39,798 bases of DNA from a virus. Location: IMG/VR virus record IMGVR_UViG_3300040794_000019, positions 1 to 39,798 of that record; one strand, 5' to 3'. This document shows, piece by piece, positions 1 through 39,798 of this stretch. Positions within the stretch are counted from its first letter, which is position 1. Every line of letters begins with the position of its first letter. A program made the position numbers and the translations under genes. The notes below the pieces were generated by a model that did no database searches, had not been told where the DNA came from, and saw only the letters and a list, made by a program, of their open reading frames with translations.

Positions 1-150
1 ATCGGCAGCGCCGGTGCCGCGTTCGCGGGCATCCAGGCGGTCAGCCTGTTCCAGACCGCCTCCATGGCGATTCGCGGTATCTGGCCGACCTCCTGGGGTG
101 CCATGCGCCCGGGCCTGGTCTCCTCGACCGACGGCATCAACTGGGCGTAA
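1..150 (+). CDS. Probable HK97-fold major capsid protein, C-terminal end (partial)
   Basis: The first 49 codons are open from the left edge and end in TAA at 148-150. The tail of the protein reads SLFQTASMAIRGIWPTSWG followed by a Gly/Val-rich end. This pattern (hydrophobic stretch, SLFQ, then AxRxxxPxxW) is what HK97-fold capsid proteins show at their C-terminus, where the last A-domain strand lies. The neighbouring portal gene fits a head module. The fold call rests on a short fragment: it could be another virion protein, and the start lies outside the window. If it is the capsid protein, capsid before portal reverses the usual portal-protease-capsid order. Confidence 0.55.
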   Translation: MGSAGAAFAGIQAVSLFQTASMAIRGIWPTSWGAMRPGLVSSTDGINWA

Positions 151-218
151 TTGCTCCGTGATGTGATCACTCGCGCCAGGGACGGCGCAACGCCAGCGGA
201 CTCAATCAGGAGGCACCT

Positions 219-494
219 ATGCCTACCATCCTAGTGAACAAGAAGTTCAAGCTGATCAAGAAAGATGAGCTTGACGCGATGCTTGCCGCCGGCACGGCGC
301 GCAAGTTCCCCGGCATGCCGATCTACGAGCAGTTGGAGACGCCTGCAGTGGCGGCGCCAGTGCCACCCAAGCAACCGGACCAGCCCGCCCCCGGTCCAGA
401 GGACGACGAGAACGCGCCGACGCAGGACTACGCCACCAGAGAAATGCGGTCCAGTCGCGCGGCGTTGCGCCGGACCACGCGGAAGACCTCCTAA
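219..494 (+). CDS. Small hypothetical protein between capsid and portal genes
   Basis: This encodes 91 residues behind a perfect AGGAGG ribosome site 6 nt before the ATG. The N-terminal half is a short basic/hydrophobic segment (VNKKFKLIKKDELDAMLAAG). The middle, about residues 43-65, is rich in Pro, Ala and acidic residues and looks disordered. The end is strongly basic (RSSRAALRRTTRKTS). I do not recognise a family. The N-terminal part resembles short head-module proteins that carry a single folded peptide plus a flexible tail. Position between capsid and portal suggests a virion or assembly role, such as minor head protein or scaffold-like factor, but that is inference. The upstream gap (151-218) holds two weak hairpins (GTGAT/ATCAC and GCGCC/GGCGC) without a T tract. 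Confidence 0.7.
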   Translation: MPTILVNKKFKLIKKDELDAMLAAGTARKFPGMPIYEQLETPAVAAPVPPKQPDQPAPGPEDDENAPTQDYATREMRSSRAALRRTTRKTS

Positions 495-533
495 GGTCGT
501 GCTATTCAGCAGAACCTTTTTCGGGGGCCGCTA

Positions 534-2024
534 ATGTCCGACTCCACCAACAATCCGACGTGGCTACGGGGCGAAGCCCTCGATCGTTACATAGCCACAG
601 GGCACGACCCCCTCGATGGCTACGCAAAGTCAGGCGGGAATTCAGGACGCGGATTTGACCTGGTCGACTCACGCGGTCGCCCGCTGGTCATCGAGAAGGC
701 GAACGGCGAGTGGAACGGTCCGTTCTTCGGCGCGGGCGAGAACGGAAATCTGTTCGAACTCGGACCGCTTGAACATCCCTTCCAACGCAATCTGCGGATC
801 GGCGGGCAGGACGGCAACGCTGCCGCCTACGCATCCATCGCTGCCTATGCGCAGACGATGGCGACGATGGGCATGTACCACTACCGTCAGCTCGATAACG
901 GCGGACGGGAGATGATCACCACGTCGGCGCTGTCGCGGATCTTGCGCTACCCGAACTGGTATCAGCATCTCAGCGACTTCATGCTGAACTTCGTCTTTGC
1001 GCTGATGACCACGGGCAACGCCTATGGGGTCGTGTTCCGCAACGACCGCAACGAAGTCGACTCGATCCATTTGGTCCCCAGCACCAGCACGACGCCTTAC
1101 GTCGAGACCGAGACGCAGTCGGTCTTCTACGGGATCGGGCCTAATCCGATGCTGCAGACCCCGATGATGCTGGTCCCGGCTCGCGACGTGCTGCATGTGA
1201 GGCTGTTTACCCCGCAGCACCCTCTGATCGGGGTCTCTCCGATCCGGTACGCGGCTTCTGCGATGTCGATCAACAACGCGATCTCGGGCAACCAGGCCGC
1301 GTTCTTCTCGAACATGTCGCGCCCGTCGGGCGTTCTCTCGACTGACGAGAAGCTGAACAAGGAGCAGATGGACGCGTTGCGCGCCGCGTGGGAGGCTCGG
1401 AGTAAGGGCATCAACGCGGGCTCGGTGCCGATCCTCTCTTGGGGTCTCAAGTGGCAGCAGATGACGATCACTTCCGAGGACGCCCAGCTGATCGAGGCGT
1501 ACCGGATGTCTACCGAGGATATTGCTCGGGTATTCCGTGTGCCGCTCGCCCTGATCGGCGACTACACCAAGGCGACCTACAACAACACCGAAACCATGAT
1601 CAACGCGTGGCTCTCCACCGGGCTGGGCTTCCTCATGGAGCACGTCGAGCGCAGCTTCGAGCAGTTCTTCAAGCTGCCCCCAGACCAAGGGGTCAACTTC
1701 GACGAGACCGTGTTGCTACGGACCGACTTCGACACGCGCATCAACGGTCTGACCAAGGCGGTCGCCGGCGGCGTCTACTCGCCCAACGAAGCCCGGGCAC
1801 GCGAGAACCTGCCAGCGGTCGAGTACGGCGATGAGCCGCGCGTTCAGGCGCAGAATCTTCCCCTGTCCGCTGTCGGGACGATGCCAGAGACGCCTGCTAC
1901 GCCTGCCACGCCCGCCACGCCGGGCGACCAGCCGCCTACCGATCCGGCGACCCCGGCGGACGAGCAGGCGAGCATAGGCGAGGCTCACGACGTCATTTTG
2001 AAAAGCATGGGGATTGCGGCATAA
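534..2024 (+). CDS. Portal protein, HK97 type (Phage_portal family)
   Basis: This 496-residue protein is the dodecameric ring at one capsid vertex through which DNA enters and leaves and on which the tail is mounted. Family signs are clear: a central segment with SEDAQLIEAYRMSTEDIARVF followed by VPLALIGDYTKATYNNTET (around residues 320-355), matching the conserved HK97 portal clip/stem region, and the late motif GGVYSPNEARARENLP near residue 415. The last 60 residues are a Pro/Ala/Thr-rich tail (repeated PATPATPATP) ending in a short helix, probably flexible. A GGGGG stretch lies about 8 nt before the ATG. The stop codon overlaps the next start (TAATG). Confidence 0.95.
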   Translation: MSDSTNNPTWLRGEALDRYIATGHDPLDGYAKSGGNSGRGFDLVDSRGRPLVIEKANGEWNGPFFGAGENGNLFELGPLEHPFQRNLRIGGQDGNAAAYASIAAYAQTMATMGMYHYRQLDNGGREMITTSALSRILRYPNWYQHLSDFMLNFVFALMTTGNAYGVVFRNDRNEVDSIHLVPSTSTTPYVETETQSVFYGIGPNPMLQTPMMLVPARDVLHVRLFTPQHPLIGVSPIRYAASAMSINNAISGNQAAFFSNMSRPSGVLSTDEKLNKEQMDALRAAWEARSKGINAGSVPILSWGLKWQQMTITSEDAQLIEAYRMSTEDIARVFRVPLALIGDYTKATYNNTETMINAWLSTGLGFLMEHVERSFEQFFKLPPDQGVNFDETVLLRTDFDTRINGLTKAVAGGVYSPNEARARENLPAVEYGDEPRVQAQNLPLSAVGTMPETPATPATPATPGDQPPTDPATPADEQASIGEAHDVILKSMGIAA

Positions 2025-3649
2025 TGAATGCCGCACTGGGTAGGGTAGCTCCCGAACAAGCGGTTTACCGTGCCGCTTTCCCAGTGCCCCCCTTCCACGG
2101 TGCGATCAGTAACGGTGCTGATATGAAACGTCTTGATCTTACCGGACAGCGGTTCGGGCGCCTTGTCGCTGAGTCTATTGCTGGGCCTGAGTGGCTATGC
2201 CGATGTGATTGCGGCGGGCAAACGCTGGCTCGCGCCGGGCACCTTCGGCACGGCAACGTCACGTCATGTGGATGCTCGCGCGATTTTGATAGTGACATTA
2301 TCGGGAAGCGTTTCGGACTGCTGACGGTCACGGGAAGAGACTCAAAGGGCTACGTGGCTCAGTGCGACTGCGGGAACACTACGCACGTTACGCGACGATC
2401 TCATCTGACCGGTGGCGGTGTTCGATCCTGCGGGTGCATCCGAGGACAGAGCCGGATACGCGACATTACGGGGCAACGATTCGGTAAGCTGATCGCGCGC
2501 TCGCGCACGCATGAAGGCGAGTGGGTGTGCGAATGTGACTGTGGCGGGACGACGACGGTCCGGACAGACCACCTGACCGGCGGGCGCACCGTGTCGTGCG
2601 GGTGCCAGAGGGTGGAGTCTAAGCGAGTCAATACCGAGGTAAATGCCGTTGGAGAAACCTTCGGCAAGCTCACCGTCACGGAAGTCTCGTGGCGCGAAGA
2701 TAGATGGCACAGCGTCGCGTGGGCCAATGGAACGTGTGAATGCGGAAACACGTTCGAGTCGCGTCTAGCTGATCTCAAGAATGGCACGACCCGTACCTGC
2801 GGGTGTGGTACGCACGTCTCCGGGATAGAAGAGGAGTTCGTCAGCTTTCTGCAGGATCTCGCGCCAGTGCGTCCGCAGTACCGTATCGGACGAAGAGTCT
2901 TCGATGCCGCGTTACCGGATAGGAACCTGTTGTTCGAATTCAACGGGGTTTACTGGCACAGTTACCCCAGAACAAAGCGCGCGGCTCATGCTGACAAGAG
3001 GCGCGCTGCCGAAGACCTCGGGTTTCGCGTCATCTACGTATGGGAGGATCAATGGCTTTACCGGACCCAGCAAGTCAAAGACTACCTGGAGCGCGTGCTG
3101 CTAGGGGCGAAGCGCAAAATAGGCGCACGGCAACTGATACCACACGACGTCCCACGTACCGACGCGGTGGCATTTCACGAGCAGTTCCATCTGCAGGGCT
3201 TCAAGAACACGATCTCCACGCTGCACTTCGGGCTGAGTTCGAAGCAAGGCGAATTGCAAGCCGTGGCTAGCTTCTCACCTGACGGGACGCTGCACCGGTA
3301 CACCGTTCGCTCGGGGGTATCCGTAGCCGGCGGGCTACCGCGAATGGTGAAAGCGTTTAGCGCGGCCACGCCGACTGCCAGCAAAGTCATCACGTTCTGC
3401 GATCGTGACCACTTCTCCGGCGGTGTCTACGAGCAAGCGGGCTTCCAGAAAACGGGGCATTCACTGACAATGAGCTACGTGCAAAGACGCCGCAGACTTC
3501 GCCGTGAGCATTTCCAGAAGCACAAGCTCCCCGGTATTTTCAACGATGTCGATATGTCACAGAGAGAGATCGACATCTGCGCGGCGAACAGCATCTACGC
3601 GTGCTGGAATTCGGGCGTGGACCGCTACGAACTGAGTCTCCGAACATGA
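2024..3649 (+). CDS. Homing-type endonuclease with four Zn-binding modules and a Vsr/PD-(D/E)XK-like core
   Basis: The 541-residue protein has three parts. Residues about 37-265 hold four modules of roughly 45-55 residues, each GxxFGxL..., then CxCG, then a Leu-Gly stretch ending CGC; the paired CxC and CGC suggest a zinc knuckle for DNA binding. Residues about 270-360 carry the nuclease core seen in phage free-standing homing enzymes: FDAALPDRNLLFEFNGVYWHS, then a His/Lys helix and VIYVWEDQW. The last part (IGARQLIPHDV onward, ending with FQKHKLPGIF and YACWNSGVDRYEL) is the C-terminal domain usually linked to that core. It probably cuts DNA at a site in related phages lacking the gene and spreads by repair. 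The start at 2024 overlaps the portal stop; ATG at 2123 is an alternative because residues 1-33 match no module. The stop overlaps the next gene (ATGA). Confidence 0.85.
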   Translation: MNAALGRVAPEQAVYRAAFPVPPFHGAISNGADMKRLDLTGQRFGRLVAESIAGPEWLCRCDCGGQTLARAGHLRHGNVTSCGCSRDFDSDIIGKRFGLLTVTGRDSKGYVAQCDCGNTTHVTRRSHLTGGGVRSCGCIRGQSRIRDITGQRFGKLIARSRTHEGEWVCECDCGGTTTVRTDHLTGGRTVSCGCQRVESKRVNTEVNAVGETFGKLTVTEVSWREDRWHSVAWANGTCECGNTFESRLADLKNGTTRTCGCGTHVSGIEEEFVSFLQDLAPVRPQYRIGRRVFDAALPDRNLLFEFNGVYWHSYPRTKRAAHADKRRAAEDLGFRVIYVWEDQWLYRTQQVKDYLERVLLGAKRKIGARQLIPHDVPRTDAVAFHEQFHLQGFKNTISTLHFGLSSKQGELQAVASFSPDGTLHRYTVRSGVSVAGGLPRMVKAFSAATPTASKVITFCDRDHFSGGVYEQAGFQKTGHSLTMSYVQRRRRLRREHFQKHKLPGIFNDVDMSQREIDICAANSIYACWNSGVDRYELSLRT

Positions 3650-6600
3650 ACGTCACTGAATTCACTCCGCGTCACGTCGCCGAGGCGACCGGGCGCATCA
3701 TCAAGCAGCAGCGCGAAGAGATCGGTGTCGAGCTGACGCGTCTGGAGAACGGACTCAACGACCTCTCGGATGCCATCGTCTCGACAGACAAGGCGATCCG
3801 CGATGACGCCAAGGCAACCTACGCCAACCTGCAGAATGGTCTTGGCGAGCTGAAGCACCGGATCGACCTACTCGATCAGCAGGTCAAGGCAGCTCCGCGT
3901 GAGGATCTCGGACCGCTGCGCGAGTCCATTGCGGAGCTGCGGGCGCACGTCAAGCTGGTCGAGAAGATGACCGGTCCGCGTGGCGCGAAGGGAGACCCTG
4001 GACAGCGTGGTCCGGAAGGCGCGCGCGGGCAGAACGGCAAAGACGCGAACCCGAAGGACGTTGCGAAGGTGCTCGCCACCGAGCACCGCGACATTCTCCG
4101 GGGCGAAAAAGGCGACCCAGGCGTCCAAGGACCAGCTGGTCGCGATGGCGCCGATGGCAAAGACGCCACGCCCATCGACCCGTCGCACGTCGCCAAGGCG
4201 CTTGTCAGTGAGCACCGGGACATCCTCCGGGGCGAGAAAGGCGATCCAGGCGTTCAAGGTCCAGCGGGGCGCCCTGGCGCCGACGGCAAAGACGCCCTAC
4301 CAGTTGATCCGAAGCACGTCGCCAAGGCGCTCGCCGAAGAGCACCGCGACGCCCTGCGCGGCGAGAAGGGTGACACTGGTCCCGCCGGTCCCCCCGGACA
4401 GGGTCTCGTCGGTGCGCAAGGCGACCCGGGCCCGGCGGGACCGCCCGGGCGGGACGCTGATCCGGAAGAAGTCGCACGCAAGATGGCGGAACGCTACGCG
4501 TACCTGCTCACAGGCGAGAAGGGCGCGAAGGGCGAACGTGGCGAGAAGGGCGAACGTGGCGAAGCGGCGTCCCCGCAAGCGGTCGCGCGCGAATTGGTCC
4601 TCGATCACCGTGACCTGCTCAAAGGCGAGCGTGGCGAGCCCGGCAAGCGCGGCGAGAAGGGCGAGCCAGGTCCGCGCGGTCCGGATGGGGCGCCCGCCGA
4701 TCCAGCGGTTGTTGCGAACATCCTGGTCGAGAAGTACGCCGAGATCATCTCGGGCAAGCGGGGCGAGAAAGGCGACCCAGGACCCACGGGTCCGATCGGC
4801 CCGAAAGGCGCGGACGGCTTCGCCATCGGAGCCAACGCGCCGTTCTGGGAGCGCGGCGCCATCTACGTTGAAGGCGACGTCGTCCAGTACGGCATGGGCA
4901 AGCTTGCCCGCTGCATTAAGCGGACGAACACCAACCCGCGCAACCGCACCGACTGGGAGCGCATTGGCGCGGTCGGGCTGGACTACCGGGGCTATGTCAA
5001 GGCGGAAGATACAAGCACGCTCGAGAACGGCGACTTCTTCACGCAGGACAACTCGATCTTTCTGAAGTACGGCGACAAGGTGAAGCTCGTCGTGAAGCGT
5101 CCGAAGCCGGGCGACCCCGGGCGGGACGGGCGCGACGGCAAGGACGGCGCGGATGGACCGACCCCTCTCGCGGTTGCCGTGAAGGACGGCAAGCTGGTGT
5201 CGCTATGGAGCGACGGCAACGAGATTGAGTTCACCGGGTTTGAGGACGCGCTGGAGCGCAAGGTCAAGTTCTTCATGGAGCAGTCCGAAGAGGACCGTTT
5301 GCGCCAGATCGAGATCGAGCGCGGCATTCCGCTGCGCGCTTTCAAGGGTTCGCACAACCGCACGATCGCCTACACCAAGGGCGACATCGTCAGCGCATCG
5401 AAGAAGCAGTACATCGCGATCAACAACGTGCCGGCTGACCGCAGCATCAACCCGCAGGACTGGTCGGAGTTCAGTGGTGGCGGTGGCGGTGGCGGCATGG
5501 CGTCTTCCTCCGCGTCTCTCGGAACGGCGGGCTGGTATAACGAGCGCAAGGTCTACAAGCCGGGCGACTACACGACAAACTACGATCCGAGTCGCCCTAC
5601 CACGTTCACCACGATGTGGCAGAACCAGACTGGCGCCAGCATCGGGCCTGAGCCATGGGATGTATCCCAATGGACCCCGATCAGCTCCAGCTACTACTCG
5701 GCGTGGGGACAAGAGTTCACCAACACCGGTCTGGTATCCGGCGGGCAGATCACCGTCACGGGCGCGACCCAGCTCACGGTAGCCCCGGGGCAGGCGCTGT
5801 TCGTGGACTCGTTCAATTCCAGCAACGTCACGTCGAACCTCGTCGAATGGACCGACCCGATCGTCGTCGACATCCCGGACATCGTCACGGACCACTTCTA
5901 TTACCTGTACATGATCAGTACAGGGGAGATTCGCCACTACACGAATCAACCGAACACCGCGACCAACCGTTTCCAGGTCTTTCTGGGCACCGTAGCGGTG
6001 GACCCGGACAGACCGTTCCAGATCGGTGATCTGTTGAACTGGCCCTATCTGGCGCAGGAAACAGCATCCAGCTTCCACGATGTCCAGCAGTTGTTCTTCA
6101 AACCGCAGGTTGTCTCTGGTGGTGCGATCTCACCCGTAGACGGCGCGTTGCAGGTCAACATGGCGCCAGCGCGGCTGTACGCCCGTGGATGCAACTTCTA
6201 CAACAACCCGGCGCAGCCGAACGAAAAGACTTCGGCGGGTTTCTCGCCGCTGGAGTTTGAGTACGTCATGGACGGGGCCACGGTATCCAGCCCGCCGTTG
6301 TCCGATTTCGACTCCGCGCAGTACAACACCATCATGAGCGGCGGGCTTCAACCGGTCGATCCAGGCAAAGCGCAGATACAGCTGATCTACTTCTCGCTTG
6401 CGGTGGAGAAGTTCTACGTCATCTACGGGCAAGAACTGTATGACACGCTAGACCAAGCGATCAACCAGATCCCCAACTATTCCGCGTCTGTCATTTTGCC
6501 GAGAGCATTGACAGAGAACGGGCTGTTCGTTGGCTACGTGGTCATGGTTGCGAATGCGACCAATCTCGCGGATAAGACCACGTCGCTTGTGCGCAGTGCA

Positions 6601-7803
6601 GCGGGTTCGCAGGCGCAAGGCGCGGGGCAGGTCGTTGAGGAACTCGACGGTCTGACTGACGTGACCTTGTTCGACCGTCGACAAGGGCAGACGCTGGTCT
6701 TCGACCAGGCGGCGGGCAACTGGACCAACCAGACCCCTAGCAACCTTGGCGTCTGGATAACACAAGCCAGTCACGGGCTTAGCGCCGGGCAGGCAGTGTG
6801 CACGGACGGCGTGGTGTGGACGCCAGCCATCGCGAACGACTCGGACACTTTGGCAGACGGCATCGTGGTTGCTGTGCTCGGGGAGAACGAGGCGTATATC
6901 CAGTACGCCGGCGAGGTGCCCTACTCGAACTCATTCACGCCGGGCAGCCTGCTGTACCTGAGCAGCGACGTCGCCGGCGAGATCGTCGAAACGCCGGGCT
7001 CGATCCCGATGCTGATCGGCAAGGCGGTAAGCAGCTCGATGATCCTGCTGTCGCTGTCTCGCCTGGATGTGGTTCCGCGTAACGGGTTTCTGCAGGCGGA
7101 CTACCGGTTCAGCTTGGACGACACCGGCACCGATCCTGGCGTGGGCAACCTAGCCGTGAACAACACGGTGCCTTCCTCGGCGACGCGCTTGCTGGTCAAC
7201 TCCATCGACGCGACAGGTTTTCAGCACATACTGTCGTGGAGGCACGTCTTCCCTGGCGACACCGTTACGATCGGCAGCGTCAGGGACAACGCCTACTACA
7301 CCTACACCTTGACCGGGTATCCAATCAGTCACGGTTCTTGGTTGGAGCTTCCGGTACAGATCCTCGCTATCAGGGACACGCTGGGCGGCGGGCAACTGGT
7401 CTCGTTGGAGTCCAGCCCAACGTCTGGCGCCGCCAAGCAGGTCTTGGTCCAGCGGCAAGTTGAGCAGCCGAACACGTTCACGGTTGGCACGCCAGTCTAC
7501 AAAGATGCAGCGGGGTTATGGCAGCTAGCACAAGCCGATGACCTAAGCCGACTGGCTAACGGCTTCGTCATGAATCCGGGTCCGAAGATGTTCGACGTCG
7601 CTAGCAGCGGCACTGTCTTAATCTCCGGTCACGGGTTCCCCGTTGGCAGCACGCTCTACCTGGACCCGACTATTCCCGGCGGGCTGACCGAGACCAGACC
7701 CGTCCTGAAGGGCACCTACGCCCAGGCGATCTTCGACGTGGTAGATGATCTTCGTCTCACCTACGTCAGCGAAGCAATAACAGACAACAGTTTGGAACTC
7801 TAA
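3646..7803 (+). CDS. Large collagen-like fibre protein with helix-interrupted triple-helix segments
   Basis: I place the start at ATG 3646, in an ATGA overlap with the endonuclease stop; the in-frame GTG at 3601 lies inside that gene. The 1,385-residue protein begins with about 105 residues of heptad-rich coiled coil. Residues about 110-393 are collagen G-X-Y triplets broken by six copies of a roughly 20-residue helix (pattern DPxxVAxxLxxEHRDxLxGEKGD), a bead-like stalk. A second short collagen stretch (GDPGRDGRDGKDGADG) follows near residue 490. Two small chitin/carbohydrate-binding-type modules (CBM5/12-like: VEGDVVQYG..W and YTKGDIVSASKKQYIA..W) flank it. After a Gly7 hinge come beta-rich domains, ending in two copies of an adhesin-type tip domain. 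It is probably a trimeric surface fibre; attachment site on the virion is unknown. Confidence 0.85.
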   Translation: MNVTEFTPRHVAEATGRIIKQQREEIGVELTRLENGLNDLSDAIVSTDKAIRDDAKATYANLQNGLGELKHRIDLLDQQVKAAPREDLGPLRESIAELRAHVKLVEKMTGPRGAKGDPGQRGPEGARGQNGKDANPKDVAKVLATEHRDILRGEKGDPGVQGPAGRDGADGKDATPIDPSHVAKALVSEHRDILRGEKGDPGVQGPAGRPGADGKDALPVDPKHVAKALAEEHRDALRGEKGDTGPAGPPGQGLVGAQGDPGPAGPPGRDADPEEVARKMAERYAYLLTGEKGAKGERGEKGERGEAASPQAVARELVLDHRDLLKGERGEPGKRGEKGEPGPRGPDGAPADPAVVANILVEKYAEIISGKRGEKGDPGPTGPIGPKGADGFAIGANAPFWERGAIYVEGDVVQYGMGKLARCIKRTNTNPRNRTDWERIGAVGLDYRGYVKAEDTSTLENGDFFTQDNSIFLKYGDKVKLVVKRPKPGDPGRDGRDGKDGADGPTPLAVAVKDGKLVSLWSDGNEIEFTGFEDALERKVKFFMEQSEEDRLRQIEIERGIPLRAFKGSHNRTIAYTKGDIVSASKKQYIAINNVPADRSINPQDWSEFSGGGGGGGMASSSASLGTAGWYNERKVYKPGDYTTNYDPSRPTTFTTMWQNQTGASIGPEPWDVSQWTPISSSYYSAWGQEFTNTGLVSGGQITVTGATQLTVAPGQALFVDSFNSSNVTSNLVEWTDPIVVDIPDIVTDHFYYLYMISTGEIRHYTNQPNTATNRFQVFLGTVAVDPDRPFQIGDLLNWPYLAQETASSFHDVQQLFFKPQVVSGGAISPVDGALQVNMAPARLYARGCNFYNNPAQPNEKTSAGFSPLEFEYVMDGATVSSPPLSDFDSAQYNTIMSGGLQPVDPGKAQIQLIYFSLAVEKFYVIYGQELYDTLDQAINQIPNYSASVILPRALTENGLFVGYVVMVANATNLADKTTSLVRSAAGSQAQGAGQVVEELDGLTDVTLFDRRQGQTLVFDQAAGNWTNQTPSNLGVWITQASHGLSAGQAVCTDGVVWTPAIANDSDTLADGIVVAVLGENEAYIQYAGEVPYSNSFTPGSLLYLSSDVAGEIVETPGSIPMLIGKAVSSSMILLSLSRLDVVPRNGFLQADYRFSLDDTGTDPGVGNLAVNNTVPSSATRLLVNSIDATGFQHILSWRHVFPGDTVTIGSVRDNAYYTYTLTGYPISHGSWLELPVQILAIRDTLGGGQLVSLESSPTSGAAKQVLVQRQVEQPNTFTVGTPVYKDAAGLWQLAQADDLSRLANGFVMNPGPKMFDVASSGTVLISGHGFPVGSTLYLDPTIPGGLTETRPVLKGTYAQAIFDVVDDLRLTYVSEAITDNSLEL

Positions 7804-8183
7804 TGCCGAACATCATTCCAGCGCGCGTTGCTCGCGTACTAGAACAAGCGAATCAGGCAGCGCACGGGTTCGCTGTTGGAGAAGCGGTAGCGTTCTCTGG
7901 CAATAAATTTGTCAAAGCAAAAGCCGATAGCTTTGCCATGCTTGCTTGGGGCGTTGTCAGCAAAGTCATTGACGTCGACAATTTTGAGTTCATTCGGTAC
8001 GGCAAGATGACCTGGCCTGCGCACGGGCTAACGCTCAATGCTTACTATTACGTCTCAGACGTTACTCCTGGTCTGCTGACACTTGTGCCACCGACAGAAG
8101 CCGGTAGGTTCCAACAAATGATGATGACCGCGATAACCGCTGACACCGTGTCAGTGTTCGACTATCCAGCTATCGAACTTTAA
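7803..8183 (+). CDS. Free-standing fibre-tip adhesin domain
   Basis: The gene overlaps the preceding stop (TAATG) and encodes 126 residues. Its whole length is one domain of the kind that ends many phage fibres: AAHGFAVGEAVAFSGNKFVKA, then WGVVSKVIDVDNFEFIRYGK, then LNAYYYVSDVTPGLLT and a final MMTAITADTVSVFDY strand. The same layout (HG...G..V..., G.V......., LYLSSDVAG, I.KAVSS) occurs twice near the end of the upstream protein, so this is effectively a third copy released as its own gene. It may pack on the tip of the upstream fibre or act as a chaperone or a swappable receptor-contact unit. The short distance and overlap imply coupled translation with the fibre. Virion location is not shown by the sequence. 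Confidence 0.75.
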   Translation: MPNIIPARVARVLEQANQAAHGFAVGEAVAFSGNKFVKAKADSFAMLAWGVVSKVIDVDNFEFIRYGKMTWPAHGLTLNAYYYVSDVTPGLLTLVPPTEAGRFQQMMMTAITADTVSVFDYPAIEL

Positions 8184-8197
8184 CGGAGAACAGATTC

Positions 8198-9850
8198 ATG
8201 CCGTGGGCAATCAAAGCTGGTGGTGGCGGACTTCGTCAAAAGGTGTCCAACATCGAGTTCGTCGAGAACGTGTGGGTCCGGATCGGCGTGCTCGCATCCG
8301 GGCAGGCAGTCGAGCTGGACGTCGAGTCTGGACACGGTCTCGTGGCGCACGGTATTACTCGTATTTCGCTCGGCAACTGGGGTGGCGCCAAGGGACCATC
8401 GCTAGTGGTGCTTGGGCAATCCGGCGAGCCGATGCTCACTGGTGTTCGCTTGATCGATGGTGGGGCTGACTCGTCCCTCGTGGAATTGCGTGTCGGCGGT
8501 GCACCCAGTGGGTTGTCTGTCAAAAGCGTGGTCGTGACTGGCGAGTCTAGGATCAATGGGTTCACTTTCCAGTCGCCTGAGTTCATCGCGTCACCGGGGG
8601 GTACCGCGCTTGCTACATTCGCGGTAGCCTCGACCGACATGTTGATCAGCCAGTACAGCGGCGAACAACCGTTCCGCGTAGACGAAGAAGGTAGAGCGTG
8701 GTTCGGTAGTAAAACCCGGCAGATGCTCAATCTGTACGGGGACAGCTACAGCGCCGGCGTCCAATCCAGCACGCTCTACCAGCGATCTGGCGGAAACTTC
8801 AGCTGGCATAAAGGTGGCGTGCATAGTGATGCCTCACGCGATCCCGGAGCTGGTGGCGTCGAGCAGATGTGCTTGGACACGAATGGCGATTTGACAGTTG
8901 CTCGTCGCACATTGAACAAAGCTGCGCGTACCTCGCCTTCTGATCGCGAACTAATCGAATCGGCGTACTTGAACAGTCGTCTGCCGGTTGCTACCCCGCA
9001 ACAAATAGTTCAATTCGATCTTGTCTCTGGTTCAAACAACAACTGGATCGAGGCTTTTCGGTTTAGGTCTGCGGGGTGGGGCAACTATTTCTTATTTTGG
9101 GTGTTTTCAGGTTACTACGGGAATTCTAGCTCACCTGTAGAATCGTGGTACGGTATAGGCTACCGTGGATCTAACCTATACGGGTGGGTATTATCTACGC
9201 TTGCACATCACAGACGGGACGGTGCCTTCAGTCGCGTTGCGTTCAGCGGTGACGGTAATACTACCGGAACCAGTTATTTATCTCTCCAAAAAAGAGCAAG
9301 CGCGGGCTACCCTATAATCGCTGGAATGACCCAGCTTGGCGCGAGCAGGGTTGCCATGGACACAAGCGAGTCTGGTCGTGTCGTCGGTGGGTCTCCTCCT
9401 GGGACTCCAGTAGTACAGGTTGCACTTTCGTCCCGTGATAGTGATCGTTTCGGTTTTGCCAGCGAGAACCATTTCGACGGCGTCACTGACGGTGGCAAGC
9501 GCAAGATTCGAGGCTACCAGCGCGACCCGTGCGAGGTGCTCGGCGCGATTACCGATCCGACCGTTTACGACCGGCTGATGAAGGACGACCCCAGCGTGGA
9601 GGTAGGCTTCCCGCGTATGCGCGAGGACATCAACCGCTACAATGCCGAACGCGCATTGGAGGCGCTAGAGGATGCCCTGCTGCGCCGTATGGTCCGCACA
9701 CCAGGCGCAATCGTCGTGCCGAGGCAGCACGAGGCCGTGGAGTGGTTGGAGGACATCGTAGCGAACCCGCCGCGTGATCGGTACATCTCGCCAGCCGACT
9801 ACCTGGAGAAAGGCATCGACATTACCGATGAGCACCAGTTCTCGCTATGA
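8198..9850 (+). CDS. Tail-fibre-like receptor-binding protein
   Basis: A GGAGA site 8 nt before the ATG precedes a 550-residue protein. Residues 1-150 are beta-rich with many Gly/Val turns. Residues about 155-235 contain the segment FRVDEEGRAWFG...LYGDSYSAGVQSSTLYQRSGG and CLDTNGDLTVAR, the kind of GxxxxG/DxxGxxxVxR shaft seen before the head of many phage fibres. Residues about 265-425 form an aromatic-rich region (YFLFWVFSGYYGNSS, SWYGIGYRGSNLYGWV) encoded by clearly more AT-rich DNA than its flanks; this is where a receptor-contact domain would lie. The last 110 residues (from GGKRKIRGYQRDPCEVLG) are helical and charged, resembling the C-terminal tail of intramolecular-chaperone-type fibres. 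Function is inferred from layout; no catalytic motif is visible. Confidence 0.75.
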   Translation: MPWAIKAGGGGLRQKVSNIEFVENVWVRIGVLASGQAVELDVESGHGLVAHGITRISLGNWGGAKGPSLVVLGQSGEPMLTGVRLIDGGADSSLVELRVGGAPSGLSVKSVVVTGESRINGFTFQSPEFIASPGGTALATFAVASTDMLISQYSGEQPFRVDEEGRAWFGSKTRQMLNLYGDSYSAGVQSSTLYQRSGGNFSWHKGGVHSDASRDPGAGGVEQMCLDTNGDLTVARRTLNKAARTSPSDRELIESAYLNSRLPVATPQQIVQFDLVSGSNNNWIEAFRFRSAGWGNYFLFWVFSGYYGNSSSPVESWYGIGYRGSNLYGWVLSTLAHHRRDGAFSRVAFSGDGNTTGTSYLSLQKRASAGYPIIAGMTQLGASRVAMDTSESGRVVGGSPPGTPVVQVALSSRDSDRFGFASENHFDGVTDGGKRKIRGYQRDPCEVLGAITDPTVYDRLMKDDPSVEVGFPRMREDINRYNAERALEALEDALLRRMVRTPGAIVVPRQHEAVEWLEDIVANPPRDRYISPADYLEKGIDITDEHQFSL

Positions 9851-10446
9851 TCGTCAATATTCGCTTTTTCGATAACGACTCGCGCCGGGACATCCAAGGC
9901 AAGTGGTGGGCGGACCCGACGCGCGACGCTGTCGTTTATGATGGCATGGTAGTGTGGAAGAACGCGAAGCTCGATGCGGACTGCTCGCACGTCAATGGCG
10001 CCGCCATTCAAGACGACCGGCTGGTTTACGTAACAGCGGTCTCCAACAGCCGTCTAGCGCATGAGTGGCGCCAGAAGACCGAAAACGGTGGTGTCGTATT
10101 TGATGTGGAGGGAAAGGTGATCCTCGGCGGTCTATCGATGCCACACTCACCGCGCATCTATGGCGATGACCTGTTGTTCTGCGAATCGGGCTACGGTGCT
10201 TTGCGGTCATTGGAGCATGGGTTTATCGCAGAGTTGCCAGGCTTTACGCGCGGGCTGCTGATAGCCGGCGACACTGCTTTTGTGGGGTTATCCGCGATGC
10301 GATACGACGATGACTTCACACGCAATCTTCCGCTACGCGGATGGGTGCCGGAACCGGTCTGTGGGATTGCTGAAGTCGACATCGCAACGGGCGATTACTC
10401 AGTTACGCCGATCTTGAACGAAACCGAAATCCTAGACATCTACTAA
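9847..10446 (+). CDS. DUF4915/TIGR03032-like beta-propeller fragment
   Basis: The start overlaps the upstream stop (ATGA). The 199-residue product carries the conserved core that I associate with the DUF4915 (TIGR03032) family: a HVNGAA motif near residue 48, VTAVSNS...WR near 60-75, GLSMPHSPRIYGDDLLFCESG near residues 96-116, and LPGFTRGLLIAGDTAFVGLS near 128-147. Cellular members are usually longer (roughly 300-400 residues) and of unknown function, so this is a short form. The repeated short strands with Gly/Asp turns suggest propeller blades. In this setting, flanked by two fibre genes, a glycan-binding or structural role in a fibre is plausible but unproved. The family assignment is from motif memory and should be tested by profile search. 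Confidence 0.7.
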   Translation: MIVNIRFFDNDSRRDIQGKWWADPTRDAVVYDGMVVWKNAKLDADCSHVNGAAIQDDRLVYVTAVSNSRLAHEWRQKTENGGVVFDVEGKVILGGLSMPHSPRIYGDDLLFCESGYGALRSLEHGFIAELPGFTRGLLIAGDTAFVGLSAMRYDDDFTRNLPLRGWVPEPVCGIAEVDIATGDYSVTPILNETEILDIY

Positions 10447-10463
10447 TCCTTCGGTAACCAGAC

Positions 10464-13400
10464 ATGACCATCTTGAACAAGCCAACGTCTTCACTTACCG
10501 AAGCCTTCTGCGGGTGCTATCGCGGGCGCATCGACGTGACGGTGCCCTACGTCGAGCCGGAGGGTGGGAACACGCAAGGTGAGTCATGGCTTGTAGCTGT
10601 GTCCGGATTGGCGGATGCGTCTTGGGCGGCGGTAGGTGTCGCTGGCAACATCGCAATCGATGACGTGCTGTTCTGGGAAGGCACAAAGTTTGTACTTATC
10701 AAGACTGGACTGAGTGGTAGTGCTGGCACGACCGGTTGTGAAACCGCAGTAGGCGAGGTTGCCCCTCCGACCGTTTGCAACGGACGCTTTTGGATTCAGA
10801 CGTTCCCGCCGGACGCCAACATCTGGTTGAACGTCTACGTTGACAGCACGTGGGTCACTCTGCAACAGATCGACCAGAACGGCAGGTTGGACCCGGCGTT
10901 CCTCGCTTTCATGCCAGCTACTTATCGCGGGCGAGTAGATGTCACGCAACCCTTCGCCATAACCGAGTCCACCGACGGCGAGTTTTGGTTTGTCGACACG
11001 GACGGACTCGCCGATCCATCTTGGGCAGCGGTAGGCATCAGTGGCGATCTCACCGCAAACACGCTGCTCATTTGGGATGGCGCAGTCTTCATCCCAGCAG
11101 CGGGCGGCGGTGCTGGTACTCCTGGTCCGGAAGGACCGGAAGGCCCGGCTGGCGCGGCTGCAACGATCACAGCAGGCACGACCACGACAGGCGCCGCTGG
11201 TAGCGATGCCGACGTCACCAATAGTGGTACCAGCTCAGCAGCGGTTTTCGACTTTACGATTCCTCGGGGCAACACTGGCGCGAAGGGAGATCCAGGCGAT
11301 CCCGGTGCTGCTGCTACGATCACGGCAGGTACGACCACGACAGGACTCCCTGGCACTGACGCTGCCGTCACCAATAGCGGTACGTCTGCTGCGGCTGTCT
11401 TCGATTTTACGATTCCTCGTGGTGACAAGGGCGACCCTGGTTCTGGTGTCACTATCATCGGTACGGATACCTACACCAATATCATCGCAATCGGCGATGC
11501 GAACCCAGGCGACATGTGGATAGTTAGCGCAGACAGCCCACCGGACGCGCTGGAGGGAGACGGACTGGTCTGGGATGGGGCGCAGTGGAACAACGTCGGA
11601 CCTATTCGCGGTCCGGAGGGACCAATAGGACCAGAAGGCTCAGAGGGTCCAGAGGGTCCAGAGGGTCCAGAGGGTCCAGAGGGTCCAGAGGGTCCAGAAG
11701 GCCCTGCTGGCGTGGCTGCAACGATCGCGGTAGGCACCACCGTTACAGGCGCGGCTGGTAGCGATGCAGCTGTCTCGAACAGTGGCACCAGCGCGGCGGC
11801 GGTCTTCGACTTCACTATTCCTCGTGGAGATGACGGCGCCGCCGGTGTTAAAGGCGATACCGGCACGGCGGCTACGATCGCGGTTGGCAATACAAACACG
11901 GGTATCGCGGGGTCTGATGCGTCCGTTACCAATAGCGGCACAAGTTCCGCCGCCGTCTTCAATTTTACAATTCCTCGCGGGCAGACGGGTGACAAGGGCG
12001 ATGATGGCGACGCTGGACCTGCTGGTAGCGCAGCGACTATCACGGTAGGCACGACCACGACAGGCGCCGCTGGTAGCGATGCAGCTGTCTCGAATAGTGG
12101 CACCAGTGCGGCTGCAGTCTTTAACTTCACGATCCCTCGCGGTAATACCGGTGCGAAAGGCGACAAGGGCGATGCTGGTTCCGGCGTGACGATCGTAGGA
12201 ACAGACACCTACGATAACATCATCGCTGTAGTAGACCCGACCGTTGGTGACATGTGGATCGTCAGCGCAGACAGCCCGCCAGACGCGATGGAGGGTGACG
12301 GTATCGTGTGGGACGGTGCGCAGTGGAACAACGTTGGACCGATCCGTGGACCAGAAGGTCCAAAAGGTCCAGAAGGTCCAACTGGACCTCGCGTAACTCT
12401 TAAAGGTTCGGACACCTATGCCAACATCATTGCGATCACGGACGCCAATACGGGCGACCTGTGGCTCGCCAGCGAGGATAGCCCTGGTGATTCTGTGTTG
12501 CTAGGAGATGGTATCTCCTGGAACGGCACTGCGTGGATAAACGTTGGCCCTGTACGTGGTCCTGCCGGTCCTGCTGGTGCTGACGGTGCTGACGGGTCTG
12601 ACGGGTCTGACGGAACAGCCGCCACCATTGTAGTAGGGACAACCACAACGGGGTCACCCGGCAGTGATGCAGCGGTCACGAATGCGGGAACCTCTACATC
12701 CGCCGTCTTCAATTTCGTAATCCCACGTGGAGCTGTTGGCGCAAAAGGCGATCCTGGTGATGATGGGCAGACTGGACCGGAAGGTCCGGAAGGTCCGGAA
12801 GGTCCGGAAGGTCCTGAAGGTCCCGAAGGCGCCGAAGGTGCGGCGGCAACGATCACAGCGGGCACTACTACCACAGGCATTGCAGGAAGCGATGCAGCGG
12901 TATCCAACAGTGGCACCAGCGCGGCGGCAGTTTTCGACTTCACCATACCTCGCGGCGATAAGGGCGACACAGGTGACGCGGGTGTTAAAGGCGACCAAGG
13001 TGATGCTGGACCTGCTGGTAGCGCAGCGACGATCGCGGTAGGCACGACCACGACAGGCGCCGCCGGTAGCGATGCGGCGGTAGCGAATAGCGGCACCAGC
13101 GCGGCGGCAGTCTTCAACTTCACGATTCCGCGCGGCAACACGGGTGCGAAAGGTGATAAGGGTGACGCCGGCTCAGGTGTGACAATCGTAGGCACGGACA
13201 CCTATGCGAACATCATTGCTACCGCTGACCCGGCGGTTGGTGATATGTGGATCGTCAGCGTAGATAGCCCGCCGGACGCTTTAGCTGGTGACGGTTTGGT
13301 GTGGGACGGTGCGCAGTGGAACAACGTCGGACCGATCCGTGGCCCAGAAGGTCCAGAAGGTCCAGAAGGTCCAACTGGACCTCGCGTAACCCTTAAAGGC

Positions 13401-14477
13401 TCGGACACCTACGCCAACATCATTGCGATCACGGACGCCAATACCGGCGACCTATGGCTCGCAAGTGAAGATAGCCCAGGTGACTCTGTCTTGCTAGGAG
13501 ACGGTATCTCTTGGAACGGGACTGCGTGGATAAATGTTGGCCCTGTACGTGGTCCTGCTGGACCAGTCGGTCCAGCTGGTACTGCCGCAACGATTACGGC
13601 GGGCACGACCACCACGGGCGCCGCAGGCACCGATGCGGCAGTGTCGAACAGCGGTACCAGTGCAGCGGCAGTCTTTGATTTCACCATCCCACAGGGTGAT
13701 CCGGGGTCTGCTGGTCCAGCCGGTGCCGATGGCGATGATGGCGCGAGCATCACCCTGAAAGGCACGGACACCTACGACAACATCACTGCCATAGTTGATG
13801 CAGACCTAGGTGACCTCTGGATCGTCAGTGTTACGGATGGCAACGCCAATGAAGGCGACGGGCTCTCGTGGAACGGTACGGCGTGGATCAATATTGGACC
13901 ATTCCGTGGCCCGCAAGGCGGGGTCGGCCCGACTGGACCGGCTGGCTCTCCAGGACTTGTGTGGCGTGGTGCGTGGGCAACGTCAGTCGTCTATGAGGTC
14001 AACGATGTTGTGTCACATAACGGGTCTTCTTGGACTTGCATTGTCGCCAACACTGGGGCAGCGGGCGGAAACGAGCCGGAAGACGGCGCAACCGAGTGGG
14101 AGATTCTGGCCCAGAAAGGCGCGGACGGCACGGGCGGTGGGGGCGGGGTCGGCGTTGAGACCGTCGTCTCTATTGTTGACGCTACTGGCGATGTGACTAT
14201 CGATCTGGATGTTGCCCTGCAATATCGTATTAGCCAGGCTGATGCCGTTAACGTGATTCTACCGGACCCGACCGACACGGACGCCGGTGTGTCTCTTGTG
14301 GTGATCGTGGTACCGAACAACTTTGCCACCACGATCACCGGCAACGCAGTCTGGATGACACCGACTGGCGACCCACCACCGTTCAACATTGATCCTGGTC
14401 GGCGCAACATCGTCACCGCTATTTGGGATGTTGTTGAACTGGAGTGGCTCCTCATGTACCCGGCGCGAGAATTGTAA
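10464..14477 (+). CDS. Second giant collagen-like fibre protein, two repeat types
   Basis: The 1,337-residue protein begins with two copies of a roughly 60-residue module (YRGRIDVTVPY...DASWAAVGV...LFWEGTKFV, near residues 17 and 152). Its body mixes three elements: collagen triplets; nine copies of a unit of about 40 residues (AATITAGTTTTG...SNSGTSAAAVFDFTIPRG); and six copies of a unit of about 60 residues (TIVGTDTYANIIA...GDMWIVS...GDGLVWDGAQWNNVGPIRG). Near residue 1165 a CBM5/12-like module (WRGAWATSVVYEVNDVVSHNG...W) follows, then a Gly-rich hinge and a compact beta domain of about 110 residues at the C-terminus. It is probably a long trimeric fibre. Tandem 9-bp repeats and a 993-bp-offset duplication lie inside. 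It ends TAATG on the next gene. Confidence 0.85.
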   Translation: MTILNKPTSSLTEAFCGCYRGRIDVTVPYVEPEGGNTQGESWLVAVSGLADASWAAVGVAGNIAIDDVLFWEGTKFVLIKTGLSGSAGTTGCETAVGEVAPPTVCNGRFWIQTFPPDANIWLNVYVDSTWVTLQQIDQNGRLDPAFLAFMPATYRGRVDVTQPFAITESTDGEFWFVDTDGLADPSWAAVGISGDLTANTLLIWDGAVFIPAAGGGAGTPGPEGPEGPAGAAATITAGTTTTGAAGSDADVTNSGTSSAAVFDFTIPRGNTGAKGDPGDPGAAATITAGTTTTGLPGTDAAVTNSGTSAAAVFDFTIPRGDKGDPGSGVTIIGTDTYTNIIAIGDANPGDMWIVSADSPPDALEGDGLVWDGAQWNNVGPIRGPEGPIGPEGSEGPEGPEGPEGPEGPEGPEGPAGVAATIAVGTTVTGAAGSDAAVSNSGTSAAAVFDFTIPRGDDGAAGVKGDTGTAATIAVGNTNTGIAGSDASVTNSGTSSAAVFNFTIPRGQTGDKGDDGDAGPAGSAATITVGTTTTGAAGSDAAVSNSGTSAAAVFNFTIPRGNTGAKGDKGDAGSGVTIVGTDTYDNIIAVVDPTVGDMWIVSADSPPDAMEGDGIVWDGAQWNNVGPIRGPEGPKGPEGPTGPRVTLKGSDTYANIIAITDANTGDLWLASEDSPGDSVLLGDGISWNGTAWINVGPVRGPAGPAGADGADGSDGSDGTAATIVVGTTTTGSPGSDAAVTNAGTSTSAVFNFVIPRGAVGAKGDPGDDGQTGPEGPEGPEGPEGPEGPEGAEGAAATITAGTTTTGIAGSDAAVSNSGTSAAAVFDFTIPRGDKGDTGDAGVKGDQGDAGPAGSAATIAVGTTTTGAAGSDAAVANSGTSAAAVFNFTIPRGNTGAKGDKGDAGSGVTIVGTDTYANIIATADPAVGDMWIVSVDSPPDALAGDGLVWDGAQWNNVGPIRGPEGPEGPEGPTGPRVTLKGSDTYANIIAITDANTGDLWLASEDSPGDSVLLGDGISWNGTAWINVGPVRGPAGPVGPAGTAATITAGTTTTGAAGTDAAVSNSGTSAAAVFDFTIPQGDPGSAGPAGADGDDGASITLKGTDTYDNITAIVDADLGDLWIVSVTDGNANEGDGLSWNGTAWINIGPFRGPQGGVGPTGPAGSPGLVWRGAWATSVVYEVNDVVSHNGSSWTCIVANTGAAGGNEPEDGATEWEILAQKGADGTGGGGGVGVETVVSIVDATGDVTIDLDVALQYRISQADAVNVILPDPTDTDAGVSLVVIVVPNNFATTITGNAVWMTPTGDPPPFNIDPGRRNIVTAIWDVVELEWLLMYPAREL
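11646..11699 (+). repeat. 9-bp tandem repeat encoding Gly-Pro-Glu triplets
   Basis: Six consecutive copies of GGTCCAGAG (last copy ending AA) run in frame and code (GPE)6, part of a longer collagen run. The copies are identical at DNA level, including synonymous positions, which points to recent slippage or unequal recombination. Gain or loss of units would keep the frame and change fibre length by three residues at a time. Confidence 0.9.
12012..12564 (+). repeat. Internal duplication, copy 1
   Basis: This segment of about 553 bp, encoding one short-unit plus two long-unit repeats and their collagen linkers, recurs 993 bp downstream at 13005-13557. The offset is constant at the left edge, at an internal landmark (GCGTAAC at 12391 and 13384) and at the right edge. 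Differences are mostly synonymous third positions, so the copies have diverged after duplication while keeping the protein unit. Confidence 0.85.
12774..12836 (+). repeat. Second 9-bp Gly-Pro-Glu tandem repeat
   Basis: Seven in-frame 9-bp units are present. Three central ones are identical (GGTCCGGAA); the outer ones differ by one or two bases and the last encodes GAE. This is a slightly older version of the same kind of collagen microsatellite as at 11646-11699, with a different codon choice, so the two arrays probably expanded independently. Confidence 0.85.
13005..13557 (+). repeat. Internal duplication, copy 2
   Basis: This is the second copy of the 12012-12564 segment. It ends in GGCCCTGTACGTGGTCCTGC, which matches the end of copy 1 closely, after which the two diverge into different collagen linkers. 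Confidence 0.85.
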
Positions 14478-15064
14478 TGCTAGGTTATTTTCAAGCTACG
14501 ATGCTTCGTACCGACGTGGATGCGTCTACGGGCGGTCGCGGATTCCTGCTCGGCGGCGCCGAACTTGGACCACAGACGACTATGCGGACGCTGGAAAACA
14601 TGTTTGCTATTCGGTTGTTAGAAACGCCGTACCGGTGCTACGTCAATCGTATAGTGGCGCAGATCGACGATTTGTCCGCCGGTACAGAAGAAGGAGTGCG
14701 TTACTGCGGTGGCATTCTGACTGACGCAACTGGGAATACGATTCTAGAACAAACTGAGGTGAAGTTAATTCGCCGGTCTTTTCAGCGTACAGACTTCGTA
14801 CTAGAACGTCCTGTCTTGCTAGACGCAGCGGTTCGATTTCGTGCAATGGTTATCGCTGACCTGGGTACGAGTGCGCCGCGTATTGCTCGATGTGACAATG
14901 TCCCAGGCATGTTGGGGCAGACCACTGTAGCAGATGCTTCAAATGCTCCTGTTCCTCCGCCTGGTGTGTGGGCTCCAGTAGCCAACGCTAAGACTTCGAC
15001 GAATCTAAACCCTGACGAAGACTGCCCTATGATAGCTGTTTTGATCAATAGAGCACCGGATTGA
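14477..15064 (+). CDS. Hypothetical fibre-associated protein
   Basis: I choose ATG 14477, which overlaps the collagen gene stop (TAATG); an in-frame ATG at 14444 lies inside that gene. The 195-residue product has no motif I recognise. It is mixed beta/alpha in appearance, with strands such as RLLETPYRCYVNRIVAQI and FVLERPVLLDAAVRFRAMV, and a Pro-rich linker (APVPPPGVWAPVA) near residue 170. It contains three Cys residues. Being translationally coupled to the giant fibre gene, it may be a tip protein, a capping protein or an assembly partner of that fibre. Base composition is somewhat more AT-rich than the portal region, as in the other fibre-tip genes. Confidence 0.65.
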   Translation: MLGYFQATMLRTDVDASTGGRGFLLGGAELGPQTTMRTLENMFAIRLLETPYRCYVNRIVAQIDDLSAGTEEGVRYCGGILTDATGNTILEQTEVKLIRRSFQRTDFVLERPVLLDAAVRFRAMVIADLGTSAPRIARCDNVPGMLGQTTVADASNAPVPPPGVWAPVANAKTSTNLNPDEDCPMIAVLINRAPD

Positions 15065-15127
15065 ATTTGGCAATACTGCCGATTAACCGTCCCGCTTGGC
15101 GACATTTACCTGACGAGGTACGATCTC

Positions 15128-15202
15128 ATGAAGCGTTTTTCTACCATTATCCTGCGCTGCACAAGCCGGAGTGTTGTGCTACACGCCGCAGGTCTAGGTT
15201 GA
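15128..15202 (+). CDS. Possible 24-codon mini-ORF in the intergenic gap
   Basis: Between 15065 and 15271 there is no clear gene. The only plausible one is a 24-residue reading frame starting MKRFSTIILRC, with a GAGG about 9 nt before the ATG. The N-terminus is basic then hydrophobic. Nothing else supports it. The same gap also holds a small GC hairpin (CCGCC/GGCGG near 15237-15250) just before the ribosome site of the next gene; it lacks a T tract. Confidence 0.2.
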   Translation: MKRFSTIILRCTSRSVVLHAAGLG

Positions 15203-15271
15203 CTGCGGTCACGACTGGTAAAGCCCCCACAATGGTCCGCCGAGCGGCGGGCACAAATGCAGGAGATTTAG

Positions 15272-15565
15272 ATGAACGTAAAATCTACCGTAACCAACGC
15301 ATCCGTAGCCCTAGAGTGGGATTACACTGACGAAACCTACATCGATGGTTTTCGCATCTACGCCGACAACGAGCTGCGCTTGACCATCATGGACACCGCA
15401 AAGCGCAGCGTACCACTCGCCGACCTCGGGCTGAGCGTGGGTGTTCACATGCTCGTGGTCAAAGCATTCAACGTGGTCGGCGAGTCACATGTGAGTAATC
15501 AAGTATTCCTCACCATCGTCGACGAGGAACCGGCTCCACCCACCAACTTTCGTGTCGCCTTTTAA
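15272..15565 (+). CDS. Fibronectin type III-like single-domain protein
   Basis: An AGGAG site lies about 7 nt before the ATG. The 97-residue product reads like one FN3/Ig-like beta-sandwich: an early strand ending in ALEWDY (the B-strand Trp), a C strand DGFRIYADNELRLTI, and the later VGVHMLVVKAFNVVGESHVSNQVF, which resembles the F-G strands of FN3 (YxVxAxNxxGxS). The tail EEPAPPTNFRVAF looks like the start of a linker to another FN3 unit, so the protein may once have been longer or may associate with another. Ig/FN3 domains on phage particles are known as surface decorations. Its place beside the fibre genes and the lysin gives no firm assignment. Confidence 0.7.
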   Translation: MNVKSTVTNASVALEWDYTDETYIDGFRIYADNELRLTIMDTAKRSVPLADLGLSVGVHMLVVKAFNVVGESHVSNQVFLTIVDEEPAPPTNFRVAF

Positions 15566-15598
15566 GCGATTCTTTCAATTATTCAAGAGACAACGATA

Positions 15599-16387
15599 AT
15601 GGCGGCACCTAATTCCTACACGCCCAATCTCGGGCGGGTAGTGACCGAATTCATCAAGCCGAAGCGGGACGTGAACACCGTGTTCATCCACTGTACCGCG
15701 ACTGATAACCCAACGTTTGATGCAAAGGCTTGCCACAACCTTCACGTCGATAGTAACGGCTGGAGCGCGATTGGCTACCACATGATCATCACCAGCGATG
15801 GGTACAAAGACGGCGTTCAGATTCAATACGGACGTGACCTGGAGAGAACCCCGGCATCCCAATCGGGCTACAACGAGGGTACTATCGCCATTTCGTTGAA
15901 TGGTCTGACTCTGAGCAAGTTCGGTCCGAACCAGCTTGACCAGCTTCGCTGGATTTGCGGCGAGATCAACAGTGCCTACGGTGGCAGGATGGAGTTTCGC
16001 GGGCACCGCGAAGTTTCCGCTAAAGAATGCCCCGTCATTGACTACCGCAAAGAACTCGGCCTCGATTCCGCTGGCTTCATGACTGGCGCCGCAGCACCGG
16101 GCGAGCCGCCGAAATCGCACATCCCAATGGTCGACATCATGGTCGCCGCCGCCCAGATCGGTTTGCACGATCATCATCCGCATGTGATCGTCTTGCGCGC
16201 ACTTCTGGTACGCTACGGTGCTAGCAAAGACGCCCTCTTCCCGATCCGCGATAAGGAGTACCTGATGAAGTTCGACGACATCGTAAACGACGCCACCAAA
16301 GGCTTTCAGCGCGAGCAAGGTCTCGTTGATGACGGCATTGTTGGGCGTTCCACATGGGAGCGACTCCTTGATGTCGGTGATGACTAA
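15599..16387 (+). CDS. Endolysin: N-acetylmuramoyl-L-alanine amidase with peptidoglycan-binding domain
   Basis: The 262-residue protein hydrolyses the amide bond between N-acetylmuramic acid and L-alanine at the end of infection. The Amidase_2 (T7 lysozyme-like) zinc site is complete: His31 in VFIHCTAT, His136 in FRGHREV and Cys144 in KECP. The 8-residue distance between the last two equals that of T7 lysozyme. GYHMIITSDG near residue 60 is the usual central strand. The C-terminal third, ending FQREQGLVDDGIVGRSTWERLL, matches the PG_binding_1 helical repeat. There is no signal peptide, so it needs a holin or other route across the inner membrane. The next gene starts inside its last codons. 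Confidence 0.93.
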   Translation: MAAPNSYTPNLGRVVTEFIKPKRDVNTVFIHCTATDNPTFDAKACHNLHVDSNGWSAIGYHMIITSDGYKDGVQIQYGRDLERTPASQSGYNEGTIAISLNGLTLSKFGPNQLDQLRWICGEINSAYGGRMEFRGHREVSAKECPVIDYRKELGLDSAGFMTGAAAPGEPPKSHIPMVDIMVAAAQIGLHDHHPHVIVLRALLVRYGASKDALFPIRDKEYLMKFDDIVNDATKGFQREQGLVDDGIVGRSTWERLLDVGDD

Positions 16388-16712
16388 AATGTTGTTCCCG
16401 GTCGGGCTCGCTGCCGCCATCGGGCTGTTCGCGTTGAGCAGCCAGGCTTGGCCTGAACTGGTCAAGCTGAAGGTGTGCGACGCCGTGTCCAACGAAACAC
16501 TTGCACAGCTGTACGGCAGCGAGGCACTGAAAACGTCCGGGCGCTATTTTTGGGTCAATCCTGAAGACATCCAGCTGATGGTTCCGTCGGAGAATAAGGG
16601 ATGCACTCGCGTCAATCTATCCAACGGTCGTCAACTGAAGGTGCAAGGCTCCCCGGATTTTGTTTATTGCGAGATGTATCACAGCCCACTGTGTAAGAGT
16701 GAACAACCATGA
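16371..16712 (+). CDS. Small exported or membrane-anchored Cys-containing protein, possible lysis accessory
   Basis: I place the start at ATG 16371, with GGAG about 10 nt upstream; ATG 16380 and 16389 are close alternatives. The frame is also open from 16326, inside the endolysin gene. The N-terminus (MTKMLFPVGLAAAIGLFALSSQA) is a typical signal peptide or signal anchor with a possible cleavage site after SQA. The remaining roughly 90 residues contain four Cys (KVCDA, GCTRV, YCEMYHSPLC), consistent with two disulfides in the periplasm. Overlap with the endolysin suggests a lysis or cell-envelope role, but it does not look like a standard i-spanin, which has a long coiled coil. Superinfection exclusion is another possibility. 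Function is unknown. Confidence 0.7.
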   Translation: MSVMTKMLFPVGLAAAIGLFALSSQAWPELVKLKVCDAVSNETLAQLYGSEALKTSGRYFWVNPEDIQLMVPSENKGCTRVNLSNGRQLKVQGSPDFVYCEMYHSPLCKSEQP

Positions 16713-17086
16713 TGAAATACAAACTCATTTGTGAGACCGGAACAGCGCGTGTCGTCCTGACTACCGCTAAAGGCGCCGAGGTTCTACAGGCCGGTTCCTC
16801 CGTTGAAAAGGAGGTCGATGACGAGAAGAAGGGCGGCACTTTGCAAGGCGCCTTCGGTATCGGCTCCATGCCCAACCAGGACGCGATGGTCGGCATCACT
16901 CCACTGAGCGGCGACATGGTGGTCAGGGAGTACAAGGAAGTCAACCACTTCCTTTATCCGGAAGCCGAGGACTACGAGGACCACGTTGTCGAAGTAGGTG
17001 AGACCCTGGTGACACCGGCTATTCAGTCGAACGCCATCACGCTGGTTCCTTTGCGCCACAGCGACGAAGTCGTCGCGCGTCGTTAA
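16709..17086 (+). CDS. Hypothetical protein
   Basis: The gene starts in an overlap with the upstream stop (CCATGATGA; ATG 16709 or 16712). The 125-residue product is acidic in the middle (EKEVDDEKKGG, EAEDYEDHVVEVGE) and has no membrane segment. Short strands such as YKLICETGTARVVLTT and AITLVPLRHSDEVV suggest a small beta-rich fold. I do not recognise a family. It lies between the exported protein and the PKD-domain protein, so either a lysis-related or virion role is possible. Confidence 0.6.
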   Translation: MMKYKLICETGTARVVLTTAKGAEVLQAGSSVEKEVDDEKKGGTLQGAFGIGSMPNQDAMVGITPLSGDMVVREYKEVNHFLYPEAEDYEDHVVEVGETLVTPAIQSNAITLVPLRHSDEVVARR

Positions 17087-17179
17087 GTTCAATGCCTGGT
17101 CTGCGCCGTCCGACATTCTGTGGTGGTCTGGTCGTGCGTAGCGTAGACCGGGCGCCAAAATTCTAGTGGGGTTCTGGTG

Positions 17180-18025
17180 ATGCCAATTTCAATCTGTTTT
17201 CGTGGTCAACGCGCGGACCTTTCCAGAATTCCGCTGTATCTGATCGTTCGCACGCCACCGGAGATGGACGACGTTGTCGTCAACCGACTGACCCGACAGG
17301 TGGTGACGCTTCCGAGTCTTCAAGACGCGATGCTCCTCGAGGGCTACGCTGTCCAGCAGGGCGAGATGGACGACATGGTTAACTACCCTCTCTGGGAGAT
17401 GCAGAACGAGGGTATCTGGTCCGATAACGGACCGCTGCGAGGACCGGATATCTTCAGCCGTCGCCCGTTCATCATGTCCGTTACGGTGACAGGTGGCGAC
17501 TTGAGTTTCCAGTGGCCGAATCGTCAAGGGTGGTTCTACGCCCTCATCACCTGGGGCGACGGCAGCGATTCTGAGTTCCATAAGGAAGCGATTCCAGCCC
17601 ACACGTTCCCAGCCCCCGGAACGTACCAGGTCAGCATTACCGGCAATCTCCCCGGACCGAACTTCGATGGGGGCGGAGACCGCCTGAAGGTCGTTGAGAT
17701 CCACCAATGGGGCGAGTGCATTCGGGACTCGTGGAGCAATGGGTTGAGAGGCTGCTCCAACTTAATCGTCAGTGCCACCGATCCGCTGGCTCATGCAACG
17801 GACATCTCTTCGATGTTCCAAGACTGCTCGTTGGCAAATCCGCAAGCAGGCAACTGGGACACGAGCACCGTCTTGGATATGGACTATGCGTTCATGAACG
17901 CTACGGCATTTAACCAAGATCTGTCCGGCTGGTGTGTGTCGAACATCGCTGTAGAGCCGACTGATTTCGCCACCGGGTCCGCCCTGCAGGCGCAGAACTT
18001 CCCCGTCTGGGGAACTTGCCCGTAA
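17180..18025 (+). CDS. PKD-domain plus BspA-like (DUF285) repeat protein, probable surface adhesin
   Basis: A GGGG stretch lies about 9-12 nt before ATG 17180; GTG 17177 is in frame just upstream. The 281-residue protein has an N-terminal part of about 95 residues without known motif, then a PKD-type beta sandwich (YALITWGDGSD ... HTFPAPGTYQVSITG, about residues 115-155), then a DUF285/BspA-type repeat region (ATDISSMFQDCS, NWDTSTVLDMDYAFMNAT, FNQDLSGWCVSNI) ending in WGTCP. Both domains are known from extracellular adhesins, where they bind polysaccharide or protein. There is no signal peptide, which fits a virion component rather than a secreted one. It sits just upstream of the head-tail connector gene. 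Its receptor is unknown. Confidence 0.8.
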   Translation: MPISICFRGQRADLSRIPLYLIVRTPPEMDDVVVNRLTRQVVTLPSLQDAMLLEGYAVQQGEMDDMVNYPLWEMQNEGIWSDNGPLRGPDIFSRRPFIMSVTVTGGDLSFQWPNRQGWFYALITWGDGSDSEFHKEAIPAHTFPAPGTYQVSITGNLPGPNFDGGGDRLKVVEIHQWGECIRDSWSNGLRGCSNLIVSATDPLAHATDISSMFQDCSLANPQAGNWDTSTVLDMDYAFMNATAFNQDLSGWCVSNIAVEPTDFATGSALQAQNFPVWGTCP

Positions 18026-18037
18026 CCGGAAACCGCC

Positions 18038-18562
18038 ATGCTAGAACTCGTGAGAGTCGACCTCGTCGTGCTACCGACCCAGATGCTGCCGGAGGTCAAG
18101 GCGCACTGCAGGGTGGAGTTCACCCGCGACGACGAGTACTTGACCAACGCAACAGCGCGGGCTATCGCGGAGGTCGAGACGCTGACCAACCTCAGCATCA
18201 ACCCGTCCACATGGAAGTGGGACACCACGGACGAGCGATGGGAGAACGCGCAGACCGGGCACGTCCCGAAGATGCCGGTGCGCAGCGTCTACCAGATCGA
18301 TGCCGTCGGCGGCAAGCAGATCGTCAAGCTGGACTACTTCGGGTTCGAGGCGGCCTTGCCGTCCGACAACCGCCGGGGCGTCTTCTACATCGAAGCCGGC
18401 TATGAGAAGGCAGCGGACGTCACCCCCGCTGTCATCAATCCGATCCTGATGCGCGCCGCGACGCTCTACGAGTACCGCGAGTCGCTCCAGACGGGCAGCT
18501 ACTCAGAACTGCCCGACATGTCCGAGCGGGTGCTCAGCGGTCTGTGGAGGCCTTCGGTTTGA
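18038..18562 (+). CDS. Head-tail connector protein (HK97 gp6-like)
   Basis: The 174-residue protein resembles the gp6/gp15 adaptor that forms a ring under the portal. The N-terminal LPEVKAHCRVEFTRDDEYLTNATARAIAEVETLTN is the family's helical start (short helix, acidic Asp-Asp, then a long helix ending in a turn); the centre PVRSVYQID is a strand pair; GVFYIEAGYE...PAVINPILMRAATLYEYRES is the typical C-terminal helix after a GY..A...P motif. The C-terminus extends slightly beyond usual members. It comes directly before the head-closure gene, as in other siphoviruses, but is 16 kb from the portal gene instead of adjacent. The last bases hold the GGAGG that drives the next gene. Confidence 0.85.
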   Translation: MLELVRVDLVVLPTQMLPEVKAHCRVEFTRDDEYLTNATARAIAEVETLTNLSINPSTWKWDTTDERWENAQTGHVPKMPVRSVYQIDAVGGKQIVKLDYFGFEAALPSDNRRGVFYIEAGYEKAADVTPAVINPILMRAATLYEYRESLQTGSYSELPDMSERVLSGLWRPSV

Positions 18563-18894
18563 AAGCGGGACGGCTTCGCTATCGCGTTCTCATCGAACGC
18601 CCGATCCGATCTGTCGATACCTACGGCGCGCCGACCAAGGTCTGGGAGACCGTCGCGGAAGTGCCCGCCGACATCAGCTACGTCAGCGGTCGGGAGTTCA
18701 CGGCGGGCGAGCGTGACTTGGCGGAGGCGACCATGCGCGTCTACGTACGCATCGACCCGACGATCGCCCTGGACCCGTCCATGCGGCTGACCAACGTGGA
18801 CAACCTAGCCGAGTTCGACATCGTCGCCGTACTGCCCGACCGCACCGACACGATGGCGACGCTGGTGTGTAAGAGTGGTTCGAGAAACTCATGA
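18559..18894 (+). CDS. Head closure / head-tail joining protein (Phage_H_T_join family, SPP1 gp16-like)
   Basis: I choose the rare start TTG 18559: it overlaps the upstream stop (TTTGA) and stands 8 nt after a perfect GGAGG at 18546-18550. An in-frame GTG at 18544 lacks such a site. The 111-residue product fits the beta-barrel head-tail stopper family: LRYRVLIERPIRSVDTYGAPT, W..VAEVPADISYVSGREF, the AGERDLAEATMRVYVRI strand and a C-terminal DIVAVLPDRTDTMATLVCK. In virions this ring closes the channel after packaging and docks the tail. The gene ends in an ATGA overlap with the next. Confidence 0.88.
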   Translation: MKAGRLRYRVLIERPIRSVDTYGAPTKVWETVAEVPADISYVSGREFTAGERDLAEATMRVYVRIDPTIALDPSMRLTNVDNLAEFDIVAVLPDRTDTMATLVCKSGSRNS

Positions 18895-19277
18895 GCACCG
18901 AAACCGAGATCATCGCCGCCATGAACGCCGCCGTTGCGCCAGCACCGGTCTACCGCCTGCACGCGCCACAGCTCGATGACGACCACCCCTCGCAGGTCCC
19001 GTTGGTCGTGTTCACGCGTGAGCTGTACGACGACCAGCAGTTCCAGGCGTTCTGCGTCACCGCTAGCGGGCAGACCCTGAATGCGTCCTACCTGATCGAC
19101 TGTCTTGCCTACGATTACGCGGAGGCGAGGCGTATGATGGCGGACATCATCGCAGGCTTCGAGCCGCTAAACATGATGCCGGAATCGGTGTTCGAAGATT
19201 GGGAACCGACGACCAGGGTGTACCGGGTTAGCGGCTCCTTCACACTGTGGGAAACGGGCGCCCTTTCAGCCCCTTAA
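18891..19277 (+). CDS. Tail completion / tail terminator-type protein
   Basis: The 128-residue protein begins with MSTETEIIAAMNAAV followed by PVYRLHAPQLDDDHPSQVPLVVFTRE and LIDCLAYDYAEARRMMADI. This is the layout of DUF3168/gpU-type tail terminators: N-terminal helix, strand pair and a helix with a regular Ala/Arg face. The position between head closure and tail tube matches these proteins, which cap the tail tube and join it to the head. Sequence similarity I can recall is weak, so the role leans on gene order. It starts in ATGA overlap with the head-closure gene. Confidence 0.7.
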   Translation: MSTETEIIAAMNAAVAPAPVYRLHAPQLDDDHPSQVPLVVFTRELYDDQQFQAFCVTASGQTLNASYLIDCLAYDYAEARRMMADIIAGFEPLNMMPESVFEDWEPTTRVYRVSGSFTLWETGALSAP

Positions 19278-19298
19278 GTCAGCCTGGAGATCAATCAA

Positions 19299-19934
19299 AT
19301 GGCAGCTTTTTCGACTCGTGGTCTCAAGACCTATCTACTCCACAAAGATGTCACCGTGGCGGCTGACCCCATCACGCTGACCGTCGGCAAGCCCGCGTCT
19401 ATCGCCCCCGCCCCAGCGGAAGGCTCAATCGTCAAAGTCACCGGCACGGGGCTCGGCTCCATCGACAACCGGGTATTCAAGGTCGGCGCAACGGGGCAGC
19501 TACTCGGGTCCAACACGACCCACGAGACCGCGTCCCCGACGGCGGGCAGCGCTTACGAGTACAGCCCATCGACCGACTTTGCCGGGTTCTGCATCAACAG
19601 CCTGGCCCGTGACGTGCCCGCTGGTGATACGATCTCGACCGCCACTTTCTGTAACCCTGACGCCCAGGTCGCGGGTGCTCCTGCAGGTGCGGGTACACTG
19701 ACCTGGGGTGGTCCGATCGACTTCTGCGATGCCGGCTTCCAGGAGATGCAGGATTGGCTGGACTACGGCGGCGAGGCGATCTTCTACGTCGAGTTCCCGA
19801 ATGACGCCGGCAGCATGTCGATCCCCATCGAGATCAACAGCTACAGCGAGTCGTTCGAGCTGAACGCTGCCGGCACCTGGACCGGTGGTGCGGTTGTGAA
19901 AGCGAAGCCGAGCTACGCCCCGAACTGCCCGTAA
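19299..19934 (+). CDS. Major tail tube protein
   Basis: The 211-residue protein is Gly/Thr/Ala-rich and beta-dominated, as tail tube subunits are. Distinctive stretches are TLTWGGPIDFCDAGFQEMQDW near residue 128 and IFYVEFPNDAGSM, followed by a SYSESFELNAAGTW strand near the end; such a GxxxF-type last strand pair is common in tube proteins. It lies in the usual place, after tail completion and before the tail chaperone and tape measure. A strong terminator directly downstream (19967-19997) suggests that it is expressed more highly than the tail genes after it. A GGAG lies about 11 nt before the start. Confidence 0.8.
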   Translation: MAAFSTRGLKTYLLHKDVTVAADPITLTVGKPASIAPAPAEGSIVKVTGTGLGSIDNRVFKVGATGQLLGSNTTHETASPTAGSAYEYSPSTDFAGFCINSLARDVPAGDTISTATFCNPDAQVAGAPAGAGTLTWGGPIDFCDAGFQEMQDWLDYGGEAIFYVEFPNDAGSMSIPIEINSYSESFELNAAGTWTGGAVVKAKPSYAPNCP

Positions 19935-19939
19935 CCTAC

Positions 19940-19954
19940 AGCGCAAGTTGCGCT
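19940..19954 (+). other. Short hairpin after the tail tube gene
   Basis: AGCGCAA and TTGCGCT form a near-perfect inverted repeat separated by one base, five bases after the tail tube stop. It effectively folds as a 5-bp stem with a 5-nt loop and has no T tract. It may protect the 3' end of the tail tube message together with the terminator just downstream. Confidence 0.5.
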
Positions 19955-19966
19955 CAACCATGAGCG

Positions 19967-19997
19967 AGCCGCCGGCGGACGCGCCGATCGGCTTTTT
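19967..19997 (+). terminator. Intrinsic terminator between tail tube and tail chaperone genes
   Basis: AGCCG (19967-19971) pairs with CGGCT (19989-19993). Inside it, CGGCG (19973-19977) pairs with CGCCG (19982-19986) around a GACG tetraloop; a C faces AT as a small internal loop. A run of five T (19993-19997) follows. The structure fits a rho-independent terminator on the plus strand. The ribosome site of the next gene (GGAG) begins right after the T tract, so read-through transcripts are needed for downstream genes. Confidence 0.75.
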
Positions 19998-20008
19998 GGA
20001 GCATAAAA

Positions 20009-20341
20009 ATGTACAAAATCAAAAAGATAACCTTCGACCTTCCTGACCTCGGCAAAGTCGTCGAGCTGGTGGAGCTGAACGCCGATCAGTTTTTCGACGC
20101 CAACGAGCAATCGGCGGCAGCGGGCGGCGGGCGGGCTTCACAGTTCGTGTGGCTGAGCTGGATGTTGTGGGTGGATGGGCAACAGTTCTCGGCGGAGGAG
20201 ATCCGCTCGTTGGGCGCCAGCGTGACCGTGCCGATGCTGACGCGCATGACGGAGCTGTTCCCGAAGACCTTCCTCGAGGACGTCGAGGAGTTGGAGGAAG
20301 AAGCCGCCCTGACAGGCGAGGAGCCTGACCCAAACGTCTAA
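20009..20341 (+). CDS. Tail assembly chaperone, short form (gpG-like)
   Basis: The 110-residue short product starts with ATG 20009 behind GGAG 8 nt upstream. It opens with MYKIKKITFDLPDLGKVVELVELNADQFFDANEQSA and ends in an acidic helix (VEELEEEAALTGEEPDPNV), as gpG-type chaperones do. These proteins coat the tape measure protein and recruit tube subunits during tail assembly. Four codons before its stop is a CCCAAAC heptamer. A fraction of ribosomes should slip there and make the longer form described separately. Confidence 0.88.
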   Translation: MYKIKKITFDLPDLGKVVELVELNADQFFDANEQSAAAGGGRASQFVWLSWMLWVDGQQFSAEEIRSLGASVTVPMLTRMTELFPKTFLEDVEELEEEAALTGEEPDPNV

Positions 20342-20550
20342 ACCCCAGCGAGGAGTTCTTGCACTATCTCGGCTGGGAACTGAAGATGCTGGTCTGCGAT
20401 CTCGTGGAGATGCCGATCAGTGAGTACTACCGGTGGGCGGCTTTCATGAAAGAGAAGACCAGGCGCGAAAGTGGGGAAGCCGAAATCGGTGAAGGCGCCG
20501 GGCGGATCTCGCCAGAGGACTTCGCCCGCCGGTTCGGCGCGGACGTCTAG
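20009..20550 (+). CDS. Tail assembly chaperone, long form by -1 frameshift (gpGT-like)
   Basis: The joined product uses 20009-20335 and then 20335-20550, 180 residues in all. In the zero frame the site reads C CCA AAC; both tRNAs can re-pair after a one-base slip to CCC AAA. The -1 frame has a stop at 20326-20328, just before the site, and is then open to TAG 20548-20550. The added 70 residues begin RLNPSEEFLHYLGWELKML and include LVEMPISEYYRWAAFMKEK. This pattern (LxxLGW..., then MP.SE...W..F) is the typical T-like extension of siphovirus chaperones. The extension has no good start of its own: only a TTG at 20359. Confidence 0.85.
20329..20335 (+). promoter_or_regulatory. Programmed -1 frameshift slippery site CCCAAAC
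   Basis: The heptamer fits X XXY YYZ in the frame of the short chaperone (C CCA AAC). Four codons later the zero frame stops (TAA 20339-20341). The -1 frame stays open for 216 nt. A GAGGAG (20350-20355) lies downstream. No strong pseudoknot is obvious by eye, but a stimulatory structure is not always needed in phage chaperone genes. Confidence 0.85.
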
Positions 20551-21374
20551 TGAATCGCAAGCCCCTATCGAATAAGGACTTCGCGACCGCGAAGGCATTC
20601 CAGCGGGCGTTTTTCGACGGCGAGACCGCCTACAATTGGTTCCAGGACAGCGGGCGCGAGGTCGTCTACGAAGACGTGAAGTCCATTGAGGACGGACTCC
20701 CGGACACCATGAGTGGCGTCATCGGTAACAAGCGGGTCGACAACGCGCCACGACTCCAGGTAGCCAAACTGTTCCGCCTGAACATGCCCGTGGGCAAGAT
20801 CGCGTACATGGCGCGTCCTGGCGCTGCGGAGGACGTTAACGTCCGGGTGCAGGCCGAGGCGATCATGCGGTTCCTCAAGGTCGCGAGCCCCCCGTCGAGC
20901 GGAGAGCAGAAGCGGAACAACCCGTACCGCTACCGGGAGTGCTTCCGCTACGTCATCGGCGACCAGGCGTACATCACGCTGCCGTCGTCCGCCGATTTCA
21001 CCGTGGTCGGTATCGCCAACGTGGCGCCGCACGCCTCCACGCTGGAGAACCCTGGCTGGGCGAGGCCATACAATAGGGCATGGCCCACGATCTCCAAGCA
21101 GGCCAAGGGGCGCTACGACGTCGCTTTCGGCTACCTTGGCAGCTCCAGCCTCAAGATGATCCGCAAGGGCGCCTATGACCACCTAGGTGTGGGGGTCTAC
21201 ACCCCGTGGGGCGTATTCCTGCGTCGATCGGATGTCGGTCAGACTGGCCCCCGCCCCTACGCGGTGCCCATCATCTGGGTTGGACCACTGAATAGCATGA
21301 GCCGCACGGGCAAACTCTACGCGAAGCACCGCACCAAGCGCCGGAAGAAGTTCGCCGGCGGCGGCAAAAGGTAA
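20550..21374 (+). CDS. Unknown tail-module protein
   Basis: The start is GTG 20550, overlapping the stop of the long chaperone (TAGTG). The 274-residue product is basic, with a very basic C-terminus (AKHRTKRRKKFAGGGKR). It begins with a helix (SNKDFATAKAFQRAFFDGETAYNWF). The middle has mixed strands (FTVVGIANVAPHAS, YDVAFGYLGSSSLKMI, HLGVGVYTPWGVFLRR). I do not recognise a family. Lying between chaperone and tape measure, a place where some siphoviruses carry an extra tail or virion protein, it is likely a minor tail component. The C-terminal Lys/Arg tail could contact DNA or the acidic chaperone tail, which is speculation. Confidence 0.65.
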   Translation: MNRKPLSNKDFATAKAFQRAFFDGETAYNWFQDSGREVVYEDVKSIEDGLPDTMSGVIGNKRVDNAPRLQVAKLFRLNMPVGKIAYMARPGAAEDVNVRVQAEAIMRFLKVASPPSSGEQKRNNPYRYRECFRYVIGDQAYITLPSSADFTVVGIANVAPHASTLENPGWARPYNRAWPTISKQAKGRYDVAFGYLGSSSLKMIRKGAYDHLGVGVYTPWGVFLRRSDVGQTGPRPYAVPIIWVGPLNSMSRTGKLYAKHRTKRRKKFAGGGKR

Positions 21375-21380
21375 CAGACC

Positions 21381-24300
21381 ATGGCAAAGACACAACGCGT
21401 CATTCGCTACATCGAAGTCAAGGCTGATACCAAAGACTTCATCGATCAGCTCAACAAGATCGACAAGTCGACGGCGGCAGCGGCGGCGGAGCTTACCAAG
21501 CTCAACAAGGCGACGGCGTCGGTGGAGAGGTCCGCAAAAGCGACGGCATCGTCCCTGGCCCGGTTTGAAGCGAGCGTCGCCAAAGCATCCCGGGCGATCA
21601 AGGGCTTCGGCATCATCTTCCTTGTCACGCAACTCTACCGGGCAGCGGAAGCCGCCGTGCGCTTCGCGGTATCCATGGCGCAGGCGACCGAGCAACTGAC
21701 CCTGATGCAGACCAGGCTCTCCCGCTTGGGCACGGGGGCGGGTGCGTCGAACTTGTCGCGGACAGCGGACCTTGCCGACAAGCTCGGACTGTCGCTGGCG
21801 GACGCCGCCGACAACGTGGGTCTGCTCTCGCCTGCGTTCGAGCGTGTCGGTGGGACGTTCGGGCAGGTCGCCACTTTCGCTGAGAACCTAACGCAATCCC
21901 TGCGCGTCTTCGGCACGGACGCCCGGCGCGCGCAGATCGTGACGGTTCAGCTGGCGCAAGCACTCGGGTCCGGGAACCTGGCTGGTGATGAGCTGCGGTC
22001 TCTCAATGAGAACGCCGGCGGGCTCGGGCTCCAGCTCGAAAAAGCTGTGCAGGAGATCTTGAACACGACCGACGGCATCAAGGAACTCGGGTCAGCGGGC
22101 AAGCTGACATCTGAAGTCGTCATGAAGGCGTTCGACAAGGTCTTCAAGAACCTTGAGAAGAGCATAAACGCCCTGCCCCCGCTGTTGTCGCAGGCTGCCA
22201 AGCGATTCGAGAACGCGTGGACGAATGCGATTTCCGCGATCGATAAGAAGCTCGGTGCTACGGAGTTCCTGACCAGGTTCTTGGAGGGCGCGACCGCTAC
22301 TCTTGAGATCAACACGGTCGCTAACGCGCCCGACCTTGCCACCGTTGCGGCAGCGCCGTCATCGGTTCGTTCCGAGGCGTTCTCTCAAGCCCAGATTCAG
22401 TTGGACCAGTTGATCCCGAAAGTTCAGCAGTTGCAGGCGGAGCTGGACGTTGCCAGGGAGAAAGGCGGTAGATCGTCAAACCAGATTATCAAGAACAATA
22501 CGCGCGAACTTAAGGTTCTGGAAGAGCAGATCGCTTTGCTCCAGAAGACGCAGGCGCTCATTATCTCCGTCGAGTTCGACTACTCCCGATCGCAGATTCA
22601 AGACACGATAGCGAAAGCCCGCGCAGACGCCGAAGCGGCGATGAATAAGCCGTACGGCGCGGCAGCGGTATCTTTCTTTGATGAAAATAACTTTACCGGC
22701 TACGACGAGATCATCGATAGAATCGGCAAAGTCATAAAACTGACCAAGGAAGGTGAGAAGAACCTCAGGGATTTCCTGCCGTTCATCATTCAGTCTGCGA
22801 AAGAAGCAGGCGTCGCGGTAGAGACGATGATCTCGAAGTTCAGCTTCGAGTCGGGGAACTTCACCAATTTCGACGCTGGAAAGAAAAGCAGTGCTAAGGG
22901 TCCGGCGCAGATTATCGAGGGCACTGCGAAAGATCTCGCTGAGAAATACAAGCTCAGTTACGACCTTATCCGAAACGGCGCGGACGGCTGGGTCGAGAAC
23001 ATAAAGGCAGGGACGCTTTACTTCGCCGAAAAAATGAAAGAGGCGAATGGGGATGTAAAAGAGGCCGTCGCCAGGTACTACCTCGGGTCAGGGAAAGTCG
23101 ATAAGTACGGGATGGACTACACGACCGGGAATAACGGCGGGCTGACAGGGACCAAGTACGCGAACATGCAGTACGAGCGGTCGATCAAGCTCATGGAAGC
23201 CCTCGGCAAAGAGACCATGATGGTCGGGGCGATCCAGGAGGGCATCGACAAACAACGTGAGCAGGCTTTCCGCGATCGAGAGGCGGAGCAGGAACGCCTG
23301 CTCAAGCTGCGCGAGCGCGCCATGAGCGAGGAAGAGGTCTTCGCGGCGAAGATGAAGTCGCTGCAAGCGGACCTCGACTCCGGCGCCATCACCCCGGACG
23401 TCTACGCCGCCAACCTGCTCAAGGACATGAAACCGGTGGTGGCTTTCTATGAGGATATCAACGAACAGCAGAAGAAGCTCGATGACGCGGTTCGGGACTC
23501 CGCGCAGGCGTGGGCGGAATGGCTAGAGCAGTTCGAAGAAATCTCGCCAGAGGTAGAGAAGCTGCGCGAGGGGTATAGGATGCTGATCGCTGACCTTGAT
23601 GAAGAGGTGATTACCCCCGACGAGTTCGTACGGCGCGCCGAACAACTGAGGAAGGCAGTCGGCGAATCCCTGACCGAGGTGGACAAGCTGTCTCAGGCGA
23701 TTGGCGGCGAGCTGACCTCGGCATTCGGCTCGTGGATCGATTCTGCCATCGACGGCACCTTCAACCTTCGCGATGCGCTGGTCGATTTGCTGAAGGAGAT
23801 CACCAAGGTGATGCTCCAGCTTGCCTTGATCAATACGCTCAAGGCCAACGGGCTCGGTGGCTTCTTCGGTGTCAGTGGAAATGCTGCGTCCGTGACGGCT
23901 ACCGTGGACTCGCTGAACAAGCTCGCATCGCCGCGAGCGATCCGAGTCGATGTGCCGGAAGAGGTCTCCGTCCGGGCGGTGATGGAGCCCACGCCCTTCT
24001 CAGTGACGCCTGAGATCAACATGCCCACGGTCGACCCCGTGGTCTTCTCCGCCATCCCGGACGTTGCGCCGATGTCGGGGCTGCCGGACAGCGTTCATGT
24101 GAAAGCCATCATGGAGCCGACTGAGATCACTCCGCCGCCCGTGACACCGACCTTCGAAGCTCCCAAGGACATCCACATCGCCACCATCCTCGACCCGGTG
24201 CGGGTCTCGCCGATGCCACAGGCGGTCCACATCAACGCCGTGCTCGACCCGGTACAGGTCGCCCCGTTGCCGGCGGCGATGATGCCCCGGATGGTAGCAG

Positions 24301-24674
24301 CGCCGGCGCCTGAAGCGTACAGCGGACCGTCTACCTTTGCGATGCCGAGCGCCGATGCGGTCCGCTCAGGCTATCTGCGCACGCCGACCACCGTGCCCAT
24401 GGCGACCATGGACACGACCGCGATGGCGGAGGCGTTCGCGAAGTCGGGGGCGACAACGTCCGCGCCGCCGGTCACGGTCAACATCACCGAGTCGAGCGAT
24501 AAACAGAAGCAAGGATCGGTCTCGCAACGACAAGGGCAAGGCGGAGAATCCATCATCGATATCGTGGTTGCGCAGGTGAAGTCTTCCATGAACTCAGACA
24601 TAGCCCGTGGCAGGGGCGTAGCCGCCGCGTTAGAGGCCCAGTACGGGCTCAGCCGCATACCCGGAGCTTTCTAA
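21381..24674 (+). CDS. Tape measure protein with lytic-transglycosylase-like domain
   Basis: This 1,097-residue protein sets tail length and is probably released into the host envelope. The N-terminal 290 residues fit the tape-measure domain (TIGR02675-like): heptad-rich coil, a hydrophobic segment (FGIIFLVTQLYRAAEAA), then the conserved LAQALGSGNLAGDELRSLNE near residue 195-210. Residues about 465-570 look like a goose-lysozyme/SLT fold: Glu490 in KFSFESGNF as likely catalytic acid, GPAQI near 510, and AGTLYFAEKMKE...EAVARYYLG near 540-570. A long charged coiled coil follows (to about residue 770), then a hydrophobic helix. Residues about 855-975 repeat a Pro-rich strand (VSVRAVMEPTPF, VHVKAIMEPTEI, IHIATILDPVRV, VHINAVLDPVQV). 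Confidence 0.93.
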   Translation: MAKTQRVIRYIEVKADTKDFIDQLNKIDKSTAAAAAELTKLNKATASVERSAKATASSLARFEASVAKASRAIKGFGIIFLVTQLYRAAEAAVRFAVSMAQATEQLTLMQTRLSRLGTGAGASNLSRTADLADKLGLSLADAADNVGLLSPAFERVGGTFGQVATFAENLTQSLRVFGTDARRAQIVTVQLAQALGSGNLAGDELRSLNENAGGLGLQLEKAVQEILNTTDGIKELGSAGKLTSEVVMKAFDKVFKNLEKSINALPPLLSQAAKRFENAWTNAISAIDKKLGATEFLTRFLEGATATLEINTVANAPDLATVAAAPSSVRSEAFSQAQIQLDQLIPKVQQLQAELDVAREKGGRSSNQIIKNNTRELKVLEEQIALLQKTQALIISVEFDYSRSQIQDTIAKARADAEAAMNKPYGAAAVSFFDENNFTGYDEIIDRIGKVIKLTKEGEKNLRDFLPFIIQSAKEAGVAVETMISKFSFESGNFTNFDAGKKSSAKGPAQIIEGTAKDLAEKYKLSYDLIRNGADGWVENIKAGTLYFAEKMKEANGDVKEAVARYYLGSGKVDKYGMDYTTGNNGGLTGTKYANMQYERSIKLMEALGKETMMVGAIQEGIDKQREQAFRDREAEQERLLKLRERAMSEEEVFAAKMKSLQADLDSGAITPDVYAANLLKDMKPVVAFYEDINEQQKKLDDAVRDSAQAWAEWLEQFEEISPEVEKLREGYRMLIADLDEEVITPDEFVRRAEQLRKAVGESLTEVDKLSQAIGGELTSAFGSWIDSAIDGTFNLRDALVDLLKEITKVMLQLALINTLKANGLGGFFGVSGNAASVTATVDSLNKLASPRAIRVDVPEEVSVRAVMEPTPFSVTPEINMPTVDPVVFSAIPDVAPMSGLPDSVHVKAIMEPTEITPPPVTPTFEAPKDIHIATILDPVRVSPMPQAVHINAVLDPVQVAPLPAAMMPRMVAAPAPEAYSGPSTFAMPSADAVRSGYLRTPTTVPMATMDTTAMAEAFAKSGATTSAPPVTVNITESSDKQKQGSVSQRQGQGGESIIDIVVAQVKSSMNSDIARGRGVAAALEAQYGLSRIPGAF

Positions 24675-25045
24675 TGGCAGTTCAATGGCCCGTAGAGTTT
24701 CCTGATGCAAGGGTCGAAGGCTGGGGACTGTCTCCCGCGCCTTTGGTCATTCGAAGCGAGATGGAGTCCGGCGCGGCGCGTGTGAGGCGCGTCTCTACCC
24801 AGCGTAATGACACCGTAGCGGCTACGTTCACTTTCGGAACACGGCAAGCTTTCGCAGACTTCCGAGCTTGGTATAGCGCAACAGCGCGCGATGGTGCCGA
24901 GTGGATTATCATGACGATCTACACCGGTATGTCCGGGGACTGCGGCACGTCGCAGCAGGTGCGCTTCATCGATGGCTGGGAGGCATCGGCGAGCGCGTCC
25001 AATATCATCGAGTTGTCCGCTAACCTTGAGGTTCGAGACTTGTGA
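24674..25045 (+). CDS. Minor tail protein (distal-tail type)
   Basis: The gene overlaps the tape-measure stop (TAATG). The 123-residue product, rich in beta strands and Trp, follows the tape measure as minor tail proteins of the lambda M / chi-like type do. The start VQWPVEFPDARVEGWGLSP and the segment RVSTQRNDTVAATFTFGTRQAFADFRAWYSA are typical for short proteins that sit at the tube end. It ends in GTGA overlap with the DUF1833 gene. The exact position in the tip is inferred from order. Confidence 0.75.
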   Translation: MAVQWPVEFPDARVEGWGLSPAPLVIRSEMESGAARVRRVSTQRNDTVAATFTFGTRQAFADFRAWYSATARDGAEWIIMTIYTGMSGDCGTSQQVRFIDGWEASASASNIIELSANLEVRDL

Positions 25046-25536
25046 CTGACACCACACTATCGCAAGCGATCAAAGAAGCCTATGCCAGTGCCCCGGTCGA
25101 TGACATCATCTACCACACGCTCGAGTTCTATCACGCGACCTTCCCCACGCCGGTCTACGTCGTGCAGGGCTTCGACAGCATCACGACAGGCAACCCTGCG
25201 GTCACCTGGACCGCCATCCCGTTTAGTCTGACGTTGCCGGAGGTAACCCCCTCGGGACCGCCGCAACTCCAGCTCTCAGTCGACAACGTCTCGCGAGACC
25301 TGATGGATGCGATCGACTCCGCCGCCGAGTCCGGGCAGCAGATCCGAGTGACCTACCGTGCCTTCCTGGCGTCGGATCTCAGTAGCGCGCAGAACGACCC
25401 TCCGCTCACCCTCAACCTGCGGTCCATCAACGTGACGCCGACGGTCATCACGGCGACCGCTTCGCTCTACAACTTCACCAACCGCAAATGGCCGCGCGGG
25501 GTCTACCGGGACGAGCAGTTCCCTGGACTGATCTAA
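25042..25536 (+). CDS. Minor tail protein, DUF1833 family (lambda L-like position)
   Basis: Start GTG 25042 overlaps the upstream stop (GTGA). The 164-residue product begins SQAIKEAYASAPVDDIIYHTLEFYH and goes on to PVYVVQGFDS, then LPEVTPSGPPQLQLSVDNVSRDLMDAID and QQIRVTYRAFLASDLS, then a late LYNFTNRKWPRGVYRDEQFPGL. These stretches fit DUF1833, a domain found in many siphovirus tail modules next to an NlpC/P60 protein. It probably belongs to the baseplate hub region. No enzyme site is visible. Confidence 0.88.
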   Translation: MTDTTLSQAIKEAYASAPVDDIIYHTLEFYHATFPTPVYVVQGFDSITTGNPAVTWTAIPFSLTLPEVTPSGPPQLQLSVDNVSRDLMDAIDSAAESGQQIRVTYRAFLASDLSSAQNDPPLTLNLRSINVTPTVITATASLYNFTNRKWPRGVYRDEQFPGLI

Positions 25537-25916
25537 TGCACTGGGCGGTGAAGTACCTCGATCAGCAGTGGTCGCAACGGACCGACTGCTGGTGGTTCTT
25601 CCGCAAGGTGCAGATGGAGCAGTACGGCAGGATCATCCCGGAGATCGATGTTGATAGCCTGCACCTGCCGACCGTAATCCGCACGATCCGCGATCACGAG
25701 GAGCGCACCCGGTGGGCGGAGGTCCGCACTCCCATGGACGGTGACGGCGTCCTGCTCGGGCGTAGCGCCCGGCTCTCTCATGTCGGCATCTTCGTCGCGG
25801 TCGACGGCGGGAAAGTCCTGCACTGCGACCAGAAAGCTGGCACGCTACTTCAAGACCTACCAAGCCTCCGCCTCAACGGCTGGAACCACGTCCACTGGTA
25901 CTCCCCATGCAACTGA
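25536..25916 (+). CDS. Tail-tip NlpC/P60-type peptidase (lambda K-like)
   Basis: ATG 25536 overlaps the upstream stop (TAATG); the open frame upstream to 25488 is inside the DUF1833 gene. The 126-residue protein has the catalytic pattern of phage tail-tip Cys peptidases: Cys18 in TDCWWFFRKV and His82 in LSHVGIFVAVDGGKVLHCD. Such proteins are thought to cut peptide cross-links in peptidoglycan when the tail penetrates. It is short for the family and lacks the Mov34/JAB part present in lambda K. Its end overlaps the tip gene start by 10 nt. Confidence 0.87.
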   Translation: MHWAVKYLDQQWSQRTDCWWFFRKVQMEQYGRIIPEIDVDSLHLPTVIRTIRDHEERTRWAEVRTPMDGDGVLLGRSARLSHVGIFVAVDGGKVLHCDQKAGTLLQDLPSLRLNGWNHVHWYSPCN

Positions 25917-28900
25917 TCACGCAATCGAACGTCTTCAACCCGTCTGAGCGCGAGATCGTTCTGTACGATGCCGGACAGACGCTGGCGGAGCTTGCGCCAG
26001 AGACCCATCAGCCGTTCATTCTGTTCCTGAACGGCGAGGTGATCCTGCGCGAGCAGTGGGATGATCTCGTTGCGTGCGAGGACGATATCGTCCATTGCGT
26101 CTACCTGCCGGCGGGCGGTGGCGGGGGCGGGGGCAACAAGGCGGCGGGCATCGCGATCGCCGTCATCGCCATCGCGGCGGCGGTCGTTGTCGGTCCAGCG
26201 GCTTTAGCGTTTGCAGGCACTCAGCTCGGTCTCGGCTCTGCGGGCGCTGCTGCTTTCAGTTCCGCAGCCGTTGCCGCGACCACAATGGCAGGCGCCGTGC
26301 TGGTCAACGCGGTCCTGCCCCCGCCGTCGCTTCCTCGGCAGCAGCAGCAAGCCGCACTCGCGGCGCCAAGCCCGACCTATGACCTCAATGCGCAGGGCAA
26401 CTACAGCCGCCTCGGGCAGGTAATCCCGGTGCAGTACGGGCGGATGAAATTCTTCCCGGACTACGGTGCGAAGCCGATTTCTGAATACACCGGGCAGGCT
26501 ATGAACTTGACCGAACTATTCGTGATCGGTCGCGGATACTACGATATTGAAGAAATACAGCTGGGTGGCGTACCGGTTCAGTCAGTAGGGAATGTGTATT
26601 ACTACATATACAACCCAGGCGAGACTGTCGACACTTTTCCAACTAACCGCATTTTCACGTCAGTCAATGAGTCGGGTCTTCCGTTGCCGAACGGAACGCC
26701 GACCAACGCCTATGAGACCAACCCGCCCGGGACTGTTCTGTCTGGTCGGGTCGTGCTCAATATGGTGTTCCCTAACGGGCTCTATGACATTTATGAGAGT
26801 AACTGGAATGGTGTTCCTGCTGGCGGTCTAGGCGCAGTAACCTTGGGGTGGGATATCCAAGGGCAGGGTATAGCAGACGATGGAACGGTAATAGCTGACT
26901 GGGATTTGTTGAAAAAGGTATCAGTCCGGGGGGAGACACGCGACCGGCTCGGTGTTACGCACGAGGTAGAAATACCATCTAATTGGCCTCGCGCTCGTAT
27001 TCGCCTGAATTTTTTCCAGGAGACATCGAACACTTACCAGACGATGATGAATGATCTCGTTTGGGTCAGCACGACAGCTTACATCGTAGAGGACTCGGCG
27101 CAAGCTACTGCGTTCGACGACATGACAACGCTTGTTGTCAGGTCTAGCACCGGCGTTAATCAAACGTCAGCACCACAACAGAACCGGAAGGTGTCCGTCA
27201 TAGCGACCCGCCGGGTGCCGATCTACGATTCGGGTAGCGGAACGTGGTCGGAACCACAAGCCACGAGAAGTGTTGCGTGGGCGTTCGCGGACGCTGTCCG
27301 CAACGGCACCTACGGCGCAGGGCTGGGCCCGAATGAGTATTCCATTGACGACGTTGTAAAGCTGGCGCAGGAAGCCCAAGGCTGGCGATTCGACGGTCGC
27401 TTCGACAATGCCACCGTGGTGTGGGAAGTCCTTACCCAGATACTCCGGGCGGCACGGGCGCAACCGTACATTCAGGGCGGCGTGCTGCGGATCGCGAAGG
27501 ACCGTGACCAGACAACTCCGGTCGCGATGTTCGGTATGCGCAACATCATTAAGGATTCGTTCTCCATGGAGTTCGTCCCGCCTGGCGAAGAGACCGCTGA
27601 CATTGTCGCTGTCCAGTACCTAGACGAGGATGTGTGGCTGCCGCGCGTCGTTGCTGCTGCATGGAACGCGGGAGATCCCGTTGACCCGGACGACACCGAG
27701 GTCTTGGTCGACTTGTTCGGCGTCGTGAACCGCGACTACGCCTACAACGAAGCCTACTACCTGGCGCGTGCCAACCGGTTCCGCCGCCGCCTGATCTCGT
27801 TCCGGACCGAGATGGAGGGCTTCATCCCGTCACTCGGCGATCTGATCTCGGTCAGCCACGAGCTACCCTCGTGGGGCGTATCAGGCGAGGTTGTGGGTAT
27901 CGACCCGGACAACAACGCCACGTTGATCCTGAGCGAGCCGCTGGACTGGGCGTCCAACCCGACGCAGTTCCTCGTGCTTCGGCAGCGTGACGGCGTTCCG
28001 CGCAACGTGATGCAGGCTACAAGAGGCGCCACCGACTATCATGCCGTCCTCCAAGCGCCTCAGTCGTTCATCGACACGGGAACAGACCGCGAGCGCACGT
28101 ATTTTGCTGCCGGCGGTACGACCGACAAGCTGGACCGATTGGCTATCGTTACGGGCGTTCGCCCGATCTCGGAGAAAGAGGTCGAGATCTCCGCCACGAT
28201 CGATAGTCTGATGGTGCGTACCTTGCCGCCGGTGGACGCGCCGACTCCCCCCGGACCGCCGCCGATCCAGGAGCCGTGCCTGGCGCCGGTCGTAACCGAC
28301 CTAAGTGTCTCGACCGACCGCGACTTCACAGTTCTCTACATCGCGTTCAGTGCGCCAGAGTGCGCGACGCTGTTCGACTACCAAATCGCGAACACGATCA
28401 CCAGCGACCCGAATGCGATCTTGGACGAAGAGTGGGAGACGATTTTGTGGCAGGACTCCCGGCGTGGTGTGACCGTGCCGAACACCTACGGCGTCGGCGT
28501 GTGGGTGCGCGTGCGTGCCTATGGAGCCACCGTGGGTCCATGGACAGAGCCGGAAGAACTGAAGTTCGTCGCGACGCCCCCAGGCGGCGGGTACGAGCCG
28601 AAGCCGCTATTGGAGCCGCCGACGCCTGTCGACATGGATGCGACTATAGAAGGGTTCCAGTTTCGTCCATTGGCTGCTGGCCTTGAGCCTCACTGGGTGG
28701 ACACAGATTCAGAATATTTGAGAGGGGTCAACGTATGGATCAATACAATAGACGACCCTGATACCGCGTGGTTTGTCGCCACTGCTACGGCTACCGTAAT
28801 CGAGCAGGACGCGAACCCCGTCACTCCGGGCTTCTTCGAGGTCTATGGGCTTACCAGTAACACGACCTATTTCGTCTGGTTGCAGTCGGTCAATACAGAC

Positions 28901-31900
28901 GGCGTGGGTGGGCTGTTCTCGGCTCCCGTTATCACTGGCACGACCTATTACACCTGGGAAGACCTTCAAGGTGAGTTAGATGAGTCGTGGTTGACCGAAG
29001 AGCTAAACGACAGAATCGATAATATCGAAGACCTAATGCAAGAGGTCGACGATATACAACAGGAGATAGAAGATTCTAACAAGTTCCTCCAAGACCAGAT
29101 CGATGACCTGAACAATTCGATCGGAGATCTGGAAGGAATCAGCGACTACGACCCGGCTAGGGATTATACAGCTGGCGATCTTGTGGTCTATAACGGGTTC
29201 CTTTTCCGCGCTAATAAAGACATGACGGCGCCAGCTCCGGTGCCGGGGTCTGCTGCGGATGTCGACTCAAACTCGTGGCTCAAGCTGGGCGACTACGACT
29301 ACCTAGCTAGTGACTTGACCGCGCTGACCGCAGTCGTCACGCAGAACACTTCTGATATACAAGAAAACGAAGCTGGCATTGAGGCAAACGCCAGTCAGAT
29401 AACCAGCATACTCGCCAAAGTCGATGACCCAGACACGGGTAACGCTGCGCTCGGTAACGCGGTTGACGCCCTCGGTACGCGCGTCACTACGAACGAAGGT
29501 AACATCCAGGTCAACTCCGGAAAGATCACTGACATCGAGTCACTGGTCTACGATGGAGAGACTGGCAATGTCGCGTTGGCTAGCGTAACAGAACAGCTGA
29601 CCACGGACGTCGCCCTGATCGACGGTGAGCTGACCGCGATGGGTGGGCGCCTCACTGTCGTCGAAGCCCAGGTTGGTTCAGGCAACCTAATTACCGACGC
29701 TAACCTTTCAACCGGGTTCAACTCGTGGACAGAAACAGGCAACACGCCAGTCACTGTGAATTTCTACAGGGACGGCTCGTACGCGCTGATTTCTGACGGC
29801 GAAGAACAAACCGCCGTTATAGCGACTAATGGTGCACAAGGTAGCGATGTAAACTCGTATGGGGAGCTTTACAGCCTATCTATACCAGTCACTCCAGGCA
29901 AACACTATTGCGCTTCTGTTTACGCGATAGGCCAGTATGCAAACGCCAGGCTTCTGATAAAATACTATTCAGCGACCAACACGTACATATTTGCGTCGGG
30001 GACTCCCTCTGCGACTAAGTCTAACCTTAACGGCAATAGGTTGGAAGACTTCGATCGCGTCTTTGTGTTCGATACAGCGCCCATTAACGCTGTTAAAGCA
30101 GTAATCGCTCTTCGCTTATATGCCACGGGGACTGACTCAACGCGAGTGGGCACCGCGAAGTTCGTTCGTCCGATGTTCAACGAGATGTTGACGGACACGG
30201 CTACCGAGCCACCACTTTGGACGTCAGGCGAAGCACCGGTCAGTGCTGAAATTCGTAAGGTTCAGATTGCTTATGCCGCTGCGGACAGCGCGATTGCCCA
30301 AGACGTCACTACACTAGAAGCCCAAGTAGACTACAACGGTAGCGGAGGTGGGCAGAGTTCTCCTCTTGGGCAGTACGTTGACAGCGTAAAGGTGACCGCT
30401 ACTGCTGCTGATAATCTGTCAAAAGCGAATGCACAGTCAATAACGCAGCTTCAAGTTGGCGTTGGTCCTAGTGGCAACCTGCTACAAGACTCTACGTTCC
30501 AACTTAATCCACCGCCTGAAATACCGATGAATGGCGTTAGTACGAACACTCCATGGGAGCGATTTTATAGCAGCGGCACCGATAAAGCCAGCGACCTACG
30601 ATTTCTGAGGCAAAGTACAGACCCGTACAGTTGCTTGGATGGCTACGAAAATGAGGGCACATTTTATCAAGCGGTAGACGCCATCACCACAGGGGCGCCT
30701 TTACGTGTGGGTCTTAGGCAGAAGGTGCCAGCTACCGAAGGGCGTGCCTACATCGCGTCTGCCCACGTCATGATAACGTATAGTGCACAGTCTGCAGCTA
30801 CCGTAACAGTCGGGATTAAGTTCTGGAGTTCAAGAACGGTAGAAATAGCGAACTCCACCAGTTTCACTGAAACTAGGCACTACAACAGCAATTTCCAGTC
30901 GCTGAGCGCCTATAAAAGAGCATCAGCTACTAGCCCCATGGTGGCTCCGTCCAATGTTAAATTCGTCAGCATAGAACTGCGCTACACAGCACTGAATAAT
31001 AATGAACCTTCTGGGTCGGCGAAGATAGTTCGTCCTATGTTGTCAGAAGCGACTGACATCAACCAGTCTGAACCTACGCCATGGGCAGCTGGTAGAGACC
31101 CAGAGGTGTTCGCCGCTATCCAAGAGACCATGACGGTCTGGGCGGAAAAAGTATCAGGCACAGGCACCGGAAGTACTGATGCTGGTGCAACCTATGTAAT
31201 GAAGATCCGGGCTGGATCGCAGTTCAGCGAGGCGCAAGCCGGTTTCGGCATGTCGGCGCTTTACAATTCATCGACTGGTAAGTACGAGACGGACTTCCGC
31301 ATAAAAGCTCAGCGGTTCGCGATTCTGGACAACAATTCAAATCTGAGTGGAACTAACTCGGATAACAACTACCCATTCGTGGTGACAGGTGGTGTTTGCT
31401 ATATCAAGAATGCTGTCATCCAGAATGGCGCTATCACTACAGTGAAGATCGGTGATGCGCAGATAACAGAAGCGAAAATAGCCAACCTCGCTGTAACCAC
31501 TGCGAAAATAAAAGACGCCAACATAACCGAGGCAAAGATAGGGACCGCTGCTGTAACCAACGCGAAAATAAAAGACGCTCAGATAACCGCTGCGAAGGTT
31601 GCGACAGCGGCAATCGAGACATTGAAAGTGAAAGGCGCAGCGGTAACGTCTGTTTATTTCGCAGATATGGGACAACTTACTGTCACAAGCGCGGCGTGGG
31701 TGAACGGTTCTGGTATCGGCATAGACATGAAAGACAAAGATTCAACTTCAGCGGTGGTTATCACAGTGTCGTACAGTATGGGCGGTACTCAAACTGTGCA
31801 GTCTGAAGTGCGTGTCAGGCGGAACGATGGCTGGTACACCAAGACGAGATCCGCGCAGCTCAATGCTAACACTGGAGCCGTGGTAACCGTGATGCTGATA

Positions 31901-32011
31901 GACCCGGCCCCTATAAATGGGGCTAACTACTACACATTGGAACTACACACACAGTCTGGTTCCATGACTAGCAACTGGAACTCAATAGCGGTACAAGGCG
32001 CAAAACGATGA
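25907..32011 (+). CDS. Central tail tip / host-specificity protein (I-J fusion type)
   Basis: The 2,034-residue protein begins with a small beta-grasp-like part (residues 1-70), a Gly7 run and about 60 hydrophobic residues (AIAIAVIAIAAAVVVGPAAL), the lambda-I-like region here fused to a J-like hub. The hub core follows (IPVQYGRMKFFPDYG near 175; RRRLISFRTEMEGFIPSLGDLISV near 625). Two FN3-like regions (from about residue 790) lead to a coiled coil (1018-1075), a CBM5/12-like module (about 1079-1128), more coiled coil, and two jelly-roll carbohydrate-binding-type domains opening GNLITDANLSTGFNSW and GNLLQDSTFQ (about 1258-1428 and 1521-1728). Near 1730-1830 a DUF1983-like segment precedes AKI-repeat strands (1831-1915) and a terminal beta sandwich. 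It should contact the receptor and guide ejection. Confidence 0.92.
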   Translation: MQLITQSNVFNPSEREIVLYDAGQTLAELAPETHQPFILFLNGEVILREQWDDLVACEDDIVHCVYLPAGGGGGGGNKAAGIAIAVIAIAAAVVVGPAALAFAGTQLGLGSAGAAAFSSAAVAATTMAGAVLVNAVLPPPSLPRQQQQAALAAPSPTYDLNAQGNYSRLGQVIPVQYGRMKFFPDYGAKPISEYTGQAMNLTELFVIGRGYYDIEEIQLGGVPVQSVGNVYYYIYNPGETVDTFPTNRIFTSVNESGLPLPNGTPTNAYETNPPGTVLSGRVVLNMVFPNGLYDIYESNWNGVPAGGLGAVTLGWDIQGQGIADDGTVIADWDLLKKVSVRGETRDRLGVTHEVEIPSNWPRARIRLNFFQETSNTYQTMMNDLVWVSTTAYIVEDSAQATAFDDMTTLVVRSSTGVNQTSAPQQNRKVSVIATRRVPIYDSGSGTWSEPQATRSVAWAFADAVRNGTYGAGLGPNEYSIDDVVKLAQEAQGWRFDGRFDNATVVWEVLTQILRAARAQPYIQGGVLRIAKDRDQTTPVAMFGMRNIIKDSFSMEFVPPGEETADIVAVQYLDEDVWLPRVVAAAWNAGDPVDPDDTEVLVDLFGVVNRDYAYNEAYYLARANRFRRRLISFRTEMEGFIPSLGDLISVSHELPSWGVSGEVVGIDPDNNATLILSEPLDWASNPTQFLVLRQRDGVPRNVMQATRGATDYHAVLQAPQSFIDTGTDRERTYFAAGGTTDKLDRLAIVTGVRPISEKEVEISATIDSLMVRTLPPVDAPTPPGPPPIQEPCLAPVVTDLSVSTDRDFTVLYIAFSAPECATLFDYQIANTITSDPNAILDEEWETILWQDSRRGVTVPNTYGVGVWVRVRAYGATVGPWTEPEELKFVATPPGGGYEPKPLLEPPTPVDMDATIEGFQFRPLAAGLEPHWVDTDSEYLRGVNVWINTIDDPDTAWFVATATATVIEQDANPVTPGFFEVYGLTSNTTYFVWLQSVNTDGVGGLFSAPVITGTTYYTWEDLQGELDESWLTEELNDRIDNIEDLMQEVDDIQQEIEDSNKFLQDQIDDLNNSIGDLEGISDYDPARDYTAGDLVVYNGFLFRANKDMTAPAPVPGSAADVDSNSWLKLGDYDYLASDLTALTAVVTQNTSDIQENEAGIEANASQITSILAKVDDPDTGNAALGNAVDALGTRVTTNEGNIQVNSGKITDIESLVYDGETGNVALASVTEQLTTDVALIDGELTAMGGRLTVVEAQVGSGNLITDANLSTGFNSWTETGNTPVTVNFYRDGSYALISDGEEQTAVIATNGAQGSDVNSYGELYSLSIPVTPGKHYCASVYAIGQYANARLLIKYYSATNTYIFASGTPSATKSNLNGNRLEDFDRVFVFDTAPINAVKAVIALRLYATGTDSTRVGTAKFVRPMFNEMLTDTATEPPLWTSGEAPVSAEIRKVQIAYAAADSAIAQDVTTLEAQVDYNGSGGGQSSPLGQYVDSVKVTATAADNLSKANAQSITQLQVGVGPSGNLLQDSTFQLNPPPEIPMNGVSTNTPWERFYSSGTDKASDLRFLRQSTDPYSCLDGYENEGTFYQAVDAITTGAPLRVGLRQKVPATEGRAYIASAHVMITYSAQSAATVTVGIKFWSSRTVEIANSTSFTETRHYNSNFQSLSAYKRASATSPMVAPSNVKFVSIELRYTALNNNEPSGSAKIVRPMLSEATDINQSEPTPWAAGRDPEVFAAIQETMTVWAEKVSGTGTGSTDAGATYVMKIRAGSQFSEAQAGFGMSALYNSSTGKYETDFRIKAQRFAILDNNSNLSGTNSDNNYPFVVTGGVCYIKNAVIQNGAITTVKIGDAQITEAKIANLAVTTAKIKDANITEAKIGTAAVTNAKIKDAQITAAKVATAAIETLKVKGAAVTSVYFADMGQLTVTSAAWVNGSGIGIDMKDKDSTSAVVITVSYSMGGTQTVQSEVRVRRNDGWYTKTRSAQLNANTGAVVTVMLIDPAPINGANYYTLELHTQSGSMTSNWNSIAVQGAKR
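31430..31640 (+). repeat. Tandem short repeats encoding ITxAKIxDAxI units
   Basis: A set of imperfect units of 15 to 45 bp centred on GCGAAAATAAAAGACGC and related forms encodes repeated ITEAKI / TTAKIKDAN strands. It links the DUF1983-like part to the terminal domain of the tip protein. Repeats of this kind form a triangular beta prism in trimeric or threefold tip spikes of lambda-like phages. Confidence 0.75.
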
Positions 32012-32442
32012 ACATACTCATACTTTACGACGATGTTGGGTATATTCGTTCTATTAACGTATTAGAGGATGAAAGAGGCGTTACCCCATTTCTCGATGTG
32101 ATTCCACCAGAACTACACTCGTTAGTGGTAGAAGTTGACTCTATGCCAGATCGGTACACCAAGAGAGTTATCGGTAACGAACTCGTCAGTATACCGGAAC
32201 CACCGGCGACAGAAGGGTATGAGTTCAGCCTAGAAAGTATGGAGTGGGTTCCCGATTTACAATTCATGGATGTAAACAACAGGCTGTTTCGTAACCGGCT
32301 GCTTGGTGACTGCGACTGGACGCAGCTTCCTGACGTGCCGTCTGAGACTAGCGAACAGTGGATATCCTATAGACAAGCATTGAGAGATTTACCCGCACAA
32401 CCCGGCTGGCCCAATGACATAGACTGGCCCGAACAACCTTGA
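32008..32442 (+). CDS. Tail fibre assembly chaperone (Phage_tail_APC-like)
   Basis: Starts in ATGA overlap with the tip gene. The 144-residue protein has the C-terminal motif of fibre assembly chaperones: RLLGDCDWTQLPDVP, then WISYRQALRDLP, then GWPNDIDWPEQP. These helpers bind fibre or tip proteins and aid trimerisation. The N-terminal half is a variable beta region (MNILILYDDVGYIRSINV). Direct coupling to the tip gene makes that protein its probable client, although the collagen fibres are alternatives. Confidence 0.87.
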   Translation: MNILILYDDVGYIRSINVLEDERGVTPFLDVIPPELHSLVVEVDSMPDRYTKRVIGNELVSIPEPPATEGYEFSLESMEWVPDLQFMDVNNRLFRNRLLGDCDWTQLPDVPSETSEQWISYRQALRDLPAQPGWPNDIDWPEQP

Positions 32443-32452
32443 GGAGATAACC

Positions 32453-32851
32453 ATGCACTTTTTTCTAGTTGATGAGAATGGCCGCATACAAGGATCTGGT
32501 CACAGCATTAACGACGACAAGCCGTTTAACTTCACAGAATCGATGAGCCTAACGATTCTGGACGTACCGTTAGACGCCGACCCGCACGCGCTGTACTCTA
32601 TTGAAGGTAATCTGCACCCAAAAGAAGAGATGAACTTCAGCGTACAAGGGAGCCAGGTGATCGGATTGCCAGTCGCGTGCCTGGTGGCGATAACTGGCAC
32701 TGAAGAGATAACCGTCAATATGACAGCAGGAGACTCTATGCTGCCGATGAATAGGGCGGGGATTTACAAGATGGTCTTTCACCCCCATAGCCCCAAGTAT
32801 TATGAGGCTACGGTGGATTTGGAGGTTGGCGTTGCCGAACCGGCATCCTAA
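32453..32851 (+). CDS. Hypothetical protein at the end of the tail module
   Basis: GGAG stands 7 nt before ATG 32453. The 132-residue product opens MHFFLVDENGRIQGSGHS, similar in style to small phage proteins that follow the fibre chaperone, and goes on with a TILDVPLDADPHALYSIEGNL segment. The rest is beta-rich, with an Ig-like look (ACLVAITGTEEITVNMTAGDSM, AGIYKMVFHPHSPKYYEATVDLEV). It could be a decoration or second fibre chaperone. The stop TAA (32849-32851) shares two bases with the stop of the facing gene. Confidence 0.65.
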   Translation: MHFFLVDENGRIQGSGHSINDDKPFNFTESMSLTILDVPLDADPHALYSIEGNLHPKEEMNFSVQGSQVIGLPVACLVAITGTEEITVNMTAGDSMLPMNRAGIYKMVFHPHSPKYYEATVDLEVGVAEPAS

Positions 32852-32871
32852 TCGGCTAGGCTAACGGCAAC
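32831..32871. terminator. Hairpin spanning the convergent stop codons, possible two-way terminator
   Basis: GTTGCCG (32831-32837) and CGGCAAC (32865-32871) are perfect inverted repeats with a 27-nt centre that contains both stop codons. On the plus strand TTT follows after AC; on the minus strand no clear T run follows. A competing 5-bp pair GCCGA/TCGGC (32834-32838 with 32852-32856) could form instead. The placement suggests termination or a barrier between opposing transcripts, but the weak T tract keeps confidence low. Confidence 0.4.
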
Positions 32872-33117
32872 TTTACCGTACAGCTTTTGCAGCTTGATGT
32901 CGTCGTTCTCTACAACGAAACTGCCGTCAGGGCCTCGTCTGTAAACGACGACATACCCCTCGGATACGTTGAAAGCGACGCAGTTATCTTCTACGGGCTC
33001 GTCATCCAGTGACACCTTGATGCGCCCGATGAGTCCGGCGTACTCTCTGTGGCTGTCGTTCCAGACATAGCCTGGGTAGCCCGGATCTAGCGATAATTCG
33101 TTTGGCAGTTCAGTCAC
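32848..33117 (-). CDS. Hypothetical small protein
   Basis: This 89-residue minus-strand protein is the last of its operon and starts in ATGA overlap with the upstream gene. It contains acidic and beta-prone segments (GLIGRIKVSLDDEPVEDNCVAF, GYVVVYRRGPDGSFVV). I do not recognise a family. Its stop TAG overlaps that of the facing structural gene by two bases. Confidence 0.7.
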   Translation of the reverse strand: MTELPNELSLDPGYPGYVWNDSHREYAGLIGRIKVSLDDEPVEDNCVAFNVSEGYVVVYRRGPDGSFVVENDDIKLQKLYGKVAVSLAD

Positions 33118-33491
33118 AGTAGCACCACTTCTGCATCAACAGCTGTTTCTTCAAGGGTGTCGCCGTTCATGCTCCGCATTCCAGATTTTTCTATGGTCAA
33201 ATCAGCAACAGCTAACCCGGTCGCTTTCTCGAATTCCTCCAGCTCCCCGGCGATCCGTTTCTCCATATCGCGTTTTCTGCTGATAATCTCTTGCATTGTC
33301 AGCTCTCCTCCCATCGGTGCGTTCTTCTCTTTGCTGGATTCGTCTACTACGCCTTTGAGAACGAAAACGGTCCTCCAAGGCTCGACGTTGATTTCGTATT
33401 CAACGACTTTCGCTTCTCTTCCGTCGGCGAGTTGGAAGGCTATTTGCTCACCAGCCTGGATGAGGTCTCTAAGGTCATTGGTTGTATTCAT
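33114..33491 (-). CDS. Hypothetical protein with helical charged centre
   Basis: 125 residues. The N-terminal half looks like a small beta domain (QIAFQLADGREAKVVEYEINV, TVFVLKGVVDES), the centre is a charged helix (MQEIISRKRDMEKRIAGELEEFEKATG), and the end is acidic and beta-prone. It overlaps the upstream gene by 17 nt and the downstream gene by 4 nt, as expected in a compact early operon. No family recognised. Confidence 0.7.
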   Translation of the reverse strand: MNTTNDLRDLIQAGEQIAFQLADGREAKVVEYEINVEPWRTVFVLKGVVDESSKEKNAPMGGELTMQEIISRKRDMEKRIAGELEEFEKATGLAVADLTIEKSGMRSMNGDTLEETAVDAEVVLL

Positions 33492-33810
33492 CTTGATACT
33501 CTTTGTTCTCGGGTTTGACGAAGTCCGGCGGTGCTGGGATAAATGCGGTGGTCCAATACAGAACGGCGGTCGCGTACTTCCCGATCGGCGTGCCGTCTGA
33601 ATGAATCAGCCACACACGCGTCCCGTTACTGGCCCACACGTACCCGGCTGGCGGAGTTTCTGAACGGTCGTGCCATTCGGCGCCAACAACCACCTGGTGG
33701 TCGGGCCAAGACTGCTTCGCCTCTTCCAGCTCACGTTGCAGTTCAACCACTACCCCACCTAGTGCGGAGCAGTAGTTACTCATTCTTCTTATTGATTCGC
33801 TTAGCATCAT
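33475..33810 (-). CDS. Hypothetical protein
   Basis: AGGAG lies 7 nt before the ATG, giving 111 residues (the second codon is also ATG). The N-terminus is helical (SESIRRMSNYCSALGGVVVELQRELEEAKQSW), followed by a beta-rich part with aromatic residues (AGYVWASNGTRVWLIHSDGTPIGKYATAVLYWTTAFIP) that may be a small beta-sheet domain. The tail is charged (KPENKEYQDEYNQ). Similar short proteins with a xAPxxF ending occur in phage early regions; function is unknown. Confidence 0.7.
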   Translation of the reverse strand: MMLSESIRRMSNYCSALGGVVVELQRELEEAKQSWPDHQVVVGAEWHDRSETPPAGYVWASNGTRVWLIHSDGTPIGKYATAVLYWTTAFIPAPPDFVKPENKEYQDEYNQ

Positions 33811-33821
33811 TGCCGGTCTCC

Positions 33822-34004
33822 TTACAGGATCGAAAGACCCAGGGCTGCCCCCAGCCAGAACCAGATGGAACCCACCTTTTGCGGGGCGGCGGCGGGCTCT
33901 TCGGTCTCGTCTGGGTCATCGGGCTCCTTCGGGCTTTGGTAGTCATCTTCGGGCCACGGCATCGGAAAGTCGACCCGGGGCGGGAACTTGATCACGTTGC
34001 TCAT
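33822..34004 (-). CDS. Small acidic, C-terminally membrane-anchored protein
   Basis: The 60 residues start MSNVIKFPPRVDFPMPWPEDD, continue with an acidic and Pro-rich middle (EPDDPDETEEPAAAP), and end in a single hydrophobic segment (GSIWFWLGAALGLSIL). The layout is that of a tail-anchored membrane protein with a disordered cytoplasmic part. It overlaps the upstream membrane protein gene (ATGA), so the two may act together. Possible roles are holin/antiholin partner or host membrane modulation; neither is shown. Confidence 0.65.
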   Translation of the reverse strand: MSNVIKFPPRVDFPMPWPEDDYQSPKEPDDPDETEEPAAAPQKVGSIWFWLGAALGLSIL

Positions 34005-34180
34005 TTTCCGATCCTCCGGGCCTTGAGGGCCTCCATCATCATGTTTCGGCGGGTGCGTCTAAGCCGGAGGTATTTCTCGACTACCTCTGATACGCGTACC
34101 AAGGCACCAAGCAGGAGTAGCACCCCGGAGATCATCAGGGTGGTCATGAGGAGCGCCTCGATCGGGGAAAGTTCTGTCAT
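34001..34180 (-). CDS. Small single-TM membrane protein
   Basis: The 59 residues have one N-terminal membrane segment (ALLMTTLMISGVLLLLGALV) and a basic, helical cytoplasmic tail (EVVEKYLRLRRTRRNMMMEALKARRIGK). GAGAGGA lies about 7 nt before the start. It is the first gene after a probable promoter (34212-34240). A short hydrophobic segment plus strongly basic tail resembles small holin-like or membrane-stress proteins, but that is only resemblance. The downstream neighbour is another membrane protein. Confidence 0.7.
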   Translation of the reverse strand: MTELSPIEALLMTTLMISGVLLLLGALVRVSEVVEKYLRLRRTRRNMMMEALKARRIGK

Positions 34181-34211
34181 CAGAAAGTCCTCTCAGGTTG
34201 TTGGAAGCCAG

Positions 34212-34240
34212 ACTATACGATAGCTAGCGTGTCAGTGCAA
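34212..34240 (-). promoter_or_regulatory. Probable sigma70-type promoter for the 34180-32848 genes
   Basis: On the minus strand TTGCAC (34240-34235) is followed after exactly 17 nt by TATAGT (34217-34212), five of six matches to the -10 consensus. The expected start near 34205 gives a leader of about 25 nt with the GAGAGGA ribosome site. The spacer contains an imperfect palindrome ACGATAGCTAGCGT (34217-34230 region on the plus strand), which could be a regulator site. Confidence 0.5.
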
Positions 34241-34246
34241 GTGGTT

Positions 34247-35701
34247 TTACTGCTTAGTGCCAAACCCGCGTTCTTTCTGATATTCCTTCATCGCGTCGCG
34301 CAGTGACTTTTGGTCCGCGCTCTTGTTGTCGATCGCGCGACGCACCAGCAGGTCCACGGTATCGTGGGCGAGGATGCGGTGAATGATGACGCTCTTGGCG
34401 GTCTGCCCGGGGCGGCGCAGGCGCCCGTTGATCTGCAGGTACATCTCCAGGTCGTAGGTCAGCCCGAAATGCACCAGCTGGTGCCCGCCGAACTGGAGGT
34501 TCAATCCATGCCCGCTCGATTGCGGACTGGTGCATAGCCCGTCATACCCGCCCGCGTTCCAGTCCTCGATGATCTTCAGCGAGTCGATGTCACTGACGCC
34601 CGGACCCAGGTAGGCAACGCGAAACTTGCCCTTGTAGCGCTTCAGGATGCGCTCGGCGTCGGGGCGGAATGCGTAACTGATGATCACGCCACTGCCCCCG
34701 GACTCCTCCAGGATCTCGTCGAGCGCCTCCAGCTTGGCGTCGTGGACCGGGATCAGGGTCTCGCGCTCCTCGTGGTGGCGCACCACGCCGTTGGCTACCT
34801 GGCGGCACTTCGCCGTCAGTGCCGCAGCGTTGAAGACCTCCAGTTCCATCTCGTCGAACTCGGCGAACATGTTCGCTTCTAGCTCGTCGTACTGCGCCCG
34901 CGCCTTCGGCGGAAGGTCGATCATGATGTCGTTGGTCACGTAGGGCGGCAGGTCCAGGTAGTCGTCCGAGGTAAGCGACACGGTGATGTCGGCGATCCGT
35001 TGCTCGATCTCCTCCTTGGCGCCAGGGCGTAGCCAGAGGCGGCGCTCGTACTGGTTTTCCTCGAAGTACTGGCGCTTGTAGTCGGTAATGTCGACACCGA
35101 GGCGCTTGCCGCCGTCGACCGCGAGGTACTGCCCGAACAGGTCGATGTAGCCATTGGGCGCCGGCGTGCCGGTGAGCCCGACGCGGCGCGGGGAATAATC
35201 CAGCATGCAGACGCCGCCCGTCTTGGCGTGCCACGGGCCGATCCTGGCGCCCGTGGGCTTCTTGATCCGCGTGATCTCGTCAAAGATCACCATGTCGAAG
35301 GGCGGGTATCGTCCCTGGTGCAGGAACATCGTGTTGAGGTGGTTGTAGAGCCACGGCAGGGACTCGAAGTTGGTAACCCAGACGTCGTAGGGGCGGGTCA
35401 GCTCGCGCGCCAGCAGCTTCTTGTTCGAGCTGCGCAGGATGCACACCTTCAGGTGCTGGGTGTGCGCCCACTGCCGCGCCTCGATGTGCCAGACCGCCTC
35501 TGCCACCCGCCGAGGGGCGATCACCAGGACGCCTCGGATCATGCCCCAGGCTAAGAGGTCAGTAATAGCGGTTAGGCTGATGCTAGTCTTGCCCAAGGCT
35601 AAATCGACCTGCAGCATACTACCCGGATGCGCCACAATGAAGTCAGCCGCCTTAGTTTGGTACGGGCGCAGCATGGAGCGCGGACGGATTTCGCTATTCA
35701 T
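34247..35701 (-). CDS. SF2 (SNF2/DEAD-like) helicase
   Basis: I choose ATG 35701, overlapping the upstream nuclease stop, giving 484 residues; an upstream in-frame ATG (35761) lies inside that gene. The two RecA lobes are visible: motif I ALGKTS (Lys38), Ia VLVIAPRRV, motif II DEIT (141-144; the usual DEAH/DEAD is altered), III GLTGTPAPNGYIDLFGQ, V-like SSGHGLNLQFGG and VI QINGRLRRPGQ (423-433). RRPGQ is characteristic of SNF2-type enzymes. It should use ATP to move on or remodel duplex DNA, probably in replication or recombination. The partner nuclease gene is directly upstream. Confidence 0.92.
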   Translation of the reverse strand: MNSEIRPRSMLRPYQTKAADFIVAHPGSMLQVDLALGKTSISLTAITDLLAWGMIRGVLVIAPRRVAEAVWHIEARQWAHTQHLKVCILRSSNKKLLARELTRPYDVWVTNFESLPWLYNHLNTMFLHQGRYPPFDMVIFDEITRIKKPTGARIGPWHAKTGGVCMLDYSPRRVGLTGTPAPNGYIDLFGQYLAVDGGKRLGVDITDYKRQYFEENQYERRLWLRPGAKEEIEQRIADITVSLTSDDYLDLPPYVTNDIMIDLPPKARAQYDELEANMFAEFDEMELEVFNAAALTAKCRQVANGVVRHHEERETLIPVHDAKLEALDEILEESGGSGVIISYAFRPDAERILKRYKGKFRVAYLGPGVSDIDSLKIIEDWNAGGYDGLCTSPQSSGHGLNLQFGGHQLVHFGLTYDLEMYLQINGRLRRPGQTAKSVIIHRILAHDTVDLLVRRAIDNKSADQKSLRDAMKEYQKERGFGTKQ

Positions 35702-36014
35702 ACTGGTCAATAATGCCCTTGCCGTCCTCGACCGAGTCGCAGACGTAGACTGCCTGCTCATAGCCGCGCAGCTTGGCGATCTCGCGGTTCTGCGCGTCGG
35801 TCGGTTTTTCGCCTTCCCGCTTGAACTCGATGAAGAACACCACGCCGTCGGGGCTGACGAACACCCGGTCGGGCACGCTGCGGTGGTTGGGCGACTGGAA
35901 CTTGTAGACCAGGAAGTCCTTCTTCCTGGCGTACATGCACACGGCTGCCTCGATGTAGCGCTCCAGGGGGCGCTTGTCCGGGGCGCGGAGCTTCTTTGGC
36001 GCGGGTAACGCCAT
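35694..36014 (-). CDS. VRR-NUC domain nuclease
   Basis: This 106-residue protein is a single VRR-NUC (PD-(D/E)XK) domain. The catalytic pattern is present: Glu22 in the first helix (ERYIEAAVCMYA), Pro48-Asp49 in VPDRVFV and Glu63-Phe-Lys65 in FFIEFKREG, followed by KPTDAQNREIAKL (Gln75). Stand-alone virus forms of this family can cut branched DNA such as Holliday junctions. The gene lies 2 nt after the MazG-like gene and overlaps the helicase gene, a pairing frequent in phages, which suggests joint work in replication or resolution of branched intermediates before packaging. Confidence 0.93.
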   Translation of the reverse strand: MALPAPKKLRAPDKRPLERYIEAAVCMYARKKDFLVYKFQSPNHRSVPDRVFVSPDGVVFFIEFKREGEKPTDAQNREIAKLRGYEQAVYVCDSVEDGKGIIDQYE

Positions 36015-36016
36015 GG

Positions 36017-36574
36017 TCAGAACCGCTTGCCGTGCTTGTGCGGGCGCTCGGCGTTGTAGGCGAGCTTGGCTTCGATCGCCTCGCCGACCTCGTAGACGAA
36101 CCCAGCGGACATGTCCATGATGCGGATGACTGCGTCCGCCAACTCCTCCTCGACGCCGCTGAAGTCCGGGATATGCTCGCTCGGCGGATTGCCGTGACGC
36201 ATCGACTCCAGCGCCTCGGACAGCTCAGAGTGGATCAGCGCGATCATCTCTCCTTTGTTTCGCTCGTCGCCTTCGCCCCAGAACCCCTTCTCAATGTTGC
36301 CGCCGTAAATCACGGTCGACAGATCGTTCCACGCGTTCACAAACTGCCTGGCGACGCTCAGCTGCACGGGAGGGTTATCCGTGAGCGTAGAAGCGGGCAG
36401 GAACTCCTCCTCTTTATCGCCGGTCATCACGCGCAGGTGACCGACCAGCAGTCCGACATCCAGCAAGGCGTCTTCGAAGGACTTATCATCGCGGGCGAGC
36501 ATCGCCTGGCTCATCCGGTAGATGTTCGCCGCGAGCTGGTCGACGGTGGACTTGGTTTCGTCGTTGAAGTTCAT
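36017..36574 (-). CDS. MazG-type nucleoside triphosphate pyrophosphohydrolase
   Basis: 185 residues behind a GGAGA site 6 nt upstream. The metal site is in the C-terminal half: ExxE at Glu117/Glu120 (HSELSEAL) and ExxD at Glu144/Asp147 (EEELADAVIRIMD), 23 residues apart, followed by a further Asp154. The N-terminal 90 residues form an added helical region without known motif. Enzymes of this type turn (d)NTPs into monophosphates plus pyrophosphate; phage forms can lower ppGpp, clean the pool, or supply a monophosphate for base modification. Substrate is not readable here. Kinase and thymidylate synthase homologues in the same operon point to deoxynucleotide work. Confidence 0.87.
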   Translation of the reverse strand: MNFNDETKSTVDQLAANIYRMSQAMLARDDKSFEDALLDVGLLVGHLRVMTGDKEEEFLPASTLTDNPPVQLSVARQFVNAWNDLSTVIYGGNIEKGFWGEGDERNKGEMIALIHSELSEALESMRHGNPPSEHIPDFSGVEEELADAVIRIMDMSAGFVYEVGEAIEAKLAYNAERPHKHGKRF

Positions 36575-36948
36575 ACAGGGTCTCCGTTTACTTTCAGTTG
36601 TTTTTCGATCTCTTGTACGAGCTTTTTGGCGATATCTTCAGCGATCATGCGATTAGCCACCTCTGTAGACTCGAAGTACAGATCGTTGAGTATCTCTAAC
36701 CTCGAATATACCGGCGATAGCCGAACTTCGATAGACGAGGGTCTAGTGGGGTGCGCCGATACTCTTATCTCAGGCGGATCCCATAAGGACGCGATTTGTT
36801 GCGCGCGTTCAATCGCGATCTTCCGCAGATCCTGGCGTAGGCTGTAGTTTTCACTCGCGATCTTCCGCAGCTCATGGCGTAGGCGGTAGTTTTCGTCGGT
36901 TAGCCCGCCTATTTGACTGAGCAAGTCTTGTTCTCTTTCGGGTGTCAT
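36571..36948 (-). CDS. Coiled-coil hypothetical protein
   Basis: 125 residues with a long N-terminal coiled coil containing an 18-residue repeat (ENYRLRHELRKIAS, then ENYSLRQDLRKIAI), duplicated also at DNA level. The middle is beta-prone (PPEIRVSAHPTRPSSIEVRL) and the C-terminal third is helical. The gene overlaps both neighbours by 4 nt. It probably oligomerises through the coil. No family recognised. Confidence 0.7.
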   Translation of the reverse strand: MTPEREQDLLSQIGGLTDENYRLRHELRKIASENYSLRQDLRKIAIERAQQIASLWDPPEIRVSAHPTRPSSIEVRLSPVYSRLEILNDLYFESTEVANRMIAEDIAKKLVQEIEKQLKVNGDPV

Positions 36949-37157
36949 GCGTCCATCTCCGCTGTTGGTCTGAAAACGGCGCCGAGTGTCGCTCTGTACA
37001 GAATCCGCCCGACTTGGATTCTACCCGTAAGGCGGATACCGGCGGCAAATGCGCGATTTAAGTCTTCACGGACAAAAGGCAGCATTTCCTCGACTAGCTC
37101 GTCTTCTGAATCGCCGACCAATAAGGTGCGGTACGGCTCGCTCAGGGCTACAGGCAT
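36945..37157 (-). CDS. Hypothetical small protein
   Basis: 70 residues behind GGAGA about 5 nt before the ATG. The first half is acidic and helical (VGDSEDELVEEMLPFVREDLNRAFAAG), the second half basic and beta-prone (RIQVGRILYRATLGAVF). No recognised motif. It is the first gene after the hairpin at 37181-37237 and overlaps the next gene (ATGA). Confidence 0.65.
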   Translation of the reverse strand: MPVALSEPYRTLLVGDSEDELVEEMLPFVREDLNRAFAAGIRLTGRIQVGRILYRATLGAVFRPTAEMDA

Positions 37158-37180
37158 CGGGATCTCCGGTCAAAATAGGT

Positions 37181-37237
37181 GGCGCTCTAGGTGCTTCCGG
37201 TACGCAGATTGTTAATCGTGCAAACCCCTAGAGCGCC
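37181..37237 (-). terminator. 11-bp stem-loop in the kinase downstream gap
   Basis: GGCGCTCTAGG (37181-37191) and CCTAGAGCGCC (37227-37237) are perfect 11-bp inverted repeats with a 35-nt loop. On the minus strand the second arm is followed by ACCTATTTTG, a weak T tract. The loop holds a small GATT/AATC pair. It may be a partial terminator after the kinase gene, an RNA processing or stability element, or an operator. The 93-nt gap around it is the largest inside the minus-strand gene block and has no coding sequence. Confidence 0.5.
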
Positions 37238-37250
37238 GTGGGAAAGGTAG

Positions 37251-37820
37251 TTAGGGAACGTACCCTCGGTCGAAGGCGCAGACCACGCGCTGCTGGAGCT
37301 GGTCCAGGGAACCGTCGTTCAGGACCACGCGGGTGCGGACGCCTCGCAGCGATATCCAAGAACGCGAGTCACCCGAAAAGTCGCATCCAGGACGCGTGAC
37401 GTGCCACAAATTGATCTCCCAGCCTGGCAGATTTTTACAGCACGCTTCGACTTCAGAAACGAACCCGGCGTCAGTCACGACCGCGAGCCGGGGCGCCGCC
37501 GTGGCGATCGATTGCCCCAGCATGTGACCAAACCAGTCCATGCCCAGGCGGGGCTTTATCAGGTCTTCTGATAGGGCGATCAACAGGTCGCGCCCGGTGG
37601 TGCCGGTGGGGGCGGAGCGCCATGCCCACAGCCGAATGGGCGTGGACTTCAACTGCTCGATCTCGCTGTCCTCGCAGCCGATCAGGGCGCTCATCGCCTG
37701 ACGCAACGGCGTCGCTGCCTTAAACAGTTGCGCGCCGTACCGCTCGGCGAGCATCCTGCCGACGGTGTCTTTGCCACATCCCGGCGGACCGTTCAGGAAA
37801 ACGATTTTATGCGGAGGCAT
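37251..37820 (-). CDS. Deoxynucleoside monophosphate kinase (T4 gp1-like)
   Basis: 189 residues; GGAGG 6 nt before ATG 37820, inside the end of the upstream gene. The P-loop is GPPGCGKDT (Lys17). Further T4 gp1-like parts are GRDLLIALSEDLIKPRLGMDWFGHML near residues 77-102, the strand LAVVTDAGFVSEVEA near 112-126, NLWHVTRPGC near 136, and VVLNDGSLDQLQQRV at the end. The enzyme should phosphorylate dNMPs, in T4 including the hydroxymethylated one, for viral DNA synthesis. With the thymidylate synthase homologue and MazG protein in the same operon it forms a nucleotide supply set. Confidence 0.88.
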   Translation of the reverse strand: MPPHKIVFLNGPPGCGKDTVGRMLAERYGAQLFKAATPLRQAMSALIGCEDSEIEQLKSTPIRLWAWRSAPTGTTGRDLLIALSEDLIKPRLGMDWFGHMLGQSIATAAPRLAVVTDAGFVSEVEACCKNLPGWEINLWHVTRPGCDFSGDSRSWISLRGVRTRVVLNDGSLDQLQQRVVCAFDRGYVP

Positions 37821-38010
37821 CGTCGTCCTCCTCGAAATAGAAAGACTCGACTAAGAATTCAGTCCAGTCGTGCGATAACCATCCCCTGGGTCCATCAAGG
37901 TCGAGATTATCGAATTGGGCCAGCACTACCCCCTGGGTAGGCGTGAAGCGTACCAGCGCCGTTTCCCCTTTCAGGACTTCATCTGAGCCAATATATGTTC
38001 CGCGTTTCAC
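37807..38010 (-). CDS. Small acidic hypothetical protein
   Basis: I prefer GTG 38010, which overlaps the upstream stop (GTGA) as is usual in this operon; ATG 38031 is an alternative with a poor ribosome site. The 67 residues begin VKRGTYIGSDEVLKGETALVRF, form a small beta-rich domain (GVVLAQFDNLDLDG, WTEFLVESFYF) and end in a very acidic tail (EEDDDASA). The style resembles small phage proteins with an SH3-like barrel and an acidic tail that bind or mimic DNA, but no family is recognised. Confidence 0.65.
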   Translation of the reverse strand: MKRGTYIGSDEVLKGETALVRFTPTQGVVLAQFDNLDLDGPRGWLSHDWTEFLVESFYFEEDDDASA

Positions 38011-38216
38011 TGCTTGTCCAACTCCCGCCAATGGCGCACGCAGACCGGTTCGTTGCCGACCAGCAGCGCCGCCGGCATGTCGCAGTGGGCACAGGATCGG
38101 TCGCGCCGCTTGGCCCGATACTCGCCCTTCTTGATGGGCACCAGATCGATCTCAGACGCCGCCAGCGCGGCGCGCAGTTGATCGGCGTAGATGTCACTAT
38201 CGAAATGTACAATCAT
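38007..38216 (-). CDS. Small putative zinc-binding protein
   Basis: 69 residues. The N-terminal half is a short alpha/beta part (MIVHFDSDIYADQLRAALAASEIDLVPIKKG). The second half has a probable zinc site: CAHC, then CVRH 17 residues later (Cys-x2-Cys, Cys-x2-His). Start overlaps the upstream stop (TGATG). Possibly a DNA- or protein-binding adaptor. Confidence 0.72.
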   Translation of the reverse strand: MIVHFDSDIYADQLRAALAASEIDLVPIKKGEYRAKRRDRSCAHCDMPAALLVGNEPVCVRHWRELDKQ

Positions 38217-38410
38217 CAGTCGTCGTCCAGCGGTTCGGGGTTATCCCGCGAGTTGGCGCGGGCGATTAGGTTGTTGCATCGGGCTACTGCGTCAGTGCAG
38301 GCGCACCACAGCTGGTTCGGGGCTTCGGTGAAGTGGTCGCAATCCCGTTGCTTCTTGACGCTGTTGGCAGTGCAGACCCAACGGCGGTTACGCTTGGCGC
38401 AGTAGTTCAT
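38216..38410 (-). CDS. Small Cys-rich protein
   Basis: 64 residues behind GGAG 8 nt upstream. Six Cys and one His are spread over the first 45 residues (NYC, WVC, DCDHF, CAC, RCN), enough for one zinc site. The N-terminus is basic, the tail acidic (NPEPLDDD). It overlaps the thymidylate synthase homologue stop (ATGA). Function unknown. Confidence 0.7.
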   Translation of the reverse strand: MNYCAKRNRRWVCTANSVKKQRDCDHFTEAPNQLWCACTDAVARCNNLIARANSRDNPEPLDDD

Positions 38411-39279
38411 ACCGCCATCTCCATCTTGATTGCTGGGTGCGGGGAGTACCCTTGAAGCGAGAACGCCTGAGCGATGTCTTCGGCGGTCCGCAGATCCCCG
38501 ATGTCGTCCAGGGTCTTGATCCGGTCATCGATGATCAGTTGCGGAGGCAACAGCGGAAGCCGATTAAGCTGTTCCTCAAGGGCTTCGATGTGGTTCTCGT
38601 AGACGTGCGCGTCGAAGGCGAAGTAGTGGAGCGTGCCGGGGACGTGCCCGGTAATCTGCGCCATCAACTGCAGCAGCATGCCGTACTGCGCCAGGTTGAA
38701 CGGGGCGCCAAGTCCCAGGTCGTTGGAACGGATGTAGACGCTCATATCCAGCATGTCGCCAATCGCCCCGAACTGCATCATCATGTGGCACGGCGGGAGC
38801 GACATCAGGTGAAGCTCCGCTGGGTTCCATGCCGTGACGATCTCGCGGCGGGAGCCGGTGCCGGCGGAGAGGCTGTCAACGACTCTGCGTAGTTGATCGA
38901 TCGCCGTGCCGTACTGAGTCCGCCAATTGCGCCACTGAACTCCGTACACGCGTCCGAGATCGTCCGGTCCTTTCCGGTGCTCATTGGAAAGCCACTCTCG
39001 GTTGTCATTGGCGTTGGCGTTCCAGACTTGGCAGCCCAGCTTGCGGAAGTCGGCAGCGTTGTCGAGACCCTGCATGAAGCCGATCATCTCGGCGTAGGCG
39101 GACATCCACGCGACCCGCTTGGTAGTCAGCACCGGGGCGCCTGCGGCGAGGTCGGCGGTCAGGTAGGCGCCATGAACCTCTAGCGCGTCGACGCCGGTGC
39201 GGTTGGTCGTGCATACCCCTTCGGTGAGCACTCGGTTAACGAGATGCAGGTATTGATGTTCTACGGGAACGTGGATCAT
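38407..39279 (-). CDS. Thymidylate synthase homologue (ThyA family; TS or dUMP/dCMP hydroxymethylase)
   Basis: I choose ATG 39279, overlapping the upstream stop (ATGA); upstream in-frame codons belong to the previous gene. The 290-residue protein keeps the ThyA catalytic set: Glu64 (AEMIGFMQG), Trp86, Arg144-Arg145 (SRREI), Cys164 (LPPCHMMMQF), Asp187, Asn195 (GAPFNLAQY), His225 and Tyr227 (DAHVYENH), and the end PHPAIKMEMAV. Asn195 fits a uracil substrate (dUMP) rather than cytosine. The second Trp of the E. coli IWDEW motif is missing (WNANAN), and the cofactor strand is divergent. It may make dTMP, or 5-hydroxymethyl-dUMP as in phages with modified thymine; the sequence alone does not decide. 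Confidence 0.9.
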   Translation of the reverse strand: MIHVPVEHQYLHLVNRVLTEGVCTTNRTGVDALEVHGAYLTADLAAGAPVLTTKRVAWMSAYAEMIGFMQGLDNAADFRKLGCQVWNANANDNREWLSNEHRKGPDDLGRVYGVQWRNWRTQYGTAIDQLRRVVDSLSAGTGSRREIVTAWNPAELHLMSLPPCHMMMQFGAIGDMLDMSVYIRSNDLGLGAPFNLAQYGMLLQLMAQITGHVPGTLHYFAFDAHVYENHIEALEEQLNRLPLLPPQLIIDDRIKTLDDIGDLRTAEDIAQAFSLQGYSPHPAIKMEMAV

Positions 39280-39467
39280 TTTTCTGGTCCCATCACTTTC
39301 AGAATTCGGTTTAGAAGGGCGATCCGCTCCATGTTCCAGCCCCGTTGCTTCTCCGCCATGCGGCGGTTTCCGATGCGGTCGCAACGCTCAGCGTGGCGCT
39401 CCTGCACGGAGATCATCCCTTCCAGCAGTTCGATCTCGCGTTCTGTGAGTCGGTCGGACTTTTTCAC
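39276..39467 (-). CDS. Small helical coiled-coil protein
   Basis: 63 residues, almost entirely charged helix (DRLTEREIELLEGMISVQERHAER, then MAEKQRGWNMERIALLNRILKVM). It overlaps both neighbours by 4 nt, which supports it as a real gene. It probably dimerises. No known family. Confidence 0.72.
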   Translation of the reverse strand: MKKSDRLTEREIELLEGMISVQERHAERCDRIGNRRMAEKQRGWNMERIALLNRILKVMGPEK

Positions 39468-39640
39468 CTTTTCTTCCTCATCTTGATGGACGCTGCGCCC
39501 ACCACGACCAGCGTAACGACGAGCGTCGGTATAGTCGCGTCGTGCGGGCCGTTGCCGAGTAGCGTTACCGATAGCGGAAGCGTGATAGGAAGCAGCACTA
39601 AGGCTAGCAGAAACAGTCTGATTTGGTCTTTCGGTGTCAC
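39464..39640 (-). CDS. Small protein with two membrane segments
   Basis: I choose GTG 39640, with AAGGA 6 nt upstream, over ATG 39688, which would overlap the preceding gene by 46 nt. The 58 residues have two hydrophobic segments (LFLLALVLLPITLPLSVTLL and IPTLVVTLVVVGAASI) joined by a short loop (GNGPHDAT), with a very basic end (KMRKKR). The shape is that of a two-TM holin or small membrane regulator; no lysis gene is adjacent, so the role is open. Confidence 0.65.
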   Translation of the reverse strand: MTPKDQIRLFLLALVLLPITLPLSVTLLGNGPHDATIPTLVVTLVVVGAASIKMRKKR

Positions 39641-39642
39641 GA

Positions 39643-39798
39643 TCAGTCCTTCTTGTAGCGTTTTGACGTGGTTGGAGGTATTAAGCATCGGCGCGTTGGC
39701 CAGCCCCGATTAACCCGCGTTCGCAGGGTCTTCTCATTGATACCGAAGGCTTTTGCGGCGTCCGTAACCGTCATACGGCCTTTCGGGGTATCAAGAAA
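39643..39798 (-). CDS. C-terminal end of a helix-turn-helix DNA-binding protein (partial)
   Basis: The frame is open from the right edge for 51 codons to TGA at 39645-39643. It reads GRMTVTDAAKAFGINEKTLRTRVNRGWP, a helix-turn-helix of the kind found at the C-terminal end of many phage HNH endonucleases and in small phage regulators (TxxxAxxxGIxxxTLxxRxxRGW). The rest (TRRCLIPPTTSKRYKKD) is a basic tail. The N-terminal domain, which would distinguish nuclease from regulator, lies outside the window. Confidence 0.7.
   Translation of the reverse strand, partial: FLDTPKGRMTVTDAAKAFGINEKTLRTRVNRGWPTRRCLIPPTTSKRYKKD

Follow-up and report, generated by a model that had tools for sequence, protein, structure and literature searches.

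Free-standing homing endonucleases located between conserved genes are already known. In phage T4, such enzymes cleave phage genomes that do not carry the gene, in many cases at a distance from where it is inserted, and the gene is copied across during repair (PMC2988022, PMC6083498). The nrdA and mobE genes of T4 overlap in the sequence UAAUGA, and both translational coupling and hairpins were proposed as control (PMC2988022); T4 homing endonucleases under hairpin control are known (PMC2988022). In a different context, a 2021 survey described jumbo-phage fusions of Mom domains with REase domains, for which it predicted a role in restriction-modification (PMC7824862).

Here we describe a clean example of a free-standing homing endonuclease gene between conserved genes, in a viral sequence of 39,798 nucleotides (IMGVR_UViG_3300040794_000019, positions 1 to 39,798; hereafter the window). 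We put at about 85% the probability that a free-standing gene for a homing endonuclease (Hef-like, of the EDxHD/Vsr-fold class) inserted itself at the ATGA junction between the portal and fibre genes, keeping both neighbours whole, and is mobile by homing (Table 1). Cutting, mobility, coupling and control by a start-codon hairpin are what we infer, mobility from the presence and absence of the gene in the sequences compared.

Table 1. Features at the portal/endonuclease/fibre locus (window coordinates).
Feature	Position	Strand	Basis
Portal protein gene	534..2024	+	PF04860 E 4.6e-75; phrog_12
Perfect 8-bp inverted repeat, TGCGGCAT-AATGA-ATGCCGCA, over portal stop and endonuclease start	2015..2035	+	Repeat scan; local fold
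Proposed inserted segment, 1625 nt	2023..3647	+	Joined flanks against L132/L043; 0/72 relative junctions occupied
Predicted Hef-like homing endonuclease ORF, 541 aa, ATG at 2024	2024..3649	+	phrog_559 E 1.2e-48, phrog_374, phrog_3339; tblastn to phage Hef-like genes
33-codon leader before first domain; possible regulatory leader	2024..2122	+	No similarity; low pLDDT
Cys-rich repeat 1 (LTGQRFGRL...CDCG...CGC)	2129..2275	+	Repeat alignment by eye
Cys-rich repeat 2	2291..2437	+	Repeat alignment by eye
Cys-rich repeat 3	2453..2608	+	Repeat alignment by eye
Cys-rich repeat 4	2645..2809	+	By eye; pLDDT mostly 60-83 here
Vsr-fold/EDxHD nuclease domain, residues 263-360	2810..3103	+	I-Bth0305I profile and fold match
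Mom-like GNAT-fold domain, residues 367-541	3122..3646	+	8bv8 Foldseek, Z; hhalign to Mu Mom
Collagen-like fibre gene	3646..7803	+	PF01391 E 1.8e-20; fibre start as in L132/L043/L004
ATGA overlap, fibre start/endonuclease stop	3646..3649	+	ORF calls; ATGA also at relatives' portal/fibre junctions

The portal and fibre genes were named from Pfam and PHROGs. The portal protein ends in ...SMGIAA with its TAA stop at 2022-2024, and at this left junction (GCGGCATAATGAATG) the endonuclease start, ATGAATG at 2024, shares one base with the portal stop (TAATG), while at the right junction (CCGAACATGAACG) the fibre start, ATGAACG at 3646, overlaps the endonuclease stop by four bases. Both overlaps had been claimed in the original prediction and were confirmed from the ORF coordinates, and the translational coupling that it proposed on both sides is possible, given overlaps of 1 and 4 bases. 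Because the twin contig L001, which overlaps the window and is 99.99% identical over positions 1-7367, holds the same insert, an assembly slip is unlikely. Elsewhere in the window, positions 25907-32011 form a single ORF of 2034 codons.

The gene product belongs to a large family, with Hef-like relatives in hundreds of phage records (tblastn) and in at least 114 viral-contig stretches, 80 of which were kept, several of them on contigs of 270-430 kb. Residues 36-262 comprise four Cys-rich, zinc-finger-like repeats, most of which were modelled at low confidence. The 47-member family profile matches the catalytic domain of I-Bth0305I (3r3p, E 6.2e-7), and the nuclease domain modelled alone (mean pLDDT 85) finds 3r3p as its first match (Z 12.3 over 94 residues), with Vsr (1cw0) at Z 10.7. 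The conserved acidic and histidine residues expected of the EDxHD (Vsr-fold) class accompany this catalytic fold, D294, E305, H312, H322, and K325 being invariant across 47 aligned sequences. No Pfam HNH match was obtained. Judging from the sequence and the structural model, the protein is a Hef-like homing endonuclease of the EDxHD/Vsr-fold class and not an HNH enzyme, despite database labels, because its nuclease domain has the Vsr fold and is closest to I-Bth0305I. Its earlier description as a homing-type endonuclease thus stands, borne out by the homing-endonuclease PHROGs, the Hef-like tblastn matches and the nuclease domain nearest to I-Bth0305I.

The C-terminal domain, modelled with pLDDT mostly above 93, has the Mom/GNAT fold. 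Its Foldseek match to phage Mu Mom (8bv8, E 1.1e-6) is far ahead of other matches, the superposition reaches Z 13.4 over 159 residues, which is tied with plain GNAT enzymes, hhalign of the family against Mu Mom gives P 1.4e-4 (probability 52%), and Pfam Mom is matched by 7/47 family members. The position of Mom S124, located by one hhalign alignment only, is Ser in 34/47 aligned sequences, Ala in the related phage L031 and Pro439 in the window copy, which therefore lacks the Mom serine. A Mu Mom structure with S124 mutated carries the title 'inactive mutant S124A'. Because this serine is replaced by Pro, DNA modification by the window copy appears doubtful.

Relatives of the locus were gathered with the L001 capsid gene, which led to 28 related loci, and through portal alignments, which led to more. 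None of 72 distinct relative junctions holds a relative of the endonuclease at the portal, and in most of them the portal stop overlaps the fibre start. With mechanical start choice, the next start lies at -4 in 35 junctions, at -8 in 17, and at -1 in 5, and several of the remaining ones are visibly ATGA but were given a longer spurious ORF. In the best-matching empty site, that of L132, the portal ends with SMGLAA followed by TGA and the fibre begins MSDFDTRHLVQATGEILREQRE; the fibre N-terminus of the window (MNVTEFTPRHVAEATGRIIKQQREE) is matched by the fibre starts of L132, L043 and L004. When the window flanks are joined without the insert, they align continuously with L132 across the junction (93 columns), match L043 exactly over 14 bases (TTGCGGCATGAACG), and align likewise with L004. 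These three junctions have a four-base ATGA overlap, GCATGAACG or GCATGAGCG (GCATGA). Because L132, L043, and L004 align across it, the junction before insertion most likely read GCGGCATGAACG, with the ATGA overlap. The gene is thus optional between two genes that are adjacent in relatives, as indicated by the 72 junctions and the L132 alignment, and the predictions that portal and fibre were once directly joined and that the cassette entered exactly at their junction are supported by these empty sites. Unrelated sequence at the junction was not what the comparison found, since L132, L043, and L004 align across it.

The limits of the insert were set by parsimony, and a placement up to 3 bases further left is equally good; the segment is flanked by a shared CAT (2020-2022 and 3645-3647). 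It is almost wholly ORF (1625 nt for 541 codons), and both neighbour proteins are intact, the portal retaining its last residue and the fibre its start. The gene stands outside any self-splicing intron or intein, as judged from the insert size, Rfam, and the portal end: Rfam gave no match at the locus with E up to 1, and an intron or RNA element was rejected on this negative result and on the portal ending at its normal residue. The GC3 of the endonuclease gene is 0.67, against 0.82 for the portal and 0.78 for the fibre; a recent foreign origin was nevertheless rejected on composition since 0.67 equals that of other window genes, e.g., 9847-10446, and a recent arrival of the insert is unsupported because its GC3 is within the range of other phage genes.

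In the original prediction, the ancestral joint was TAATGAA (TAATGAACG, with the empty form GCGGCATAATGAACG); in such a history, the insert would have entered inside ATGAA and left a copy at each edge. The similar ATGAA-N-G edges are indeed present, and a few distant relatives (L151, L160, and L166) do have TAATG junctions, but the three best-matching relatives without the gene (L132, L043, and L004), in which portal and fibre are directly joined and the fibre start matches, read GCATGA with the ATGA overlap, and L044 has TAA, yet its fibre start lies 4 bases further on. We therefore consider a TAATGAA ancestor unlikely. Of the two copies, the one on the right is native to the fibre gene, which begins with ATGAACG in L004, L043, and L044 as well, and the left one lies inside the insert. 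Because, on the placement by parsimony, the portal TAA and the left ATGAATG arrived with the insert, the edges do not represent a duplicated target, and a target-site duplication was rejected for them, as it was for the shared CAT, which is mostly forced by start and stop codons. Taken alone, the similarity between ATGAATG and ATGAACG carries little weight: both must contain ATG, and 3 of the next 4 bases agree, which a hand estimate places at ~5% by chance. It could also be proposed that the leader at 2024-2122 is the old 5' end of the fibre gene and that the present fibre start is a replacement carried by the cassette, as the protease gene of L031 did have its start displaced by an HNH homing endonuclease, and the leader begins with MN and has short words in common with L004 and L044. 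However, comparison of the leader with fibre starts was inconsistent (shuffle fractions 0.02-0.28, with different residues each time), whereas the similarity among fibre starts is reached by only 0-1 of 1000 shuffles. The leader was rejected as a displaced fibre start on the absence of consistent similarity, and we regard this history as very improbable.

A further explanation concerns function, namely that the protein is a self-contained restriction-modification fusion of an REase and a Mom-like domain, kept for attacking host or rival phage DNA while the phage's own DNA is protected. The Mom fold of the C-terminal domain, the role predicted for the jumbo-phage Mom-REase fusions (PMC7824862), and the occurrence of several relatives on the 270-430 kb contigs are in its favor, but the residue at the S124 position is Pro here and Ala in L031, against Ser in 34/47, the gene is optional in this phage group and differently placed in L031, and the PHROGs and phage annotations say homing or HNH endonuclease; this makes a restriction-modification role distinctly improbable. 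Loss of the gene, or an older rearrangement, instead of entry keeps a small probability because the portals of the closest empty relatives are only 58-66% identical. Actually, a near-identical phage without the endonuclease gene was not found, single-sequence portal or terminase searches for closer relatives returned the twin contig only, and one contig scan for endonuclease relatives gave a single distant match.

Under the favored reading of entry by homing, the portal and fibre genes would originally have met in a four-base ATGA overlap, into which the 1625-nt insert would have introduced a TAATG where the new portal stop overlaps the start of the endonuclease, with the endonuclease stop overlapping the old fibre start (ATGA), so that the portal and fibre proteins would stay full and both downstream genes would be readable by re-initiation. 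During mixed infection, a phage genome without the gene would be cleaved by the enzyme, probably within the conserved portal gene or close to it, and repair on the donor template would carry the endonuclease gene across, flanks included. Since portal 3' DNA is poorly conserved, cutting may take place elsewhere than at the junction; in a comparison of five portals, the 40-nt stretches with the highest conservation begin near 1540, 1486, and 1333 and are candidates only. The related phage L031 carries a 34-38% identical endonuclease, the only endonuclease relative among the related loci, elsewhere, upstream of its protease, as expected for a mobile gene.

L031 also carries an HNH homing endonuclease (6273-7265, phrog_655) behind a displaced 39-codon prohead protease start; at 7258, overlapping the end of this endonuclease, lies a complete replacement for that start. 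The displaced and replacement starts are homologous (0/2000 shuffles). A 355-aa ORF at 9859-10926 of L031 shows a GIY-YIG-like motif (YIGKTSQGLAHRALQHIQ, by eye) and a GTGA overlap with the portal start. This ORF, for which no Pfam or PHROG match was obtained, may be a third L031 endonuclease located at a coupled junction.

The endonuclease is probably translated by re-initiation after the portal stop, by analogy with T4 mobE, for which this mode was proposed and whose UAAUGA overlap is the same (PMC2988022). Its start codon is located in the loop of the 2015-2035 hairpin (local fold -12.8 kcal/mol), one of 7 perfect 8-bp inverted repeats of this type in the 39.8 kb window, and a larger fold (2005-2095, z -2.8) competes with it. 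Both folded regions were picked after being seen, and control by the start-codon hairpin is suggestive only. What is unusual here is the predicted coupling on both sides, together with the location of the start codon in a hairpin loop. Overlap with both neighbours was found in 0/65 other Hef-like ORFs, a few of which overlap one neighbour by ~4 bases, in a mechanical screen with automatic start choice in which many loci were without a callable neighbour on one or both sides. The L031 endonuclease has no leader of the 2024-2122 kind. A second in-frame ATG, at 2123, lies just ahead of the first domain; translation may truly begin there, or 2024-2122 may be a regulatory leader. A promoter-like TTGAAA-16-CATAAT is seen at 1998-2025, the insertion completing the second hexamer; neither this match nor a terminator-like one exceeds what is seen in shuffles.

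It is conceivable, and in our judgement rather unlikely taken as a whole, that the Hef-like family carries its own Mom-like DNA-modifying domain, with which many members could mark the genome that encodes them and shield it from their own cutting, that the window copy is a derived one in which the serine was lost and the fold retained for binding DNA, and that invasion of overlapping virion genes, taken together with the start-codon hairpin, is a repeatable, regulated route in this phage group. If true, there would be Hef-like homing enzymes with built-in self-protection. A paper joining the Mom family and homing endonucleases was not found in the literature searched, which was mostly without subscription papers. 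The locus connects two readings of one architecture, Hef-like homing and REase-Mom, which are treated apart in the papers searched; the residue at the S124 position could separate them, and a simple test is suggested, namely whether many phage homing endonucleases modify DNA.

The window protein shares tblastn similarity and PHROG homing/HNH families with the phage Hef and Hef-like proteins (e.g., of Salmonella phage Jersey, and Hef58 of Campylobacter phage NCTC12673), and it has the nuclease and C-terminal domains in common with its viral-contig relatives, while identity to Hef-like proteins is only ~20-35%, the N-terminal Cys-rich repeats vary, and the window gene lies between two virion genes and overlaps each of them. 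I-Bth0305I resembles the window nuclease in catalytic fold (Z 12.3) and profile (E 6.2e-7) but is titled a mobile intron protein, whereas the window gene is without an intron and has a Mom-like domain after the nuclease. The jumbo-phage REase-Mom fusions (PMC7824862), compared by description only, show the same two-domain pairing, which was read there as restriction-modification, while the window copy is without the Mom serine. As with mobE and other free-standing enzymes of T4, an optional gene lies between conserved genes; those enzymes are of the HNH or GIY-YIG class, from which the window enzyme differs, and here the downstream gene is overlapped too. The locus offers a base-resolved view, before and after, of the probable entry of a homing endonuclease gene into a four-base overlap with both virion genes undamaged.
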